A stretch of DNA of 64,000 nt from Anaerococcus sp. Marseille-Q7828 (GTDB lineage Bacteria > Bacillota > Clostridia > Tissierellales > Peptoniphilaceae), in contig NZ_OX458331.1 in NCBI RefSeq assembly GCF_949769285.1, forward strand, positions 62,001-126,000. The letters are read 5' to 3'. The translations under genes and the position numbers were made by a program. The notes below the pieces were generated by a model that did not search any database, had not been told where the DNA came from, and was given only the letters and a program-made list of their open reading frames with translations. This document shows, in pieces, positions 1 through 64,000 of the stretch. Position 1 is the first letter of the stretch, and each line of letters begins with the position of its first letter.

Positions 1-701
1 TCTAGGTATTTTTCGTATCTTTTTCTGTTTATCTTTTCAAGTTCTGGAGTTGATAGTTCTAGAGATGTTAAGACATTTCTATGTCCTCTTTGGCCACTAT
101 TACCATCTGTAACCCAAGGCTTATTAGCTTTGTTTAAAACTTCTTCATTAGGCTCTGGGAATTCTACTGGTTCCATCATTTGGCCAAGCATACCATCTGC
201 CATTATGAAAGCTGGCATTCTCCACTCATCAGCTTTGTCAAAGGCCTTGATAGTGTAGTCAACAAGTTCTTGGACATTGCTTGGAGCATAGGCTAATACT
301 CTATAGTCACCATTTCCACCGCCTCTAGTTGTTTGGAAGTAGTCTGTTTGAGAAGGTTGGATTGAACCAAGTCCTGGGCCACCACGCATCATATTTACGA
401 TAACCATTGGCAAATCAGATCCTGCTGCAGAAGATATACCTTCTTGCATTAGTGATATACCAGGTCCTGAAGATGATGTCATTGTCCTATGTCCTGCAGC
501 TGCTGCTCCATAAAGCATATAGATAGAAGCAACTTCACTTTCAGCTTGAAGGAAAACTCCTCCTACTTCTGGCAATTTTCTAGCAAAATATTCTGGAACT
601 TCTGATTGTGGTGTGATTGGGTAACCAAAATAACTTCTACAACCAGCTCTAATTGCAGCTTCTGCTAATGCTTCATTGCCTTTCATTAAAACTTTTGTCA
701 T
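1..701 (-). CDS. 2-oxoacid:ferredoxin oxidoreductase alpha subunit (VorB/KorA-like), partial
   Basis: N-terminal 233 codons of the alpha subunit of a 2-oxoacid:ferredoxin oxidoreductase, which oxidatively decarboxylates 2-oxoacids with CoA and passes electrons to ferredoxin in the cytosol. The start ATG at 701 follows a GGAGG site. Seen in order: GYPITPQSEVPEYF, typical of the alpha-subunit domain I; EVASIYMLYGAAAAG; SSGPGISLMQEG; and GGPGLGSIQPSQ. These are hallmarks of the VorB/KorA family. The gene runs off the left edge, so beta and gamma subunits are probably just outside. It follows the small ferredoxin gene by 9 nt, one operon. Substrate (2-oxoglutarate or branched-chain 2-oxoacids) cannot be settled from this fragment. 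Confidence 0.9.
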   Translation of the reverse strand, partial: MTKVLMKGNEALAEAAIRAGCRSYFGYPITPQSEVPEYFARKLPEVGGVFLQAESEVASIYMLYGAAAAGHRTMTSSSGPGISLMQEGISSAAGSDLPMVIVNMMRGGPGLGSIQPSQTDYFQTTRGGGNGDYRVLAYAPSNVQELVDYTIKAFDKADEWRMPAFIMADGMLGQMMEPVEFPEPNEEVLNKANKPWVTDGNSGQRGHRNVLTSLELSTPELEKINRKRYEKYL

Positions 702-710
702 AGTTTCCTC

Positions 711-944
711 CTATACTAATTTATAAACTGAAATAACTGAGTCAGGGCAAGTTATAGCACAGTTTCCACAAGCTATACAATCATCAGCTCTTACAGCGCT
801 TGATGGTGAATAACCCTTTGCATTGATAGTATTTAGGTCAAGCTCTAATACATTTTTAGGGCATACACTAACACAAAGACCGCAGCCTTTGCATAGATCT
901 TTTTCTATTACTACCTTTCCTAGTCTTTTTTTTGTTTCTGTCAT
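711..944 (-). CDS. 4Fe-4S dicluster ferredoxin subunit of 2-oxoacid oxidoreductase
   Basis: 77-residue ferredoxin-like delta subunit that relays electrons inside the 2-oxoacid:ferredoxin oxidoreductase complex. Two complete CxxCxxCxxxCP motifs are visible, C18/C21/C24/C28 and C56/C59/C62/C66, which would bind two [4Fe-4S] clusters. Length and position match KorD/VorD-type subunits encoded directly before the alpha subunit. It starts at ATG 944 behind a GAGGA site, 9 nt after the P-loop gene and 9 nt before the alpha gene, so all three are probably cotranscribed. It could serve as a free ferredoxin, but the operon position favours the subunit role. Confidence 0.9.
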   Translation of the reverse strand: MTETKKRLGKVVIEKDLCKGCGLCVSVCPKNVLELDLNTINAKGYSPSSAVRADDCIACGNCAITCPDSVISVYKLV

Positions 945-953
945 ATTTCCTCC

Positions 954-1637
954 TTAGCTCATCCAATCTGATCTGAAGTACAAATCGATAGGAAATAATT
1001 TATCTTTAACTTCATTAGAAACATCCGGATCAGATCTCATAGCCTCCGCTAGATCTCTTTTACATACATTGTATCTAAATTCTATGCCAACTCTTTCAGA
1101 AACTTCTTTAACAATGGAATATCCCTTAAGAACATCTTCCATTGATGTGTCCTTCAACATATGAGTATTATTTATCAGTGTATTTGCCTTTATACCACCC
1201 ATCCCTTCTATTTGATTCATATAAGCTATAATAGCATCTGGATTGCTAGTTTCTGGTCTATTGGTATTAATTACAAAAATATTGTCAGTATCTACTAAAT
1301 ATGGACTATAGGTGCGAAGAATCAAGGCTCCTTTTGGATCTCCTCCAACATCCAAGATTGCCTGGTAATCCTTGTTTTGGATAGGCTTTAGGATACTTGC
1401 ATCCAAGGCTGGCACGTCCAAAACATCTTGGTGGCCCCTGGATGATGAATAAACCTCTATACCTTGATCAGCCAAAAAGTCCGTCTTCTCACGCGACCTA
1501 AAATACATATTGATAATATCCAAATCGCAGATAGCAACATTTTTGTATTGCTCTTTCAAATAAAGAGCGTAGTTAATGGAAAATTCAGTCTTGCCACTAC
1601 CAAAATGGCCAAAAACGATATGAATTCTATTTTCCAC
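954..1637 (-). CDS. P-loop ATP-binding protein of the 2-oxoacid oxidoreductase operon
   Basis: 227-residue nucleotide-binding protein of unproven function, first gene of the 2-oxoacid:ferredoxin oxidoreductase operon. GHFGSGKT at residues 9-16 is a clear Walker A motif, followed by YKNVAICDLDIINMYFRSRE and later DVGGDPKG, giving a SIMIBI/ParA-like P-loop layout. Similar ATPases sit upstream of vor/kor genes in other Clostridia; a role in assembly or cofactor loading would be a guess. GTG start at 1637 is chosen because AAGGAG lies 6 nt upstream and the P-loop begins a few residues later. Confidence 0.75.
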   Translation of the reverse strand: MENRIHIVFGHFGSGKTEFSINYALYLKEQYKNVAICDLDIINMYFRSREKTDFLADQGIEVYSSSRGHQDVLDVPALDASILKPIQNKDYQAILDVGGDPKGALILRTYSPYLVDTDNIFVINTNRPETSNPDAIIAYMNQIEGMGGIKANTLINNTHMLKDTSMEDVLKGYSIVKEVSERVGIEFRYNVCKRDLAEAMRSDPDVSNEVKDKLFPIDLYFRSDWMS

Positions 1638-2276
1638 TTATAACTCCTTTTTAAATATTGGAATCAACTATTTTTATCTTTAAGTATAAGCAATTATAGT
1701 GAAAACGTTATTTATATACTCAAAAAAAATAAGTCAATGAATTTTATATAAGATACAAATAATCACAATAATTAAGTTTAATAATGCAAGCTTACAAGTA
1801 TTAAGATATTTACCGGTAAATTTTATATGTACTCTCTTTAATGATTTTAATCACCAAGATTAGATTTATTAAGTATTTATAAGCCCTAGATATCCTACTA
1901 GTAATCTATAGCATGCTAAGCAAAATATTCTTAAAGATATTCATAGAAAAATAGTTCAAATTCCTTTTAGCTCTTCTCCACTTTCTAATATTTGTGTAGA
2001 AATTGATAAAATATATAGGTAAACATACAAACGTTTTTATATATCTTATCAATAATATAATAACACTTTAGATAATAATTTACAATAATTAGTGAATAAA
2101 AGATAAAAAAAATACAAAGTTACATATTCCTATGAAAGTTCAGCAAAGGTCATAAGACCAATGTTTTTAGAACTTTAAATGGATAATGTGAAGAATAAAT
2201 TATTAATAATAAGATGAATTATTCCAATAAAACCGCATAAACAATTAAAATAGCATACTTAATTAAAAGCTAATAA
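1638..2276. other. 639-bp AT-rich intergenic region without an intact gene
   Basis: Very AT-rich stretch between the P-loop gene and the DUF6873-like gene. No open frame of useful length was found on either strand. Positions about 1915-2022 on the + strand hold a short open frame of about 35 codons ending in TAG-G-TAA-like sequence that reads like protein (for example QIPFSSSPLSNICVEIDKIY) but has no start or ribosome site; it looks like a gene remnant. The right part drifts into simple A/T-rich sequence. The promoter of the leftward oxidoreductase operon must lie near 1640-1720; TATAAT-like hexamers are present but no pair stands out. Confidence 0.5.
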
Positions 2277-2960
2277 CTAGCAATCAGTAAGGTAAATAAT
2301 TGAACCAAGGTCTACTAGGGGCAAATCTGCATACATGAGTTTTATATTAGATTTCATAGCTTCATTTTTTATAATCTCATAATTAGGAGAATTTTCTATA
2401 TTCCCATTAAAAATCAAAGTATCTCCTATTAGGCCGCAAGTCCCGCCAATAAAACCATTTGCAAAACCATCTAGGGGAATGTGCTCTTCTTTTAGTAAAA
2501 TTACATTAATCTGATTTTTTAGTGACTTATAAATCCCATAGTCAGAAGTAAGAATCTTTTCTCCCATAGGAATGATAGAACACCTACTATAGCCTTGCTT
2601 AGTGTAAAAATGGGTATAAGAATTACTTTTCATATAAGCTTTTATATTGGATTCTGTTATATCATTATGGATATAAAAGTTGGCATATTGGTAAATATTA
2701 TAGATAGAGTCATTAGGATAAGAGTAAGAAACTTCATCGCCATCTATTATGTTTTTAAATTTGATATGTTTTTTGTAATAAGAACTCACGTTTTTATCAA
2801 TAACAAGATTATTATCATCCAAGGCAAAGATAGATAAGTCAGGATGATCAGCTATGCGTGAATCAAGGTTAGGGTTATCAATAGTTTCTATAAAAGAAAA
2901 ATTATTATCGCAAAGAAACTTTTTAAATTCTTCTGATGACTTGTGAGAAATGATAAGCAT
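2277..2960 (-). CDS. DUF6873-like protein, possible guanidine-modifying-enzyme fold
   Basis: 227-residue cytosolic protein of unknown function. I associate it with the DUF6873 family, predicted to share the GME (amidinotransferase/deiminase) fold, from memory of the family and not from a search. Visible features: HPDLSIFALDD near residue 38, a conserved-looking GFANGFIGGTCGLIGD segment near residue 163 with a single Cys, and a C-terminal DLGSIIYLTDC. ATG at 2960 is preferred over a TTG five codons upstream because AGGAG lies 5 nt before it. The gene follows the tRNA-Cys terminator by only about 10 nt and has no visible promoter of its own. Confidence 0.6.
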   Translation of the reverse strand: MLIISHKSSEEFKKFLCDNNFSFIETIDNPNLDSRIADHPDLSIFALDDNNLVIDKNVSSYYKKHIKFKNIIDGDEVSYSYPNDSIYNIYQYANFYIHNDITESNIKAYMKSNSYTHFYTKQGYSRCSIIPMGEKILTSDYGIYKSLKNQINVILLKEEHIPLDGFANGFIGGTCGLIGDTLIFNGNIENSPNYEIIKNEAMKSNIKLMYADLPLVDLGSIIYLTDC

Positions 2961-2973
2961 AAAAACTCCTAAC

Positions 2974-2997
2974 AAAAAAAGCTCTCAAAATGAGAGC
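2974..2997 (-). terminator. terminator after tRNA-Cys
   Basis: On the minus strand GCTCTC-ATTTT-GAGAGC is followed by seven T. It ends the tRNA-Gly/tRNA-Cys unit just before the ribosome binding site of the DUF6873-like gene. Confidence 0.85.
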
Positions 2998-3001
2998 AAA
3001 T

Positions 3002-3075
3002 TGGAGGCGCCACCCAGATTTGAACTGGGGGTAAAGGTGTTGCAGACCTCTGCCTTACCACTTGGCTATGGCGCC
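3002..3075 (-). tRNA. tRNA-Cys (GCA)
   Basis: 74-nt cloverleaf on the minus strand. The acceptor stem GGCGCCA pairs with TGGCGCC, followed by T and an encoded CCA at 3002-3004. Anticodon loop CTGCAAC gives anticodon GCA (Cys). T-loop region reads CAGTTCAAATCTGG. It lies downstream of tRNA-Gly. Confidence 0.95.
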
Positions 3076-3132
3076 AAAATGAGCCCGTCCGGCTAAAGAA
3101 GGACCCTCCATGGAATGGTCGTGCATGGCACG
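3076..3132 (-). repeat. diverged, inverted copy of the GC-rich tRNA-linked repeat
   Basis: Spacer between tRNA-Gly and tRNA-Cys. Read on the minus strand it contains TCCATGGAGGGT and AGCC-GGACG-GGCT, matching TCCATGGAGGGT and ACGCC-GGACA-GGCGT of the first unit at 3301-3364 on the plus strand. A short CGTGC-CAT-GCACG hairpin is also present. It is one copy of the same structured family in opposite orientation. No promoter hexamers are visible in it. Confidence 0.65.
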
Positions 3133-3154
3133 AAAAAAGCCCTTTTGGGCTTTT
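3133..3154 (-). terminator. hairpin terminator after tRNA-Gly
   Basis: Minus strand: AAAAGCCC-AAAA-GGGCTTTTTT, an 8-bp stem with a T-run, starting 6 nt after the CCA end of tRNA-Gly. Its symmetric A/T flanks could let it work in both directions. Confidence 0.8.
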
Positions 3155-3160
3155 CTTATA

Positions 3161-3235
3161 TGGAGCGGATGACGAGATTCGAACTCGCGACCCTCGCCTT
3201 GGCAAGGCGATGCTCTACCACTGAGCCACATCCGC
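3161..3235 (-). tRNA. tRNA-Gly (GCC)
   Basis: 75-nt cloverleaf on the minus strand. Acceptor GCGGATG pairs with CATCCGC, then T and an encoded CCA at 3161-3163. Anticodon arm CGCCT-TGCCAAG-GCG gives anticodon GCC (Gly). T-arm contains GAGTTCGAATCTC. Promoter hexamers lie upstream at 3256-3284. Confidence 0.95.
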
Positions 3236-3255
3236 ATGAATTAGGTTACTAATAT

Positions 3256-3284
3256 ATTATACCATAATATGTTTTGTTTTTCAA
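3256..3284 (-). promoter_or_regulatory. sigma-A-type promoter of tRNA-Gly
   Basis: Minus strand TTGAAA (3279-3284), 17-bp spacer, TATAAT (3256-3261), about 20 nt before the tRNA-Gly 5' end. Confidence 0.8.
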
Positions 3285-3300
3285 ATATTTTTTTGTTCTA

Positions 3301-3592
3301 TTCGCTTCGCTCCTGCGGCCACTCCATGGAGGGTGCTCTCAGGACGCCGGACAGGCGTGCTTTTGGTCCTCGGCTTCGCCTGCGGTTGTTCCGCGTCTAT
3401 AGGACGCGGGTGCTCCCGGGAAGCCGCACGGGCTTGTTATGGTCCTCGGCTTCGCCTGCGGTAGTTTCGCGTCTGTAGGACGCGAGGCCTCCCAGGAAGC
3501 CGGCCAGGCTTGCTTTGGTCCTCGACTTCGCCTGCGGTTATTCCGTGCCTGTTGGGCACGGGCCCTCTCAGGACGCCGGGCAGGCGTGCTGT
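3301..3592 (+). repeat. GC-rich array of ~76-bp structured repeats between tRNA-Gly and tRNA-Phe
   Basis: Four units: 3301-3364 (partial, diverged), 3365-3440, 3441-3516 and 3517-3592. Full units are 76-77 bp and begin GGTCCTCGGCTTCGCCTGCGG. Each carries two hairpins. Hairpin A: CCGCGTC/GACGCGG (3391-3409), TCGCGTC/GACGCGA (3467-3485), CCGTGCC/GGCACGG (3543-3561). Hairpin B: ACGCC/GGCGT (3344-3358), AAGCC/GGCTT (3421-3435), AAGCC/GGCTT (3497-3511), ACGCC/GGCGT (3573-3587). The differences between copies are compensatory. Base composition is far more GC-rich than all surrounding DNA. Several short open frames cross it but they follow the repeat and look spurious. Confidence 0.9.
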
Positions 3593-3668
<76 letters not shown>

Positions 3669-3689
3669 TTATTTACAATTACTTTACCT

Positions 3690-3718
3690 ATTTTAAACTT
3701 AATTTTAATATTTGTCAA
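3690..3718 (-). promoter_or_regulatory. promoter of tRNA-Phe
   Basis: Minus strand TTGACA (3713-3718), 17-bp spacer, TAAAAT (3690-3695), about 21 nt before the tRNA 5' end. Transcription from here would continue into the repeat array. Confidence 0.8.
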
Positions 3719-3810
3719 ATATTTATTTCTTTTCTATGCATATTGTCTTTTATTAAATTTTGCTATAAACTATAATATAGTTATCAAAATTATTTTAGAA
3801 AGGAATTTTT

Positions 3811-4439
3811 ATGTTTAATTTCATAATGTCGAGTTTGAAGACATTTTAGATATTGATGATCTTACTATTAATAGCAATGAAATTACTTGCATTATCGGGC
3901 CTAGTGGGTCTGGCAAGTCTACTTTATTAAGACTTATCAATAAGCTTATTTCTCCTACCAAGGGATATATTTCTCTTGATGGTGAGGATATTGCAAGTAT
4001 TGATTCTACTACATATCGCAGGCGTGTACCTATGCTTTCTCAGAATCCTGTGACTTTTCCTGGCACTGTTAGAGATAATCTATTGATGGGAAGGAAGTTT
4101 CAAGAAAAAGATTTGCTTTCTGATGAGATTTTAAATAAAGCTTTAGAGTCTGTAAAGCTTTATAAATCACTAGGAGAAGATATTGATAATCTTTCTGGTG
4201 GCGAGGCCCAAAGGCTTGCTATAGCCAGACTTATGCTTTGCGATTCTGATATTTATCTCCTCGATGAGCCTTCATCTGCCCTTGATGATTTGACTGAAGA
4301 TTTCGTTATTAAGACCATGGTAGATATGGCTAGAGAAAAGAACAAAACTATTATCTACATTACTCATTCCAATGCGATGGCAGATAAGTATTCTGACAGA
4401 GTAATTAAGATTGTAGATGGGAGAATATGTAATGAATGA
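3811..4439 (+). pseudogene. fetA: FetA/YbbL-like ABC ATPase with a frameshift at its start
   Basis: ATP-binding subunit of a FetAB (YbbLM) type exporter, linked in Escherichia coli to iron efflux. AAGGAA and ATG at 3811 are correctly spaced, but the ATG frame stops after ten codons. The frame that continues (open from 3819) encodes FEDILDIDDL, Walker A GPSGSGKST, Q-loop LSQNP, signature LSGGE and Walker B IYLLDEPSSALDD, about 205 residues, normal for the family. One A missing after TTTAATTTC near 3822 would restore MFNFNNVEFED. There is no in-frame ATG, GTG or TTG before the Walker A; the first is ATG 4032, which would lose the P-loop. Either a real frameshift or a sequencing error. Its 3' end overlaps fetB by 8 nt. 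Confidence 0.8.
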
Positions 4440-5220
4440 ATCAGTTATGAATATTTCAAATAGCCAGCTTATGCTAACCTATCTTTTTGCTCTAATTGCT
4501 ATGCTAATCACATCATTTAATGGCATCAATCGCAACAAGGACATAGTCGTTGGCGCTGTCAGGATGACCGTTCAACTCTTTATAGCTGGTTTCATCCTTG
4601 TTTACATATTTGACAGTGCATCTTTCATCCTTTCTGCACTGATGATTGCTGTTATGGAGTTTTTTGCAATTTTTAATATTGTTACCAATAAGAAAGGCAA
4701 ATTAAATAGCGTCCTTAAAAAGACTCTAATTCTCGCCCAAGTTATTGGAACTGTTTTTACCCTAGCATTTTTCCTTATAATAGTTGTAAGGCCAGATCCA
4801 ATCTACAATCCCCAATATCTAATACCTCTTGGAGGTATGATTATTGGTAATTCTATGACTGGTATAAACCTTGCCCTAAACCAAATGCTAAAGTCCATTG
4901 AAAACAATAGATCTACCATAGAAGGATCATTGATGCTTGGTGCAAGCCCTAGAATGGCTATGAACAAGATTATCCAAAACGCCTTTGATACAGCCATCAC
5001 GCCAACCCTCAATTCTATCAAAAATATGGGGATTATCTCCCTACCTGGTATGATGACAGGTCAAATCCTTGGAGGGGTTTCCCCACTTATAGCTATCAGA
5101 TACCAAATAGCGATTATGACAGCCATAATGAGTTCAGTTGCCATCTGTGTCTTCATATTTTTGCACTTAGGATACAAAAATTTCTTCAATGACCAAAAAC
5201 AATTAGTAAAAGCCCAATAA
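4432..5220 (+). CDS. fetB: FetB/YbbM family ABC permease (UPF0014)
   Basis: 262-residue integral membrane permease, partner of the upstream ATPase. Family members form FetAB-type exporters; metal (iron) efflux is known for E. coli, substrate here unproven. Six to seven hydrophobic segments are visible beginning LTYLFALIAMLITSF. The conserved stretch NRSTIEGSLMLGASPRMA (near residues 161-178) and the following GIISLPGMMTGQILGG are diagnostic of the family. ATG 4432 is preferred to ATG 4417 because GGGAG lies at the right distance; it overlaps the ATPase gene by 8 nt. A strong terminator follows at 5219. Confidence 0.9.
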   Translation: MNESVMNISNSQLMLTYLFALIAMLITSFNGINRNKDIVVGAVRMTVQLFIAGFILVYIFDSASFILSALMIAVMEFFAIFNIVTNKKGKLNSVLKKTLILAQVIGTVFTLAFFLIIVVRPDPIYNPQYLIPLGGMIIGNSMTGINLALNQMLKSIENNRSTIEGSLMLGASPRMAMNKIIQNAFDTAITPTLNSIKNMGIISLPGMMTGQILGGVSPLIAIRYQIAIMTAIMSSVAICVFIFLHLGYKNFFNDQKQLVKAQ

Positions 5221-5247
5221 AAAAGCACCTGACCTGGTGCCTTTTTT
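5219..5247 (+). terminator. terminator after fetB
   Basis: GCACC-TGACCT-GGTGC flanked by A-run and followed by six T, directly overlapping the fetB stop. Confidence 0.85.
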
Positions 5248-5351
5248 ATGTAAGTCATAGGGTAGCGAAATGTCTTGTCCTTACATTATCTATATATCCT
5301 AAATAATCCCTGATTAGTAAAATTATAGTAAAAGTTTTTTAAAATATATGT

Positions 5352-5388
5352 AAAAACCACTTTCCCGTATTTGGAAAAGTGGTTTTTT
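5352..5388 (-). terminator. terminator of the heterodimeric ABC exporter operon
   Basis: AACCACTTTCC and GGAAAAGTGGTT form a nearly perfect stem with A/T tails on both sides; it sits 3 nt beyond the stop of the ABC gene and may act bidirectionally. Confidence 0.85.
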
Positions 5389-5390
5389 GC

Positions 5391-7286
5391 TTAGTCTAAT
5401 TCTAAGGCTCCAGTGTAAAGTTGGTAGTAGGTTCCGTGTTTTTCCATAAGTTCTTGGTGGTTACCACGTTCTATTATCCTACCATCATCCATTACCATTA
5501 TAACATCAGCATTTTGGATTGTTGAAAGTCTATGGGCTATAACTATAGAAGTTGACCCATCCATTAGCTTATCCATTGCCTTTGTTACCTTGATTTCTGT
5601 TGAAGTATCTATAGAGCTTGTCGCCTCATCAAGTATTAGCATAGGTGGGTTAGCCACTGCTGCTCTTGATATTGATATAAGTTGGTTTTGTCCATCTGAA
5701 AGTGATGAACCATCTCCATGGATTTCTGTTTGATATCCGTCTGGAAGTCTTTTTATAAAAGAGTTTGCGCCAGCTAGTTTTGCTGCATCTTTGACTTCTT
5801 CCTCACTTGCAGAAAGTTTGCCATACTTGATATTTTCTTCTACTGATTCAGTAAATAAGTTTACATCTTGAAGTACCATACCAAAGGCCTTTCTTAGGTG
5901 GTCTTTTTTGATATCTCTTGTATCTATACCATCAATTTTGATAGATCCACTATCAATTTCATAAAATCTTGTGATTACATTGGTAACAGTAGTCTTACCA
6001 GCTCCTGTCGCTCCAACTAGGGCAATCTTTTCACCTGGATTTGCATAAAATGTAACATCTTTTAATATTTTATCTGAATCATCATAAGAAAAGTCAACGT
6101 GTTCAAAGTCTATGCGACCCTCTAGCTCCTTATATACTTCCTTGCCATTTTCATCTGTCCATTTCCAGGAATAGCATCTTTCCCCAAGCTTGCAAGGCAT
6201 TGGATTTCCATTTTCATCAATCCTAACATTAGCAAGTTCTATATAACCACTGTCTTTTTCAATTGGCATATCTATAATTTCAAAGATACGGCTAGCTCCT
6301 GCCATAGCAGAAAATACTGCATTTGCTTGTTGGGAAATATTTGCAATTGGATTTTGCAAACTCCTAGCATTGGTCAAAAATGTGGCTAGAACACCGACCG
6401 TGAGATTGCCATTTATAGTCATAATAACTCCAAAAATTGCTAGTATTGCATACATTATATTTATTGAGTTTACCAAAAATGGCATCATACGTCCTGCATT
6501 CACCATGGCTTCAGCCATAGTTGATCGCAAATTTTCGCTTTTTTCTTCAAATTTTTCTATAGTGTCACTCTCTTTGTTAAAAACTTTTATTACTTTTTGG
6601 CCTGAAAGCATCTCTTCGTCAAAACCGTGCAAGATTGATACATTTTTCTGCGCTTCTTTAAAGAGCTTGCCAGTCTTTTTCACTATGTTTTTTAGGATTA
6701 AAATCATTACTACTAAACCTATTAGCATTACTAGAGTAAGTTCCCATGATAAACCTATCATAACTATGAATGTTCCTACAAGCATCAACAATGACCTTAC
6801 TAAGGTTGGTAGTGTTGATGATAGGGATTGAGAAAGTGTGTCAGTATCGTTGGTAAATCTTGACATGATTTGACCGTGTTGGTTTGTATCAAAAAAGTTT
6901 ATTGGCATTTGTTGGATTTTTGTAAATAGGTCATTTCTTATGTTTCTAATTGATCTTTCACCTATTCTAATCATTAGCCTAGTATAAACAAATGTAGTGA
7001 TTATAGAAGTTAGGTAAATCAATCCCATCTTTATTACTCCAGACTTTAGCCCTGATATATCTGATTTTAGGATGTAATTATCTATGATTGGTTGAAGCAT
7101 GGATATGCCCCACACTTGGGTTAAAGAAGATATTACAACACATATAAGTACAATTATTAGTTGCCACTTTTGTTTAAAAAGATAGGAGAAAAGTTCTTTT
7201 ATGGCATGTGAATCTACGTTACGACTATGCTTGTTATCAGATATTTGAATTTCTTCAGTTTTTACACCATCTTTCTTATCTGTCAT
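5391..7286 (-). CDS. ABC exporter subunit with the catalytic Walker B (TMD-NBD fusion)
   Basis: 631-residue half-transporter of a heterodimeric type-IV ABC exporter, likely drug or lipid/peptide export. Six TM helices lie in the first ~330 residues, then the nucleotide-binding domain: Walker A GATGAGKTT, Q-loop MVLQDVN, signature LSDGQ (degenerate, D for G), Walker B MLILDEATSSID with the catalytic Glu, H-loop IVIAHRLST. A charged insert (VRIDENGNPMPCKLG...) precedes the NBD. ATG 7286 follows AGGAGG by 5 nt and overlaps the partner gene by 11 nt, implying translational coupling. Its N-terminus carries an extra ~40-residue acidic/basic segment before the first helix. Confidence 0.9.
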   Translation of the reverse strand: MTDKKDGVKTEEIQISDNKHSRNVDSHAIKELFSYLFKQKWQLIIVLICVVISSLTQVWGISMLQPIIDNYILKSDISGLKSGVIKMGLIYLTSIITTFVYTRLMIRIGERSIRNIRNDLFTKIQQMPINFFDTNQHGQIMSRFTNDTDTLSQSLSSTLPTLVRSLLMLVGTFIVMIGLSWELTLVMLIGLVVMILILKNIVKKTGKLFKEAQKNVSILHGFDEEMLSGQKVIKVFNKESDTIEKFEEKSENLRSTMAEAMVNAGRMMPFLVNSINIMYAILAIFGVIMTINGNLTVGVLATFLTNARSLQNPIANISQQANAVFSAMAGASRIFEIIDMPIEKDSGYIELANVRIDENGNPMPCKLGERCYSWKWTDENGKEVYKELEGRIDFEHVDFSYDDSDKILKDVTFYANPGEKIALVGATGAGKTTVTNVITRFYEIDSGSIKIDGIDTRDIKKDHLRKAFGMVLQDVNLFTESVEENIKYGKLSASEEEVKDAAKLAGANSFIKRLPDGYQTEIHGDGSSLSDGQNQLISISRAAVANPPMLILDEATSSIDTSTEIKVTKAMDKLMDGSTSIVIAHRLSTIQNADVIMVMDDGRIIERGNHQELMEKHGTYYQLYTGALELD

Positions 7287-9039
7287 CATCCCCTCCTTTG
7301 TTTTGTATGTCGTAGGTTGTCCTATACATTTCATTTCTTTGGTAGAGTTCTTCGCCTGTACCAATGTCAGCAATTTCTCCATCGCCTAAGATGACAATTC
7401 TATCAGCATTTTCAAATGATGATAGCCTTTGAGATATGATTATTTGAGTCATATCCTTATCTAATTTATTAAATCCGTCTAAAAGTTTTGCTTCAGTCTT
7501 GGTATCTACTGCTGATGTTGAGTTATCTAAGATTAAGATTTTTGGTTTCTTTAGTAAAGACCTTGCTATAGTAAGTCTTTGTTTTTGGCCACCAGATACT
7601 CCAGATCCACCTTGGCCAAGTTCTGAATCGTATCCATCATTTCTTTCACTTACAAATTCGTCTGCTTGAGCGAGTTTTGCCATTGCTATTATTTCAGCAT
7701 CAGATGCATCCTCATCGCCCCATCTGAGGTTGTCTATAATCTTACCAGAAAATAAAGTGTTTTTCTGTAATACTATAGATACTCCATCTCTAAGAGTTGT
7801 AAGGTCATAATCTTTTATATCGTGTCCGCCGACTTTTAAACTTCCTTCTGTTATATCATAAAGTCTTGGAATAAGTTGTACAAGGGTGGATTTTGATGAA
7901 CCAGTTGGTCCAAGTATACCGATTACTTCTCCGGACTTGATATGAAGGTCTATATTCTTTAGTTGATAATTATCGCTATCCAAATCGTATTTGAAGCTTA
8001 CATTATCAAAATCAATCGATCCATCTTCTAAGTCTAGACCATCTATCTTATCGTCATTATCCATAGAAATTTCTCGTGTCAAAACTTCTTTAACCCTAGT
8101 AACTGATGGAGAAGAAGCCATAAGCATAGTTAGTACCATTGATAGGCCTATAAGGCTTCCAAGAAGCATCATAGCATACATATTAAAACTAACAAGGTCT
8201 CCAACACCCATATTTCCAGCTATGATTTCATTGCCACCAAACCAAGCTATTGCAATAAATGTCGCATATAATATAGCATTTGCTGTTGGAAATACATAAC
8301 TTATTGTTCCTTGGGATCCATCTGATAGCCTAAACATTTCCTCATTGGCCATAGAAAATTTATCTATCTCATATTTCTTTCTGACAAAGGCTTTAACAAC
8401 CCTCATATTATTAAGATTTTCTTCAATAATAAGATTCAATTTATCATATTGTTTACGAGTTTGTCTAAATTTTGGAATAGCCGATGACGTTATTGTCAAT
8501 AAAATCAATAATAAGATTGGCATAAGTATCAAAAATATTATTGAAAGCTTCCTACTAGTCTTAAAAGCTAGGAAAAAAGCAACTACAGCCATTACAAGAG
8601 TTTTTATAATAAATCTTGTTGTCATAAATGTCGATTGGGCCAAAGCCTGCATGTCACTGGTTAACCTTGTCAGTAGTGACGGTACTCCAAAATACTCAAA
8701 GTCTTCAAAAGAATAATCTTGAATCTTCCTAAATTGTTCCTTCCTAACATTATCTGTAAGTCCTGTTGATGTAATACCAGCATTTTTTGAAGCCTGAGTT
8801 CCAGTAAACATTGACAAAAGTGAAATCACAATTATAAGTCCACCGTATTTTAAAGCCTGGCTTGTGTCTTTTTGATAAATTACTTCATTTAAGATAATGC
8901 CCATAATAGCAGGAATCAAAAGTTCAAATATTGTTTCTAGCACAGTCATAAGCATGGAAATGCTTCTATTTTTCTTATACTGATTTAAGTATTGCTTTAA
9001 GTATGAAAAAGCGTGGTTAAATTCTTTTAAGCTATTCAT
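7276..9039 (-). CDS. ABC exporter subunit with degenerate catalytic site (TMD-NBD fusion)
   Basis: 587-residue partner half-transporter. TMD residues ~25-310; NBD with Walker A GPTGSSKS (377-384), signature VSGGQ (481-485), Walker B ILILD with Asn506 in place of the catalytic Glu, and Gln537 replacing the H-loop His. These losses match the degenerate site of asymmetric exporters of the BmrCD/TM287-288 type; its intact VSGGQ would complete the active site of the other subunit. The start overlaps the MarR gene in an ATGA junction. Expression is therefore probably controlled by that repressor. Substrate unknown. Confidence 0.9.
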   Translation of the reverse strand: MNSLKEFNHAFSYLKQYLNQYKKNRSISMLMTVLETIFELLIPAIMGIILNEVIYQKDTSQALKYGGLIIVISLLSMFTGTQASKNAGITSTGLTDNVRKEQFRKIQDYSFEDFEYFGVPSLLTRLTSDMQALAQSTFMTTRFIIKTLVMAVVAFFLAFKTSRKLSIIFLILMPILLLILLTITSSAIPKFRQTRKQYDKLNLIIEENLNNMRVVKAFVRKKYEIDKFSMANEEMFRLSDGSQGTISYVFPTANAILYATFIAIAWFGGNEIIAGNMGVGDLVSFNMYAMMLLGSLIGLSMVLTMLMASSPSVTRVKEVLTREISMDNDDKIDGLDLEDGSIDFDNVSFKYDLDSDNYQLKNIDLHIKSGEVIGILGPTGSSKSTLVQLIPRLYDITEGSLKVGGHDIKDYDLTTLRDGVSIVLQKNTLFSGKIIDNLRWGDEDASDAEIIAMAKLAQADEFVSERNDGYDSELGQGGSGVSGGQKQRLTIARSLLKKPKILILDNSTSAVDTKTEAKLLDGFNKLDKDMTQIIISQRLSSFENADRIVILGDGEIADIGTGEELYQRNEMYRTTYDIQNKGGDDDR

Positions 9040-9479
9040 ATATCCTCCCCCTTCATAATATTTTCTAAAACATCAATTATTTGATTGAGATCATCTTTAA
9101 TCGAATTTATTTTTTCTTCACCTAATTGATCATAAATTTCTTTGTTGGATGCCTTAAGTGAATCATTTATTTTCTTTACTTCTTTTGCACCTTTTTCTGT
9201 AAGGACTAGGGTTTTGACTCTCTTATCTTCCTTAGATGCTTGCATATAAAGAAAGTCATTTTCTTTTAAATTCAGTATTATAGAGTTTATTGTTTGCTTG
9301 GGCATTTGGAGTTTATTTACCAAGTCTTTTTGGGTAAGATTTTCTATCTTATCTATATGAAATAGGATGATAGACTCCAAATTATTTAAGCCAAAACTCT
9401 CAACTCTCTGTTTATTTAGTCCATTTAGTTTTCTTAACATTGAAAATATAATAAAAATTTCATATGATTTATCGTCCAA
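9036..9479 (-). CDS. MarR family transcriptional regulator
   Basis: 147-residue winged-helix regulator. DLVNKLQMPKQTINSIILNL (about residues 55-74) is the recognition helix region and KEDKRVKTLVLTEKG the wing with the conserved D-R pair; helices at both ends would form the dimer interface. First gene of an operon with two ABC exporter halves, overlapping the next by 4 nt, so it most likely represses its own operon and responds to a ligand exported by the pump. TTG start at 9479 is supported by AAAGGAGG 7 nt upstream. A near-perfect palindrome lies between its -35 and -10 hexamers. Confidence 0.9.
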   Translation of the reverse strand: MDDKSYEIFIIFSMLRKLNGLNKQRVESFGLNNLESIILFHIDKIENLTQKDLVNKLQMPKQTINSIILNLKENDFLYMQASKEDKRVKTLVLTEKGAKEVKKINDSLKASNKEIYDQLGEEKINSIKDDLNQIIDVLENIMKGEDI

Positions 9480-9505
9480 TTTCAGACCTCCTTTTAGACA
9501 TAAAT

Positions 9506-9535
9506 ATAATATAGTCTATAAATGGACTTTGTCAA
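9506..9535 (-). promoter_or_regulatory. promoter and candidate operator of the MarR-ABC operon
   Basis: Minus strand TTGACA (9530-9535), 18-bp spacer, TATTAT (9506-9511). The spacer holds the 16-bp palindrome AGTCCATTTATAGACT (9513-9528), with arms AGTC/GACT and inner AT/AT matches. Its position would let a bound MarR dimer block RNA polymerase. Confidence 0.75.
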
Positions 9536-9585
9536 GTTTAAAAATAGTATTTTTATTGTATAATATTAAAGCTAAAGGAGTAATG

Positions 9586-10491
9586 ATGAGACAATATTTA
9601 GAAAAACAAAATGTTGATAAAAACTTAATAGATCAACTTGAAATATACAGGAAAGAAAATGGACTATTCGACGATTCCAGAGTCGTTGAGCCAGAATTTA
9701 AATACTATGGCAAGGAAGTATTGGAACAAGCCATATCCGCCATCCTTGCAGGAAAAAACTTGCTTTTAACTGGCCCAAAGGCTACTGGTAAAAACGTACT
9801 TTCATCAAATCTTTCCTACCTATTTGCTAGACCATCGTGGAATGTTTCCTTCCATGTGAACACTGATTATAACTCTCTTATAGGCGCAGATACCTTTAAA
9901 GATGGAGAAGTTGTCTTTAGAAAAGGACCTATATACGAGGCTGCCATAAGGGGTGGATTTGCAGTACTTGATGAGATTAACATGGCAAAAAATGAAGCAA
10001 TTTCTGTACTTCACGCAAGTCTTGACCACAGAAGAATCATAGATATAGCTGGCTATGAGAAAATAAATCTTGATCCAAACACAAGATTTATAGCAACTAT
10101 GAACTACGGCTATGTCGGAACTCGTGAAGTGAACGAGGCCTTGGCTTCTAGATTTATGATTATAAATATGCCAAATATCACTAGAGAAAACTTAGACCAG
10201 CTTTTATCTGACACATTTCCAAGTCTTAAGGAAAAATATCGCAAGGCTTTCATAGATATGTTCATTTCCCTACAATTTAAATCTGAGAACAATGAAATTT
10301 CCACCAAGTCAGTCGACCTAAGAGGACTTATATCTGCTATCGACACAATGAAAGTTGGACTAAATCCTTATAATGCCATACTAATGGGTATCGCTAACAA
10401 GTCCTTTGATGAATTTGAACGAGAGATTGTAATTGATACCATTAAAAGCAAAATCCCGCAAAATATAGAAGAGAGCATATTCGATGACTGA
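9586..10491 (+). CDS. MoxR-type AAA+ ATPase
   Basis: 301-residue AAA+ ATPase of the MoxR group, chaperone-like ATPases that act on a partner VWA protein. Seen: unusual Walker A GPKATGKN (63-70, Asn in place of Ser/Thr), Walker B FAVLDEIN (125-132), sensor 1 FIATMNYG and the arginine-finger region NEALASRF. The second ATG (9586) is preferred to 9583 because AAAGGAG lies 5 nt before it. It overlaps the downstream VWA gene by 8 nt, so the two proteins are probably made in concert. A TATAAT at 9559-9564 is the likely -10. Target process unknown. Confidence 0.88.
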   Translation: MRQYLEKQNVDKNLIDQLEIYRKENGLFDDSRVVEPEFKYYGKEVLEQAISAILAGKNLLLTGPKATGKNVLSSNLSYLFARPSWNVSFHVNTDYNSLIGADTFKDGEVVFRKGPIYEAAIRGGFAVLDEINMAKNEAISVLHASLDHRRIIDIAGYEKINLDPNTRFIATMNYGYVGTREVNEALASRFMIINMPNITRENLDQLLSDTFPSLKEKYRKAFIDMFISLQFKSENNEISTKSVDLRGLISAIDTMKVGLNPYNAILMGIANKSFDEFEREIVIDTIKSKIPQNIEESIFDD

Positions 10492-12202
10492 ATCATTGGA
10501 TAAGATCCGTGAATATAATATTATTTGGGATTTTAGTGAAAATTATAAATTCACTCCCAAAAAAACTTATCCCATGGATGAAGTTTTCAAAAATATTATA
10601 GCGGGTTTTACAATTAAAACTTTTGATACAAAAATGCTCGATTCATTCTTTGCTTATCTTTATGAAAATAATCCTTTTTATGAGGACTTCAAATTTATGA
10701 CAAATCTTTTGATAGAAGATATTTGTGTCAAAGAACTTAGTAAAGATAATCTTGTCATAGAAGATTTGCAAAAAAAATTCGCCAAAAAATCATACTATAA
10801 ATACAGCCACCACAACCCAGACAATCTAAAAGAGCAAGTTGAAAAAGCTTACTATGGACAAATCCTTGGCAAACCTATCATAGAAGGGGCTATTTTTAGA
10901 AATATTTACCAGGCTGTTTTTTCCATATATACAACCGATACCAGTAGTCTGATTGACGAGCTAAATAAGGTCTTCAAAACTTACTTTAGATTTGATAGAA
11001 CTAAAGAATACGACGAGATGTTTGAGGAAATGGTTAAGGAGAAAAAGGCCAAGGAATTCAAAAACAGTGAAGATAAACCATCAGAGTATTCCGATGAGAA
11101 TATTGACCAACAATTTGCCATTGGTTCAGCCGAATTTACCGGCAATATCTACTACGCTGACAAAAAAGAAGACCTAAACAAGAACTTACTCTTCTTAAAT
11201 TCTAACCAAGATGACTACCACTCCTCAGATGAATTTATAGAAGACTTTTTTGGCAAGTCCATTCTTTCTAAAAACATAGTAGAAAATATAGAAAAAGAAG
11301 TATCAACAGGCATTCACCAAAATAAGAAACTTTATTTTACAAAAGGTGTATATTCAAACAAGGCTAACGCCAAATTTTACAAGAAAAAGCGTAAGGAACA
11401 ATCTGATAAAAATAAAAATTATATAGAAAAGAACCATGCCATAAACCACAGAAATATCAACCAATTAAGTCTTGCCATCAAAAATTCTCTAGCAAGCTAC
11501 GAAGATTATGAAGACAGGATAAAAAACTACGGTGCAATAGATTCCACCAAGGTATGGCGAGCATCAATAATCCATGATTACAATGTATTTAACAATATCG
11601 AAAATGACGATGTCAAAAAATTTAAAGTAGACCTAATACTCGACTCATCAGCAAGTCAAATCCACAGGCAACATATAGTGGCAAATCAAGCCTATATAAT
11701 CGCAAAATCTATGGACTTAGTGGGTATACCTATAAGGATCACTGGTTTTTCTACTTTACGTGAACATACAGTTTTTACTGTATATAGAGATTACACAGAA
11801 AAAAATAAAAACGAAGAACTTTATAATTTCTTTGCAGCTGGATCAAATAGAGACGGTCTCGCCTTTAAGACCCTCCACCATATCATAGACACCAAGGATG
11901 ATAGCAAACACATCATAATAGTCCTATCCGATGGCAAGCCAAATGACGAAAGAGCCAATATCAACACAGCAAAACTCAAAGATAAGGACCAATACACAGG
12001 TAAAATAGCAATCGATGATACAGCTTTTGAGATAAGAAACCTTAGAAACGACAATGTTTCAGTCCTTGGAGTCTTCACAGGAGAAGATGAAGACGTTGAA
12101 AACGCAAAGCTAATTTACAACAAAGACTTTGTAAGAATAACAAATTTGGAAAACTTTTCAAAGATAGTTTCAATATTTATGAAAAATCAAATACTAATGT
12201 AA
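10484..12202 (+). CDS. VWA-domain protein, MoxR partner
   Basis: 572-residue cytosolic protein. The C-terminal third is a von Willebrand A domain: DLILDSSAS with MIDAS residues D387, S389 and S391, and later IIIVLSDGKPND supplying the conserved Asp. The N-terminal two thirds are helical, charged and not recognised. No signal peptide or TM segment. The pairing with a MoxR ATPase is typical for AAA+/VWA two-gene modules (NorQ/NorD, CbbQ/CbbO types) that insert metals or remodel protein complexes; none of the known client enzymes is adjacent. Starts at ATG 10484 inside the 3' end of the moxR gene. Confidence 0.85.
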   Translation: MTESLDKIREYNIIWDFSENYKFTPKKTYPMDEVFKNIIAGFTIKTFDTKMLDSFFAYLYENNPFYEDFKFMTNLLIEDICVKELSKDNLVIEDLQKKFAKKSYYKYSHHNPDNLKEQVEKAYYGQILGKPIIEGAIFRNIYQAVFSIYTTDTSSLIDELNKVFKTYFRFDRTKEYDEMFEEMVKEKKAKEFKNSEDKPSEYSDENIDQQFAIGSAEFTGNIYYADKKEDLNKNLLFLNSNQDDYHSSDEFIEDFFGKSILSKNIVENIEKEVSTGIHQNKKLYFTKGVYSNKANAKFYKKKRKEQSDKNKNYIEKNHAINHRNINQLSLAIKNSLASYEDYEDRIKNYGAIDSTKVWRASIIHDYNVFNNIENDDVKKFKVDLILDSSASQIHRQHIVANQAYIIAKSMDLVGIPIRITGFSTLREHTVFTVYRDYTEKNKNEELYNFFAAGSNRDGLAFKTLHHIIDTKDDSKHIIIVLSDGKPNDERANINTAKLKDKDQYTGKIAIDDTAFEIRNLRNDNVSVLGVFTGEDEDVENAKLIYNKDFVRITNLENFSKIVSIFMKNQILM

Positions 12203-12274
12203 AAAGCAGGCCAATGGCTCATTGAATTAGGGATTTTAGAAGAACTGATTTAAAGAGTCTTTAGGCGGCAATAG

Positions 12275-12307
12275 AAAAGGCTATGAGTTTAATGCTCACA
12301 GCCTTTT
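12275..12307. terminator. bidirectional terminator between convergent genes
   Basis: AAAAGGCTATGAG pairs with CTCACAGCCTTTT (one mismatch), with A-run on one side and T-run on the other. It serves both the VWA gene and the leftward ABC permease gene. Confidence 0.8.
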
Positions 12308-12309
12308 TC

Positions 12310-14808
12310 TTATATACTCTTGAAAGTATTATCTGAGTTTTCGTTTATTGTTTTAAGACCACTTTTTATTGCAAATAAAACTCCTGCAATCATAAATACA
12401 AATACTACTATTAGAGGGATATAATTCATATTTGTTATCAGACCTTTTATCGCAAATGCTAATTCATAGTTACTTCTATAGGCTCTAAATGCAATTCCAA
12501 TAATGAACATAAAGATATAGGCTAAGAAAATATTTTTAAACAATATTTTCCCTTCTCCAAAGACCATCTTTTCCATTTGTTTTTCTGTCATACCTGTAGT
12601 GGATAGGAGTTTAAAATCATTGAATCTTGCTCTAAGGTTTCCTTTAAAACTATTGTAGGCGTTGGAAAGAGCGATTGTTATCAGAATGATTTGAATAGCT
12701 AGGTTTAAAAGTCTTTCATTCCTTGTTTGCTCTTTACTTGTTGCTTCTCTTAAAATTTCTGTAGCTGTTCCATGGTCAGACTTTGGTACATAATTTGAAA
12801 TTACTTTTTCGGCATCTTCAAATACTTTTTCCTTGTTTTTTTCAGCTTTTATTTTTACAAAATAATAGTAAACAGGATCTGATTTATCTATTCCATACTC
12901 ATCAATAAATTTCTTCATATTACTTGTGCTTGTGTAGATGGGTATTTCATTATTATCATAAGCTTCTAAGTCATAAGGCATTTCATCAATACTTGCGTCA
13001 ATTTTTATATTTATTGGTTTGCCCTGTGCATTATATTTTAAAGTAACTTTTCCTGTATCCTTATCAGAAATTTTTATATACTCGCTAAAAGCGTAAGGCG
13101 TTCTATTGTCTTCTCTTATCTTATTAAGCAATAAGTAAGATGCATTAGGCATGTTATTTTCTTTTAAAATTGTTTCAAAATCTTCATCTGTTAAAGCATA
13201 TAAACTTGCATATAGTCTATCATTTTCTATTTTGCCACTAGCTAAAGAATCTTTTAAATCTTTAGAAATTAAATCTTTATTATCGTCAACATAAAATTTT
13301 GTGTCATTTCTTTGATATAGGTGAAGCTCTTTTATTCCGTCAACTTTTTCTAAATCAGCTAATAAGTTTTTATCTAAATTCTTATCAGTGTAAATACTTG
13401 AATTAAAATTGTAAGGACTTTTATAAGAGTTATATTTTTCGTTCAAAGTTCTATATGATTGGCTAACTAAAACTGTAGTCAGTACAAAGGCAGAAAGAGC
13501 CATTGAGATTACAATAATTCGATAGGTTGATCGATATGACCTATAATAATCTTTTGCTAAAGTCTTTTCTATAGGTCCATTTATTTTTGATTTTCCTAAT
13601 TTTATATTTTTTTCTGTAATCCCATTTAAACCTTCTATTATCTTTAATTTTGCACTTTTCCTAGCAGGGATTGTCGCAGATAAATATACTGTCAAAAGCG
13701 ATAATAAAATAATTATTAAAATAGAAGTAGGATCTAAATAAACTAGGTGAAAATCTGGTGCCTTAAAACTTTCTCCAATTATCTCAGACATATTCTTATA
13801 GGATACTGAGTTATTAAGCCACATTAAATACATTAATAAGTTTGCGAAAACCCAGGATAGAAGTGTACCTAAGGCTACTGGCAATGCAGATAGTTTAAAG
13901 GCTTTCTTTTTTATCATTTTTTTAACTTGTTTTGCAGTCATACCTGTGCTTTTTAATAGGGCAATTTCTTTTAAATCTCTATTATTCCATACGTTAAAAG
14001 CACCATAGATAATAAAAGCAAATAGAAGAACTAGAAAGAAATACGCACTATACTCTTCTACAGCAGATTTTATCACTGACTTAGGCGGAAATATTCCTTG
14101 AGGATAAATCAACTTATACTCTAAAATATCTGTGTTATAAGATAGTCTTCCTATGTCTATTGAAGACTTCTCGTCTATATTCATAGTAGATAAAATTTCT
14201 CTAGTCTTTGTATAAGTATCTCTTGGATGCTTATACCATATTAAGGCTTCTAAACCTCTATTGTTTTTTAATAAGTCTATCTTTTTATCACTATCAGCCA
14301 TAGTAAGAAACATAGACTTTTCAAAAGAATATCCATAATCATCATAGACTCCAACTATGGTATAAGTTTTATCACTTGCAGTAATTTTAGAGCCTATATT
14401 ATAATTTTTATTCTTTGTTAAAAATCTTTCAGGCACTAATAGTTCATTTGAATTATTAGGTTCTCTTCCTTTTTTTATTTCGTAGCCAGTTAATAGGTTG
14501 CTATATTTTCCATTTTCATAAATATTTGCATTTAAATCTGTCTCTATGATTTTATTAAAAGAAATTTTTTCTATATCCGTATCATTTATTAATTTATCAT
14601 ATAGTTTTTCATCAACTTCAGTAATTGCTACATGGTAGTCTCCAATAGTTTTTCTTACGTAGTTATACTTGTCATATTTTAAGGATCCTACAATAAATAC
14701 AACTGTACCTAGCAATATAACTGCTAAAAGTATGGAAATTTTAATAGCAAAACTGTCTTTCTTATTATTTTTTACAGCTCCATCAGCTAGGTCATTAATA
14801 ATTTTCAT
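12310..14808 (-). CDS. ABC transporter permease with two FtsX domains
   Basis: 832-residue membrane protein of the FtsX/MacB permease superfamily. N-terminal TM (about residues 24-45), large extracytoplasmic domain to ~245, three TM helices around 250-395 (first FtsX domain), a further TM near 430, a second extracytoplasmic domain ~455-680, and three C-terminal helices (~695-820). This duplicated layout is typical of lantibiotic/peptide-resistance or lipoprotein-type exporters. ATG 14808 is chosen because AGGAG lies 9 nt upstream; ATG 14817 would abut that site. It overlaps the ATPase gene by 14 nt and belongs with the two-component genes downstream. Confidence 0.85.
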   Translation of the reverse strand: MKIINDLADGAVKNNKKDSFAIKISILLAVILLGTVVFIVGSLKYDKYNYVRKTIGDYHVAITEVDEKLYDKLINDTDIEKISFNKIIETDLNANIYENGKYSNLLTGYEIKKGREPNNSNELLVPERFLTKNKNYNIGSKITASDKTYTIVGVYDDYGYSFEKSMFLTMADSDKKIDLLKNNRGLEALIWYKHPRDTYTKTREILSTMNIDEKSSIDIGRLSYNTDILEYKLIYPQGIFPPKSVIKSAVEEYSAYFFLVLLFAFIIYGAFNVWNNRDLKEIALLKSTGMTAKQVKKMIKKKAFKLSALPVALGTLLSWVFANLLMYLMWLNNSVSYKNMSEIIGESFKAPDFHLVYLDPTSILIIILLSLLTVYLSATIPARKSAKLKIIEGLNGITEKNIKLGKSKINGPIEKTLAKDYYRSYRSTYRIIVISMALSAFVLTTVLVSQSYRTLNEKYNSYKSPYNFNSSIYTDKNLDKNLLADLEKVDGIKELHLYQRNDTKFYVDDNKDLISKDLKDSLASGKIENDRLYASLYALTDEDFETILKENNMPNASYLLLNKIREDNRTPYAFSEYIKISDKDTGKVTLKYNAQGKPINIKIDASIDEMPYDLEAYDNNEIPIYTSTSNMKKFIDEYGIDKSDPVYYYFVKIKAEKNKEKVFEDAEKVISNYVPKSDHGTATEILREATSKEQTRNERLLNLAIQIILITIALSNAYNSFKGNLRARFNDFKLLSTTGMTEKQMEKMVFGEGKILFKNIFLAYIFMFIIGIAFRAYRSNYELAFAIKGLITNMNYIPLIVVFVFMIAGVLFAIKSGLKTINENSDNTFKSI

Positions 14809-15484
14809 AAGTTTCATCTCCTAAGAAATTTAACCTACCATCTACTATTCTATAGACCTTATCACAAGAATTTGCTACTTTTTCATCATGAGTTATTATC
14901 ATAATTGTAGAATTTAATCTCTTATTTACAAATCTGAAAAGTCCTGTGATTTCTTCAGAATTTTTTCTATCGAGATTTCCTGTAGGCTCATCTGCTAAGA
15001 TTATTGCAGGTCTTGTAATCAAACTTCTGGCAATAGCGACTCTTTGTTGCTCTCCACCGGATAATTGTTTTGGATACCTATCAAGCTTTCCTTCTATTCC
15101 TAGTATCGATAAAATTTCCTTTAAATATTCTTCATCTGCCTTTTTATTGTCTAACAAAAGAGGAAGTAAAATATTTTTTCGAACGTTGATGTTTGGAATC
15201 AAATTAAAAAATTGATAGACAACGCCTATATTCCTTCTTCGAAAGATTGTCATCTCATCTTTATTAAACTTAGTAATATTTTTATCTTGAATAAAAATAT
15301 CCCCACTTGTTGGTTTATCAACTCCTGCAAGTAAATGGAGTAGTGTAGATTTGCCAGATCCACTGTCTCCAATGATGGCAACTAGGTCTCCTTTTTCTAG
15401 TTCAAAGTTTACATTTGAAAGGGCATTTACTTCTACTCCGCCATTATATGTTTTTGTTAAATCAACTGTTTTTACTATATTCAT
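14795..15484 (-). CDS. ABC transporter ATP-binding protein (MacB/Bce-like)
   Basis: 229-residue ATPase of the LolD/MacB/BceA group, energising the neighbouring FtsX-type permease. Walker A GDSGSGKST, Q-loop VVYQFFNLIP, signature LSGGEQQR, Walker B AIILADEPTGNLD, H-loop MIITHD are all intact. Start ATG 15484 has GGAGG upstream. A direct repeat at 15524-15542 sits at the promoter, suggesting control by the adjacent response regulator, as in BceRS-BceAB systems. Substrate is likely an antimicrobial peptide or lipid-linked compound, by analogy only. Confidence 0.9.
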   Translation of the reverse strand: MNIVKTVDLTKTYNGGVEVNALSNVNFELEKGDLVAIIGDSGSGKSTLLHLLAGVDKPTSGDIFIQDKNITKFNKDEMTIFRRRNIGVVYQFFNLIPNINVRKNILLPLLLDNKKADEEYLKEILSILGIEGKLDRYPKQLSGGEQQRVAIARSLITRPAIILADEPTGNLDRKNSEEITGLFRFVNKRLNSTIMIITHDEKVANSCDKVYRIVDGRLNFLGDETYENY

Positions 15485-15523
15485 ATTGTATCCTCCTTAA
15501 CTTGTCCATATAATATTAGACTT

Positions 15524-15542
15524 AAGTGACTGGAAAGTGACT
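15524..15542 (-). promoter_or_regulatory. direct repeat, candidate response-regulator site
   Basis: AAGTGACT occurs at 15524-15531 and 15535-15542 (plus strand), an 11-bp period, i.e. one helical turn, as expected for an OmpR-family dimer. It lies where the -35 would be, 5 bp from a TAATAT -10 (15513-15518) of the ABC genes. Confidence 0.65.
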
Positions 15543-15543
15543 A

Positions 15544-15576
15544 GAAAAAAACTGTGTCTTATTTTTAGACACAGTC
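15544..15576 (-). terminator. terminator after the histidine kinase gene
   Basis: Minus strand ACTGTGTCT and AGACACAGT form a 9-bp stem followed by a T-run. It separates the regulator operon from the ABC operon. Confidence 0.9.
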
Positions 15577-15583
15577 TTAAAAT

Positions 15584-16561
15584 TTAATTATAAAATCTCA
15601 GTTCAAAGGAATTTGATTTCTTCCCCTTACGATATAAAAGCTCTCCATTTTGTCTTTCCATAACAGATTTTGCCATAGGAAGCCCAATCCCATAGCCTTT
15701 TGAATTCGGATCTGCTTTATAAAAACGTCTAAAAACTTTTTCTAACATTTCTCTATCTAAGCCATCTGAGAAATCTTCTACTAATATGCTCTTATATAAG
15801 TTCGTATCTTTTAGATGAATTTCTATATGTCTATCTTCTGTTGCTTCTAGACCATTTTTCATCACATTAAATACCGCTTCATAGGTCCACTTCTTATCGC
15901 ATATAAGATCAAAATCTTCTCCATAAAGAGAAATTTCAATATTATCATTGATAAAATAATCTTTTAGATTTTGTGTGATGTCTTCAATTAATTCTTGAGC
16001 AGATATACTGTCTTTTATCATTTCTATTGTACCAGAATCAAGGGCTGCAAGTTTTAATAAAATGTCAGATAAGTTGTGGAGTCTAAGCAAATTATCTCTA
16101 AGTCTTTCTATATACTCTTCTGAAGAATTTTTATCTTCGGCTTCTAATAAGTCTAACAATAATAGTGATCCAGTCAACGGAGTTTTTATTTGATGGGCAA
16201 TGTCTTCAGTATATTCTCTTAAAGTTTCCTTATTTTTCTTTGCATTTTCAGCTATTCTCTTATTTTCTATAATAATTTTAATAATCTCATCTCTGAGTTT
16301 ACCAAATTCATCATCTATAATTTCATAATTGTCTGAGTCTATATCAAGTGAATGTAGGAGGTTAAATATATTATTAATTTTATCCTCTAGATCTATTTCT
16401 TTTTTCTTTTCAAATTTTCTAATAATTAGAAACAGAATTATATTTATAAGTAAAAAACCTATAAGTGTTAGAATATCAAATCTTGGATTGAGATAAACTA
16501 CAAACAAAGACATTATCAAATTTAAAATTAAGACAAGTAAAATATTTTTGTTTTTACTCAT
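15584..16561 (-). CDS. sensor histidine kinase, short-loop (BceS-like) type
   Basis: 325-residue membrane kinase. Two TM helices (about 7-23 and 29-47) are joined by only a few residues, the intramembrane-sensing architecture of BceS-type kinases that read their ABC transporter instead of a ligand. HisKA phospho-acceptor H123 in AHQIKTPLTG; N-box NVMKNGLEA near 240; G-box KGYGIGLPMAKS near 295. It overlaps the response-regulator gene by 8 nt and sits next to a matching FtsX-type ABC pair, so the four genes likely form a peptide-detoxification module. Confidence 0.88.
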   Translation of the reverse strand: MSKNKNILLVLILNLIMSLFVVYLNPRFDILTLIGFLLINIILFLIIRKFEKKKEIDLEDKINNIFNLLHSLDIDSDNYEIIDDEFGKLRDEIIKIIIENKRIAENAKKNKETLREYTEDIAHQIKTPLTGSLLLLDLLEAEDKNSSEEYIERLRDNLLRLHNLSDILLKLAALDSGTIEMIKDSISAQELIEDITQNLKDYFINDNIEISLYGEDFDLICDKKWTYEAVFNVMKNGLEATEDRHIEIHLKDTNLYKSILVEDFSDGLDREMLEKVFRRFYKADPNSKGYGIGLPMAKSVMERQNGELLYRKGKKSNSFELRFYN

Positions 16562-17213
16562 TATCCCACCTATAGCCTATTCCCCTAAGAGTTTTTATAT
16601 AATCTCCATACTCGCCAAGTTTATTTCGAAGTCTTTTTATAGTTACTGTTAAAGTATTGTCGTTTACTTCATAAAAATCATAACCCCATACATAATCTAA
16701 AATTCGCTCTCTTAGTAGATTTATATTTTGGTTTTCTAAAAGCATTTCCAAGACAGCAAACTCTTTTAAGTTAAGGTCTAAATCTTTTCCATCTATCGAA
16801 GCTTGTTTTGATATAAGATCTAAAGATAAATTTTCAAAAGTCAGTTCATCAACCTTTTTTATTTTTCTGCTAAATACATTGTCTATTCTCGCCTTTAAAA
16901 CAGGGAGAGAAAAAGGTTTTGTAATATAATCATCTGCTCCTTGAGAAAGACCTTTTATTACATACTCATCTTCATTTTTTAAAGTAAGCATTATTACAGG
17001 AAGATCAGAAAATTCTCTTAGCCACTTTAAAAAATTAAAGCCTGACCCATCTGGGAGATTAGCATCAAGAAGAATTAAATCAAAATCATTAAAATTAAGA
17101 TTATCTGTCTGAGAAAGATTGTTATAAATAATTGTTTCAATATTATGTTTGTTTAGGTAAGTTTTAACAGCAAAAGCAATTGTGCTGTCATCTTCAATCA
17201 TTAGTATTTTCAA
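16554..17213 (-). CDS. OmpR-family response regulator
   Basis: 219-residue regulator: receiver domain with acidic pocket E7-D8-D9, phospho-acceptor D50 and Lys in TKPF, then a winged helix (about residues 125-219) with the transactivation-loop pattern and recognition helix NTLTVTIKRLRNKL. TTG start at 17213 is inferred: it gives MKILMIEDD and has GGAG 7 nt upstream, whereas an upstream start would add a non-homologous tail. Its start overlaps the end of the XRE gene by 20 nt. The probable target is the direct repeat at 15524-15542. Confidence 0.87.
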   Translation of the reverse strand: MKILMIEDDSTIAFAVKTYLNKHNIETIIYNNLSQTDNLNFNDFDLILLDANLPDGSGFNFLKWLREFSDLPVIMLTLKNEDEYVIKGLSQGADDYITKPFSLPVLKARIDNVFSRKIKKVDELTFENLSLDLISKQASIDGKDLDLNLKEFAVLEMLLENQNINLLRERILDYVWGYDFYEVNDNTLTVTIKRLRNKLGEYGDYIKTLRGIGYRWDNE

Positions 17214-17409
17214 TTCTATACTCCAGTACTTCTGATATATCACATTTAAAATACATACACATTCTGCCAAGGATATCCATGCTCACATTTTCATCTCGTC
17301 CCATTTTAGCTATGGTATGAGGAGTTGTATTTATGGCTTTTTGTAAGTCTAATTTATTCATCTTTTCATCTATCAATTTTTTCCATAATTTGTCATAGGA
17401 AAATCCTAT
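17194..17409 (-). CDS. small XRE/Cro-type HTH regulator, start codon unclear
   Basis: Small helix-turn-helix protein (about 60-71 residues) of the Cro/C1 type: LDLQKAINTTPHTIAKMGRD holds the HTH and VSMDILGRMCMYFKCDISEVLEY is the typical C-terminal part of HTH_26-like proteins. Reading continues in frame upstream of the first TTG (17376) with SYDKLWKKLID, matching the usual N-terminus of the family, but the codons there are ATA (17409) and ATT (17412), with GGAG just upstream; no ATG is available. So either a rare start is used, TTG 17376 is used, or the start was mutated. Overlap with the response regulator suggests coupling. TATAAT at 17453-17458 is a possible -10. Confidence 0.7.
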   Translation of the reverse strand: MGFSYDKLWKKLIDEKMNKLDLQKAINTTPHTIAKMGRDENVSMDILGRMCMYFKCDISEVLEYRIENTND

Positions 17410-17412
17410 AAT

Positions 17413-17964
17413 TGACTCCAGTTTAATCTTCTAATTTGTACAGTTTTTCTATATTATACCGTACTTATCTACCTAATCGTTAGATATTCATAAAGATGGA
17501 TTCTTTTACATCATTTTTAATTAGTAGAATTAAATCTTCTAAACAAATATTAAAAATCACTTTTTTCTTAGGGCTAGTAAAAGAAAATTTTTTCTAAAAA
17601 GGCGAAACAACTGAATGTCTTTACCTTTTATTAAGAAGAATTTACTGAAAAATTTTATAACCGTATTATAAAATATAATAGAATATGTTTTCTTATAAAA
17701 AATAAAAGAACTAAATATGTGATTCTAGAAAAACACTGGGATATGTAGAAAAAAATAAAGCAGATGATGAAACATTTGTATATAAGCTTTATATATAACA
17801 ATAAGAAAAAGCTTAACAAAAAGAAGAAAATAAAAACTTTGAATTAATTGAAATTTATAAGGAAAATTCACTTTTAAAAATCGGCACAAAGCTTAACTCC
17901 TTCATGCCGATTAAATTTTAAGCAAATAAAACCCTGGTTAAGTGCTCCTAAAGGCCTGCATTTC
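17413..17964. other. ~550-bp AT-rich region without an intact gene
   Basis: Between the XRE gene and murJ. No frame of useful length. The left end holds the probable promoter of the XRE-regulator operon (TATAAT at 17453-17458, minus strand). The middle (about 17580-17870) is extremely A-rich with interrupted lysine-rich frames, resembling decayed coding DNA. The right end holds a hairpin terminator of murJ. Confidence 0.5.
17874..17911 (-). terminator. probable terminator after murJ
   Basis: Minus strand ATCGGCA ... TGCCGAT, 7-bp stem with an 18-nt loop, then TTTTTAAAA. Weakened by its long loop but correctly placed about 50 nt past the murJ stop. Confidence 0.6.
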
Positions 17965-19599
17965 TTATCGTCTTTTCCTAGATTCGTATTTTCTAGTATT
18001 TTCTATTTGTTTTCTTTTTTGTTTTGGAAGTTCTATATGCTCGCTCTTATTTGTATTTATGTGCTTTTGAGCTTTTCTCTTTCTAAAATACTTGTGGTAA
18101 ATGGTGTTAATTAGTTCCATTACTTCTGGGATTCTTACTAATAATATCAAAAATCCGTATACAAAGGCCGCTAAAAGTATTGCTATAAATACAGCCAATA
18201 TATGTGGCAGATTATCTGCTGTTATAGCATAGATTTTTCCTGCTACAAGTGCCATTATCCCTGTTATTATAAGGATCTTCAATATAGAAATCAGAGTGTT
18301 TTTAAATTTAAAACTACCAAAGTTATCTCTAAATTTGTATATCATAAGGCTTGATCCTATGATAGTAGATATTACTGTGGCATAGGCTATACCGTTTAGG
18401 CCATAGAATTTGATAAAGATGGCATTTAATATTACATTTATTAGTTGTTGGATAACAACAATTATTACTGGTGTTTTGGAATCTCCTACTGCATAAAATC
18501 CTCGATCTACTACATCTGTTATTGATTGGAAGATTATAAATGGTGCATAGGATACCATCATGCTTGCAACAGCTATAGTGTCTTCGCTGGTGAAGGCATT
18601 TCTTTGGTAGACTAATTCAATTACAGGATTTGACAAAACCATAATACCAATTGTAGCTGGTATTACCAAAAGCATGGTTGTTACTACAGAGGAACTAATT
18701 GAGCTTTTCATTTCTTCGATTTTTCCACTTTGACCAAACTCGGAAATTTTTGGAAAAAGTGCTGTGGTAACTGAAACGGTGATAACTCCTGTGATTAGTG
18801 TTAGCATTGTTTTTGCATAGAATAATACTGATATACTCTCTTCTCCAAAAAAAGCAGAAGCCATCGAGTTATCTACAATTATAGAAATCTCCCCCGCGGC
18901 TGATGATATAATAACTGGTAGGGCGATTAACATCAGCTGTTTTACATATTTATTTGAAAAATCAATTATCTTATTGTGCCTATATCCAGCTTTCCTAGTG
19001 GCCCTAGGAAATAAGATGTATTGTAAAACATTACCCAAAAGAGCACCAATTATTAGAAAATATGGATTTCCAGTCTTTCCAGTTAGAACTGTAAATATTA
19101 TTATGATAATATTCATAATAATGCCAGTTATGGCCGGATTGAAAAAATCTCCCTTGATGTTCAGATATCCCCTAAATACAGCAGAATATAGGTAGGCAAA
19201 AACTGCAAACATCATTATTCTAGTATAATTTGTAGCTAAGTCTAATAATTCGCCTTCAAGAGATGGGGATAAAATCTTAGAAAATGGTCTAGCAAAGATA
19301 AAACCAATCAATAGAGCTATGGCTCCAAAGACCATCAAAATATTAAAAATATTTGAAGTGAATTTCTCTGCTTCTTTGATTCCTTCTTCATTTTTGGCCC
19401 TATTATATATGGGTATGAAGCCTGAAATAATACCAACGGCTACAAAGTTTGCTACAACTACTGGCAAAGTATTTGCAGTCGTATATATTGATTTGATGCC
19501 ACCTGCCCCAATATAGGATGCCATAACTGCTTCTCTTATAAAACCAAAAATTTTGGATATTATCGTTATAAGCATAAGCATGAATGTAGTTTGACCCAT
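17965..19599 (-). CDS. murJ: MurJ-type lipid II flippase
   Basis: 544-residue polytopic membrane protein of the MVF/MurJ family, which flips undecaprenyl-linked peptidoglycan precursor across the membrane. The N-terminus TIISKIFGFIREAVMASYIG and the segments GGIKSIYTTANTLP and NPAITGIIMN fit MurJ, as do about 14 hydrophobic helices; the C-terminal ~45 residues are basic and cytosolic. It is last in the string hydrogenase-ABC transporter-murJ, 60 nt after the ATPase gene, and may also have its own promoter. Some relatives export other polysaccharide precursors; MurJ is the best assignment. Confidence 0.85.
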   Translation of the reverse strand: MGQTTFMLMLITIISKIFGFIREAVMASYIGAGGIKSIYTTANTLPVVVANFVAVGIISGFIPIYNRAKNEEGIKEAEKFTSNIFNILMVFGAIALLIGFIFARPFSKILSPSLEGELLDLATNYTRIMMFAVFAYLYSAVFRGYLNIKGDFFNPAITGIIMNIIIIIFTVLTGKTGNPYFLIIGALLGNVLQYILFPRATRKAGYRHNKIIDFSNKYVKQLMLIALPVIISSAAGEISIIVDNSMASAFFGEESISVLFYAKTMLTLITGVITVSVTTALFPKISEFGQSGKIEEMKSSISSSVVTTMLLVIPATIGIMVLSNPVIELVYQRNAFTSEDTIAVASMMVSYAPFIIFQSITDVVDRGFYAVGDSKTPVIIVVIQQLINVILNAIFIKFYGLNGIAYATVISTIIGSSLMIYKFRDNFGSFKFKNTLISILKILIITGIMALVAGKIYAITADNLPHILAVFIAILLAAFVYGFLILLVRIPEVMELINTIYHKYFRKRKAQKHINTNKSEHIELPKQKRKQIENTRKYESRKRR

Positions 19600-19659
19600 A
19601 ATTACCTCACTTATAAGTATCGTCTTAATATTATATCTATATTCATTTTTATTTACAAG

Positions 19660-20220
19660 TTATAAATAAAGGACATTTTCCAAAGGAATATCAAATTTTG
19701 CCATATCATCCTTATTATGAGAAACCAAGATAATAGTTTTTTCGGCAAATTTCTCCTTGATAAGATCTATGGCAATATTCTTGTTATAATCATCAATACC
19801 GGCAAAGGGCTCATCCATTATCAAAATATCGCCATCAAAGATAAGCGCCCTTGCAATGGCAACTCGCCTTTTCATTCCACCAGAAAATTTGTATATTGGA
19901 CTTTTTAGATCTTCTATATTTAAAGCTCTTAAAGTATCCTTAATCAAGCTAGAGTTATGGTTAACAATCTTCAAATTATCAAAGGCCGAAATCTCATCAA
20001 TCAGCCTATCTTCTTGAAATATTACTGAGACTTTCGAAAAATCCTTATAAATACTCCCCGAATCTGCTTTTTCTAAGCCCAAGATTAGATTGATCAATGT
20101 AGTTTTACCAATGCCAGACCTACCAAATATAGCAAAAGGCTCTCCATTTTTTACTTCAAAAGACAAATCATCTATGACCTTGTGATCAAAGGACTTCGTC
20201 ACATTTTCAAATCTAATCAT
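19660..20220 (-). CDS. ABC transporter ATPase (NitT/TauT/SsuB-like)
   Basis: 186-residue ATPase, shorter than the ~240-260 of SsuB/TauB relatives. Walker A GRSGIGKTT, Q-loop VIFQEDRLID, signature FSGGMKRR, Walker B DILIMDEPFAGIDD, H-loop ILVSHNKDD are all present; the missing part is the C-terminal extension. ATG 20220 (MIRFENVTKSF) is preferred over an upstream frame extension; it overlaps the permease gene by 8 nt. It powers import with the permease and lipoprotein encoded just upstream. Confidence 0.87.
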   Translation of the reverse strand: MIRFENVTKSFDHKVIDDLSFEVKNGEPFAIFGRSGIGKTTLINLILGLEKADSGSIYKDFSKVSVIFQEDRLIDEISAFDNLKIVNHNSSLIKDTLRALNIEDLKSPIYKFSGGMKRRVAIARALIFDGDILIMDEPFAGIDDYNKNIAIDLIKEKFAEKTIILVSHNKDDMAKFDIPLENVLYL

Positions 20221-20956
20221 CATCTTCCTCCAAAATCTTCCTAAGGGTGTATTCAAATATAAAGGATAAAATTAGTATGGCCAAAGTCCACGCAAGAAGT
20301 GATGGCATATCCAGGTATATCTTTGTATTATAAAGATTTTTACCTATTGAACTATCAGGAAGTCCTATTACTTCTCCTGCAATACCTGCCTTTAGCACAA
20401 GGCCCGATACAGAAATAATACTTGATTTTATAAAGGCCCTGGCCTTGATAAGGTATATATATTTTAACTTATCTAGTTTATTAACTTCATATATACTAGC
20501 CATTTGTAATAGTTTTTTATCAATTGATTTTAGACCTTCATAGGTATTTGTGTATATAATTGGCATAGCCATGATAAAGGAAACAAGGATAGAAAGATTC
20601 TTAGTATTTATCCAAAAAAGAAAGAATATGACAAGACTTGCCAATGGTATTGACCTAAATATCACTATGATTGGATTTATAAATTCGTAAAATAAATCAT
20701 ATTTGTAAGAAAAATACGCTAGTATTAGGCCCAAGCATATGGAAAAAACAAAGCCTATGAAAATTTTACCAAAGGATGATAATATCGTGATATAAAATTC
20801 TTTGGTCACAATAAGTTCAAAAAATCTTTGTAATACAAGAAAAGGAGATGGCAATAGTATCTCCTCTCCTATCAAACTTGCCATTATTTGCCAAATTACT
20901 AACCAAATAAGGGCAATTATTATTTTTCTTTTCTTATTTTGTAAAGTAGAAATCAT
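20213..20956 (-). CDS. ABC transporter permease (NitT/TauT/ThiX-like)
   Basis: 247-residue inner-membrane permease of the BPD/SsuC type. Six hydrophobic segments are visible, starting IIIALIWLVIWQIMASL and LPSPFLVLQRFFELI, a signature of the NitT/TauT group. The EAA-like loop GLKSIDKKLLQMASIYEVNKLDKLKYIYL links to the ATPase. It overlaps the binding-protein gene by 23 nt and the ATPase gene by 8 nt. Substrates of the family include sulfonates, nitrate, thiamine precursors and riboflavin-like compounds; nothing here selects one. Confidence 0.87.
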   Translation of the reverse strand: MISTLQNKKRKIIIALIWLVIWQIMASLIGEEILLPSPFLVLQRFFELIVTKEFYITILSSFGKIFIGFVFSICLGLILAYFSYKYDLFYEFINPIIVIFRSIPLASLVIFFLFWINTKNLSILVSFIMAMPIIYTNTYEGLKSIDKKLLQMASIYEVNKLDKLKYIYLIKARAFIKSSIISVSGLVLKAGIAGEVIGLPDSSIGKNLYNTKIYLDMPSLLAWTLAILILSFIFEYTLRKILEEDDD

Positions 20957-22007
20957 CTTCTGGTATAGATCCGCCTATTAACTGTGGATTAGTATTGTTC
21001 AAATCTTCTAGGTGCTTTGCCATAATTTCTTTTAGCTTATCACCATCTATATATTCTAAAGCTAGATTTGGAATTGCTTTTTTTGCAACAGGAGCTGGCA
21101 TTATATCATATTTTTCTAGCAAGGTCGCCGTTTCGTCTGGATTCGCCTTAGCCTTTTCTATAGAATTTTTAAATGTATCTAGAAGTTTTTCTACATCTAT
21201 CGTATCTAAATATTCACTTCTTCCAACAAGTACTGATGAAATTATTGGATAGCCTGTTGCGTCTTCATAAAGTTCATTTAAGTTAATGGCAACTTTGGCA
21301 TCTTCTGCCTTTAATAGGACACTTGATACCATTGGTTCAGGAAGAATTGCAACTTTGGCCTCTCCTGCAATTAGCTTTTGAGCTGCTTCATTGGCTTGGA
21401 CAAGGTAGTTGATATTTAGATTATCAGAACTATAGCCGTTTGTCTCTAAGATTTTATTTATTGCAATCTCTGGAGTTGCTCCCTTGCCTGATGCTAGTAT
21501 TTCTTCTCCATAATTTGCTAAATCTTCTATAGAATTTATTTCTACATCTCCCTTTGTGACCACATACAAAACTCCAAGGGAATTTGTAGATAGGACTTTT
21601 ACTTTGCCTTCTGTCTTGTTATACAAAGTAGCAGCTAGATTTGCTGGTATGATGGCAAGGTCAGCTTCACCAGATACGAGTTTTGGTACAAGGGCATCTG
21701 GAGCTCCATCCACGCTTTCGTTTATGGTAAAGTTTGATTCGCCATTTTTTGATTCTTCTACCATATTTATGGCGCCAACACTAGTTGGTCCAGCCAGCAT
21801 AGAAAGATTTGCATCGTAATGCTTAGCATCTTCTTGATTATCATCTTCTACTTTTTCTTCTTTTACTTCTTTCGAATCTTCAGTTGTTGAAGAAGTATCT
21901 TCTTTTTGTTCGATTTCGGTATTTTCATTATTTGTTTGGCCTTGATTTCCACATCCTACTAGAGCCAAGGCTAGTAGGAGGACTAGTGACTTATTCTTTA
22001 TTTTCAT
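20934..22007 (-). CDS. ABC transporter substrate-binding lipoprotein (NMT1/ThiY/TauA-like)
   Basis: 357-residue surface lipoprotein. Signal peptide with lipobox LVGC (C19), then an acidic Glu/Asp-rich linker to ~residue 62. The folded part matches the NitT/TauT binding proteins: GPTSVGAINMVEE, a repeating LVSGEADLAIIPANLAATLYNK pattern, and AILPEPMVSSVL. It lies 2 nt after the hydrogenase gene and overlaps the permease gene, so it is made with both. Substrate is unknown; context suggests a nutrient or cofactor precursor tied to redox metabolism. Confidence 0.85.
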   Translation of the reverse strand: MKIKNKSLVLLLALALVGCGNQGQTNNENTEIEQKEDTSSTTEDSKEVKEEKVEDDNQEDAKHYDANLSMLAGPTSVGAINMVEESKNGESNFTINESVDGAPDALVPKLVSGEADLAIIPANLAATLYNKTEGKVKVLSTNSLGVLYVVTKGDVEINSIEDLANYGEEILASGKGATPEIAINKILETNGYSSDNLNINYLVQANEAAQKLIAGEAKVAILPEPMVSSVLLKAEDAKVAINLNELYEDATGYPIISSVLVGRSEYLDTIDVEKLLDTFKNSIEKAKANPDETATLLEKYDIMPAPVAKKAIPNLALEYIDGDKLKEIMAKHLEDLNNTNPQLIGGSIPEDDFYFTK

Positions 22008-22009
22008 TC

Positions 22010-23551
22010 TTATTCCTTATCTTCGCTAACTTTTAACTTTTCATCATCTGGCCTGTCTTCTGTTGGGATTTTGTCGTTATCTGCTGGGGATCTGTAGATA
22101 GATTCCTTGGCAAAGGCACGAACAGCCTTACCTGTCTTAGTATCTGCAACTACAGTACCAGGTCCTCCAACACATCCTCCAAAGCACGCCATTCCTTCTA
22201 TTAGTTTGCCATCCATCTTGCCTAGTTTTGCTAGTTGAGCTAATTTAACACAGTTTGACAAACCATCTGCAGCTTCTACAGCTACATCGATGCCTGGTCT
22301 GATTTCTTTAGCACGTTTTACTACAGCTTCTGCTACTCCACCTTTTACAGCGTAGTTACGGCCAGTTTCTGACGCATCCATCATTTCTTCTTCTACTTGT
22401 ATTTCTGATGGCTCAATTCCTTTGGCTAGGAACATTCCTAAAAGCTCTTCGAAAGTTATTACAAAGTCGATAACTTCGGCTACTTCTTCTTCCAAGGCTT
22501 CTAGCTTTTTGGATATACATGGACCAACAAATACAACCTTGCAATCTGGGTCTCGTTTTTTCATTTGCAAACCTGTATAGATCATAGGTGTTGATGATTC
22601 AGAAATATAATCATTGATTTCTGGGAATTGGTTTCTAACCATCATCTTCCATGAGAAGCAACAACTTGTACCCATAAATGGAAATTCTCCTGTTGGTACT
22701 TTTTCAAGGTATTCGTGAGCCTCATTCATAGTTGTTAGGTCAGCACCAAGCCCTACTTCTATTACATCAGTGAATCCAAGTGCTTTGATAGCTTCTCTAA
22801 TCTGTTTTGGACTAACATTTGGACCAAATTGGCCTACAAATGATGGTGCAAGAATAGCATATACTTTTTTATCTGCTTGGATGGCTTTGATAAGCTGGTA
22901 GATTTCTGACTTATCAGATATAGCACCAAATGGACAAGTGGATATACATCTACCACAAGCAACACACTTATCTGAGTCTATTTGTGCTCTGCCAAGCTCG
23001 TCAGAATGTATAGCTTTTACTCCGCAGCTTTCAGCACATGGGCGTTTTTGGTGGTTGATGGCATTGTAGGGACAAGCGCTAACACATTTACCACATTTGA
23101 TACACTTATCTTGGTCTATGATTGAACCTTCTGATGTAAATGTTATAGCGTTTTTTGGGCAAACATTAACACAAGGATGGCCAATACATGCCTTACATTG
23201 GTCTGTAACAGTAACTTTATTTTCTGGACAAGCTTCACAAGCTATCTTTATTACGCTTACCAAAGGTGGATGGTATATTCTTTCTTTTACATCCATCTGA
23301 TCTAGGCCTTCTGTAATAGCATCAGTCTTATCAGCAGTTCTTGCATCTAGACCTATACCCATACGAAGTCTTTCACCCATTACAGCTCTTTCACGGAAGA
23401 TATTTTCCCTATATGTGGCTGATTCACCAGGTAATATGTCATAAACTTCAAGGCCTATGTCTGTAATTGGCCTGTTTTCATATGCAATCTTTGCAATATG
23501 TTCAAAGGCCATTCTTCTTATATGTAATATATCTATGTAAGATTCTTTCAT
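22010..23551 (-). CDS. [FeFe] hydrogenase, group B-like, monomeric
   Basis: 513-residue iron-only hydrogenase-like protein. N-terminal helical part with RENIFRERAVMGERLRMGIG, as in group B enzymes; then Cys-rich ferredoxin domains (C117-C131, C150-C160, an incomplete third near C172-C176, C196-C206); then the H-cluster domain with TSCCFSW (C297, C298), GPCISKK (C345) and EGMACFGGC (C456, C460). All four cluster ligands are present; Phe299 replaces the usual Pro of TSCCP. Predicted cytosolic, ferredoxin-linked H2 evolution or sensing. Overlaps the small Cys gene by 4 nt and precedes the lipoprotein gene by 2 nt. No maturase (HydE/F/G) is in the window. Confidence 0.88.
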   Translation of the reverse strand: MKESYIDILHIRRMAFEHIAKIAYENRPITDIGLEVYDILPGESATYRENIFRERAVMGERLRMGIGLDARTADKTDAITEGLDQMDVKERIYHPPLVSVIKIACEACPENKVTVTDQCKACIGHPCVNVCPKNAITFTSEGSIIDQDKCIKCGKCVSACPYNAINHQKRPCAESCGVKAIHSDELGRAQIDSDKCVACGRCISTCPFGAISDKSEIYQLIKAIQADKKVYAILAPSFVGQFGPNVSPKQIREAIKALGFTDVIEVGLGADLTTMNEAHEYLEKVPTGEFPFMGTSCCFSWKMMVRNQFPEINDYISESSTPMIYTGLQMKKRDPDCKVVFVGPCISKKLEALEEEVAEVIDFVITFEELLGMFLAKGIEPSEIQVEEEMMDASETGRNYAVKGGVAEAVVKRAKEIRPGIDVAVEAADGLSNCVKLAQLAKLGKMDGKLIEGMACFGGCVGGPGTVVADTKTGKAVRAFAKESIYRSPADNDKIPTEDRPDDEKLKVSEDKE

Positions 23552-23844
23552 CTATTATCTCCACGCTTTCTTGGATGAAACTTGTCAAAAATGTATTCCA
23601 TCAATACTTCAGGCTTAGCATTTTTGAAATATTTGTCATCAATCTTTGCAAATGGCGCTGATTTTTCTGGTTTATCAGCCTCATTCATAATATTTTCGTA
23701 AACTACTTCAAGTTCTGGTAATGGACCTAAGTTTTCTATATCATAGGCAACTTCTAAGTCTTTTTTGATTAGATTTGCATAATCATATAGGAACTCGTTT
23801 CCGGCAGCTGTGCACCTTGCACATGAACAAATTGTAACTTTCAT
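23548..23844 (-). CDS. small Cys-motif protein upstream of the hydrogenase
   Basis: 98-residue protein that I do not recognise. It opens with MKVTICSCARC: C6, C8 and C11, resembling the start of thioredoxin-like [2Fe-2S] proteins (NuoE/HydC type), but without the later two cysteines of that fold. The rest is acidic/hydrophilic (LGPLPELEVVYENI) with a basic tail PRKRGDNR and no TM segment. It is first in the hydrogenase operon and overlaps the hydrogenase by an ATGA junction, so it probably is a subunit, an electron-transfer partner or a regulator of that enzyme. Confidence 0.75.
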   Translation of the reverse strand: MKVTICSCARCTAAGNEFLYDYANLIKKDLEVAYDIENLGPLPELEVVYENIMNEADKPEKSAPFAKIDDKYFKNAKPEVLMEYIFDKFHPRKRGDNR

Positions 23845-23890
23845 ATTTGTCTCCTATCTCTCAATCTCTATATAAATTGTAACAGATAAA

Positions 23891-23934
23891 TAGCTTACAG
23901 GCAATGATAAAAATTTATCATCATCTATAAGCTA
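23891..23934. repeat. long imperfect hairpin overlapping the phoR stop
   Basis: TAGCTTACAG pairs with CTATAAGCTA, and inside it ATGATAAA pairs with TTTATCAT; 44 nt in total. It covers the phoR stop codon and faces the upstream side of the hydrogenase operon. There is no T-run, so a simple terminator call is weak; RNA stability or a two-way barrier are alternatives. Confidence 0.6.
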
Positions 23935-25581
23935 TATTTCCCTATCAAGTTCTAGGGGTATCTCTATAATGAACTTACTTCCTTGGTTAATCTTAGATTC
24001 TACTTTTATATCATATGATAGGTGCGAACAGATATGTTTGACTATAGATAGACCAAGACCAGTTGATTTTTTATTTCTCTTCCTAGACTTATCCACAACA
24101 TAAAATCTCTCAAAAATCCTCTTTTGATCAGCCTGGCTAATGCCTATACCTGTATCTTCTATTATTAGAAAATAAGAATTGTTAGCTAGGTCATAGTCGA
24201 AAGTAATGCTGCCAGAGATCCTGTTGTATTTTATGGCATTATCAAAAAGATTTGAAACCAAGTCATAAAATAAGGATTTGGATGTATAAATCCTATATGG
24301 TTTAATTTTATTGATCACAGTCAAATCTTTGCTTGCGGCTATTGGGGCGTATTTTTCTATAGTAGCTAAAACAACATCGCAAATATCAACTTCTTCAAAA
24401 GATCTCTCAAAGTTTTGCTCATCAAGCCTTGAAATTTTAAGAATATCATCAATTATTTCAAGTAGTCTATTGCCTTCTTTGTAAATAATTTGACCGAATT
24501 TTTTTATGTCATTTTCTTTTGCTATACCGGTCGCTATTAGCTCTGCATAGCCATTTATAGACGTTAGGGGACTTTTTAGCTCATGAGTTACATTAGCTGA
24601 AAATTCCCTTCTCATCTGTTCAGCTCTTTTTTCCTCAGTATTGTCTATTATTATCATTGCGAAGGCTTTTTTGGAATAAGTTGAAAGCGGGTCTATAAAT
24701 ATACGCAAATTGTAGCCATTTAAGTTTATATCCACATCTTTACTGCGTTTTAATATTGAAGCTTCCCTAAGAGCCAGACTATACTCCCTGTCATCTATTA
24801 GATTTGTAATCTTTGCAGTATTGTCTACTCCTAGGTAGGTTTTTGCAGAATCATTGATGAGCTCTACATTGCCCAGGCCATCAAACAATATGAATCCTTC
24901 CTTCATATTTGAAGTAATAGATGTAAACTCCTTAAGCTTAGATGAAAGAGTGTAGTTTTCATCATCTAGCCTATCAATTCTATCATTATAAGCAAGTAAT
25001 ATTTCAGAAAATTCCTCATAATCCTTACTTTTTAGTAGATGGTCTACATATTTTATCTTAAGCCTTGATGTATAAGAATCAATCTCCTTAGCTTGTTTTT
25101 TATTTATATATAGATAAACCATTAGACCTAGCAATAAGTGGCCAAGAAGTAAAGGAAATGATAGGTAAAAGCCAATATTATTTCTGGTACTTAAGGCAAG
25201 AAGCTTATCAGTATTTGACACAAAACTTAACCTATAGCCCAAAAATCCATCGTCAACCTTTATGATATTTGTGGGAGTCTTAGCAAGCTTGGCCTTAGAT
25301 TTGATCCTTCCTGCATTTAAATTGCTAGGATTGTAGTAAATATCATTATCGCTATCTACAAATACTACAGATATCTGAGGGTGTGTATTATTAAATTGTT
25401 CTAATGTATGCAAAAAGTCAGCTTCATTTTCCTTAAGTAAAAGAAAGCTCAAAGCATTTTCGTAAAAATTACTTTGAGCATCCTTTTTGTTTTTTATGGA
25501 AAAAAAATTGCTGATTAAAAAGCTAGCCAATATAAGGACAAAGGCTAGACTTTTCATCTTTTTTAAAGCAAGATTTTTCAT
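23932..25581 (-). CDS. phoR: PhoR-type sensor histidine kinase
   Basis: 549-residue phosphate-starvation kinase. TM1 ~11-28, extracytoplasmic domain to ~134, TM2 ~135-159, HAMP-like linker, PAS domain ~215-320 (ITSNMKEGFILFDGLGNVELIN), HisKA with phospho-acceptor H333 (VTHELKSPLTSINGYAEL), then the HATPase domain with SNLFDNAIKYN, EDTGIGI and GLGLSIVKHI. It is last in the pst-phoU-phoP-phoR string and overlaps the regulator gene by 4 nt. The location within the pst operon supports a PhoR assignment; it should phosphorylate the adjacent regulator. Confidence 0.9.
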   Translation of the reverse strand: MKNLALKKMKSLAFVLILASFLISNFFSIKNKKDAQSNFYENALSFLLLKENEADFLHTLEQFNNTHPQISVVFVDSDNDIYYNPSNLNAGRIKSKAKLAKTPTNIIKVDDGFLGYRLSFVSNTDKLLALSTRNNIGFYLSFPLLLGHLLLGLMVYLYINKKQAKEIDSYTSRLKIKYVDHLLKSKDYEEFSEILLAYNDRIDRLDDENYTLSSKLKEFTSITSNMKEGFILFDGLGNVELINDSAKTYLGVDNTAKITNLIDDREYSLALREASILKRSKDVDINLNGYNLRIFIDPLSTYSKKAFAMIIIDNTEEKRAEQMRREFSANVTHELKSPLTSINGYAELIATGIAKENDIKKFGQIIYKEGNRLLEIIDDILKISRLDEQNFERSFEEVDICDVVLATIEKYAPIAASKDLTVINKIKPYRIYTSKSLFYDLVSNLFDNAIKYNRISGSITFDYDLANNSYFLIIEDTGIGISQADQKRIFERFYVVDKSRKRNKKSTGLGLSIVKHICSHLSYDIKVESKINQGSKFIIEIPLELDREI

Positions 25582-26237
25582 ATGTCTCCAAATTTGTATC
25601 CTAGATTTCGAACTGTTTTTATATGCTTGCCCCCTTCTAGGAGCTTGTTTCTAAGAGAAGCTATATGTACATCTACTGTACGAGTTTCTCCCTCATAATC
25701 GTAACCCCAAATCTTTAGTAAGAAGTCTTCACGAGTAATGACATTTCCCATATTATTCATAAATAATAATAGCATTTCAAACTCTTTGAAGGTCAAGTCT
25801 ATAGGTTGGCCATCAACTTTTACAGTTCTTTTTCTAGTGTTGATAGTAATATTATCGTAGTTTACATGATCATTATCTTTTTTGCTAGATCTTCTCAAAA
25901 TTGCCTTTACCCTTGAAATGAGTTCAAGGATGGAAAAAGGTTTTGTAATATAATCATCAGCTCCAGACTCAAGACCCAATACCTTGTCAAATTCATCTGT
26001 TCTTGCTGTAAGAAGGATAATAGGTATGTCAGAAAATTCTCGGATTTCTTCAAGAATTTCTATCCCGTCCTTGCCTGGTAGCATGATGTCTAGGATTAAA
26101 AGCTCTCCACCATCTTTTTTGATTAGCTCTACAATATCTAGACCATCCTCAAAAGTCTTTATTTGGTAGCCTTTTTCTGATAGAGCATAATCAACGAGAT
26201 TTCGTATAGATTTGTCATCTTCAACTACATAAATCAT
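25578..26237 (-). CDS. phoP: PhoP/PhoB-type response regulator
   Basis: 219-residue OmpR-family regulator: receiver with D50 in LLILDIMLPGKDG and K in ITKPFSI, then the winged helix with TRTVDVHIASLRNKL as the recognition helix. It sits between phoU and phoR, with 1 nt to phoU and a 4-nt overlap to phoR. Its expected target, TTTACA-like direct repeats with 5-bp spacers, is seen upstream of pstS at 30565-30603, so the operon should be autoregulated by phosphate limitation. Confidence 0.92.
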   Translation of the reverse strand: MIYVVEDDKSIRNLVDYALSEKGYQIKTFEDGLDIVELIKKDGGELLILDIMLPGKDGIEILEEIREFSDIPIILLTARTDEFDKVLGLESGADDYITKPFSILELISRVKAILRRSSKKDNDHVNYDNITINTRKRTVKVDGQPIDLTFKEFEMLLLFMNNMGNVITREDFLLKIWGYDYEGETRTVDVHIASLRNKLLEGGKHIKTVRNLGYKFGDI

Positions 26238-26238
26238 C

Positions 26239-26856
26239 CTACAACCTCGTTGCTAGATCGCCTACTCTTGCTAATCTATCTCCAAGTCGTTCAAAGTACT
26301 TATATAATAACACTTTTTCGGATAATTCCATAGGGCCAATTGCATTTTTCTTATTTTGATCAGCTATATAAGATATTGCCTCTTCAAATAAACTGTTGTT
26401 TACTTCATCATCTTCGATAGTTTTTAAACCAAGATCATTGTCGTTGTTTACAAAGCTTTCGATACTATTTGTAGCCATTTGTTTTTCATTTGTTATAAAT
26501 CTTTTTACAAAATCAATCTCTTCATCTGTTAGGCTGTATTCTAATAAAATCATAGCAGCTTGGGCTAGGTGGCTGGAAATCCTTTTATAGGTACTTGCAA
26601 GTTTTATACTCATTTGCAAAAATCTAAGGTCTCTGGCTACTGGTTGTTGCAAAGCCAGTAGCTCAAAGCAAAATCTTTCTATATCAGCTGCATTTCTTCT
26701 GATATCATCGTTTAATTCAACAACTTCTTCAAGATTTTTTTTATTTTGGTTTTCTAAGTATAAATCAATCTTATCGTAGCAAAGGATAACTAGTTCCATT
26801 AGTTCATTTGCCATGGATCTAACAGAATCTAGATCTTGTCTATATCTAGTTCTCAT
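26239..26856 (-). CDS. phoU: phosphate signalling complex protein PhoU
   Basis: 205-residue all-helical protein, the usual size for PhoU (~220). The two tandem three-helix units show LEEVVELNDDIRRNAADIERFCFELLA and LVLYKYFERLGDRLARVGDLA-like ends, the E-R-GD metal-binding pattern of the family. It links the Pst transporter to PhoR, restraining kinase activity when phosphate is abundant. It is 5 nt from pstB and 1 nt from phoP, so it is cotranscribed with both. Confidence 0.93.
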   Translation of the reverse strand: MRTRYRQDLDSVRSMANELMELVILCYDKIDLYLENQNKKNLEEVVELNDDIRRNAADIERFCFELLALQQPVARDLRFLQMSIKLASTYKRISSHLAQAAMILLEYSLTDEEIDFVKRFITNEKQMATNSIESFVNNDNDLGLKTIEDDEVNNSLFEEAISYIADQNKKNAIGPMELSEKVLLYKYFERLGDRLARVGDLATRL

Positions 26857-26861
26857 GCTGA

Positions 26862-27797
26862 TTAACCAAACCTTCCTGTAATGTAGTCTTCTGTTCTCTT
26901 ATCTCTTGGATCTTCAAAGATAGTCTTTGTATCATCCATTTCTATAACCTCTCCTGTTAAGAAGAAGGCTGTTTGATCTGAGATACGAGCAGCTTGTTGC
27001 ATATTGTGTGTTACTATTACTATTGTATACTTCTCTTTCAAATCTTCCATCAAATCTTCAATTGCTGCTGTAGAAATTGGGTCAAGAGCACTTGTTGGCT
27101 CATCCATTAGGATGATTTCTGGTTTTACTGATAGGGTTCTTGCTATACAAATCCTTTGTTGTTGACCACCAGAAAAAGATAGAGCGTTTTGGTCTAGCTT
27201 ATCTTTTACTTCATCCCAAATAGAAGCTTGTTTTAATGAAGTTTCTACTATTTCATCAAGGGTATCTTTATCCTTTATACCCCCAATTTTTGGTCCGTAG
27301 GTTAGATTGTCGAAAACTGATTTTGAAAATGGGTTTGGACTTTGAAATACCATTCCTACATTACGACGCAATTCTACCACATTGACATTTGGTTGATATA
27401 TATCTTGATTATTAATTTTTATAAGACCTTCTACCTTACAGGAATCAATTAGGTCATTCATTCTGTTGAAGCATTTTAAGGTTGTTGATTTACCACATCC
27501 TGATGGTCCTATAAATGCTGTTACTTGACCTTTTTTAATATCCATATTGACACCCTTAAGGGCTTGGAAATCACCATAATATAGGTCAAGGTCTTTTACC
27601 AAAATAGCTGTTTCTAAATCAGAAAATCTATTTTTGTAATCTAGGGTATGAACCTTTCTTATCCCATCTCCATCTTTGTTTTCAATATTAATATCTGATC
27701 CATTCTTATTAGAAGAAGTATCAGCATTATTTAATATTTCTTTTGACTTTTCCTTATTGTCAGATGTAGATGAAGATTCAAATGTTTGCTTATCCAT
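26862..27797 (-). CDS. pstB: phosphate ABC transporter ATPase PstB with N-terminal extension
   Basis: 311-residue ATPase of the high-affinity phosphate importer. Canonical PstB begins near residue 63 ([20 protein letters not shown]), with Walker [15 protein letters not shown]-like loop CFNRMNDLI, signature [10 protein letters not shown], Walker [14 protein letters not shown] and H-loop [13 protein letters not shown]. The preceding ~60 residues are Ser/Asn/Asp/Lys-rich and look disordered; PstB is normally ~250 residues. The long start is supported by GAGGAG close to ATG 27797. The extension may be a local feature of this lineage. Confidence 0.92.
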
Positions 27798-27809
27798 TTA
27801 CTTCTCCTC

Positions 27810-28622
27810 TTATTTTACTAATTCTTTTGTAATTCTACTTGATATCCAGTTGATTACAATTACGAATATTAATAGCAATACTGCTGTTGCGTAAGCTTCA
27901 TTTACGTGGAATCCTTCTGATGAAAGCATATACATGTGTATAGCTAGTGTTCTACCAGAGTTTTTTAGACTGGTTGGTACAGAAGGTTGGGTTCCCATGG
28001 TGTAAATAAGGGCTGCTGATTCACCTACAATCCTACCTGTTGCAAGGAATATACCACCCAAGATGCCATCCATAGCCTCAGGTATCACTACTTTAAATAT
28101 TGTTTGAATTTTTGTAGCGCCTAGGGCAAGAGAGGCGTGAGCTTGCAAAGGGTTTACTGTATTAATTGCTTCTTCTGTAGTTCTAATGATAGTAGGTAAG
28201 ATCATTATTGCAATTGTTAAGCAGCCTGCAATCAATGAATATCCCATTCCAAGTCCCATGTTTACTCCACTTACAAAGAATAAGTAACCGAAAAGGCCAT
28301 AAACGATTGATGGGATTGATGATAAGATTTCTGTAGAAAATCTTACAGCTTTTATAAAGCGCTTGTTTTTTGCATAATTTGATAGGTATACTGCTGTAAA
28401 TATACCCATTGGTAGTGTGATTAATAATGTTAAAATTATCGTAAATAATGTCGTTACTAATGCTGGCATAATGGAAACATTCTTTGATGTATATTGCCAT
28501 TCAAATAATCCAGGTGATATATTTGGAATACCTTGGATTAAAATATAAGCTATGATTATTCCACTAAAAGCATACGCCAAAAAAGTAAATAACATTACAA
28601 AAATTTTATATGGTTTTGTCAT
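27810..28622 (-). CDS. pstA: phosphate ABC transporter permease PstA
   Basis: 270-residue permease with about six TM helices. FSTEILSSIPSIVYGLFGYLFFV and the EAA loop ATKIQTIFKVVIPEAMDGI are typical of PstA. It pairs with PstC in the membrane channel. 22 nt from pstC, 12 nt from pstB. Confidence 0.92.
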   Translation of the reverse strand: MTKPYKIFVMLFTFLAYAFSGIIIAYILIQGIPNISPGLFEWQYTSKNVSIMPALVTTLFTIILTLLITLPMGIFTAVYLSNYAKNKRFIKAVRFSTEILSSIPSIVYGLFGYLFFVSGVNMGLGMGYSLIAGCLTIAIMILPTIIRTTEEAINTVNPLQAHASLALGATKIQTIFKVVIPEAMDGILGGIFLATGRIVGESAALIYTMGTQPSVPTSLKNSGRTLAIHMYMLSSEGFHVNEAYATAVLLLIFVIVINWISSRITKELVK

Positions 28623-28644
28623 ATTTTACTCCTTAGTTTCATAA

Positions 28645-29505
28645 TTATAGCTTACTTTCATTCTTATCTCTGATAATATTAAATAAGATATTTATTATTA
28701 ATATGAAGAAGAATAGCACCATGCCTGTAGCAATTAGTGATTCTCTATGCATTCCTGATGCGTAACCCATTTCCAAAACTATGTTTGTTGTAAGAGTTCT
28801 TGCTCCCTTTAAAATTGAGTTTGGCATCCTTGGTTGGTTACCTATTACTAGATATACAGCCATTGTTTCACCAATAGCACGTCCTATAGCAAGGATTATT
28901 GAAGAAAAGATACCACTTTTTGCATATGGAATCATAACTTTGTGGATAGTTTCTTCTTTTGTTGCTCCTAAAGCAAGGGAACCTGTATAAAAAGTTTTTG
29001 GAACTTGACGAAGAGAGTTCTCCGAAATGTTTACCATTGTAGGCAAAATCATAATACTAAGTAGTATGGATGCTGTAAGCATATTGTACTGTGGTGCACG
29101 GAATATCTTTCCTATAAGTGGTGCAAGTACAACCATGGCAAAGAAACCATATACTACTGAAGGGATAGCGGCCATTAAATTGATTAGTGATTTTAGAAAT
29201 CCATAACTTTTACCAGCATAATATGCCATATATATAGAAACAGCTAGGCCAAAAGGAAGGGCTATAAGAGTTGACACTAGCGTTACTATAATAGAGCCTA
29301 CTATCATAGGAAATATTCCAAAGCTAGCAGGCTTTGCTGTTGGGGCCCATTTAGAACCCGTTATAAATGGAACAAGTCCGTATTTACTTACGAATTTTAT
29401 TCCTGATCTAAAGATGAAGAATATAATTAATAATATAAGTATTACGGACATTGCTGCTGATATAAGGAATATGATTTCTCCAAATCTTTCCTTAAAGTTT
29501 TTCAT
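28645..29505 (-). CDS. pstC: phosphate ABC transporter permease PstC
   Basis: 286-residue permease with about six TM helices. GLVPFITGSKWAPTAKPASFGIFPMIVGS and INLMAAIPSVVYGFFAMVVLAPL fit PstC; the EAA-type loop is ATKEETIHKVMIPYAKSGI. It is directly after pstS (3 nt) and before pstA. Confidence 0.92.
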   Translation of the reverse strand: MKNFKERFGEIIFLISAAMSVILILLIIFFIFRSGIKFVSKYGLVPFITGSKWAPTAKPASFGIFPMIVGSIIVTLVSTLIALPFGLAVSIYMAYYAGKSYGFLKSLINLMAAIPSVVYGFFAMVVLAPLIGKIFRAPQYNMLTASILLSIMILPTMVNISENSLRQVPKTFYTGSLALGATKEETIHKVMIPYAKSGIFSSIILAIGRAIGETMAVYLVIGNQPRMPNSILKGARTLTTNIVLEMGYASGMHRESLIATGMVLFFFILIINILFNIIRDKNESKL

Positions 29506-29508
29506 TTA

Positions 29509-30507
29509 TTATTTTAAATCTCCAGTATTTGTAATTTCACCTGAGAAGATTTGTTTTAGTTGTTCAACTGTCAAATCTTCAACCTTGCTTTCAGTATTAA
29601 CAACTACTGCTATACCGTCTGTTGCGATAACTTCTGGTGTAAGTTGTTCTTTTTCTTCATCTTTAAGTTCTCTTGAAGCCATAGCAATGTCTGCTGATTC
29701 GTCTATTACTGCTTCAATACCTGCAGATGATCCTGTAGATTGTAGGTCGATTTGTACATCTGGGTTAAGTTCTTTGTAAGCTTCGATGAATTTTTCCATT
29801 AATGGAGTAACTGATGTAGAACCAGCAACTGTGATGCTACCACTTAATCCTTCAGCTCCTTCATAAGCTTTTGTATCGCTTAGAGGTACATAACCTTCTT
29901 CTTTAACAATTTCTTGAGCTTCTGTTGATAGGCAGTAAGCTAAGAAGTCTTTTGAAATGTCGTTTAGTTTGTCTTCTTTGTAAGCAAGGTTAAATGGTCT
30001 AGAAATTTTGTATGAACCATTTACGATGTTTTCTTCTGTTGCTTCAACACCTTCAACTTTTACAGCTTTAACTGTATCGTTTAGTGAACCAAGAGAAATG
30101 TATCCGATAGCATTTGGATCTTGTGCTACTGATGTCATTACACCGTTTGTAGAGTTTTGAACTACAGCATCAACTGTTGTTTTATCTTCTTTAGAACCGT
30201 CTGCTGCTTCTTCTTCAAGACCAACAAGTTCGATGAAAGCTCCTCTTGTACCTGAACCTTCTTCTCTTGAGATTACTGAGAAGTCATAGTCTGCTTGATC
30301 AGCAGTATCTTTTGTTTCTTCTTCTTTTTTGTCTTCTTCAGCTGGTTCTTCTGTTTTTGTTTCTTCAGTTTTATCAGCTTCTTTATTTTCTTCTGTTGTT
30401 GCAGCTGGCTCTTCTGTTTTGTTTTCAGCTGCGTTGTTACCACATGCAGACAATACTAATCCTAGGGATAAAGCTGCTGCAATTATTTTTGAATTTTTAA
30501 GTGTCAT
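29509..30507 (-). CDS. pstS: phosphate-binding lipoprotein PstS
   Basis: 332-residue lipoprotein that captures phosphate outside the membrane. Signal peptide with lipobox LSAC (about C22), a Glu/Lys/Thr-rich linker (residues ~25-70), then the binding domain with SREEGSGTRGAFIELVG and the second-lobe AGSTSVTPLMEKFIEAYKE, both of which supply phosphate ligands in PstS. First gene of the operon; AAGGAG lies before ATG 30507 and a Pho box lies upstream. The family's usual lobe order appears permuted, with the SREEGSG segment first and GSTSV second, which is seen in some Firmicutes. Confidence 0.9.
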   Translation of the reverse strand: MTLKNSKIIAAALSLGLVLSACGNNAAENKTEEPAATTEENKEADKTEETKTEEPAEEDKKEEETKDTADQADYDFSVISREEGSGTRGAFIELVGLEEEAADGSKEDKTTVDAVVQNSTNGVMTSVAQDPNAIGYISLGSLNDTVKAVKVEGVEATEENIVNGSYKISRPFNLAYKEDKLNDISKDFLAYCLSTEAQEIVKEEGYVPLSDTKAYEGAEGLSGSITVAGSTSVTPLMEKFIEAYKELNPDVQIDLQSTGSSAGIEAVIDESADIAMASRELKDEEKEQLTPEVIATDGIAVVVNTESKVEDLTVEQLKQIFSGEITNTGDLK

Positions 30508-30564
30508 GAAAAATCTCCTTATAGTTTGTATAATTTTGTTTTCTTAAGTAGTGTACAGGAAGAT

Positions 30565-30603
30565 AATTAAGATTAGTTAAAGCCTTTGTAAAATTTATGT
30601 AAA
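30565..30603 (-). promoter_or_regulatory. Pho box upstream of pstS
   Basis: Minus strand TTTACA-taaat-TTTACA-aaggc-TTTAAC-taatc-TTAATT: four six-base repeats at an exact 11-bp period, matching the TT(A/T/C)ACA-N5 arrangement bound by PhoP in Bacillus. It ends about 60 bp before the pstS start, in the -35 region. Confidence 0.8.
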
Positions 30604-30702
30604 ATCATAATTTTATGGCTAAATATTATTTATTCCAAACTACATTAGTACTTTACCCACTTCTAATAGCAATAAACTCTTTACCACACTAATTTCCCAA
30701 GC

Positions 30703-30730
30703 TTGACATAGGCTCATATAAAATTATAAT
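30703..30730 (+). promoter_or_regulatory. promoter of asnA
   Basis: TTGACA (30703-30708), 16-bp spacer, TATAAT (30725-30730). The leader of about 30 nt is too short for a T-box. Confidence 0.85.
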
Positions 30731-30764
30731 TTATAAATAATGAATAATTAGATAAGAGGCAATA

Positions 30765-31778
30765 ATGACACAAGTAATTTTTCCTGATGGATATAAATCA
30801 AACAAAGACTTATATACCACCCAACTATTAATAAAAGAAATAAAAGATTATTTTCAAATAAACTTAGCAAACAACTTGAACCTTAAGAGGGTCAGTGCTC
30901 CACTTTTTGTATCAATAGAATCTGGATTAAATGACAACCTAAACGGCCACGAAGGTCCAGTAGTCTTTGATGTACCAAATGCTGATAAGGAGGAGCTAGA
31001 GATAGTCCACTCCCTAGCCAAATGGAAAAGATACGCCCTCAAAAAATATGACTTTAAAGTTCACGAAGGCCTATACACTGATATGAACGCCATCAGGCGT
31101 TGCGAAGTTCCTGACAATACCCATTCATTTTATGTAGACCAATGGGACTGGGAACTTATAATAAATAAAGAAGACAGAAACGAAGTATACTTAAAAGAAA
31201 TAGTAGAAGTAATATATAGAACCCTAAAATCTCTTGACGAATACCTATCTACACTTATTCCAGATAGGCACAAGCTTTTAAAAGATCAAATAACCTTCAT
31301 AACTACAGAAGAGTTACTACAAAAATATCCTGAAATCGAGGATGCGACCGAAAGAGAAAGGCTTGCAGCCAAAGAATACGGGGCGATATTCTTAATGCAA
31401 ATAGGTGGCAAACTATCAAACGGCCAAAAACATGACAACCGTGCCCCAGACTACGATGATTGGCTACTAAATGGCGATATAATAGTATATAACCCAGTTT
31501 TAGATGACCAGCTAGAGCTATCATCAATGGGCATTAGGGTAGATCCACACAGGCTAAATGAACAATTAAAACTATCAAATAACCTAGAAAGACTAAAATA
31601 CGAATACCACAGGATGCTAATAGAAGGAAAACTACCACTTACTGTAGGTGGAGGTATAGGCCAATCTAGGCTATGTATGTTCTTCTTACAAAAGGCCCAC
31701 ATAGGAGAAGTCCAAGTTTCCTACTGGCCAGACCAACATAGGAAGGCTCTAGAAAACAAGGGCATATACTTACTTTAA
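30765..31778 (+). CDS. asnA: aspartate-ammonia ligase AsnA
   Basis: 337-residue ammonia-dependent asparagine synthetase, a class II aminoacyl-tRNA-synthetase-like enzyme making asparagine from aspartate, ammonia and ATP. Family hallmarks: KRVSAPLFVSIESGLNDNLNG, VHSLAKWKRYAL, DMNAIRR, SFYVDQWDWE and the C-terminal GGGIGQSRLCMFFLQKAHIGEVQ. Normal length (~330). Monocistronic, with its own promoter and a terminator. Shows why a glycosylasparaginase further along the window may recycle the same amino acid. Confidence 0.96.
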   Translation: MTQVIFPDGYKSNKDLYTTQLLIKEIKDYFQINLANNLNLKRVSAPLFVSIESGLNDNLNGHEGPVVFDVPNADKEELEIVHSLAKWKRYALKKYDFKVHEGLYTDMNAIRRCEVPDNTHSFYVDQWDWELIINKEDRNEVYLKEIVEVIYRTLKSLDEYLSTLIPDRHKLLKDQITFITTEELLQKYPEIEDATERERLAAKEYGAIFLMQIGGKLSNGQKHDNRAPDYDDWLLNGDIIVYNPVLDDQLELSSMGIRVDPHRLNEQLKLSNNLERLKYEYHRMLIEGKLPLTVGGGIGQSRLCMFFLQKAHIGEVQVSYWPDQHRKALENKGIYLL

Positions 31779-31794
31779 AATACAAGACAAAGAT

Positions 31795-31828
31795 ACCAGA
31801 ATTAGTTTTACACTTTTTCTGGTTTTTC
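31795..31828 (+). terminator. terminator after asnA
   Basis: ACCAGAA and TTCTGGT pair across a 15-nt loop, followed by TTTTC; 17 nt past the asnA stop. Confidence 0.7.
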
Positions 31829-31846
31829 TTATGTAAAAATGCCAAG

Positions 31847-31877
31847 AAAAAACCAGAGCCCATATTCATAGCTCTGG
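31847..31877 (-). terminator. terminator after veg
   Basis: Minus strand CCAGAGC-N11-GCTCTGG followed by six T. Convergent to the asnA terminator. Confidence 0.85.
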
Positions 31878-31933
31878 CGAATGAACCGATATTCTTGTCG
31901 GTTAAATTTTATATTTTGTTTCAAATCAGCTTT

Positions 31934-32173
31934 CTATTCTGCACTCAATAGCTCAACAGTTGATGTTAAAATATCTGAATAAGAATATGAAACTGTTCGT
32001 TCTACGTCAAAATCGTTGTTAACTTTTACAGTAAAAACGCTAGGGAATGCATCTACAATGACACCAGTTTTGGTTTTGATGCGTTTTCTGCCCATATCGG
32101 CTTTAAGAATTACTTCTTTACCGATACTGTCTTTGACTTGCCTTCTGATATCATTAACTGACCTTTGCTCCAT
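31934..32173 (-). CDS. veg: Veg family protein
   Basis: 79-residue protein of the Veg family, an abundant small Firmicute protein that in Bacillus subtilis stimulates biofilm matrix genes. Recognised by VNDIRRQVKDSIGKEVILKADMG, the GRKR patch and SYSYSDILTSTVEL; length matches (~86 in Bacillus). Predicted small beta-rich, SH3-like. It has a near-consensus promoter and a strong terminator, so it is probably a highly expressed monocistronic gene. Its place beside asnA is not conserved as far as I know. Confidence 0.92.
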   Translation of the reverse strand: MEQRSVNDIRRQVKDSIGKEVILKADMGRKRIKTKTGVIVDAFPSVFTVKVNNDFDVERTVSYSYSDILTSTVELLSAE

Positions 32174-32204
32174 CTAATCATCCTCTCATTAAATACTAAT
32201 AACA

Positions 32205-32233
32205 ATTATACTTCATAAAGGTCAAAATGTCAA
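32205..32233 (-). promoter_or_regulatory. near-consensus promoter of veg
   Basis: Minus strand TTGACA (32228-32233), 17-bp spacer, TATAAT (32205-32210). A perfect sigma-A consensus. Confidence 0.9.
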
Positions 32234-32268
32234 AAAAGCAATATATTATACTAGTTTAGCCAACCTTG

Positions 32269-33651
32269 TCAAATATTTTCGTAAAAGGCTTTGTAGGCCT
32301 TGCAAGTTGAGTACAAATCGGCCTTTGAAATCAATTCTGTTGGAGCATGCATTGACACAACTGGAGTGCCGCAGTCAACTACATCCATATTGTATTCTGC
32401 AAGTATGAAGGCAATAGTTCCGCCACCACCTGCATCTACTGCACCAAGTTCACCTGTTTGGTAGATGACATCTTCCTTATCAAAAGCAGCTCTTACTTCT
32501 TGCAAGTATTCTGCATTGGCATCGTTGCTGCCACCCTTTCCACCTGAACCTGTGTATTTTGTTAGGGCTACTCCACAGCCAAATTGAGCAGAGTTATCAA
32601 GTTCTGACACATCCTTAAAGTTTGGATCATAGGCTGCTGTTACGTCTGCAGAAAGTACTTTTGAATTAGCTAAGGTACGTTTTAGGGAAATTATATTTGC
32701 CTTATCATTTATATTTAGTAGTTCAAGAACTGTGTTTTCAAAGAAGTGTGAACCCATTCCTGTAGCTCCGGTTGATCCAATCTCTTCCTTGTCGACAAAG
32801 AGTCCTACCAAAGTTTTCTTTGGATTTTCTACACTTAATATTGCATTTAAGGCTGAGTATGAACAAACTCTATCATCGTGGCCGTGACCTATTATCATAG
32901 AGCTATCAAGGCCTGCATTTCTTGCTTTGATAGCAGGAATAGCTTCAAATTCTGCTGTTATGAAGTCTTCTTCGATTATGCCATATTTTTCATTTAGGAT
33001 TCTTAGAATATTTTTCTTAACTGGATTGTCAGATTCATCTTTTAGTGGAATTGAGCCAACTAAGATTTTTAATTGTTCACCCTCTATAACTTCTCTAGCA
33101 GATTTATCCATTAGTTTTCTTGATAGGTGGATTAATAGTTCTGATATTGTAAATACTGGTTCATCGTCCTTATCACCTATTGAGATTTCTAACTTTTCAC
33201 CATCTTTTGTGTATATTACTCCGTGAAGTTCTAGTGGAATAGTTGTCCATTGGTATTTTTTAACTCCACCATAATAGTGGGTTTTAAAATATGCTAGGTT
33301 TGAATCTTCAGAAAGAGGAACTGGTTTGAGGTCAAGTCTTGGGCTATCTGTATGAGCTCCTACAATAGCCATACCATTTTCCATATCTTCGCTACCAATT
33401 ACAAATAAAGCAACTCCCTTGTTTTTGTTTAGGGCGTATACCTTATCACCTGGCTTTAGACTTTTTGCTGCAATTTTTTCATTTATGTCTACAAAGCCTT
33501 TTTCTTCAGCTCTTCTTATGATTTCTTTGGCAGCAAGTCTTTCGGTTTTTGCTGTGTTTAAAAAATTGATGTAATCTTTTGAAATTTCTTCAAGCTCATT
33601 TTTTTGCTCATCATCGATATTTAGCCACACATTTTTTCTTTTGTATTCCAT
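32269..33651 (-). CDS. M18 family aminopeptidase
   Basis: 460-residue zinc aminopeptidase (M18, aspartyl/leucyl aminopeptidase type), removing N-terminal residues from peptides in the cytosol as part of amino-acid fermentation. Metal-ligand motifs: AHTDSPRLDLKP, GHGHDDRVCSY, FVDKEEIGSTGATGM, and CGTPVVSMHAPTELISKAD near the end. ATG 33651 has AGGGGG just upstream and lies 8 nt after htpG, so it is likely in the htpG operon. A second M18 member lies at 41575-42843. Confidence 0.92.
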   Translation of the reverse strand: MEYKRKNVWLNIDDEQKNELEEISKDYINFLNTAKTERLAAKEIIRRAEEKGFVDINEKIAAKSLKPGDKVYALNKNKGVALFVIGSEDMENGMAIVGAHTDSPRLDLKPVPLSEDSNLAYFKTHYYGGVKKYQWTTIPLELHGVIYTKDGEKLEISIGDKDDEPVFTISELLIHLSRKLMDKSAREVIEGEQLKILVGSIPLKDESDNPVKKNILRILNEKYGIIEEDFITAEFEAIPAIKARNAGLDSSMIIGHGHDDRVCSYSALNAILSVENPKKTLVGLFVDKEEIGSTGATGMGSHFFENTVLELLNINDKANIISLKRTLANSKVLSADVTAAYDPNFKDVSELDNSAQFGCGVALTKYTGSGGKGGSNDANAEYLQEVRAAFDKEDVIYQTGELGAVDAGGGGTIAFILAEYNMDVVDCGTPVVSMHAPTELISKADLYSTCKAYKAFYENI

Positions 33652-33659
33652 ATTTCCCC

Positions 33660-35498
33660 CTAAATAAGTTTCCAAATATTTTTTGTAAATTCTACTGGAT
33701 CATCTATTTCTAGGCCTTCGATTAGTTTTGCTTGGCCTAGTAAGAGATTTACTATCTCTTTTTTCTCATCATCTTCTGCATTTTGTAGAAGTTCATAAGC
33801 TTTGGTGTTTTTGCCGATTTCTAGGACTTTTTCAGCCTTAATCTCTGGTGAATTAGGTTGATTTTTGAGAGCTTTTTCCATCTCTATTGAGATATCTCCT
33901 CTTTGTTTAATCATTGCTGGTACATCTTCAAGTTTGTCTGTAAACTTGATGTCAACCACATCATCTGACAAATCTTTTAGCAGTTTTTCTATCAAGTCCT
34001 TATCGTCTGTATTTTCCTCAGCCTTTTCATCTTCTTCTGCTATAGACTTAAACTTCAATCCTTGGTATTCATCTAACATTCTAATTAGAAATTCGTCAAT
34101 AGTTTGGTCTAAAAGAAGGACATCTCTACCATCTTCCACCATTGATAAGGCTGGAGAATTCTTGATTTTTTCTATGGAATCACCTGTTGCATACAAGATA
34201 TTTTCATCAGTTGATTTCATATTTTCTTTGTAGGCCTTTAGTGAAATAAGCTTATCCTCATTTTTTGAATAGAAGAGTAGTAGGTCTTCTAGGTCTGCTT
34301 TTTTTGCTCCAAAGGATTCATAGATGGCTACTTTAATATTGTTGCCAAATTCCTTGAAGAAGTCTTCGTATTTTTCTGGTTCTTTTTCCATCATTTCAAG
34401 CAAATGAGCGTTGATTTTCTTGTTAATTTGTCTAGAAATAACCCTAAGTTGCCTATCTTGTTGTAAGGTTTCCCTTGATATATTTAGTGTCAAATCGTCA
34501 CTTTCAACAACACCCTTTGCAAATGAATATGCATCATCAATAAGGTCTTCGCTTCTGTCCATAATCTTTACACCGTGAGTATAAAGTTGCAAACCCTTTT
34601 GATAATCTTTTGAATAATAGTCAAAAGGAGCTTTTTTAGGAATGTAAATTATAGACTTAAATTCTACCATGCCCTCTACCTTAAGGTGTAGCCAAGAAAG
34701 TGGTTCATCAAAGCCAAAATGTTGGTCTTGGTAGAAGTTGATGTAGTCCTCATCTGTTAGGTCATTCTTATTTTTCTTCCAAATTGGAGTTTCAGAATTT
34801 AGGATATCGTAGTCTTTATAATCTTCATATTTCGGCTCATCTTCTGTAGAGTCCTCAGCAAGTCTTGTCTTATTAACTTCCATCTTGATTGGATATCTGA
34901 TGTAGTTGGAGTACTTGCTGATAAGATTTTTAATCCTAAATTGATCTAAATAGTCGTCATAATTTTCATCTTCAGTATTTTCTTTTAGGAAAAGAATTAT
35001 TTCTGTACCGTGATTTTCCTTTTCTATTTCAGAAATTTCAAAACCATCGGCATTTTCACTGACCCACTCATAGGCCTTATCTTCGCCATATTCCTTGGAT
35101 CTTACTATAATCTTATCAGCTACCATAAAGGCAGAATAAAACCCTACACCAAATTGACCGATTAAGTCCTTAATGTCAGAGTTTTCAACAGTTTCCTTAA
35201 AGCTTTGGGTACCAGATTTTGCAATAGTTCCTAAGTTTTCTTTCAAATCTTCTTCATTCATTCCAATACCAGTATCGTAAACTGTAAGTGTTCTATTTTC
35301 ACTATTTGGAATGATTTCTATATAATAATCTTCCTTGTTTGTTTCGGAATCAGATTTTAAATCCTTGTAATATATTTTATCTAGTGCATCTGAAGCGTTT
35401 GATATCAACTCTCTTAAAAATATTTCTTTGTTAGTATAGATTGAATTGATCATCAAATCCATAACTTTTTTTGCTTCAGCCTTGAATTCTTGTCTCAT
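33660..35498 (-). CDS. htpG: molecular chaperone HtpG (Hsp90)
   Basis: 612-residue ATP-dependent Hsp90 chaperone. N-terminal GHKL ATPase: NKEIFLRELISNASDALDK, DTGIGM and FGVGFYSAFMVAD; middle domain with ISRETLQQDRQLRVI; C-terminal dimerisation region with an acidic linker (EEDEKAEENTDDKD). Normal length. A CIRCE operator and a consensus promoter lie just upstream, so heat-shock control by HrcA is expected. Cotranscribed with the M18 peptidase. Confidence 0.95.
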   Translation of the reverse strand: MRQEFKAEAKKVMDLMINSIYTNKEIFLRELISNASDALDKIYYKDLKSDSETNKEDYYIEIIPNSENRTLTVYDTGIGMNEEDLKENLGTIAKSGTQSFKETVENSDIKDLIGQFGVGFYSAFMVADKIIVRSKEYGEDKAYEWVSENADGFEISEIEKENHGTEIILFLKENTEDENYDDYLDQFRIKNLISKYSNYIRYPIKMEVNKTRLAEDSTEDEPKYEDYKDYDILNSETPIWKKNKNDLTDEDYINFYQDQHFGFDEPLSWLHLKVEGMVEFKSIIYIPKKAPFDYYSKDYQKGLQLYTHGVKIMDRSEDLIDDAYSFAKGVVESDDLTLNISRETLQQDRQLRVISRQINKKINAHLLEMMEKEPEKYEDFFKEFGNNIKVAIYESFGAKKADLEDLLLFYSKNEDKLISLKAYKENMKSTDENILYATGDSIEKIKNSPALSMVEDGRDVLLLDQTIDEFLIRMLDEYQGLKFKSIAEEDEKAEENTDDKDLIEKLLKDLSDDVVDIKFTDKLEDVPAMIKQRGDISIEMEKALKNQPNSPEIKAEKVLEIGKNTKAYELLQNAEDDEKKEIVNLLLGQAKLIEGLEIDDPVEFTKNIWKLI

Positions 35499-35507
35499 AT
35501 AACCTCC

Positions 35508-35534
35508 TTAGCACTCTGATAGACTAACTGCTAA
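35508..35534. promoter_or_regulatory. CIRCE element (HrcA operator) of htpG
   Basis: TTAGCACTC-N9-AACTGCTAA. The left arm matches the CIRCE consensus fully; the right arm differs at two positions from GAGTGCTAA. It lies between the -10 and the ribosome site. Confidence 0.85.
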
Positions 35535-35535
35535 T

Positions 35536-35563
35536 ATTATACTAAGCCTAGGTTAATTTTCAA
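35536..35563 (-). promoter_or_regulatory. promoter of htpG
   Basis: Minus strand TTGAAA (35558-35563), 16-bp spacer, TATAAT (35536-35541), directly before the CIRCE element. Confidence 0.8.
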
Positions 35564-35939
35564 TTAATTTACTTTCTATCTCAGCCAGCCTCTTAGCTTT
35601 TTTTACAAGAAGCTTTTGTATGGCAATCCTCTCTCCTATATATTTTTCTTTATTTTCTTTAATCTTTTTTTGTGAAAGTTTGCTTGTGATAAAAAGGCTT
35701 ATGGCAAATACAAAAAATATGATGCCAACTAAGCCGTTATTTTCACCAAAAAAATTAATCTTACTTACTAACAATCCAACTAGGATTGTAATTATTATAG
35801 GAGGGGTAACTACCTTGTAAAAAGCAACTGAATTTCCAGCATTTGCTACAGCATCATTTGCTATCTTTAAATCCCCTCTTAACTTTAATATGTCCTTTGT
35901 AATATCTTCTTTTTCTCTTAATAATTCTTCTTTTCCCAT
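35553..35939 (-). CDS. hypothetical small membrane protein
   Basis: 128-residue protein not recognised. N-terminal coiled-coil-like part (KEELLREKEDITKDILKLRGDL), two TM helices (about 49-65 and 76-95), then a basic coiled-coil C-terminus (KKIKENKEKYIGERIAIQKLLVKKAKRLAEIE). The second ATG (35939) is chosen because GGAGG lies 4-5 nt upstream. It overlaps the -35 of htpG by a few bases, so both genes are transcribed in the same direction and htpG has its own promoter. Confidence 0.6.
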   Translation of the reverse strand: MGKEELLREKEDITKDILKLRGDLKIANDAVANAGNSVAFYKVVTPPIIITILVGLLVSKINFFGENNGLVGIIFFVFAISLFITSKLSQKKIKENKEKYIGERIAIQKLLVKKAKRLAEIESKLIEN

Positions 35940-35990
35940 CATTCCTCCATAAAAAACAAATCTCAATCCCTAGTCAACTACTTGTATTTG

Positions 35991-36004
35991 CTCCAAATTT
36001 GGAG
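35991..36004. promoter_or_regulatory. perfect 14-bp palindrome at the DUF1858 promoter
   Basis: CTCCAAATTTGGAG, fully symmetric, 32 bp before the DUF1858 start. It is a candidate operator for an unknown regulator; it lies in the expected promoter zone of the gene. Confidence 0.55.
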
Positions 36005-36035
36005 TAACATAGTCTTATGAAAAGGGGGCGCTTAA

Positions 36036-36248
36036 ATGGAAAATACTAATACAACTGGCACAGTTGAAATCACCCGCGATATGCTTATAGGTGAGATTAT
36101 CCAAGCTAAGCCAGAAACTATAAATACACTACTAATGGCCGGTATGGGATGCATAGCTTGCCCATCTTCACTATATGAAACATTGGAAGAAGCTTGCATG
36201 GTTCACGGTATGGATTGTGAATACCTACTTGACCAATTAAATAGATAA
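36036..36248 (+). CDS. DUF1858-domain protein (redox disulfide-type)
   Basis: 70-residue protein. The core LIGEIIQAKPETINTLLMAGMGCIACPSS is the DUF1858 (hybrid-cluster-associated redox disulfide) signature, with C39-x-x-C42, plus C54 and C61. The domain occurs alone or fused to iron-sulfur and nitrogen-stress enzymes and may carry a redox-active disulfide or metal. Start ATG 36036 has AAGGGGG upstream. Monocistronic, with a perfect palindrome in its promoter region and a terminator after it. No nearby partner shows its pathway. Confidence 0.85.
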   Translation: MENTNTTGTVEITRDMLIGEIIQAKPETINTLLMAGMGCIACPSSLYETLEEACMVHGMDCEYLLDQLNR

Positions 36249-36275
36249 ACTCGAAATTTTAACTTCGAGTTTTTT
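36249..36275 (+). terminator. terminator after the DUF1858 gene
   Basis: ACTCGAA-ATTTTAAC-TTCGAGT followed by a T-run, directly at the stop codon. Confidence 0.85.
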
Positions 36276-36289
36276 ATATTTCCAAGTTT

Positions 36290-36805
36290 TTAAATTTCTA
36301 CATATCTATTGTCTTTGCTTAAATCAAACAAAAATCTTATGAAACTTTCCTTATATCTTACGAATTTTTCCTCTCTTCTAAGCTTGATCACTTCGTCAAG
36401 GCTTGCCCACTTGGCATCTGATACTTCTTCTTCTTGTAAGCTTAGACTTTCTAGGTCTACATCTTTATTGATTACATAAAAGTCATCAAAGCCCATAGGA
36501 AAATTGGCCGTTACTAGGGGTCTAATGTGTTTGAAATCTATATCTAGACCTAACTCTTCAAAAAGTTCTCTTTGAGCCCCCATTTGTGAAGATTCATGTG
36601 TTGATACTGCTCCTCCACAGGTCACATCCCAAAGGCCTGGCATCTTCTTATTTAGGGTTCTTTGTTGGATTAATAACTGACCAAGTTTGTTAAATATACA
36701 AACGTGAACCACCATCCTATAAAAGCCCTTTGGTTGGGCAGATCCCCTTATATAAGTTTTATCAGTTTTTTGCCTATTCTCATCGTATAAATCCATTATC
36801 TCCAT
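36290..36805 (-). CDS. NUDIX hydrolase
   Basis: 171-residue hydrolase of a nucleoside diphosphate linked to another moiety. The Nudix box is intact: G-x5-E-x7-REL-FEELGL, from GGAVSTHESS to LGL (about residues 63-86). The N-terminus (DLYDENRQKTDKTYIRGS) resembles the IPP-isomerase/dNTP-type branch of bacterial Nudix enzymes, so the substrate is open. Start ATG 36805 has AGGAG 7 nt upstream. Probably monocistronic. Confidence 0.88.
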   Translation of the reverse strand: MEIMDLYDENRQKTDKTYIRGSAQPKGFYRMVVHVCIFNKLGQLLIQQRTLNKKMPGLWDVTCGGAVSTHESSQMGAQRELFEELGLDIDFKHIRPLVTANFPMGFDDFYVINKDVDLESLSLQEEEVSDAKWASLDEVIKLRREEKFVRYKESFIRFLFDLSKDNRYVEI

Positions 36806-36849
36806 GACATCACTCCTAGAGTATTATTACCCAATTAGTCTAATATATA

Positions 36850-36874
36850 AAATAATCCTAGCCGAAGCTAGGAG
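36850..36874 (-). terminator. terminator after the pyrophosphatase gene
   Basis: Minus strand CCTAGC-TTCG-GCTAGG, a 6-bp stem capped by a UUCG tetraloop, followed by ATTATTTTA. Confidence 0.65.
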
Positions 36875-36878
36875 AATT

Positions 36879-38528
36879 TTAATTATTATTGGTCATTGCA
36901 TTTGTTAGTCTTGGTATCACTTGTTTTTTACGGCTTAAAACTCCAGGAGCTGATATAGTTCCATTTGTTACCTTGTGACCAAACTCTTCTTCAATATCTT
37001 CAATATGCTTTCCTACAACAAGTAGTTCGCTTGTTTCATTGAATATGTCTGTTAATACCAGAACGAAGGTTGATTCTCCGTTTTTGTGAATTTTTTCTTC
37101 CATAAGTCCCACTATCTCATCTCTTAAAGGTTCTAGTTCTTCTGGATTCATAGTCATCACTTGGCCAACTCTGACATTTTCACCACTGATTGTAAAAGTT
37201 TTTACATCACCTTCTACTATATCTTTTGGAGATTTTTCTTTTAAAGAAGTACCTGCCTTAAACATTTGATTTGCAAAGTCTTCTACGTCAATATCAGCAA
37301 TTTTGCTCATCCTGTCGACCATACGTCTATCGACATCGGTTGTTGTTGGAGACCTAAATAGCAGGGTGTCTGATATGATTGCCGCACATAGGATACCAGC
37401 TATTTCCTTGCTTGGTCTAAGACCACTTTCTAGATACATTTCTGAAACAATAGTTGCTGTTGAACCTACTGGTTCAGCTCTAAAGAATAGAGGTGCTGTT
37501 GTAGATATATTTGCTACCCTGTGGTGGTCTATAATTTCAATTATTTCTGCTTGATCAATATCATCTACTGATTGGTTTTTCTCGTTGTGATCAACTAGGA
37601 TTAGTTTTTTCATCTTTGATGAGATGAGGTGGTATCTAGAAATTGATCCTACAACTTTTTTGTTGCTATCAACAACAGGATATGATCTAAACCTAGATTT
37701 TCCCATGACTTCTCTTACTTGATCTATGGTGTCATTTTCGGAGAAATATATCAAATCTCCTGTAGTCATAACGTGACCAACTGGTATTGTCATAGGTAAG
37801 AGACGAGAAGTCATAAATGTATTAAATTCTGTGGATAGGATTGTTACATTGTTGTTGAATGCATAGTCCTTGAGGTCTTCATCCATAGTAGAACCATTTG
37901 TAAGAATAATTAGAGAAGCCTTTCTAGAGATTAAATATTCTACATAATCTGTTCTGTTGCCTAGGATAACTATTTCGCCTTCTCCAAAGTATGAATCAAA
38001 GTCTGGATCATCGTCATTCATGGCCATGACAGTCATCTTTCCATCTAATTTGCTTGGATTTTTTGGCATTACAAGTGGTTTTGCTTTCAAAACATCAATA
38101 ATATTTTCAATTGGCGTGTTTGCCCTGCCAATTATCTGGTCATCCCACACGTCCATATATGATTTGGTGATATTTGAAAGTGAAGCTATGCCAATTAGTT
38201 TGCCATTATCGTCAATTACTGATAAAGAGTGGGTAAGTCCTTCTTGGAAGATGTTCCAAGCAGTTCTTACAGGTATGGATGGGTCAATAGCAAAGGATTT
38301 ATCAATGTTTATATCCTTTACTTGTAAAAGCATAGATTCTTTAAGAAGAGGAGCTTCTAGCCCAAAATAATTTAGGACAAATTTGGTTTCTGGGTTAAGC
38401 TTTCCTAATCTAATAGGAATAGCATGCACATCTCCTTGCCTATTCTTTAGATCTGCATAGGCAAGACTTGCTACGATTGTATCAGTGTCTGGATTCTTGT
38501 GTCCGGTGATGTATACAGTTTCTTTCAT
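36879..38528 (-). CDS. manganese-dependent inorganic pyrophosphatase with CBS and DRTGG domains
   Basis: 549-residue family II pyrophosphatase (DHH/DHHA2) with an inserted regulatory part. N-terminal GHKNPDTDT supplies the first metal ligands; CBS1 (~residues 74-128), DRTGG domain (~residues 130-245), CBS2 (~246-305); then LVDHN and IIDHHRVAN, the DHH motif, and the C-terminal DHHA2 domain. CBS-PPases are nucleotide-regulated (AMP/ADP inhibit, ATP activates in studied examples). It follows the CorC-type gene by 9 nt, so they are cotranscribed. Confidence 0.92.
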   Translation of the reverse strand: MKETVYITGHKNPDTDTIVASLAYADLKNRQGDVHAIPIRLGKLNPETKFVLNYFGLEAPLLKESMLLQVKDINIDKSFAIDPSIPVRTAWNIFQEGLTHSLSVIDDNGKLIGIASLSNITKSYMDVWDDQIIGRANTPIENIIDVLKAKPLVMPKNPSKLDGKMTVMAMNDDDPDFDSYFGEGEIVILGNRTDYVEYLISRKASLIILTNGSTMDEDLKDYAFNNNVTILSTEFNTFMTSRLLPMTIPVGHVMTTGDLIYFSENDTIDQVREVMGKSRFRSYPVVDSNKKVVGSISRYHLISSKMKKLILVDHNEKNQSVDDIDQAEIIEIIDHHRVANISTTAPLFFRAEPVGSTATIVSEMYLESGLRPSKEIAGILCAAIISDTLLFRSPTTTDVDRRMVDRMSKIADIDVEDFANQMFKAGTSLKEKSPKDIVEGDVKTFTISGENVRVGQVMTMNPEELEPLRDEIVGLMEEKIHKNGESTFVLVLTDIFNETSELLVVGKHIEDIEEEFGHKVTNGTISAPGVLSRKKQVIPRLTNAMTNNN

Positions 38529-38537
38529 CTTCTCTCC

Positions 38538-39782
38538 TTAAATAAACTCAACTTTTAACATTTCGATTTTGTATCTGTCAACCTTATCCACTATTATATT
38601 TATATTATCAACATTAACCATATCCCCTTCAACAGGAATTCTCGATAGGTGGTCTATAACATAGCCCCCTATGGAGTCATTTTTGATCTCTTGAATATCC
38701 AAGTTAAAATAAGCGTTAAAATCGCTCAAGTGTAGGGATGGTTTTACTAGGTAGGTATTTTCATTTACCTTAAAAATATCTTTATCATCAGTATCATACT
38801 CGTCGTCAATTTCTCCAACTAGCTCTTCAACTATATCTTCAATTGAAACAAGTCCACTTGTGCCTCCATACTCGTCAATAACTACAGCAAGGGATACATT
38901 TTCGCTTCTCATATTGGTAAATAGGTCAAATATGTGCATATTGTCATAAACATAAAAGGCTGGCCTTACAATCTCTGCCAAATCCAAATCTTTTCCATCT
39001 GCAATGGCAGAAACAATATCCTTCATATGCAAGATACCTATTATATTATCAATGTTTTTCCCATAAACAGGTATCCTAGAGTGGTTGGTGTTTCTCAATA
39101 GGTCATTTAGTTCCTCTTCAGTGCAATCAAGGGATATTGCTTCCATATTTGTCCTTGGGGTCATGATATCAGACACGTCAGAATTCCCAAATTCAAATAC
39201 ATTATTTATCATTTCGCTCTCTTCGTTATTGATGACACCCTGCTCTTCAGAAACATCAACTATAGTCTTCAAATCTTCTTCTGTAACTATGCTAGTTTCT
39301 TCCTTCTCTCCAATTAGGGCCTTTGAAATAGCTCCTGTAATCTTGCCTAGAATAAAATTTATTGGTTTTAAAATAATATCACAAAATCTGATTGGCCTAG
39401 CCACCCTTAGGGCCAGCTCTTCACTATTTGCAGTAGCTATGTTTTTTGGTGTTACCTCGCCAAATATAAGGATTACAATTGTAAGTATAATTGGAGAAAT
39501 AACTGCCCCTCTAGGTCCCATGACCTCAGTAAAAAAAATAGTTGCAACTGTTGTAGTTACAATATTTACTATATTGTTACCTATAAGTATTGAAGTTAGG
39601 ACAGATCCAATATTGTCCACTAGTTTTTTCACCAAAGGAGCCTTGGCAACTCCATTTTTTTCCATTTGTCTTATTTTAAATATATTTACACTAGTAAGTG
39701 CTGTCTCAGATGATGAGAAAAATGCCGATAAAAAAATTCCAATTATTATTACTATTAATCGGATTATATTTGTAGTACTCAT
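38538..39782 (-). CDS. HlyC/CorC family transporter (CNNM-CBS)
   Basis: 414-residue membrane protein. Four hydrophobic stretches form the CNNM domain (residues ~1-180; note SSSETALTSVNIFKIRQMEKNG), then two CBS domains (~205-320; EAISLDCTEEELNDLLRNTNHSRIPVYG and LAVVIDEYGGTSGLVSIEDIVEELVGEI), then a C-terminal CorC_HlyC domain ending near 410. Family members export or control Mg2+/Co2+; the hemolysin name is historical. Its ribosome site lies within a small hairpin (39783-39800). Confidence 0.9.
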   Translation of the reverse strand: MSTTNIIRLIVIIIGIFLSAFFSSSETALTSVNIFKIRQMEKNGVAKAPLVKKLVDNIGSVLTSILIGNNIVNIVTTTVATIFFTEVMGPRGAVISPIILTIVILIFGEVTPKNIATANSEELALRVARPIRFCDIILKPINFILGKITGAISKALIGEKEETSIVTEEDLKTIVDVSEEQGVINNEESEMINNVFEFGNSDVSDIMTPRTNMEAISLDCTEEELNDLLRNTNHSRIPVYGKNIDNIIGILHMKDIVSAIADGKDLDLAEIVRPAFYVYDNMHIFDLFTNMRSENVSLAVVIDEYGGTSGLVSIEDIVEELVGEIDDEYDTDDKDIFKVNENTYLVKPSLHLSDFNAYFNLDIQEIKNDSIGGYVIDHLSRIPVEGDMVNVDNINIIVDKVDRYKIEMLKVEFI

Positions 39783-39800
39783 ATATCCTCCTAGGGATAT
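39783..39800. promoter_or_regulatory. hairpin covering the CorC ribosome binding site
   Basis: ATATCC-TCCTAG-GGATAT; on the minus strand the loop and 3' arm contain AGGAGG just before the ATG, so folding would mask it. Six base pairs only. Confidence 0.4.
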
Positions 39801-39893
39801 TATAATGTATGACCATTAAAAAATAAAGAACTTTAGCGAATTTTAATTTTTTGCGTATAATACCCTTGTATCACAAAATATTAGGAGGAAATA

Positions 39894-41213
39894 ATGGCAC
39901 TTGAATCGTTTAACGAACGTAGATTCAAACTACGTGAACATGGTACAGATACTCGTACAGAAATTATGGCCGGTATAACTACATTTATGACAATGTCCTA
40001 TATCCTAGCTGTAAACCCTGCAATTCTTTCTGACGCGGGAATGGATGGAGGAGCGGTATTTACTGCAACAATCCTTGCATCAATAGTTGCAATGCTTTGC
40101 ATGGCATTTTATGCAAATATGCCTTTTGGCCTATCAGCAGGCATGGGATTAAATGCGTTTTTTGCCTATACAGTTGTAAGCCAAATGGGGATGAGTTGGC
40201 AATTTGCACTAACAGCAGTATTTCTTGAAGGTCTTATATTTATAATTTTATCATTCACCGGCATACGCGAATCACTCTTCAATGCTATCCCAATTAACCT
40301 TAAAAAAGCAGTATCAGTTGCTATAGGACTATTTATAGCCCTAATCGGTTTGATAAACGCAGGTATCGTTGGAGTAGGAGAAATATCTCTAGAGCTTTCA
40401 AACATAGCATCTGCTGAAGGTTTTGTATTCTTTTTTGCACTTATAGTAATGATAGTACTTACAGCAAGAGGTGTTAAAGGAGCCCTATTATGGGGAATCT
40501 TAGCTTCAACTATAGTTGGCCTTATCACAGGAGTAACACATTTTCCAGAAGGAAATACTATTATGTCCCTACCACCAACAATAAAACCAATAGCATTTCA
40601 GTTAGACTTTTCTAACATTTTTTCCTTTGAAATGTTCTCAGTTTTATTCTCATTTTTATTTGTAGACATCTTTGATACCCTAGGAACCCTAACAGGGGTT
40701 GCAACAAAAGCAAAAATGCTTGATAAAGATGGCAACCTACCTGATGGATCAAAGGCTCTATTAGCAGATGCAGTAGGTACAACACTCGGAGCATTATTAG
40801 GAACATCAACAATTACTACCTTTGTAGAATCATCTGCAGGTGTAGCAGAAGGTGGAAGAACAGGTTTAACAGCCCTATCAACAGCAGCATGCTTTGCAAT
40901 TGCAGCATTTTTCTTCCCATTATTTTCAATAATCCCAGCTCAAGCAACAGCGGCAGCACTCGTAGTAGTAGGATTATTTATGCTATCAACAGTAGTAGAA
41001 ATCAATTTCTCAGACATCACAGAAGCTTTCCCAGCATTCATGACCATACTAATGATGCCTGCAACATATTCTATAGCTGAAGGTATATCATTTGGAATGA
41101 TCTCATATGCAGGAATTAAACTACTAACAGGTCGTGGCAAAGAAGTAAGTCCGCTTGTATATGGCCTTGCAGTAATATTTTTACTAAGATATATAGTTCC
41201 AGTTTTCCTATAA
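39894..41213 (+). CDS. NCS2 family purine permease
   Basis: 439-residue permease of the AzgA/PbuG branch of NCS2, importing hypoxanthine/guanine with protons. FKLREHGTDTRTEIMAGITTFMTMSYILAVNPAIL is the hallmark N-terminus; about 12-14 TM helices follow; GTSTITTFVESSAGVAEGGRTGLTAL is the conserved substrate-region segment. ATG 39894 has TAGGAGG upstream and a TATAAT at 39856-39861. No purine riboswitch is seen before it. It may work with Xpt, encoded 1.7 kb downstream. Confidence 0.92.
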   Translation: MALESFNERRFKLREHGTDTRTEIMAGITTFMTMSYILAVNPAILSDAGMDGGAVFTATILASIVAMLCMAFYANMPFGLSAGMGLNAFFAYTVVSQMGMSWQFALTAVFLEGLIFIILSFTGIRESLFNAIPINLKKAVSVAIGLFIALIGLINAGIVGVGEISLELSNIASAEGFVFFFALIVMIVLTARGVKGALLWGILASTIVGLITGVTHFPEGNTIMSLPPTIKPIAFQLDFSNIFSFEMFSVLFSFLFVDIFDTLGTLTGVATKAKMLDKDGNLPDGSKALLADAVGTTLGALLGTSTITTFVESSAGVAEGGRTGLTALSTAACFAIAAFFFPLFSIIPAQATAAALVVVGLFMLSTVVEINFSDITEAFPAFMTILMMPATYSIAEGISFGMISYAGIKLLTGRGKEVSPLVYGLAVIFLLRYIVPVFL

Positions 41214-41232
41214 GAACAAAAAACAATCAAAA

Positions 41233-41265
41233 AAAGATTGCCATAAAATTGCGGCAATCTTTTTA
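41233..41265. terminator. bidirectional terminator between the permease and MTH1187 genes
   Basis: AAAGATTGCC-ATAAAATTGC-GGCAATCTTT, with T-runs on both strands. Confidence 0.9.
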
Positions 41266-41268
41266 AAT

Positions 41269-41565
41269 TTACAATTTTTCATTAACAGATTTGATTTTTT
41301 CTTCCATATGAGCTTCTTTGTCTCTCCTGTCATCCATCTTAATAACAGAATAAACTCTCTTAGCTCCTGCATCAAAGACTTCTTCTTGCATTTGTCTAAC
41401 AACTTTTAATAATTCGTCTGGGTCCCCCTCAAGAACTGTGCCCATAGGGTTTAACTCATGCTTTATCCCAGATTCTTTGAGTATCTTACTAGCTGCTGCT
41501 ACATATTTACTCACAGATGTAGCCTCAGTTCCAATTGGTACCAATGTTAGTTCAAGTATAGCCAT
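41269..41565 (-). CDS. MTH1187 family thiamine-binding protein
   Basis: 98-residue cytosolic protein of the MTH1187/YkoF-like family (DUF77), with ferredoxin-like fold; relatives bind thiamine or HMP. Recognised by AILELTLVPIGTEATSVSKYVA, GIKHELNPMGTVLEGD and VYSVIKMDDRRDKEAHMEEK. It is 9 nt after the M18 peptidase gene, in the same transcript, with a shared terminator. Together with the NitT/TauT-type ABC transporter elsewhere it hints at vitamin handling, but no direct link is seen. Confidence 0.88.
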   Translation of the reverse strand: MAILELTLVPIGTEATSVSKYVAAASKILKESGIKHELNPMGTVLEGDPDELLKVVRQMQEEVFDAGAKRVYSVIKMDDRRDKEAHMEEKIKSVNEKL

Positions 41566-41574
41566 TTCTTCTCC

Positions 41575-42843
41575 TTATAATTCGTAAAATGCCTTGTAAA
41601 TCTTGTAGGCATCGTAGTGATCTTCTATGCCGCCTAGTTCTCTGATTGAGTGCATTGCTAGTATTGGTTCGCCTACGTCTATTGATACTATTCCAAGGCC
41701 TGTTGATGCTATTGGCCCTATTGTTGAACCACCTTGCTTGTCGTTTCTGTTGTGGAATTTTTGTATCTTTGATCCTATAGAGTTTGCTAGGTCGATTAGT
41801 CTTGCATTTGATGCTATATTTGATGAATAGGCACCATTTGCTGCAGTTTTTATAACAAGTCCTCCATTCATTTTGATAGGGTTTGTTGGGTCATGGTATT
41901 CTTTGAAGTTTGGGTGAACTGCATGGGCTTGATCTGCAGAAATTAGATATGAGTTGGCTAGTGCTATATAAAAGTCTTCCTCATCTAATCCGCATTTTTC
42001 GCACAATCTTTTTAGTGTATCTCTTAAAAATGGTGAGAAAGCACCTGTAGGTGTTCTAGATCCTATTTCTTCATTGTCGTTTAGTACCAAAACATTGTTT
42101 TTATTAGCTTTACTATGGCACATTGCCATAAGTGATGCGTGGACAGAGCCTAGGTTATCAATGCGGCCAATTTGATACATATTGTTGATGATGGCACCTT
42201 TTTGTCTGTCATATAGGCCCAAGTCAAAGTCTAGTATAGAGTCTTTATCTATGCCCAACTCTTCTGCCAATAATTTTTCCAAATATCCACCTTCAAAGTT
42301 TTCTTCTATAGTTTGAATTATTGGATAAAGGTGGTTTTGTGGATTTATTTCAAAACCCTTATTTACTTCTCTATTCATATGAATAGCAGCATTTGGTATG
42401 GTTAGTAAGTCTCTATCAAAGTTTACAAGGCTAGTTTTGATTTTTCCGTCTTCCTTGTAGGATACTTTTCCAGCCAAAGATAGGGTTCGATCAGTCCATG
42501 TTGAATAGATCATGCCACCATAAGGTTCTATATTTAGCTTTAGATATCCACTATCTATCATCTCAGAATTGGATTTTAACTTAAAGGTAGGGCTATCGGT
42601 ATGAGATCCAATGATATCAAAACCTTGTGTTAGATCATCTCCTACAGTAAAAGCGATTAGAGCTGTGTCATTGCGGCTTACATAGTATTTATTATTTTTT
42701 TCTACCTCCCACTTTTCGTTTTCTTTTAGCTCTTTAAATCCATTTTCATTTAAGATTTTTTTCGCATTTTCTACTGCAAAATAATTCAAGGGACTTCTGT
42801 CAATAAAATTAATTAAATCTTTACAAAATTCTAAACTGTTCAT
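41575..42843 (-). CDS. M18 family aminopeptidase (second copy)
   Basis: 422-residue zinc aminopeptidase, ApeB-like. Ligand motifs: GSHTDSPTFKLK, MYQIGRIDNLGSVHA, LVLNDNEEIGSRTPTGA, and PILAMHSIRELGGIEDHYDAYKIYKAFYEL at the end. It differs clearly from the other M18 protein at 32269 (different N-terminus and spacing), so they are not recent duplicates. Starts at ATG 42843, divergently from xpt. Role: peptide breakdown in amino-acid fermentation. Confidence 0.92.
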   Translation of the reverse strand: MNSLEFCKDLINFIDRSPLNYFAVENAKKILNENGFKELKENEKWEVEKNNKYYVSRNDTALIAFTVGDDLTQGFDIIGSHTDSPTFKLKSNSEMIDSGYLKLNIEPYGGMIYSTWTDRTLSLAGKVSYKEDGKIKTSLVNFDRDLLTIPNAAIHMNREVNKGFEINPQNHLYPIIQTIEENFEGGYLEKLLAEELGIDKDSILDFDLGLYDRQKGAIINNMYQIGRIDNLGSVHASLMAMCHSKANKNNVLVLNDNEEIGSRTPTGAFSPFLRDTLKRLCEKCGLDEEDFYIALANSYLISADQAHAVHPNFKEYHDPTNPIKMNGGLVIKTAANGAYSSNIASNARLIDLANSIGSKIQKFHNRNDKQGGSTIGPIASTGLGIVSIDVGEPILAMHSIRELGGIEDHYDAYKIYKAFYEL

Positions 42844-42896
42844 ACTAATATCTTACCCATTTTTAGCCCTTGGTCCCAATATAAGCAGGCTAACCT

Positions 42897-42924
42897 TTGA
42901 CTATTTTTCTTTTAGTCTTATAAT
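42897..42924 (+). promoter_or_regulatory. promoter of xpt
   Basis: TTGACT (42897-42902), 16-bp spacer, TATAAT (42919-42924). No purine aptamer follows. Confidence 0.75.
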
Positions 42925-42965
42925 ATAAATAATAAGTTTTACATAAATTAGATGAAGGAGTTATG

Positions 42966-43541
42966 ATGAAAGAATTACAAGATAAAATTCTAGAAGAAGG
43001 CATTGTTCTGGGCCGCGATATATTAAAAGTAGATTCATTTTTAAATCAACAAATAGATGTAGATTTGATTTCAAAGATGGGCAAAGAATTTGCTGAACAT
43101 TTCAAAGATAAAAAAATTGATAAGGTCTTTACTGTAGAATCTTCAGGCATAGCCCCAGCTCTTGCAACAGCAAGCGAGCTAGGTGTGAAATGCGTATTTG
43201 GCAGAAAAAAACAATCTCTAACAACCAGTGAAGAAGTTTACCATTCTAGTGTATTCTCATTTACTAAGCAAGTTATGAATGAGCTTATTGTAAATAAGGA
43301 ATTCATTAGTGAAGGTGAAAATGTACTAATGATTGACGACTTCCTTGCCAATGGCCAAGCTGCAAAAGGCATGATTGCCATAATCAGACAAGCTGGTGCA
43401 AATCCTGTAGGATGCGGCATAGTAATAGAAAAATCTTTCTCAAATGGACGTTCAATTATCGAAGATATGGGAGTTGAAGTATATTCCCTAGCAAGAATAA
43501 AAAGTCTTTCAGAAGACGGCATAGAATTTGAAGAAAACTAA
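42966..43541 (+). CDS. xpt: xanthine phosphoribosyltransferase Xpt
   Basis: 191-residue type I phosphoribosyltransferase converting xanthine plus PRPP to XMP in purine salvage. Diagnostic: ILKVDSFLNQQIDVDLI at the N-terminus, FTVESSGIAPAL, and the PRPP motif VLMIDDFLANGQAAKG. ATG 42966 is preferred to 42963 because AAGGAG is then 5 nt upstream. Promoter and terminator are clear. Pathway partner of the NCS2 permease. In Bacillus this gene is under a purine riboswitch, which is absent here. Confidence 0.95.
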   Translation: MKELQDKILEEGIVLGRDILKVDSFLNQQIDVDLISKMGKEFAEHFKDKKIDKVFTVESSGIAPALATASELGVKCVFGRKKQSLTTSEEVYHSSVFSFTKQVMNELIVNKEFISEGENVLMIDDFLANGQAAKGMIAIIRQAGANPVGCGIVIEKSFSNGRSIIEDMGVEVYSLARIKSLSEDGIEFEEN

Positions 43542-43575
43542 AAAGGTAGAGGGTTGACTTAACCCCTACCTTTTT
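43540..43575. terminator. bidirectional terminator between xpt and the M20 peptidase
   Basis: AAAAAGGTAG...CTACCTTTTT with an inner GGGTT-AACCC stem. It overlaps both stop codons. Confidence 0.92.
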
Positions 43576-44672
43576 AATTTATCCAACCTATAAATACCAA
43601 TGGCGTATATCTTTGCCATATCTAACAAGTCATCTATGTCTATCCACTCATCTGGCAAATGAGCTATGCCATTTTGCCCTGGAAACGATGGGCCGAATCC
43701 TATTACATTTGGGCAATAGTGAGCATAGGTCATGCCCGTTGTTGTATTTGGACTGATATTATCTCCAGTGTAGTCATTATAGGCTTGGTTTAGCCTTGAT
43801 ACTAGAAGAGAGTCCCTTGATTCTCTACTAGGTCCATAATATTTTACCAAATTTACATTTAAATCCTTGGACTTTTCTTCTATTTTTTTTGTTAAATCAT
43901 CTATTTCTATTTCAGGAGTAGATAAAACTAATCTTATGGAAGAATCATTTTTTTCTGCAAGTTTTACAATTATTTGGCCAAAGGTCTCATCTTTAAAATC
44001 CAAGTCCAATTTTTCTTTGATTTTGTCTTTATCACTTAGGAAATCTTCATAAAATGGATTTAAAGCATCTCCTGTGATTTCAAGTTCTGCCCTTCCTCTT
44101 TCTGCAAAGATTGCCGGGAATTTGTTGTCTGGAACAAAACCCATAATAGGCGGCTTTTCGCATTCAAGATAGTATTTAAGGTCACTCATACCAGATTCTT
44201 CATCAGAGCCAAATACCATTCTTACTTGGTGGTTCATGGAATATCCTAAGTTTTTAAGAGCAAGCAGACCGTAAAATGCTGCCATAGACGGCCCTTTATT
44301 ATCCAGAGCTCCCCTACCATAAATCCTATTATCTTTAAAAGTTGCCTCAAAAGGTGGATAGGTCCATTTTTTTTGATCACCTGCTGCGACCACATCAAGG
44401 TGACCAAATATTCCAATATATTTATCGGAATTGCCAATAGAACTATAGGCCATATGGTTTCCTACAAAATGAGTTTCAAGTCCCTCTCTTTTTGAAATCT
44501 CCATAGCTTTTTCCAATGCCTTTTTAGGATATATCCCATAGGGAGCATCTTCTTGTGCTTTCCCCCTTACGCTTGGAATTTCTATAAGGCTTATTATGTC
44601 AGAAATTAAATAATCTTTTAATCTGTCAATCTCAGCTATTAATTTTTTTTCAAATTCGCTTATATTTTTCAT
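43566..44672 (-). CDS. M20 family metallopeptidase (dipeptidase-like)
   Basis: 368-residue zinc dipeptidase/ArgE-type peptidase. Zinc-ligand motifs: FGHLDVVAAGDQKKW, GRGALDNKGPSMAA, GSDEESGMSDLKYY, and H in TGMTYAHYCPN. It is shorter than PepV-type dipeptidases (~470), so the lid domain is reduced. Last gene of the MupG-CutC-asparaginase-M20 operon, 2 nt after the asparaginase gene. Likely releases amino acids from short peptides. Confidence 0.88.
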   Translation of the reverse strand: MKNISEFEKKLIAEIDRLKDYLISDIISLIEIPSVRGKAQEDAPYGIYPKKALEKAMEISKREGLETHFVGNHMAYSSIGNSDKYIGIFGHLDVVAAGDQKKWTYPPFEATFKDNRIYGRGALDNKGPSMAAFYGLLALKNLGYSMNHQVRMVFGSDEESGMSDLKYYLECEKPPIMGFVPDNKFPAIFAERGRAELEITGDALNPFYEDFLSDKDKIKEKLDLDFKDETFGQIIVKLAEKNDSSIRLVLSTPEIEIDDLTKKIEEKSKDLNVNLVKYYGPSRESRDSLLVSRLNQAYNDYTGDNISPNTTTGMTYAHYCPNVIGFGPSFPGQNGIAHLPDEWIDIDDLLDMAKIYAIGIYRLDKLKR

Positions 44673-44674
44673 AG

Positions 44675-45622
44675 TTACCTTCTAGTTGACATATATTCTT
44701 CAAACCATTTTTCACTTGCTTTTTCTATAGTTGTCATGCCTTCGATGTTTTTTGCAAGGTAGATTGTAGGACTTTCTTTTTCTGATGCATAGACAAAAGA
44801 AAATTCCTTGGTGTTGGTTGCTGCCCCCATATTCCCATTTTTATCTATGGCTATGATGGATAGATCAGAAATCTCTCTCTTTGCTTTTAGCTTCTTATCG
44901 ATCTCTTCCATAGCCTTTTGGCAAGCTTCTTGTGCATTTAGTCCATCTTTCATATTCCTTACTACTTCATAGCTTATTAGATGTCTCATAAGGTCTTCGC
45001 CCATACCAGTTGCAGCACAAGCTCCATACTCACTATTTGCATAAAAACCAGAGCCTACTAGAGGACTATCTCCTACCCTACCAGGATGTTTCATAAAAAG
45101 TCCTGAAGTTGAAGTTCCAACAGAGATATTATTACTATCATCTAGGGCACAAACACAAACTGTATCAGCCGCATCATAATCAGACCCATCGTAGGCTGAT
45201 AGCTTTGCCCTGTCTTCCTTGAGTCTGGCAAAATACTTGTCCTTGGCCCTATCTGTAAGCATATTGCATCTCTCAAAACCATTTTGATCTGCATATGCTT
45301 CTGCTCCAATACCAGCCAAGATATTATTGTAATTCTCTTTTGAAAGCTTTATGGCAAGATCTATGGGGTTTTTGATATTTTTCACAGCCATGACGGCTCC
45401 TATATCAAAAGTATCTCCATCCATAAAACCAGCATCTAATTCAACTTCCATGTTTTTATTTGGAAGACCACCATAACCTACCGACTTAAAGTATGGATTG
45501 TCCTCCACGTCATTTATAGCAATTTTTATAGCTTCCTTGCTACTTGCACCTTCCTTAAGAAGATTATTTGCTTTTTCTATACCATTTTTAACCATAGCCC
45601 AAGTTCCAATTATTGCCCACAT
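44675..45622 (-). CDS. Ntn-hydrolase: N4-(beta-N-acetylglucosaminyl)-L-asparaginase type
   Basis: 315-residue autoprocessing hydrolase of the glycosylasparaginase/isoaspartyl peptidase family. Self-cleavage should occur before T154 in AADT-VCVCALD, leaving Thr as nucleophile; the usual His before D is Ala. Conserved STSGLFMKHPGRVGDSPLVG and GACAATGMGEDLMRHL support the family. In this operon (MupG, CutC, M20) it may cleave GlcNAc from asparagine of host glycopeptides or act as plain asparaginase. No signal peptide, so cytosolic. Confidence 0.85.
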   Translation of the reverse strand: MWAIIGTWAMVKNGIEKANNLLKEGASSKEAIKIAINDVEDNPYFKSVGYGGLPNKNMEVELDAGFMDGDTFDIGAVMAVKNIKNPIDLAIKLSKENYNNILAGIGAEAYADQNGFERCNMLTDRAKDKYFARLKEDRAKLSAYDGSDYDAADTVCVCALDDSNNISVGTSTSGLFMKHPGRVGDSPLVGSGFYANSEYGACAATGMGEDLMRHLISYEVVRNMKDGLNAQEACQKAMEEIDKKLKAKREISDLSIIAIDKNGNMGAATNTKEFSFVYASEKESPTIYLAKNIEGMTTIEKASEKWFEEYMSTRR

Positions 45623-45623
45623 A

Positions 45624-46349
45624 TCATCCTCCTATTTGATCCAAAACTTTTCTAGCTTCTTTTACCTTGTCAAAACTTGTCACATATTTACCCTTGGAAG
45701 GTATTTCTAGGTCGGATTTATAAGTGATATGGGATTCTTTTTTAACCTTTGCAGACATATGGAAATTTGATATCTTGGTCTTTTCATAAATCTCTCTTAT
45801 ATTGCAAGCATCTACTCCAGATCCAGCCATAATTTCGATTTTATCTCCGTATTTTTCTTGGATATGGGAAATCAAGTCTATGCCTCCAAGAGCTGTTGAT
45901 TTTTTGCCAGAAGTTAATATTCTAATAATTCCCATGTCAATTAATTGGCCAATCACTTGATCTCCATCTTTTGAGTAATCGAAAGCCCTATGCAAGACTA
46001 GAGGATAGGGTTTGGCTAACTCTACTATTTCTCTAAGCAAATCCAAATCTAAGCGTCCATCTTCTTTTATGGCTCCAAAAACAAAACCATCTATGGGATA
46101 TTTTTTGTAGGCTTTGATTGCTTCCTTTATTTGTTCAATTTCCTTTCTACTATAGGTAAAATCACCATCGCGAGGTCTTAGCATGACAAATTTTTCTATT
46201 TGCTCATTCTTACAAGCATAGGAAACTAGTCCCAAGTCCGGACTTAATCCGTCAGCAAATAAAGCAGAACAAATCTCAACCCTATCAGCCCCTCCCCTTA
46301 CTGCATTGTCAAAGGATTCTAGAGAATCTATACATATCTCAAGCTTCAT
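45624..46349 (-). CDS. cutC: CutC family protein
   Basis: 241-residue TIM-barrel protein of the CutC family, often called a copper homeostasis protein, although its activity is debated. Matches: LEICIDSLESFDNAVRGGADRVEICSAL, VMLRPRDGDFTYS, LVLHRAFDYSKD and ILTSGKKSTALGGIDLI. Normal length (~240). Start 46349 has GAGG 7 nt upstream; overlaps mupG by 11 nt. Its position in a sugar/peptide recycling operon suggests a catabolic role in this organism rather than copper efflux. Confidence 0.93.
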   Translation of the reverse strand: MKLEICIDSLESFDNAVRGGADRVEICSALFADGLSPDLGLVSYACKNEQIEKFVMLRPRDGDFTYSRKEIEQIKEAIKAYKKYPIDGFVFGAIKEDGRLDLDLLREIVELAKPYPLVLHRAFDYSKDGDQVIGQLIDMGIIRILTSGKKSTALGGIDLISHIQEKYGDKIEIMAGSGVDACNIREIYEKTKISNFHMSAKVKKESHITYKSDLEIPSKGKYVTSFDKVKEARKVLDQIGG

Positions 46350-47442
46350 CTGCTAACCTCAATCCAAATCTTTGCCATGGTTTTAGGAAATCTATTATAA
46401 AAATTTCATCTTCAGCAATATGACCTACCACATTGGTAAGACCATTATTTTTCATATCTGTTTTTGCTATTTGTAGCTCTCCTGTATAGTGACCGTATCC
46501 ATTGCCATCGATTAAGATGTCTCCTTTTTTGATTAATTCTGGAGTGTTTACTTGTGGGAAGTCACTGCCCTTGTACTTGACCCTAGATTGGGATGAGCGG
46601 ATGAGATGGTCAGATACATCTCCCCTGTATAAATGTTCTTCCTTAAGAACTATTTTTGTCATTATATCTGTGATTTTATCTTCTAACTTGACATTAAAAA
46701 CTACTTTTGTTAAATCTACATTTGATAGTTTTTCAAGCTCATCTTCACTAGCATAAGAGTTTGAAATCAATATATCGTCAATATTATCCATTGCTACATA
46801 ATGCTTTAACTGAACATCTATAGGTAGATTCCTGTGCATTTCTAGGGTCGGTAGCTTATCATCTACTGGCCATGGTCCAAAAGCTTCTTCGTTTTGGCTT
46901 GTTATAAAGGCAGCAGTTCTTAGCTTATATTGGTTGAACTTTTCTGTTGTCTTGTAGAAAAAATCAAGAGAAAGTCCTGTGTAATTGTGGGGGTAAAAGT
47001 TATGGCAGCCTATCAAATTGTATTTATTTGGCTGATAGTCCATGATAGCATCAATCATATGGTTATCAATGCTCATATTTATTTCCACTTTGAGATTTTG
47101 ATTATTATGGGTCATGGAAGCTTCTGGGAATCCATTAAAGCCACCATCAAGCCTAATCCCATCTACATATATTTCATTAAAAAATGAATAGTCACCTGCC
47201 TTGACTCCAAGTTTGTCAAATACTGCTGGATTGACATCAACTATAGTCTCATAGCCCAGGTCCTTGGCAAATTTATTAATCTCAACAAATTTATCTTTTC
47301 TCTTCTCATCTTCTAAATCATCAAATTCTATCAATGATGAGAAAATCCTTCTAAAACCCTTGCTATAGGCAAGTTTCAAATATTCTTTCAGTTCATTAGT
47401 ATCAGATTTATCTGGATATATGGATATGCCCAAACGTCTCAT
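46339..47442 (-). CDS. mupG: MupG-like 6-phospho-N-acetylmuramidase (DUF871)
   Basis: 367-residue TIM-barrel protein of the DUF871/MupG family, known in Staphylococcus aureus to cut MurNAc-6-phosphate from GlcNAc in cell-wall recycling. Visible: RRLGISIYPDKSDTNELKEYLKLA, IFSSLIEFDD, GIRLDGGF, CHNFYPHNYTGLSLDFF and GPWPVDDKLPTLEMHR. No MurQ etherase or PTS gene is next to it, unlike the usual cluster. First of the four-gene operon with cutC. ATG 47442 has AGGAGA upstream. Confidence 0.88.
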   Translation of the reverse strand: MRRLGISIYPDKSDTNELKEYLKLAYSKGFRRIFSSLIEFDDLEDEKRKDKFVEINKFAKDLGYETIVDVNPAVFDKLGVKAGDYSFFNEIYVDGIRLDGGFNGFPEASMTHNNQNLKVEINMSIDNHMIDAIMDYQPNKYNLIGCHNFYPHNYTGLSLDFFYKTTEKFNQYKLRTAAFITSQNEEAFGPWPVDDKLPTLEMHRNLPIDVQLKHYVAMDNIDDILISNSYASEDELEKLSNVDLTKVVFNVKLEDKITDIMTKIVLKEEHLYRGDVSDHLIRSSQSRVKYKGSDFPQVNTPELIKKGDILIDGNGYGHYTGELQIAKTDMKNNGLTNVVGHIAEDEIFIIDFLKPWQRFGLRLADEA

Positions 47443-47545
47443 TTTTACTCTCCTTTATGCTTCTTACAATATATTTACCCTGAATATATTTCTATAATAA
47501 AAAAACCGGAGGATAAACCTGTCATCCACTAGTTGTTGTCATCAA

Positions 47546-48001
47546 TCAATGGTCCACAATATCTTTTATTTGAGAAATCAAATCATCATCAGATAGTAGG
47601 GTTGGGTTATCGTATTTGCCAAGCTTATTATAAAAAGTATAGTGAAATTTATTTGTGGACTCATCCCTTATCGAATCATACATATAAATACTTTCCTCCC
47701 TATCCTTATTTTTTAAGTTTATAATAAGACTATTAGCATCTGGGATGGATGCATATGAATATGACTCGTCTACTACTTGGCATTTTGCCAAAAGGTCAAC
47801 TATCTTTTTTGTCTTTTCTTTGTCATTAAAACTCGTAAAGATATCTTTTTCTATCATTTTCTCTTCGTCACTTATTATAGAAACTGTCAAATCTTCAAAA
47901 TTATAAACTTCACCAGTAGCAAATTTAATTTCATAGCTTTCATCTTTATTACAAGCACTTAGTAAAAATAAAGAAATTAGCATAAGAATAATTTTTTTCA
48001 T
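47546..48001 (-). CDS. hypothetical lipoprotein
   Basis: 151-residue exported lipoprotein. Signal peptide IILMLISLFLLSAC with lipobox Cys17, then a mostly beta-strand, acidic region with no recognised domain (SIISDEEKMIEKDIFTSF, YMYDSIRDESTNKFHYTFYN). ATG 48001 is used because GGAGG lies 5 nt upstream; an earlier in-frame ATG has none. It is flanked by terminators and small gaps, so monocistronic. Function unknown. Confidence 0.75.
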   Translation of the reverse strand: MKKIILMLISLFLLSACNKDESYEIKFATGEVYNFEDLTVSIISDEEKMIEKDIFTSFNDKEKTKKIVDLLAKCQVVDESYSYASIPDANSLIINLKNKDREESIYMYDSIRDESTNKFHYTFYNKLGKYDNPTLLSDDDLISQIKDIVDH

Positions 48002-48072
48002 AGCTGCCTCCATAATTTTTTATACTCTTACTGCCTTAATAATATACTTATCTTACAAGCAAGTCAATGCAC

Positions 48073-48100
48073 AAAAAAAGAAGAGGATTTTCTCCTCTTC
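48073..48100 (-). terminator. terminator after the fumarate-reductase-like gene
   Basis: Minus strand GAAGAGGA-GAAAA-TCCTCTTC followed by seven T. Confidence 0.92.
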
Positions 48101-48115
48101 CTTCTAGTATTTGTT

Positions 48116-49951
48116 CTATTTTGCAAAGTTTGCTGCGTTTTCACCAGCTATTCTACCGTATACTGTGATATCTGCTATAGCAGCTGATCCAAGTCTGTTT
48201 GATCCGTGGATTCCACCAGTTACTTCACCTGCTGCATATAGACCTTCGATTGGCTTGCCATCTTTGTCTATTACTTGAGCGTCTGTGTTGATTTTTAAAC
48301 CACCCATTGTGTGGTGAACTGCTGGCGCTGCTTTTAGCATATAGTATGGACCTTCTTCGATTGTCCAACCTAGCATTCTTAGGTTGAATTCTGGGTCTTC
48401 TTCTTTTTTAGAGTTTTCGTTAAATGTTTTAACAGTTTCTAGTAATTGGTCTTTATCAAGATCAAAGTGTTCAGCTAACTCTTCGATTGTGTCTGCTTTT
48501 ACAAGGTTTCCTTTATCGAATTGTTCTTCAGCTTCTCCTGGGTTTGAAGCCATTGTTCCTGTTACTTCGTTTGATTTTTCGTCCCAAAGTAGGTAGCCAA
48601 CGTGGTCTGTTTGAGCTTTGATAGCCATAGAGATTTCACGTCTTGTTCCTAATTCTTCGACAAATCTCTTACCTTCTTTGTTTACTAGTAGTGCTCCACC
48701 AACAAGTCTTGTATCTCCTACATATAGTAGTCTACCTGTTTCTGGGTCACATACTGGGTAAAGTTGGATTTTGTCCATATCTACAGTATCAGCATTTAAA
48801 GCTTCTGCCATTACGATACCATCACCTGTAGCTCCTGGAGAGTTGGTTGATTTAACGTATTCGTCAATTTCATGGTCGTTTTCATATGTCATTTCGTCGT
48901 TTGCACCAAAACCACCTGTTGCAAGTACAACTGATTTAGCATTTACTGTCAATTCTCCATCAGGAGTTTCAGCTTTTACACCAGTAATTTTATTATCTTC
49001 TGTTAGAATTTCTTTAACATCTGCTTCTGTGATAACTTCTATGCCAAGTTCTTCACATTTTTTTAGGTAGTTTTTGATAAGTTCGTTACCTGAGTGAGCT
49101 GCTGGAATTAGTGATCTTTTTACAGAGTGTCCACCAAAGAACATTAAGCTATCTAGCCATTCAACTCCGATATCATCGCGTAGCCAATATGCATCTTCTG
49201 TTGCATGTTCAGCTAATACATCGATTAGTTCTGGGTCTCCACCAGCTTCTTTTACGTCATCAGCAAATAATTCTTTGCTATCTTCAATTCCATCTTCTTT
49301 TTGAAGATCATTTTCTGGAGCAGCGTATTCTCCACCAGATATTAATGTGTTACCACCAACTTGTGGCATTTTTTCTAGTAATACTACTTCTGCTCCATTT
49401 TCTTTAGCAGTAACTGCAGCAGCAAATCCTGCTCCACCACCACCTACAACAACGACATCAACATCTTTGCTTGACTCTGTTTTTTCTTTGTTGCCAGCAA
49501 CTTCATTTTGGTAATCAGCTACGTCTCTGCCACTTTCAGTGATTGCTGCACTAACAGCTTCGATTAGTGCTGTTGATGAAAATGTAGCGCCAGAAACTGT
49601 ATCTACATTAACTGTTTGGTTATCAACCATTTCTGGTATAAGTTTTTCTATAGCATCAGCACCAAGACCTTCTGTTTCACCATGGTCTGTTTCAATGGAT
49701 ACGATTTTATCCCCATCAAAAGTAACCTTAGCTACAACATCTCCCTTGTAACCTTTTGCCTTACCTTCGAATGTATCGCCTGATGCAGTTTCTTTAGAGT
49801 CACTAGTTTCAGTAGTTTCTTTTTCTTCTACTTCTGTTTGCTCTGTTTCTGTCTTTTCTTCTGCTGGCTTATTGTCAGCTCCATTTCCCCCACATGCTGT
49901 TAAAAGCATGGAGAAAGATAATATGTATGGTAATATTTTTTTGTACTTCAT
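48116..49951 (-). CDS. secreted flavoprotein, fumarate reductase-like (FMN-bind plus FAD domain)
   Basis: 611-residue lipoprotein. Signal peptide with lipobox LTAC (C20), acidic Thr/Glu-rich linker (~25-58), FMN-binding domain (~60-145) with SGATFSS around T123, where ApbE-type transferases attach FMN covalently; then an FAD-dependent fumarate-reductase fold from residue ~163 (VVVVGGGGAGFAA) ending with AGEVTGGIHGSNRLGSAA. No heme motifs, so electrons must come from a membrane donor. Likely reduces fumarate or a related enoate (urocanate, crotonate-type) outside the membrane. Confidence 0.9.
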   Translation of the reverse strand: MKYKKILPYILSFSMLLTACGGNGADNKPAEEKTETEQTEVEEKETTETSDSKETASGDTFEGKAKGYKGDVVAKVTFDGDKIVSIETDHGETEGLGADAIEKLIPEMVDNQTVNVDTVSGATFSSTALIEAVSAAITESGRDVADYQNEVAGNKEKTESSKDVDVVVVGGGGAGFAAAVTAKENGAEVVLLEKMPQVGGNTLISGGEYAAPENDLQKEDGIEDSKELFADDVKEAGGDPELIDVLAEHATEDAYWLRDDIGVEWLDSLMFFGGHSVKRSLIPAAHSGNELIKNYLKKCEELGIEVITEADVKEILTEDNKITGVKAETPDGELTVNAKSVVLATGGFGANDEMTYENDHEIDEYVKSTNSPGATGDGIVMAEALNADTVDMDKIQLYPVCDPETGRLLYVGDTRLVGGALLVNKEGKRFVEELGTRREISMAIKAQTDHVGYLLWDEKSNEVTGTMASNPGEAEEQFDKGNLVKADTIEELAEHFDLDKDQLLETVKTFNENSKKEEDPEFNLRMLGWTIEEGPYYMLKAAPAVHHTMGGLKINTDAQVIDKDGKPIEGLYAAGEVTGGIHGSNRLGSAAIADITVYGRIAGENAANFAK

Positions 49952-50019
49952 AATCCCTCCTGAAGTTATGTATTATAGTGCTTATATATTAGCAAAGATT
50001 TCAAAAATAGACAAGGCAC

Positions 50020-50073
50020 TAGGATAGCTAGTCGTCAAAATTAAACAGTTTTTGTCAAAGTCTGGCTATCCTA
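50020..50073. repeat. long-loop palindrome between engB and the flavoprotein gene
   Basis: TAGGATAGC and GCTATCCTA form a perfect 9-bp stem over a 36-nt loop that contains TTGACA-like hexamers. It lacks a T-run. Confidence 0.6.
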
Positions 50074-50083
50074 AGTATATTTC

Positions 50084-50683
50084 CTATATAAAATCTTTGT
50101 TATTTACTATCACCTCAATTTGTTCGTGAATTACTCCCAAATTGTGCTTATTTTCTGATGAATAGGCGAATATTAGACCCTCATCTTCTATGTCTAATTT
50201 CTTCATTATGGACTTTATATGTTTTTGTAGTTGGTTTTTTGAAATTTTGTCGTATTTTGTTGCTATTATAAATCCAGTAAAACCAGATTCTATGATCCAC
50301 TCATACATTTGGCGGTCTAGGTCTGTTGGCTCGTGGCGAATATCTACAAGTAGGAAGACTTCCTTTAGATTCTCCCTGTCGTGTAGATACTCGTTTATTA
50401 GCTTATCCCACTTTTCCTTTTCTTTTTTACTTACCTTGGCATAGCCATAGCCCGGTAGGTCCACTAGTCTAAATTTCTTATCTATATTATAAAAATTGAT
50501 AGTTCTAGTTTTACCTGGTATTGACGAAGTCTTAGCCAAGGACTTTCTGCCCAAGAAAGCATTTATAAATGATGATTTACCAACATTTGACCTGCCTACA
50601 AAGGCAATTTCTTCGATATTCTCACTTGGCCATTGGGACTTAAATCCAGCCACTTGTTCTAGTTCAATACTTTTAAATTTCAT
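50084..50683 (-). CDS. engB: ribosome-biogenesis GTPase EngB/YsxC
   Basis: 199-residue GTPase involved in 50S subunit assembly. G1 GRSNVGKSSF, G3 DLPGYGYAKV, G4 TKYDK and a G5-like YSSE are all visible; length is normal (~195). It overlaps lon by 4 nt and lies at the end of the tig-clpP-clpX-lon-engB string, the same order as in Bacillus. Cytosolic and essential in most Firmicutes. Confidence 0.95.
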   Translation of the reverse strand: MKFKSIELEQVAGFKSQWPSENIEEIAFVGRSNVGKSSFINAFLGRKSLAKTSSIPGKTRTINFYNIDKKFRLVDLPGYGYAKVSKKEKEKWDKLINEYLHDRENLKEVFLLVDIRHEPTDLDRQMYEWIIESGFTGFIIATKYDKISKNQLQKHIKSIMKKLDIEDEGLIFAYSSENKHNLGVIHEQIEVIVNNKDFI

Positions 50684-53010
50684 ATTAGGGCCCTATCCAA
50701 GACTTCAGAAACATTAGAAACTTCTATAAAGTTAATCTTATCTCTGATTTCCTTTGGTATATCTTCAGTGTCTTTCTTGTTCTTCTCTGGAATTATTACA
50801 TCTCTTATCCCATAAGAATAGGCTGCAAGAGCTTTTTCCTTAAGTCCACCTATTGGAAGAACAGCTCCAGTTATAGTTACTTCACCAGTCATGGCTATGT
50901 TATTTCTAACTTTTTTACCTGTTAGAGAAGAAACCATAGCTGTTGTCATTGTAATGCCCGCTGATGGGCCATCCTTTGGAGTTGCTCCTTCTGGTATGTG
51001 GACGTGGATGTCCTTATTGTCATAGAATTTGCCACGGATACCAAGTTCTTTGGCATTGGACCTAATGTAAGTCATGGCTGCTTGACCAGATTCTTTCATA
51101 ACATCTCCAAGAGATCCAGTAAATTCTACACTTCCCTTGCCATCCATTACATTAGCTTCAATGGTTAGCATTGTTCCGCCTACAGATGTCCAGGCAAGGC
51201 CGTTTACAACCCCAACCTTATCCTCACGAGAAATATGATCGTCTAAGAATCTTTCTCTTCCTAGGTACTTGCTGTAGTTAGTCATTGTAACTCTAACCTT
51301 ATCTTTGCCCTCTAGGATCTCTTTTACAGCTCTTCTACAAATCTTATCAATAAGCCTTTCTAGTTCACGAACTCCAGCTTCTCTGGTATAGTTTTTGATT
51401 ATATGTTCTATCACTGAATCAGAAATTGAAAGTTCGTCTTCCTTCAGGCCATTTTTCTCCAATTCTTTTTTGATTAAATATTTTTTTCCAATGTTTAATT
51501 TCTCATTCATTGTATAACCAGAAATCTCTATAATTTCTAGCCTATCGTACAAAGGATCAGGTATTTCGTTTGGATCATTTGCTGTAGTTATGAAAAACAC
51601 ATCTGATAGGTCAAAGGGTATATCTAAGTACCTATCAATAAATTTATCATTTTGCTCAGGATCTAGGACTTCTAGGAGGGCAGATGATGGGTCTCCTCTA
51701 AAATCAGAACCTAATTTATCAATCTCATCTAGCAAAAATACTGGGTTTTTGACTCCACACCTATTGATATTGTTCATAAGTCTGCCAGCCATAGCTCCAA
51801 CATAGGTTCTTCTGTGGCCTCTAATCTCGCTTTCGTCGGTCACACCACCAAGCCTCATAGAAACAAACTTACGGTCTAGGGCTCTTGCTATAGATTTGGC
51901 TATAGAAGTCTTACCAACTCCTGGAGGCCCAACTAAACATATCACAGACCCTTGGTTGTTTTTGTTCTTAATCCTAACAGCGATTGATTCTAGTATCCTC
52001 TCTTTTACTTCATATAGGCCATAGTGGTCTTCATTTAGGACTTTTTCTGCTCTTTTAATGTCTAGAAGATCTTTGGTCTTTTTTGACCATGGCAAGTTTA
52101 CTGTAAAGTCAAGATATGAGCTAATCACCCCATAATCAGGGCTCATTTCTGGTATTGTTTCCAAGCGTGATAGATCTTTTAGCAAGGATTCCTTGCTATC
52201 CTTATCAATTTTGAGTTTTTTTATTTTTTCCCTCAATTGATCGGTTTCATTGTCAAATTCACCTGTCGTCTCATTTAATTCTTTTTTTATGACGTCAATT
52301 TTTTCCCTAAGGTAATATTCTTTTTGGGATTGATTGATGTTTTCTTGAACTTCCTGGTCAATTTCTATAGAAAGGTTCTTTAAGTCTAGTTCTTTCATAA
52401 GAATCTGATGGAGGAGGGTTAGCCTTTTTTCACAATCAAGCTCTGCCAAAAGTTCATAATACTCATCTGCCCTTAAGTCTAAGTGATATATTATTATATC
52501 AGCCAACCTGTGAAGATTGGTAACTTCACTTATGGAAAAGACTGACTCGTCAAAAGTATTGCCATCTAGCTCTACATAGCTTTTGAAATCTTCTATTAGT
52601 AGCTTTCTAAGAGCTTGCTTTTTCTTACTATCTTTTTCGTTTTCTTCTATATACTCATATTCAGTGACACTTGCCCTGTAAAAGCCCTCGCCAATCCTTA
52701 CTTCTTCAATCTTTGCAATAGCCTTTGCTTGAACATAGACTCTGATATCTCCGTTTGGCAGGTTAAATGATTCCTTGATACTTACAACCATACCAAAGTC
52801 GTAGAGTCCATCTGCCTTTGGGTTCTCATCAAATACATTTTTTTGATTGACCAAAAACACATCTGTGTTTCTTATATTGGCATCTTCTATAGCTTTTTTG
52901 GATATAGACCTTGCACAATCAAAATTCAGTATAGTATTTGGATATGCCCATAGTCCCCTTAGTGGAACAAGAGGATATTCATTTGTGCTTATTTTATAAA
53001 CATCGCTCAT
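50680..53010 (-). CDS. lon: endopeptidase La (Lon)
   Basis: 776-residue ATP-dependent protease. N-terminal LAN domain begins with YPLVPLRGLWAYPNTILNFD, coiled coil around ~210-270 (YYLREKIDVIKKELNE), AAA+ Walker A GPPGVGKTS, Walker B VFLLDEIDKLG, and proteolytic domain with catalytic Ser in PKDGPSAGIT and Lys in GLKEKALAAYSYG. Normal length (~775). It follows clpX by 57 nt containing a terminator-like hairpin, and overlaps engB by 4 nt. Confidence 0.96.
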   Translation of the reverse strand: MSDVYKISTNEYPLVPLRGLWAYPNTILNFDCARSISKKAIEDANIRNTDVFLVNQKNVFDENPKADGLYDFGMVVSIKESFNLPNGDIRVYVQAKAIAKIEEVRIGEGFYRASVTEYEYIEENEKDSKKKQALRKLLIEDFKSYVELDGNTFDESVFSISEVTNLHRLADIIIYHLDLRADEYYELLAELDCEKRLTLLHQILMKELDLKNLSIEIDQEVQENINQSQKEYYLREKIDVIKKELNETTGEFDNETDQLREKIKKLKIDKDSKESLLKDLSRLETIPEMSPDYGVISSYLDFTVNLPWSKKTKDLLDIKRAEKVLNEDHYGLYEVKERILESIAVRIKNKNNQGSVICLVGPPGVGKTSIAKSIARALDRKFVSMRLGGVTDESEIRGHRRTYVGAMAGRLMNNINRCGVKNPVFLLDEIDKLGSDFRGDPSSALLEVLDPEQNDKFIDRYLDIPFDLSDVFFITTANDPNEIPDPLYDRLEIIEISGYTMNEKLNIGKKYLIKKELEKNGLKEDELSISDSVIEHIIKNYTREAGVRELERLIDKICRRAVKEILEGKDKVRVTMTNYSKYLGRERFLDDHISREDKVGVVNGLAWTSVGGTMLTIEANVMDGKGSVEFTGSLGDVMKESGQAAMTYIRSNAKELGIRGKFYDNKDIHVHIPEGATPKDGPSAGITMTTAMVSSLTGKKVRNNIAMTGEVTITGAVLPIGGLKEKALAAYSYGIRDVIIPEKNKKDTEDIPKEIRDKINFIEVSNVSEVLDRALI

Positions 53011-53025
53011 ATATATTTTCCTCTC

Positions 53026-53056
53026 AAAAAAGGGAATGGTAAGCCATCCCCCTTTT
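53026..53056 (-). terminator. terminator-like hairpin between clpX and lon
   Basis: Minus strand GGGGATGG-CTTA-CCATTCCC followed by six T, placed between the clpX stop and the lon ribosome site. It should reduce lon transcription from the tig-clpP-clpX transcript. Confidence 0.7.
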
Positions 53057-53066
53057 CAAATCTCTC

Positions 53067-54287
53067 TTATCTTTTCTTGTATTTTAGTTTTGACTTATCG
53101 TCAATAGATTCTTTTGTAACAATGACTTCTTTAATGTCAGTTTTTGATGGTATTTCATACATCACATCTAATAGTAAGTCTTCAAGAATGGTTCTAAGTC
53201 CACGAGCTCCAGTCTTGTGGGCTATGGCTTTGTTTGCTATCTCAATAACAGCATCATCCTTGAAAGTTAACTTGACATTGTCTAATTCAAACATTTTTTG
53301 GTATTGCTTGATAAGTGAATTTTTTGGTTCTTTTAATATTCTAACTAGGGCATCACAATCTAGGTTATCAAGTGTTACTATTATTGGAACCCTACCAATG
53401 AATTCAGGTATCAAACCAAATTTTAATAAGTCTTCGGTATTAACATCAGCTAAATTTGCTTTGTGGTCTACTGATTTGATCTCCGCACCAAAACCTATAG
53501 TCTTTTGAGCTTGTCTGCGATTGATGATATCTTCTATACCGTCAAAGGCACCACCAAGGATAAACAAAATATTCGATGTATCTACTTGGATATACTCTTG
53601 GCTTGGGTGCTTTCTTCCACCTTGTGGTGGAACGTTGGCAACAGTGCCCTCTATTAGTTTTAGCAAGGCTTGTTGGACTCCCTCACCTGATACATCACGT
53701 GTTATGGATGGATTTTCGCTCTTACGAGTGATTTTATCTATCTCATCTACATAAATTATCCCGTGCTCAGCTCTTTCTATGTCATAGTCTGCTGCTTGAA
53801 TTAGCTTTAATATTATGTTTTCTACATCCTCACCAACATAACCTGCTTCTGTAAGACTTGTCGCATCTGCTATAGCAAATGGAACATTGAGCTTACGAGC
53901 AAGTGTTTGGGCTAGGAGTGTCTTACCAGAACCTGTGGGTCCTAGCATCAAAATATTTGACTTAGTAAGCTCGACCTCATCGTCTATGTTATTGGAACTA
54001 ATGCGTTTGTAGTGGTTATATACAGCTACTGCCAAGGTCTTTTTTGCCTTATCTTGGCCTATAACATAGTCATTTAAAAAATCATTGATTTCTGCAGGTG
54101 TTGATAGTTCAAGTTCATAGTCTTCGCCTTCCTCAGTAAATCCAACTTCATTGTTAATGATTTCGGAACAAAGATCTATACATTCATTACAAATGTATGC
54201 ATTTGGTCCAGCGATTATTCTTTTTACTTGGCTAGAATCCTTGCCACAAAATGAGCATCTTATATCATCGTTTTCAATATTTGCCAT
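53067..54287 (-). CDS. clpX: ClpX unfoldase subunit
   Basis: 406-residue AAA+ unfoldase of ClpXP. N-terminal zinc domain with C11, C14, C33 and C36; Walker [13 protein letters not shown], Walker [12 protein letters not shown], and the C-terminal sensor-2 region [11 protein letters not shown]. Normal length (~420). Overlaps clpP by one base, so the two subunits are made together. Confidence 0.96.
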
Positions 54288-54886
54288 TAATCTAACTTAC
54301 TTTCAATTACTTGGTCAATTAGTCCATATTCTAGGGCTTCTTGAGCTGTCATAGCAAAGTCCCTGTCGGTGTCTTTTACGATTTTTTCTAGTTTTTGACC
54401 AGTATTATCAGCCAAAATCTTGTTTAATCTTTCTTTGATTTTGATTATTTGTTCAGCTTGGATTACTATGTCTGAGGCTTGACCTTGGGCACCACCAGAT
54501 GGTTGGTGGATCATTATATTTGAATTTGGTAGAGAGTATCTCTTGCCCTTTGCTCCAGATGATAGTAATACTGCACCCATTGAAGCAGCCTGACCTATAC
54601 AGATAGTTGAAACATCAGGTTTGATGTAATTCATTGTATCGTAAATTGCAAGTCCACTTGTTACAACTCCACCTGGGGAGTTGATATAAAATTGGATGTC
54701 CTTATCTGGGTCTTCGCTTTCCAAAAATAAGAGTTGGGCGATGATTATATCGCTCATTTGATCGTTGACTTCTCCAGATAGGAAAATAATCCTATCTTTT
54801 AGAAGTCTTGAGTATATATCATAAGCTCTTTCGCCCTTGTTCGTTTGTTCTACTACCGTTGGAACTAGGTAATTTTTAGTATTCAT
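54287..54886 (-). CDS. clpP: ClpP protease subunit
   Basis: 199-residue serine protease of ClpP, forming the proteolytic chamber. [28 protein letters not shown] at the N-terminus; active-site Ser in [11 protein letters not shown], His in [11 protein letters not shown], Asp in [18 protein letters not shown]. Start ATG 54886 has AAGGAG upstream. No CtsR-like box is seen before it. It precedes clpX and follows tig, as in Firmicutes. Confidence 0.96.
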
Positions 54887-54922
54887 TACAAATCTCCTTA
54901 TATATTAAGGGTTTGTGATATC

Positions 54923-56293
54923 TTATTTATCTTCGCTTTCTTTAGAATCTTCTTCGTGGCTGTGGTCGTGGTCTTCACCTACTGCTTTGTGATATTCTTC
55001 GTGAGGTAGAGCTTTAGCTTTTTCTACTAAGAATTCAACAGCCTTACGTCTTCTTATATTTTCTTTTACTGTATCGTCAGATACATTTTTGCTAAAGATT
55101 TCTTTGAATTTTTCGATATCATCAACCCCATACATCTTAGCTGATTCGTTGATTTCAGCTTCGATTTCTTCATCACTAACTTCAAAGCCTTCTTTTAGAG
55201 CAACTTCGTCGATTACAAGGTTAGCTTTTACTCTAGCTTCAGCTTGTTCTTTGTATTGGTTTCTGATTTCATTGATATCCATTTGTGTCATTTCAACATA
55301 TTGAGCTAAAGAAATACCCATTTGTTGTAATCTTTGGTCAAGATTTTGCATCTCGATATCAATCTCACTATTTACCATAGATTCTGGTGCACTTACTTCG
55401 CTTGCCTTTACTAGGGCATCGATAGCTTGGTTTTGCATCATATTTGTTCTATAGTTTTCTTTTTCTTCTTTTAGTTTTTCTTTAAGGTCCGCTTTTAATT
55501 CATCTAGAGTTTCAAACTCTGAGATATCCATAGCAAATTCATCGTCAATTTCTGGTAGTTCTTTTTCTGTAATAGAGTTGATTTCTACCTCAAATTTAGC
55601 ATCTTTGCCTTGGAATTCTTTTGCTTGGTAATCTTTAGGGAATGTTACATTTACATCAAATTTGTCGCCAACTTTGTGACCTGCAACTTGGTCTTCAAAA
55701 CCTTCGATAAATGTCTTTGAACCTAATACTAGATCGTAGTCTTCAGCTTTGCCGCCTTCAAATCTTTCCCCATCTAGGTAACCATCAAAGTCGATATTTA
55801 CTGTATCACCTTCTTTAGCTTCTCTATCTTCAACTGGGATTAATCTAGCATTTTCTTCTTGTTGTTTCTTTAATTCGTTTTCGATATCAGCATCAGTAAC
55901 TTCAGCTTCAACTTCTTCTATGATTATATTGTCATAGTCGCCTAATACTGGATGTGGTTTTGTTTCAACATCAACTTTGAAAGTAATGTCTTTACCTTTT
56001 TCGATATCGTCAAGGTCAACATTTGGTTGATCAATTGGTTCAAGTTCAAGTTCTTCGATTGCTTTTTCATAAGGTTCTGGGAATACTAGTTGGATAGCTT
56101 CATCGTAGAAGATTTCTGGGCCGTACATTTTTTCTAGAACTCTTCTAGGTACGTGACCAGCTCTAAAGCCATCTAGTGTATATCTTTTTTTATTTCTGTT
56201 ATAAACCTTGTTTATAGCTTTTTCAAAGTCGTCATATTTTACATCAAATTCAAATTTTGCAATATTATTTTCATGAGATTTTAATTCTGTCAT
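54923..56293 (-). CDS. tig: trigger factor
   Basis: 456-residue ribosome-associated chaperone and prolyl isomerase. N-terminal ribosome-binding domain with the signature GFRAGHVPRRVLEKMYG (usually GFRxGKxP); FKBP-type domain from ~155 (EGDTVNIDFDGYLDGERFEGGKAED); C-terminal helical domain to ~430. The final ~25 residues are His/Asp/Glu-rich (HEEYHKAVGEDHDHSHEED), likely metal-binding or disordered. A long palindrome (56307-56351) lies upstream. Confidence 0.94.
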   Translation of the reverse strand: MTELKSHENNIAKFEFDVKYDDFEKAINKVYNRNKKRYTLDGFRAGHVPRRVLEKMYGPEIFYDEAIQLVFPEPYEKAIEELELEPIDQPNVDLDDIEKGKDITFKVDVETKPHPVLGDYDNIIIEEVEAEVTDADIENELKKQQEENARLIPVEDREAKEGDTVNIDFDGYLDGERFEGGKAEDYDLVLGSKTFIEGFEDQVAGHKVGDKFDVNVTFPKDYQAKEFQGKDAKFEVEINSITEKELPEIDDEFAMDISEFETLDELKADLKEKLKEEKENYRTNMMQNQAIDALVKASEVSAPESMVNSEIDIEMQNLDQRLQQMGISLAQYVEMTQMDINEIRNQYKEQAEARVKANLVIDEVALKEGFEVSDEEIEAEINESAKMYGVDDIEKFKEIFSKNVSDDTVKENIRRRKAVEFLVEKAKALPHEEYHKAVGEDHDHSHEEDSKESEDK

Positions 56294-56306
56294 TTATTCC
56301 TCCTGC

Positions 56307-56351
56307 TTGATAGCTACTCATTTTGTTAATATACTTCAATTTAGCTATCAA
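56307..56351. repeat. perfect 10-bp palindrome with 25-nt loop between cca and tig
   Basis: TTGATAGCTA (56307-56316) and TAGCTATCAA (56342-56351). It overlaps the end of cca and reaches close to the tig ribosome site (about 56299-56303). Without a T-run, it may be an operator or mRNA hairpin controlling tig. Confidence 0.65.
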
Positions 56352-57658
56352 TCAACAATATCAAGGCTTTCTTTAAGGTAATTTATAATATCTTTTTTAT
56401 TGTTGATTAGTTTCTCTTCGTAAATTAAGTTTTCTATTTCTCTTAGGGTATCCCCTAGTACTTTGCCTTCTTTAAAACCCAAGTCTTTTAGATCATTGCC
56501 ACCTATTTTAATTTCATTGCGATTCTTGGGTATATCATCATCTTTTACCTCAGCTAGTAGGCTAATGCCCAAGTCAATATTAGAATCATCAGCATGCTTA
56601 GTTGATAAGACATCCGCCCTTTGGAGGGCAAATAAATTTATTAAGTTTTCTTCGCCAATGTTTCTAAGAAGTTTTCTAATAGATTTTTTGCTGTAGGTAT
56701 TGGTATTATCCATGTGTCGTTTTACTAAAATAGATGTGTTTTCTATAAATTTTTTGGAATACTTAAGTTCCTTAAGACGTTTTATTAAAAGTTCTTCTGA
56801 AAGATTCTGGTGACCAAAAAATCTTCCTTCACCATTTTCATCTATAAAAAATGTGTCGATTTTGCCCACATCATGATATAAGGCTGCAATCCTTACTTCC
56901 AAGATTGGTGGGGTCTTATCAAGGACACTTAGAGTGTGGTTAAATACGTCATCGGCATGATGGCTTGAATGTTGGTCAAAGCCTACAGTTTTTTTGACTT
57001 CTGGAAATATAGATTCCAACAAATTCAATTCATCCAAAAGCCTTATGCCCCTTGATGGCCTTGCTGCCAACAAGATCTTGTTTACCTCATCTTGGATGCG
57101 CTCTTTTGATATGTCATCTATGGATTGGCTTTTTATAGCTACTTTTAAATCATGGTCAATATCAAAATCAAGGACCGTAGCAAATCGACAAGCTCTCAAA
57201 GACCTTAGCCTATCCTCACTTATCCTAGCATAAGGATTGCCAACAGCCCTAATAATCTTCTTTTTTAGGTCATCTTTACCATTAAAGGGATCTATGATAC
57301 ATCCCTTTCTCTTTGCCATGGCATTTATGGTAAAATCACGTCTTTTCAAATCTTCATAGATATCGTCAGTATAATAAACCAGGCTAGGATGTCTCTTGTC
57401 ATCGTAGGCATTTTCTGTTCTCATGGTCGTTATTTCGTACTCACTTGACTTTAGAATAACTTTTATTGTTCCAAATTTTTTCCCTATATCGATAGTCTTA
57501 TAGTCTTTGAATACCTCAAGAATTTCATCAGGCCTAGCTTGGCTTGTGATGTCTATGTCAAAATTATCTCGAGACAGAAGTTCATCTCTTACACAGCCAC
57601 CAACAAGATAAGTTTCAAATCCAGCATCTTCAAGTTTATCTACGATTTCATTGGTCAT
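56348..57658 (-). CDS. cca: CCA tRNA nucleotidyltransferase, HD-domain type
   Basis: 436-residue class II nucleotidyltransferase that adds or repairs the CCA tail of tRNAs. N-terminal LVGGCVRDELL, DIDITSQARPDEI metal-binding Asp residues, EDLKRRDFTINAMA, and RLRSLRACRFA; HD domain with HHADDVFNHTLSVLD and ALYHDVGK. tRNAs in this window already encode CCA, so repair is the likelier role. Overlaps cdaR by 11 nt, in the cdaA-cdaR transcript. Confidence 0.93.
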   Translation of the reverse strand: MTNEIVDKLEDAGFETYLVGGCVRDELLSRDNFDIDITSQARPDEILEVFKDYKTIDIGKKFGTIKVILKSSEYEITTMRTENAYDDKRHPSLVYYTDDIYEDLKRRDFTINAMAKRKGCIIDPFNGKDDLKKKIIRAVGNPYARISEDRLRSLRACRFATVLDFDIDHDLKVAIKSQSIDDISKERIQDEVNKILLAARPSRGIRLLDELNLLESIFPEVKKTVGFDQHSSHHADDVFNHTLSVLDKTPPILEVRIAALYHDVGKIDTFFIDENGEGRFFGHQNLSEELLIKRLKELKYSKKFIENTSILVKRHMDNTNTYSKKSIRKLLRNIGEENLINLFALQRADVLSTKHADDSNIDLGISLLAEVKDDDIPKNRNEIKIGGNDLKDLGFKEGKVLGDTLREIENLIYEEKLINNKKDIINYLKESLDIVD

Positions 57659-58622
57659 CTTCGTCTTCAGTCTTTATATCTACGCCAGCTCTTACTTTTC
57701 TTTGAACTTCTATTTTGTAAGTTACTACATCATCTCCATCGTATACTTCAACAGATTCTGGTAGTTTTAGTTTTACTTCTCCACTTTTTCCTGTCTTTAG
57801 GTTAAATAGATTGATAGGTTCTGTTAAAACTTCATCAATTTCTTTGATGATTGATTCTGGTCCTTTGATTACTATAGAATCTGGAGCAGTGTATGCCTCT
57901 GTCATCTCATAAGATGGGTTTATAGAGCCATTGGCATCAATCTTTATTGGCACTCTTTTTGTTTCAAAAACCCTAAAGGATATGTTGGCATCCTCGTCAG
58001 AGGTATCAAGATTGGCAATTTTTTTGCCAGAACGATCTAGGATGTTTATATTGACATTGTGGACTTGCCCATCTATAAGGCTTGGATCGTCAATCTTTAC
58101 TTCTGCTCTGTCAACCTTGTTTATAAGGCTGGCAGGTCCTTTTACAGTTATCTCTTTTGGATTTATTTCGTTAAGTTCTACTATTTTACCATCTTTTATT
58201 TGATCAGATATGACATAGTTTACAGGTAGTTTTTTCTCTATTACTTTTTGTATATTTAAGGTAATCTGGCTAGGATCGGCGTCTTCCACATTTATGCCAG
58301 ATGGTATGTCCACCTTTATATTTAAGGATTGGACTCCTTCTTTTAGGTCAGATATGTCTACTGATGCATAAATATTTTCAGGCCTTAAGTCTATAAGCTT
58401 TTCTCTGCTTCCCTTTAGTTTTAATGTGGTTGTGATGTTATCATTATTTCCTATTATGGTGTAGCCATTTCTTTCAAGGTCATCTTGATTTTTTATGACA
58501 ACAGGAACTCCCCTGTAAACTTTATTTACATTGGGATTTGTTGAATTAGTAACATAAGTCCACATAAAAATAGCTAGTAGAACTGAAAGGATTTTTAATT
58601 TGTTATCAGTCGTTTTCATCAT
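57648..58622 (-). CDS. cdaR: CdaR/YbbR-domain protein
   Basis: 324-residue membrane-anchored regulator of the diadenylate cyclase. One N-terminal TM (KILSVLLAIFMWTYVTNS), then about four extracytoplasmic YbbR repeats of ~80 residues (PVVIKNQDDLERNGYTI; LPVNYVISDQIKDGKIV; VPIKIDANGSINPSYEM). Start ATG 58622 is inferred from AAAGGA 5 nt upstream. It overlaps cdaA by 17 nt, the conserved cdaA-cdaR pair. Confidence 0.92.
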   Translation of the reverse strand: MMKTTDNKLKILSVLLAIFMWTYVTNSTNPNVNKVYRGVPVVIKNQDDLERNGYTIIGNNDNITTTLKLKGSREKLIDLRPENIYASVDISDLKEGVQSLNIKVDIPSGINVEDADPSQITLNIQKVIEKKLPVNYVISDQIKDGKIVELNEINPKEITVKGPASLINKVDRAEVKIDDPSLIDGQVHNVNINILDRSGKKIANLDTSDEDANISFRVFETKRVPIKIDANGSINPSYEMTEAYTAPDSIVIKGPESIIKEIDEVLTEPINLFNLKTGKSGEVKLKLPESVEVYDGDDVVTYKIEVQRKVRAGVDIKTEDEDDQ

Positions 58623-59424
58623 TATCATCCTTTTTTTCTTGGTCAGTTGGTTGGTAAAATAAGTCTTTTTTTAGTCTGATGCTAAGCGAATCGTCATCAA
58701 AATACCTATCTATCCTACCACCTTCTACAACAGAAATATTTCCAGTCTCCTCAGATACTACAAGGACTATGCAATCAGATCTTTCCGATATACCAATGGC
58801 CGCCCTATGCCTGGTACCTAGTTCCTTGGAAATTGTATTTGAATTGGACAAAGGCAAATAACAAGCTGCTGCTATTATTTCATTCTCATTTATTATTACT
58901 GCACCATCGTGTAGGGGAGTATTGGGAATAAATATATTTATTAGTAGTTCACTTGATACATCGGCATGAAGCTCTGTTCCGCTTTCTACTATATCATTTA
59001 GGCCAACCTCTCTTTGGATCACAACTAGAGCCCCAATCTTTTGGCGGGATAGGGAGCTTGCTGCCCTGACTAGCTCATCTATTGTGTTTTCGTTTCTTTT
59101 TACCCTATCGCGGGTTAAAATTGTTCTACCACGGCCTATCCTCTCAAGGGCTGATCTTAGCTCTGGTTGGAAGACCACTATTATGAATACTAAAGCCACA
59201 GTCAAAAATTGGTTCATAACCCAACTTACTGTGTTTAAGTTTAATATGTCTGCTAAAGAAGCAATAATCAGCACAATAACAAGTCCATTTAAAACTTGCT
59301 CTGCCCTGGTATTTCTTAGTAGTGAAAAAAGCTTATAGACAGCAAAGGCTATGATTGCAATGTCTATAATATCTGTAATTCTAATTAACAGTATAGAATT
59401 AATAAAATTTGTAAGATAGTTCAT
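58606..59424 (-). CDS. cdaA: diadenylate cyclase CdaA
   Basis: 272-residue membrane enzyme making c-di-AMP, a second messenger for potassium and cell-wall homeostasis. Three TM helices (~11-30, 42-62, 67-87), then the DAC domain with DGA (173-175) and RHR (205-207), both needed for catalysis, plus GRTILTRDRVKRNENTIDELVRA. Its usual neighbour glmM is not here; cca follows instead. Conserved adjacency to cdaR holds. Normal length. Confidence 0.95.
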   Translation of the reverse strand: MNYLTNFINSILLIRITDIIDIAIIAFAVYKLFSLLRNTRAEQVLNGLVIVLIIASLADILNLNTVSWVMNQFLTVALVFIIVVFQPELRSALERIGRGRTILTRDRVKRNENTIDELVRAASSLSRQKIGALVVIQREVGLNDIVESGTELHADVSSELLINIFIPNTPLHDGAVIINENEIIAAACYLPLSNSNTISKELGTRHRAAIGISERSDCIVLVVSEETGNISVVEGGRIDRYFDDDSLSIRLKKDLFYQPTDQEKKDDNDEND

Positions 59425-59493
59425 AATTCCCCTCTTTGTTCTTCTATTAATATGTTACTATTATTTGCTTATAAAGGGTAGTAATTGGCCAAT

Positions 59494-59530
59494 AAAAAAG
59501 ACCCCAAAATCCTCTAGGGACTAAGGGGTT
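59494..59530 (-). terminator. terminator after the ZIP transporter gene
   Basis: Minus strand ACCCC ... GGGGT with an inner GG/CC pairing, followed by a T-run. It overlaps the stop codon region. Confidence 0.75.
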
Positions 59531-60320
59531 AGCCAAGCATGACATCTAGTATCATCATTATTGCAAAACCTGCAGAAAAACCAAGAGTTCCTATGTTAGT
59601 ATGAGTCTCTCCTTCGCCTGTGGCTTCAGGGATTAGCTCTTCTACTACTACATAGAACATAGCTCCTGCAGCAAATGACAATAGATATGGCAGTATTGGA
59701 ATCATTATTTGTGATAACAAGATGGTAACTATAGCTGCAATAGGTTCAACAACGCCTGATCCTACTCCAGCCAAGAAAGATTTTTTCTTATCAAAGCCAG
59801 CTGACCTCAGTGGCATAGATATAATCGCTCCCTCTGGGAAGTTTTGTATGGCTATACCAAGTGATAAGGCCAAGGCTTGGGCTAGGCTTACAGAACCCTT
59901 GCCATATATTGCACCAGCATAGGCAACACCAACTGCCATTCCTTCAGGAATGTTGTGGATTACTACAGCTAGTACCATCATTGTCGTTGATCTTAAATTG
60001 TTTTTTGGTCCTTCAGGTTGGTCTGAATCAATGTGTTGGTGGGGAATGGAATTATCCAAAAATAACAAGAAGAATATTCCTATCAAAAAACCAACGGTTG
60101 CTGGTATCCAGCTAAATTTGTCCATTTTGACTTCAACCATATCCATGGCTGGTATCAAAAGTGACCAGATACTTGCAGCAACCATAACTCCTGCTGCAAA
60201 ACCTGATAGACCTTTTTGAACTTTTGGGTTTATCTGATCTCTCATAACAAATACTAGGGCCGAACCCAAGGATGTACCGATTAAGGGAATCATTACCCCC
60301 CAAAAAACTTGTGAATTCAT
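59529..60320 (-). CDS. ZIP family metal transporter
   Basis: 263-residue divalent-metal importer (zinc/iron) with about eight TM helices. TM4 VVIHNIPEGMAVGVA and TM5 IAIQNFPEGAIISMPL carry the paired metal-site motifs; an acidic/His loop (SIPHQHIDSDQPEGPKN) lies between. It starts 10 nt after glgP, so it is read in the glycogen operon, an unexpected partner. Close to the GufA/ZupT branch. Confidence 0.92.
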   Translation of the reverse strand: MNSQVFWGVMIPLIGTSLGSALVFVMRDQINPKVQKGLSGFAAGVMVAASIWSLLIPAMDMVEVKMDKFSWIPATVGFLIGIFFLLFLDNSIPHQHIDSDQPEGPKNNLRSTTMMVLAVVIHNIPEGMAVGVAYAGAIYGKGSVSLAQALALSLGIAIQNFPEGAIISMPLRSAGFDKKKSFLAGVGSGVVEPIAAIVTILLSQIMIPILPYLLSFAAGAMFYVVVEELIPEATGEGETHTNIGTLGFSAGFAIMMILDVMLG

Positions 60321-60330
60321 AAGCTACTAC

Positions 60331-62718
60331 CTAATAATTTGGAGAATCTATCTTCCAAATGTCATCTGCATAGTCAATAATAGTTCTATCCGATGAGAAA
60401 TATCCAGCATTAGCAATATTTATCAGACATTTTCTTGACCAAGCTAATTTGTCTCTGTAGTCAATATTTATTTGCTCATGGGCTTTTTTGTAAGACTCAA
60501 AGTCTTCTAAGATGAAGTACCTATCTCCACGAGATCCATCCTGCGGATTGATCAATTCATTGTAAATATCAAGGAACATGTAGGAGTTATTGTCATCAAG
60601 CTCACCATTTACTAGGGCATCAACCGCATCTTTAATATCCATATCTGTTTGGTAAAGCTTTCTAGGATTGTAGGTTTTCTCAATTTCCATTAGTTCTTCT
60701 ACGCTTGCACCAAATCTGTAGTTGTTTTCTTCTCCAGCTGCTTCAAATATTTCAATATTTGCCCCGTCAAAAGTTCCAAGAGTTGGAGCCCCGTTTAGCA
60801 TAAATTTCATATTTCCAGTACCAGATGCTTCCTTACCAGCTGTTGATATTTGTTCACTGACATCTGCTGCTGGATATATCTTTTCTCCATAAGAAACTCT
60901 AAAGTTTTCTACAAAGACAACCTTCATCTTGTCATTTACTTCTGGGTCATTATTTACAACCCTTGCTACTTCATTGGCAAGCTTTATTATCCCCTTGGCT
61001 CTGAAATATCCTGGAGCTGCCTTTCCACCAAAGATAAAGGTTGTTGGGTAAAAGTCCTTGTCAGGATTTTTCTTAAGCTGGTGATATAAATATATTATGT
61101 GAAGTATATTTAAGTGTTGGCGTTTGTATTCGTGGATTCTCTTTACTTGAATATCAAAAATTGATTCTGGGTCAATTTTGATTCCTTCGTGTTCAAGAAT
61201 ATAAGAAGCCAGACGTTTTTTATTTTTTTGTTTTATATCCCATAGCTCTTTTAACGTTGCTTCATCATCAGCAAATTTTTCTAAGCCTTTTAGTTCTTCT
61301 AGGTTGTAGATCCAATTATCATTGCCAAGTTTTTCTGTAATAAAGCTTGATAATAGACGGTTGGAATACACTAACCATCTTCTTGGTGTTATACCATTTG
61401 TCTTATTATTAAATTTATCTGGGAATATCTTATACCAATGCTTGAATGTATCAGCCTTTAGTATTTCTGTGTGAAGTGCTGCAACACCATTAACAGAAAA
61501 TCCTACATATATGGCTAGATTTGCCATATGAACTTGGTCATTTATAACAATCCTATATGGGTCAATGTCAAAATCAGATAGCCCCTCTTCTTTGAAATGT
61601 TTTACCAAGGCATCGTTGATTTGATAGATGATTTCTAGACATCTTGGGGATACTTCCTCTACTATGTCTATTGGCCATTTTTCAATAGCTTCTTGAAGAA
61701 CTGTATGGTTAGTAAAGGCAAAGACTTTCTTTGAAATTTCAAGTGCTTGGTCAAAGCTAAGGCCATTTTCGTCCACCAAAACTCTGATCAACTCGGCTAT
61801 TGCTATATTTGGGTGGGTATCGTTTAGTTGGATGACATGATATTTGTGGAAGTTCTTAAAACGCATATCATCTGAGAAATATCTCTTGTATTTTTCTACT
61901 AAGTCTTGGATGGAAGCAGATACAAAGAAATATTGTTGTTTAAGTCTTAGGACTTTACCCGCTCTTTGCATGTCGTTTGGATATAAAACTCTTGTTATAT
62001 CTTCTGCCCTGTTCTTTTTGGCAACTGCCGCATCGTACTCAAAATTGTTGAATTTATCGAATTCAAATTCTTCAAATGGTTCTGCCTGCCATAGTCTTAG
62101 AGTATTTACTTTACCATTTTTGTATCCTACAACTGGCATATCAAATGGAACAGCCTTTACCTGTTGGTCCTTGAAATTGACAATTCTTGAGTCTGAATCA
62201 ACTCTAATGGACCAGCCATCTCCATCTTTTATCCAGCTGTCACCGTGTTCTTTTTGAAATCCATTTTCAAATGTTTGTTTGAAAATCCCCTCACGGTAGC
62301 GAACTCCATAGCCGTACATATTAATATCTTGGGTTGCTGCAGAATCCATAAAACAAGCCGCAAGTCTGCCTAGGCCACCATTACCCAAAGCGGCATCATC
62401 TTCATAATCCTCTATGGCTTCAAAGTCTATGTCTATTTCATCTAATAATTCTTTTACTTCATCATAAATACCTAGGTTAATAAGGTTATTTCCTAAAGAC
62501 TTACCCACCAAAAATTCTGCTGAAAAATAATAGGCACTTTTCTCATAGCGAGAATTTGCCTTACTTTGCCTCCAACTTTGGTTTATACGTTCCATTATTG
62601 TATCGCAAAGGGCATCGTATTTATCTTTTTCACTTGTTTCATCAAAACTTTTAAGAGTAATCCTCTGTAAGTTTTCTACATAATTTTCTATAAATTTATT
62701 TTTTTCTATTTTATCCAT
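60331..62718 (-). CDS. glgP: glycogen/starch phosphorylase
   Basis: 795-residue pyridoxal-phosphate enzyme releasing glucose-1-phosphate from alpha-1,4-glucan. Seen: NGGLGRLAACFMDSAA, YGVRYREGIFKQ, NDTHPNIAIAELIRVLVDE and the PLP-Lys region EASGTGNMKFMLNGA, then DGANIEI. ATG 62718 has GGGAG about 5 nt upstream. It overlaps malQ by 8 nt, and the ZIP gene follows after 10 nt. Normal length (~800). Confidence 0.95.
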   Translation of the reverse strand: MDKIEKNKFIENYVENLQRITLKSFDETSEKDKYDALCDTIMERINQSWRQSKANSRYEKSAYYFSAEFLVGKSLGNNLINLGIYDEVKELLDEIDIDFEAIEDYEDDAALGNGGLGRLAACFMDSAATQDINMYGYGVRYREGIFKQTFENGFQKEHGDSWIKDGDGWSIRVDSDSRIVNFKDQQVKAVPFDMPVVGYKNGKVNTLRLWQAEPFEEFEFDKFNNFEYDAAVAKKNRAEDITRVLYPNDMQRAGKVLRLKQQYFFVSASIQDLVEKYKRYFSDDMRFKNFHKYHVIQLNDTHPNIAIAELIRVLVDENGLSFDQALEISKKVFAFTNHTVLQEAIEKWPIDIVEEVSPRCLEIIYQINDALVKHFKEEGLSDFDIDPYRIVINDQVHMANLAIYVGFSVNGVAALHTEILKADTFKHWYKIFPDKFNNKTNGITPRRWLVYSNRLLSSFITEKLGNDNWIYNLEELKGLEKFADDEATLKELWDIKQKNKKRLASYILEHEGIKIDPESIFDIQVKRIHEYKRQHLNILHIIYLYHQLKKNPDKDFYPTTFIFGGKAAPGYFRAKGIIKLANEVARVVNNDPEVNDKMKVVFVENFRVSYGEKIYPAADVSEQISTAGKEASGTGNMKFMLNGAPTLGTFDGANIEIFEAAGEENNYRFGASVEELMEIEKTYNPRKLYQTDMDIKDAVDALVNGELDDNNSYMFLDIYNELINPQDGSRGDRYFILEDFESYKKAHEQINIDYRDKLAWSRKCLINIANAGYFSSDRTIIDYADDIWKIDSPNY

Positions 62719-64000
62719 TGTATCTCCCATATAATCTGGACATTTCTTTGATTTTTAGTGCCAGACTGTCAGTAAAATCTTCTTTTTTTGCTCTCCACTT
62801 CCAATTATCACCCAAAGTTCCTGGACTATTGATTTGTGAAGTGTTATCCAATTCCAAGAAATCTTGGATTTCAAACATGGCCAAATCAGAAACTGAGGCC
62901 ATAAGATTTCTGATGATCCTCCATTGATAATCATCTCCATCCTTAAGACCAAAGTATCTTTCTACTAATTCTAAGTCTTCCTCATCCATAGTTTCAAGCC
63001 AACCCTTTAGGGTTGATGAATCGTGGGTTGATGAGTAAACTACTGAGTTTCTCAAGTAATTGTGAGGCAAGTAATTGCTATCAAAGTTCTCTCCAAAGGC
63101 AAATTGAATCACATTCATACCTGGAAAACCGTAAGTATCCTTTAGGTCATCGACCTCTTTAGTTATATAACCTAAATCTTCTGCTATAAATTGCTTGTCT
63201 GGGAACTTCTTTCTAATATGATCAAAAAAGTCATAGCCGCCACCTTCTATCCAATCACCAAATTTAGCATTTTCATCGCTTGCAGGTATAGCATAGAACT
63301 TTTCAAAGCCCCTAAAATGATCAAGCCTTAGCAGGTCATAAGTCCTAAAGGCCATCTCAATTCTTTTTTCCCAAAAGCTATAAGAATCTTTTTTCATCTT
63401 GTCCCAATCATACACAGGATTGCCCCATAGCTGGCCATCTTCAGAATAGGCATCTGGTGGAGCTCCTCCAACTGTGATAGCTTCTTTGCTTTCTGGATCT
63501 AACTTCAATATATCAGAATTTACCCAAGCATCGCAAGAATCATAAGCCACATATATTGGCAAGTCTCCAATGATTTGGATATTTCTCCTGTTGGCGTATT
63601 GTTTTAGTTCATTCCATTGTTTAAAAAATTCATACTGGATGAAAATATAAAAATCTATATCTTCTTGGTGTTTTTCTTTAAATTCTTTTAGAGCGATTTT
63701 GTCCCTATCACGTAATTTCTCGTCCCATTCAATCCAACTAATGTCAAGAGAGTCACGTTTTATAGCCATAAATAAAGCATAATCTTCAATCCAAAACGCT
63801 TCTTCTTTCCTAAACTTTTTGATTTCCTTATCAAGTTTGCCCTTGGAATTTTCATAGGCTTTTTCTAATATCCTATATCTTAGATTGTACTGGATAGCAT
63901 AGTCAACATACCTATCGTTGTCTCCAAAGTTTAAAGACTCTAAGTATTCTTTTTCCAAAAGCCCATCTTCTATTAGCATATCCAAGTCTACAAAGTATGG
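62711..64000 (-). CDS. malQ: 4-alpha-glucanotransferase MalQ, partial
   Basis: C-terminal ~430 residues of amylomaltase (GH77), which disproportionates maltodextrins for glgP. The gene continues past the right edge; reading stays open at 64000 (PYFVDLDMLIEDGLL). Catalytic motifs: RLDHFRGFEKFY (nucleophile Asp), FIAEDLGYIT (acid/base Glu) and YSSTHDSSTLKGW (THD for the third Asp). It overlaps glgP by 8 nt, one operon with glgP for maltodextrin/glycogen breakdown. Confidence 0.93.
   Translation of the reverse strand, partial: PYFVDLDMLIEDGLLEKEYLESLNFGDNDRYVDYAIQYNLRYRILEKAYENSKGKLDKEIKKFRKEEAFWIEDYALFMAIKRDSLDISWIEWDEKLRDRDKIALKEFKEKHQEDIDFYIFIQYEFFKQWNELKQYANRRNIQIIGDLPIYVAYDSCDAWVNSDILKLDPESKEAITVGGAPPDAYSEDGQLWGNPVYDWDKMKKDSYSFWEKRIEMAFRTYDLLRLDHFRGFEKFYAIPASDENAKFGDWIEGGGYDFFDHIRKKFPDKQFIAEDLGYITKEVDDLKDTYGFPGMNVIQFAFGENFDSNYLPHNYLRNSVVYSSTHDSSTLKGWLETMDEEDLELVERYFGLKDGDDYQWRIIRNLMASVSDLAMFEIQDFLELDNTSQINSPGTLGDNWKWRAKKEDFTDSLALKIKEMSRLYGRYNG

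Follow-up and report, generated by a model that had tools for sequence, protein, structure and literature searches.

A short repeat family of Anaerococcus with a covarying, pseudoknot-capable fold, arrayed downstream of a tRNA-Phe gene and possibly mobile

A tandem array beside tRNA-Phe

The DNA analysed here, which we call the window, is a stretch of 64,000 nucleotides from Anaerococcus sp. Marseille-Q7828 (contig NZ_OX458331.1, positions 62,001 to 126,000), whose genome measures 1.95 Mb. At window positions 3291-3589 of the minus strand, bounded by tRNA-Phe and the likely promoter of tRNA-Gly, it carries a tandem array in which three complete units of 76 bp are joined by a fourth that is shorter and hybrid. 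According to ARAGORN the array starts 3 nt past the CCA of tRNA-Phe, i.e. downstream in the tRNA sense, and an earlier note made from the sequence alone was right in placing it directly at the CCA end, in the position of a trailer. Tandem Repeats Finder reported a repeat at 3331-3585 with a period of 76, 3.3 copies and 81% matches. The earlier note had described units of 76-77 bp with two hairpins each; the hairpins are real, but only three units are complete, the fourth being different, and a third hairpin (P4) and a pseudoknot had been missed. The array had also been called far richer in GC than its surroundings, and the values agree with this: GC is 64.4% at 3290-3592, compared with 34.4% in the whole window and with 29.7% (2401-2975) and 31.5% (3669-4440) in the flanks. 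Together with the spacer to tRNA-Gly (3236-3592) the array has a fold that beats dinucleotide shuffles, with z values of -3.55 on the minus and -3.09 on the plus strand.

Read in the tRNA sense, a complete unit consists of a first hairpin (P1), a pseudoknot, a further hairpin (P3), a linker of the AAATA type and a CCGCA-P4-GAGGAC element. P1 is of the AAGCC/GGCTT type with a 5-nt loop, whose last four bases (NNCC) pair with a GGNN sequence about 5-7 nt past P1, giving an H-type pseudoknot; the length of the P4 stem differs among copies. The covarying fold is read on the minus strand, which is the strand of tRNA-Phe. In the following list type a is the full unit, while type b has a short second hairpin (CCAY-GRA-RTGG) followed by (Y)CGCA-P4-GAG; R1 and R2 are two models of the unit, and columns are those of A3, an alignment of 30 rows.

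3593..3668, minus strand: tRNA-Phe (GAA), with the encoded CCA ending at 3593 (ARAGORN and Rfam RF00005)
3514..3589, minus strand: unit 1, complete, type a (P1, pseudoknot, P3 and P4); R2 match G000:C1:65514-65589, E 3.1e-16
3573..3587, minus strand: P1 hairpin of unit 1, ACGCC/GGCGT with the 5-nt loop TGCCC (columns 3-17; hairpin B of the earlier note)
3562..3581, minus strand: pseudoknot helix of unit 1, loop GCCC (3578-3581) with GGGC (3562-3565) (columns 9-12 with 25-28)
3543..3561, minus strand: P3 hairpin of unit 1, CCGTGCC/GGCACGG (columns 29-47; hairpin A of the earlier note)
3520..3537, minus strand: CCGCA-P4-GAGG hairpin of unit 1 with a GAA loop (columns 53-76)
3438..3513, minus strand: unit 2, complete, pseudoknot GGCC/GGCC; R2 match 65438-65513
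3362..3437, minus strand: unit 3, complete, pseudoknot GTGC/GCAC; R2 match 65362-65437
3291..3360, minus strand: unit 4, hybrid, with the type-b second hairpin CCAT-GGA-GTGG; R1 match 65291-65360, E 1.2e-10
3256..3284, minus strand: likely tRNA-Gly promoter (TTGAAA, 17 bp, TATAAT), just past the array; 11 of 12 consensus positions in a promoter scan
3161..3235, minus strand: tRNA-Gly (GCC) (ARAGORN)
3079..3135, plus strand: type-b element with pseudoknot GTCC/GGAC, read directly; weak R2 match L001:1300-1356, E 0.043
3002..3075, minus strand: tRNA-Cys (GCA) (ARAGORN)

The pseudoknot of unit 4 is broken, its P1 loop GTCC standing opposite GCAC with no exact complement found; with a loop of the GTCC type and a partner of the GCAC type, this unit looks like a recombinant. 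The type-b element at 3079..3135, on the strand opposite to tRNA-Cys and just past its 5' end, has counterparts at the same place in two other Anaerococcus genomes, G044 and G021 (G and L numbers are our handles for genomes and loci), where the sequence of the tRNA-Gly promoter is also similar. In a search with Rfam (4227 models) of the whole window, and of 3050-3680 permissively, the gathering score was reached by tRNA alone; the permissive search gave five sub-threshold matches to unrelated families. The repeat finder also reported a degenerate 15-bp tandem repeat of 3.9 copies at 30308-30366 of the window.

Conservation of the fold

Covariation was counted in A4, an alignment of 58 rows made of matches to R2. 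Both-sided change occurs in 20 of 24 pairs, a number equalled by 0 of 500 shuffles, and the claim that the stem changes are compensatory is borne out with many copies aligned. Altogether 199 cells of A4 show a both-sided change; shuffles gave a mean of 63.4, and sliding the partners gave 14-38. P3 is paired in 93.3% of cells and the P4 hairpin in 87.0% (58 rows); it should be noted that A4 was fitted to P1, P3 and P4, so that their counts are biased towards structure, while the pseudoknot lies outside the model. The pseudoknot helix is paired in 97.4% of the cells of A4 and 98.3% of those of A3, and all four of its pairs are altered on both sides somewhere among the 58 aligned units. The stem sequences quoted in the earlier note for hairpin A are present, and the A-T to C-G switch that it saw in hairpin B is real, since the P1 column pair 4:16 is AU in 38 rows, CG in 13, GC in 2 and something else in 5 (n=58).

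The pseudoknot was first noticed by eye in a few units and then tested on 44 places found with R1, a model that contains no pseudoknot helix (47 matches minus repeated places). An exact complement of the four loop bases was present within the next 20 nt in 36 of these 44 places, in seven different sequences, and loops swapped among units gave a mean of 11.9 and a maximum of 26 complements over 10,000 shuffles; the test is not wholly independent, since R1 was built from nine units of the window's own genome which are themselves among the 44. In four of the eight places lacking an exact complement P1 is altered or mis-anchored. From the aligned sequences, the conclusion is supported that an interleaved, pseudoknot-capable fold has been kept across many sequence variants.

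Unit types and the minimal form

The family is modular: a pseudoknot of about 24 nt occurs alone or with two hairpins, and units stand singly or head-to-tail. The minimal unit is the pseudoknot alone, an interleaved palindrome of about 24 nt (AAGCC-Y-NNCC-GGCTT-nnnn-GA-GGNN type), found solitary or as direct repeats of 23-24 nt. Unit lengths or spacings elsewhere are about 24, 52-66 and 70-80 nt; a length of 76 is not constant in the family, and we take its identity with the length of the tRNA, which had already been suspected of being fortuitous, as coincidence. A tandem array of another period is seen at G041:C1:471250-471376, where three minimal patterns follow each other at a spacing of 52 bp.

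Minimal units were searched for with the pattern GCCYGTSCGGC, 4-10 nt, GSAC, which also matches inside longer units. Among the places listed for a stricter form of this pattern, counted by eye, 15 have a GTGC loop, followed by GCAC in 14 and by GGAC in one; the other listed places have a GTCC loop and then GGAC. Some units are combined with other sequences: a further family (of the GCCCGTACGAAAACTCGC...TTTTCGGGGTAAATATGCC type) is fused 5' of the units in L042, L056, L051, L128 and L144, where it replaces P1, and in the units of L004 and L037 the P3 loop holds an insert resembling the GGATTCGC...CTCATCTC type described below.

Distribution in the order

Homologous units were found with R1 and R2 both elsewhere in the same genome and in the genus, the latter as the reading of the earlier note required. 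The set searched comprised 249 genomes of the order, 31 of Anaerococcus and 218 others. R2 has matches in 21 of the 31 Anaerococcus genomes, 121 in total and from 0 to 22 per genome, so that a full-model match is absent from ten; in the 218 other genomes (91 further genera), under stricter filters and with 19 candidates scored per genome, it has none. The minimal pattern matches in 25 of the 31 Anaerococcus genomes, with 228 matches (4 and 8 units in G042 and G016), and read backwards it has no match in the 31. Its stricter form is found in 23 of the 31 and in one of the 218 others, as a single match in G125. All 24 named loci listed for the type-b pattern are from Anaerococcus, in a search with one genome per species from which records of the window's own genome may have been left out. 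Within the order, these searches restrict the dispersed family to Anaerococcus. No match to the array was found in phage and plasmid collections. Ten viral contigs (L258-L267) match the minimal pattern, possibly by chance.

Placement at gene ends

Sequence context was available for 117 of the 121 R2 matches. In 28 of them the unit starts 0-4 nt past the 3' end of a tRNA on the same strand (Glu 10, Phe 8, Leu 4, Arg-CCG 3, Asn 1, Arg-TCT 1, Met 1). With some 50 tRNA genes in 2 Mb, random scattering of the units would by a rough estimate leave clearly less than one of the 117 at such a distance from a tRNA; many sites are orthologous between species, and the 28 are therefore not 28 independent events. 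Six others lie on the strand opposite to tRNA-Arg(CCT), start at most 5 nt from its 5' end and may all come from one old insertion. Twelve further matches follow or overlap another match within 30 nt. A 3' end no more than 8 nt away from a tRNA is seen in only one of the 117.

Since units also occur at rRNA genes and stop codons, the placement is not limited to tRNAs. In rRNA operons they lie before 16S and in the 16S-23S, 23S-5S and 5S-tRNA spacers, starting 3-4 nt past 5S in both loci of that kind that were scanned:

L150, L154 and L076 (1160-1230): units before 16S
L032 and L155: units in the 16S-23S spacer
L163 and L219: units in the 23S-5S spacer

A few units start 0-4 nt past a stop codon, among them one that follows what we take, from the ending of its protein, to be groEL; placement of this kind is not explained by insertion targeted to structure. 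Concerning the sequence past the units, the supposition that they are mostly followed by A-rich DNA was not borne out, runs of at least five A being present past the ends of 24 of 117.

Other repeats share these surroundings. In L113 the spacer after tRNA-Glu contains another hairpin-rich repeat family, which begins with TGACCTATCACC or TGACCTAACCC and often ends in GCCGAC; it starts 2-4 nt past the tRNA CCA, the same kind of site as that of the pseudoknot units, and similar copies are seen in L114, L101, L107, L123 and L170. The tRNA-Glu to tRNA-Val spacer holds a degenerate tRNA-Glu-like copy broken by a structured insert of the GGATTCGC...CTCATCTC type in L103, L104, L106, L121 and L125, with similar cases in L111 and L112.

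Filled and empty sites

The site between tRNA-Phe and tRNA-Gly was read in 18 of 30 fetched loci, the remainder being other copies of tRNA-Phe; in five of the 18 (L172-L176) there is no tRNA-Phe at that site. The window's own genome has three complete units and the hybrid there. In G044, with a flank 95% identical, one type-b unit and a partial P1 are followed by another repeat family, and in G021, with a flank 89% identical, that other family stands alone. Type-b units are found at the site in G004, G006 and G019, and spacers of 6 to 103 nt with no recognisable unit in G008, G012, G022, G023, G024, G045 and G046. Two spacers of the large tRNA cluster also differ among close relatives: between tRNA-Tyr and tRNA-Gly there is one unit in the window's own genome and two in G044, while between tRNA-Phe and tRNA-Trp there is one in G044 and G021 and two in the window's own genome. 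In both spacers the extra unit lies between the CCA and the unit common to the close relative, and in these two cases it looks as if the array had grown next to the tRNA.

Two minimal units interrupt other sequences. In G016 one of them breaks the gene of an IS DDE transposase, named from its uninterrupted 519-aa relative in G011; the G016 stretch is 22 nt longer than its relatives in G020 and G011, which have no unit there. In G041 a minimal unit lies inside another repeat family, from which it is absent in G021. In both cases agreement with the empty site sets in again at the GGNN that ends the unit, and on the 5' side a few target bases differ. Filled and empty orthologous sites, as looked for in a transposable element, are thus both present. 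No target-site duplication was visible by eye in the filled and empty sites compared; some classes of transposable elements make none.

RNA or DNA as the form that is kept

A selected RNA fold is expected to tolerate G.U better than A.C. Over 19 core pairs in the 58 rows, 1,038 of 1,080 pairs are Watson-Crick, 12 are G.T, 13 A.C and 17 others; this count omits three pairs of P4 as well as the end pairs of P1 and P3, and with all 24 pairs A.C amounts to 46 and G.T to 15. For comparison, 125 distinct tRNAs of these loci have, in their acceptor and T stems, 1,372 Watson-Crick, 112 G.T, 13 A.C and 3 other pairs out of 1,500. The tRNA stems show an excess of G.T over A.C whereas the units do not (Fisher p 9e-6), and since G.T and A.C are equally rare in the units, RNA is not singled out as the selected form. 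The counts hint that the fold is kept as DNA, or that the mismatches are mostly neutral decay of dead copies; the equality of G.T and A.C could also arise if a few active variants had produced the copies and these had then decayed neutrally.

Some elements seem to have been inherited. Those that follow tRNA-Glu appear common to several species, with the pairing kept by compensatory change: in G011, G020, G015 and G012 they have compensatory differences at four pairs, with two G.T and no A.C; in addition two rows have G.A at one pair, the pair that closes a loop varies, and P3 is shortened in one row. These compensatory changes argue against pure decay, and elements that are inherited with their pairs kept would suit selection at the level of the host.

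Interpretation

We favour the view, with a probability of somewhat under 60%, that the array has accumulated from copies of a short structured repeat of Anaerococcus which is mobile but non-autonomous and propagates as a folded structure. Units would insert as folded nucleic acid, probably DNA; an enzyme would recognise the fold, the ends of tRNA and rRNA genes would be preferred or tolerated targets, and the array itself would have grown by insertion next to the tRNA. Transcription of the array as part of the tRNA-Phe trailer is likely but, on this reading, incidental. In a more specific form, which we propose only tentatively and consider rather doubtful, the palindrome of about 24 nt would itself be transposable, its 3' boundary being set by the pairing of GGNN with its own loop, and would be inserted as folded DNA at tRNA and rRNA 3' ends by an enzyme of Anaerococcus; at this length it would, to our knowledge, be among the smallest transposable units.

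The main rival reading is a role in RNA processing, by a cis-acting RNA element whose pseudoknot, placed in a trailer, would block exonucleases or position an endonuclease and so shape the 3' maturation or stability of tRNA and rRNA. The start of 28 of 117 units 0-4 nt past a CCA speaks for it, as do the units in front of 16S and in the spacers of rRNA operons, and the element apparently shared by several species after tRNA-Glu with its compensatory changes; we nevertheless hold it to be unlikely. Its sites are without a unit in many congeners and ten of 31 genomes have no full-model match, units lie inside other repeats and inside an IS gene, and G.T is not favoured over A.C. Two observations weaken the suggestion of the earlier note that the array is a dedicated trailer for tRNA processing: units also follow stop codons, lie in rRNA operons or face the 5' end of a tRNA in antisense, and related species have no unit, or other elements, at the site of the array. 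The compact covarying pseudoknot, its conserved CCGCA...GAGGAC flanks and the tandem arrays downstream of a tRNA gene would be in keeping with a self-cleaving ribozyme or with a small RNA processed from tRNA trailers. This is improbable, however, as no Rfam family except tRNA reaches its gathering score in the array region, the conserved 3' half is missing from the minimal form of 24 nt, and again G.T is not favoured.

A part for the units in transcription termination or attenuation, as signals in their own right or as pieces of such signals, seems slightly less probable still, although the units place GC-rich hairpins directly downstream of genes and one of them contributes to such a structure: between tRNA-Phe and tRNA-Trp of G013 (L048, 1568-1587) a terminator-like hairpin followed by a T-run has the unit end GGACCC as one of its arms, and the same spacer of G015 looks alike. 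A run of at least five T lies within 40 nt of the 3' end in 11 of 117 matches but is missing in 106, a scan of the array on the tRNA strand gave no terminator-like site, which tells against the multi-hairpin terminator proposed earlier, and in relatives the site between tRNA-Phe and tRNA-Gly can be empty. Tandem H-type pseudoknots of about 24-25 nt also resemble the ToxI core as described in the available part of PMC8860590, and the array could on that account be the antitoxin RNA of a type III toxin-antitoxin system. We regard this as very improbable: Pfam and PADLOC found no type III toxin family among eight ORFs beside two arrays, which belong to transporter, ATPase and other housekeeping families with some weak cross-matches to defence ATPases; the array is followed by tRNA-Gly and tRNA-Cys and not by a toxin gene; and the repeats are dispersed over many sites.

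The observation that started this work is thus confirmed and its interpretation partly supported. Short bacterial repeats are usually described as simple palindromes. We consider the Anaerococcus units a form of the known small structured bacterial repeats, set apart by an unusual pseudoknot core and a puzzling rule of placement, and assign them to no named family; no earlier description of them was found among the titles and abstract openings listed, a coverage outside which most subscription journals lie. If the units move, as in the reading that we favour, they point to an undescribed insertion system by which gene ends or folded nucleic acid are read; otherwise they would be an unrecognised structured element of the tRNA and rRNA transcripts of Anaerococcus, a genus with human isolates among its members. 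A unit as short as the minimal one lends itself to direct testing.

Comparison with known systems

At the ends of IS200/IS605 elements a guide sequence pairs with the tetranucleotide of the cleavage site. In the Anaerococcus unit an internal sequence pairs with a tetranucleotide at the unit's own 3' end, which may be an analogous arrangement; the guide would, however, lie in a hairpin loop, and no transposase or other enzyme was linked to the units when the IS200-type Y1 transposase was compared over the 31 genomes. No fixed target tetranucleotide was seen by eye at the insertion sites compared, and the internal pairing covaries. Minimal-pattern counts correlate weakly with Y1 counts over the 31 genomes (rho 0.36, p 0.046); for full-model counts there is no correlation (rho 0.23, p 0.21). 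The Y1 (RAYT) transposase as a strict partner was rejected, since of the 25 genomes in which the minimal pattern occurs 6 have no PF01797 match.

REP elements are palindromic repeats of 20-40 bp, according to the part of PMC3733652 available. Among the possibilities raised in the earlier note a REP-like family fits best in kind. Like REP elements, the units are short, palindromic and clustered; the usual REP partner, the Y1 transposase, is not a strict one here. The difference from REP and BIME elements, which are mobilised by RAYT, is that the Anaerococcus palindrome is interleaved and not simple and that the arrays are head-to-tail; a GTAG/CGTC tag is not visible by eye at the foot of P1, the letters CGTC lying inside the commonest loop variant.

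Correia and CIR elements, small non-autonomous repeats with RNA structures in the account of PMC2229807 as far as available, are MITEs, from which the Anaerococcus units differ in having no terminal inverted repeats at their ends and no target duplication seen. ToxI antitoxin repeats are tandem pseudoknots of a similar core size that accompany a toxin gene (PMC8860590, in part), while the units described here are dispersed, carry extra hairpins and have no toxin gene beside the two arrays inspected.

The nearest in style are the BOX elements of Streptococcus pneumoniae, which the available part of PMC3049150 presents as short, modular and interspersed, with a variable number of internal modules, a predicted fold, a low rate of transposition and transcription in places; the word pseudoknot does not appear in that paper. 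Modular units in variable number at interspersed sites are found in Anaerococcus as well. Compared with BOX, the minimal unit is only about 24 nt long, many copies stand at the ends of tRNA and rRNA genes, and the host belongs to another genus.
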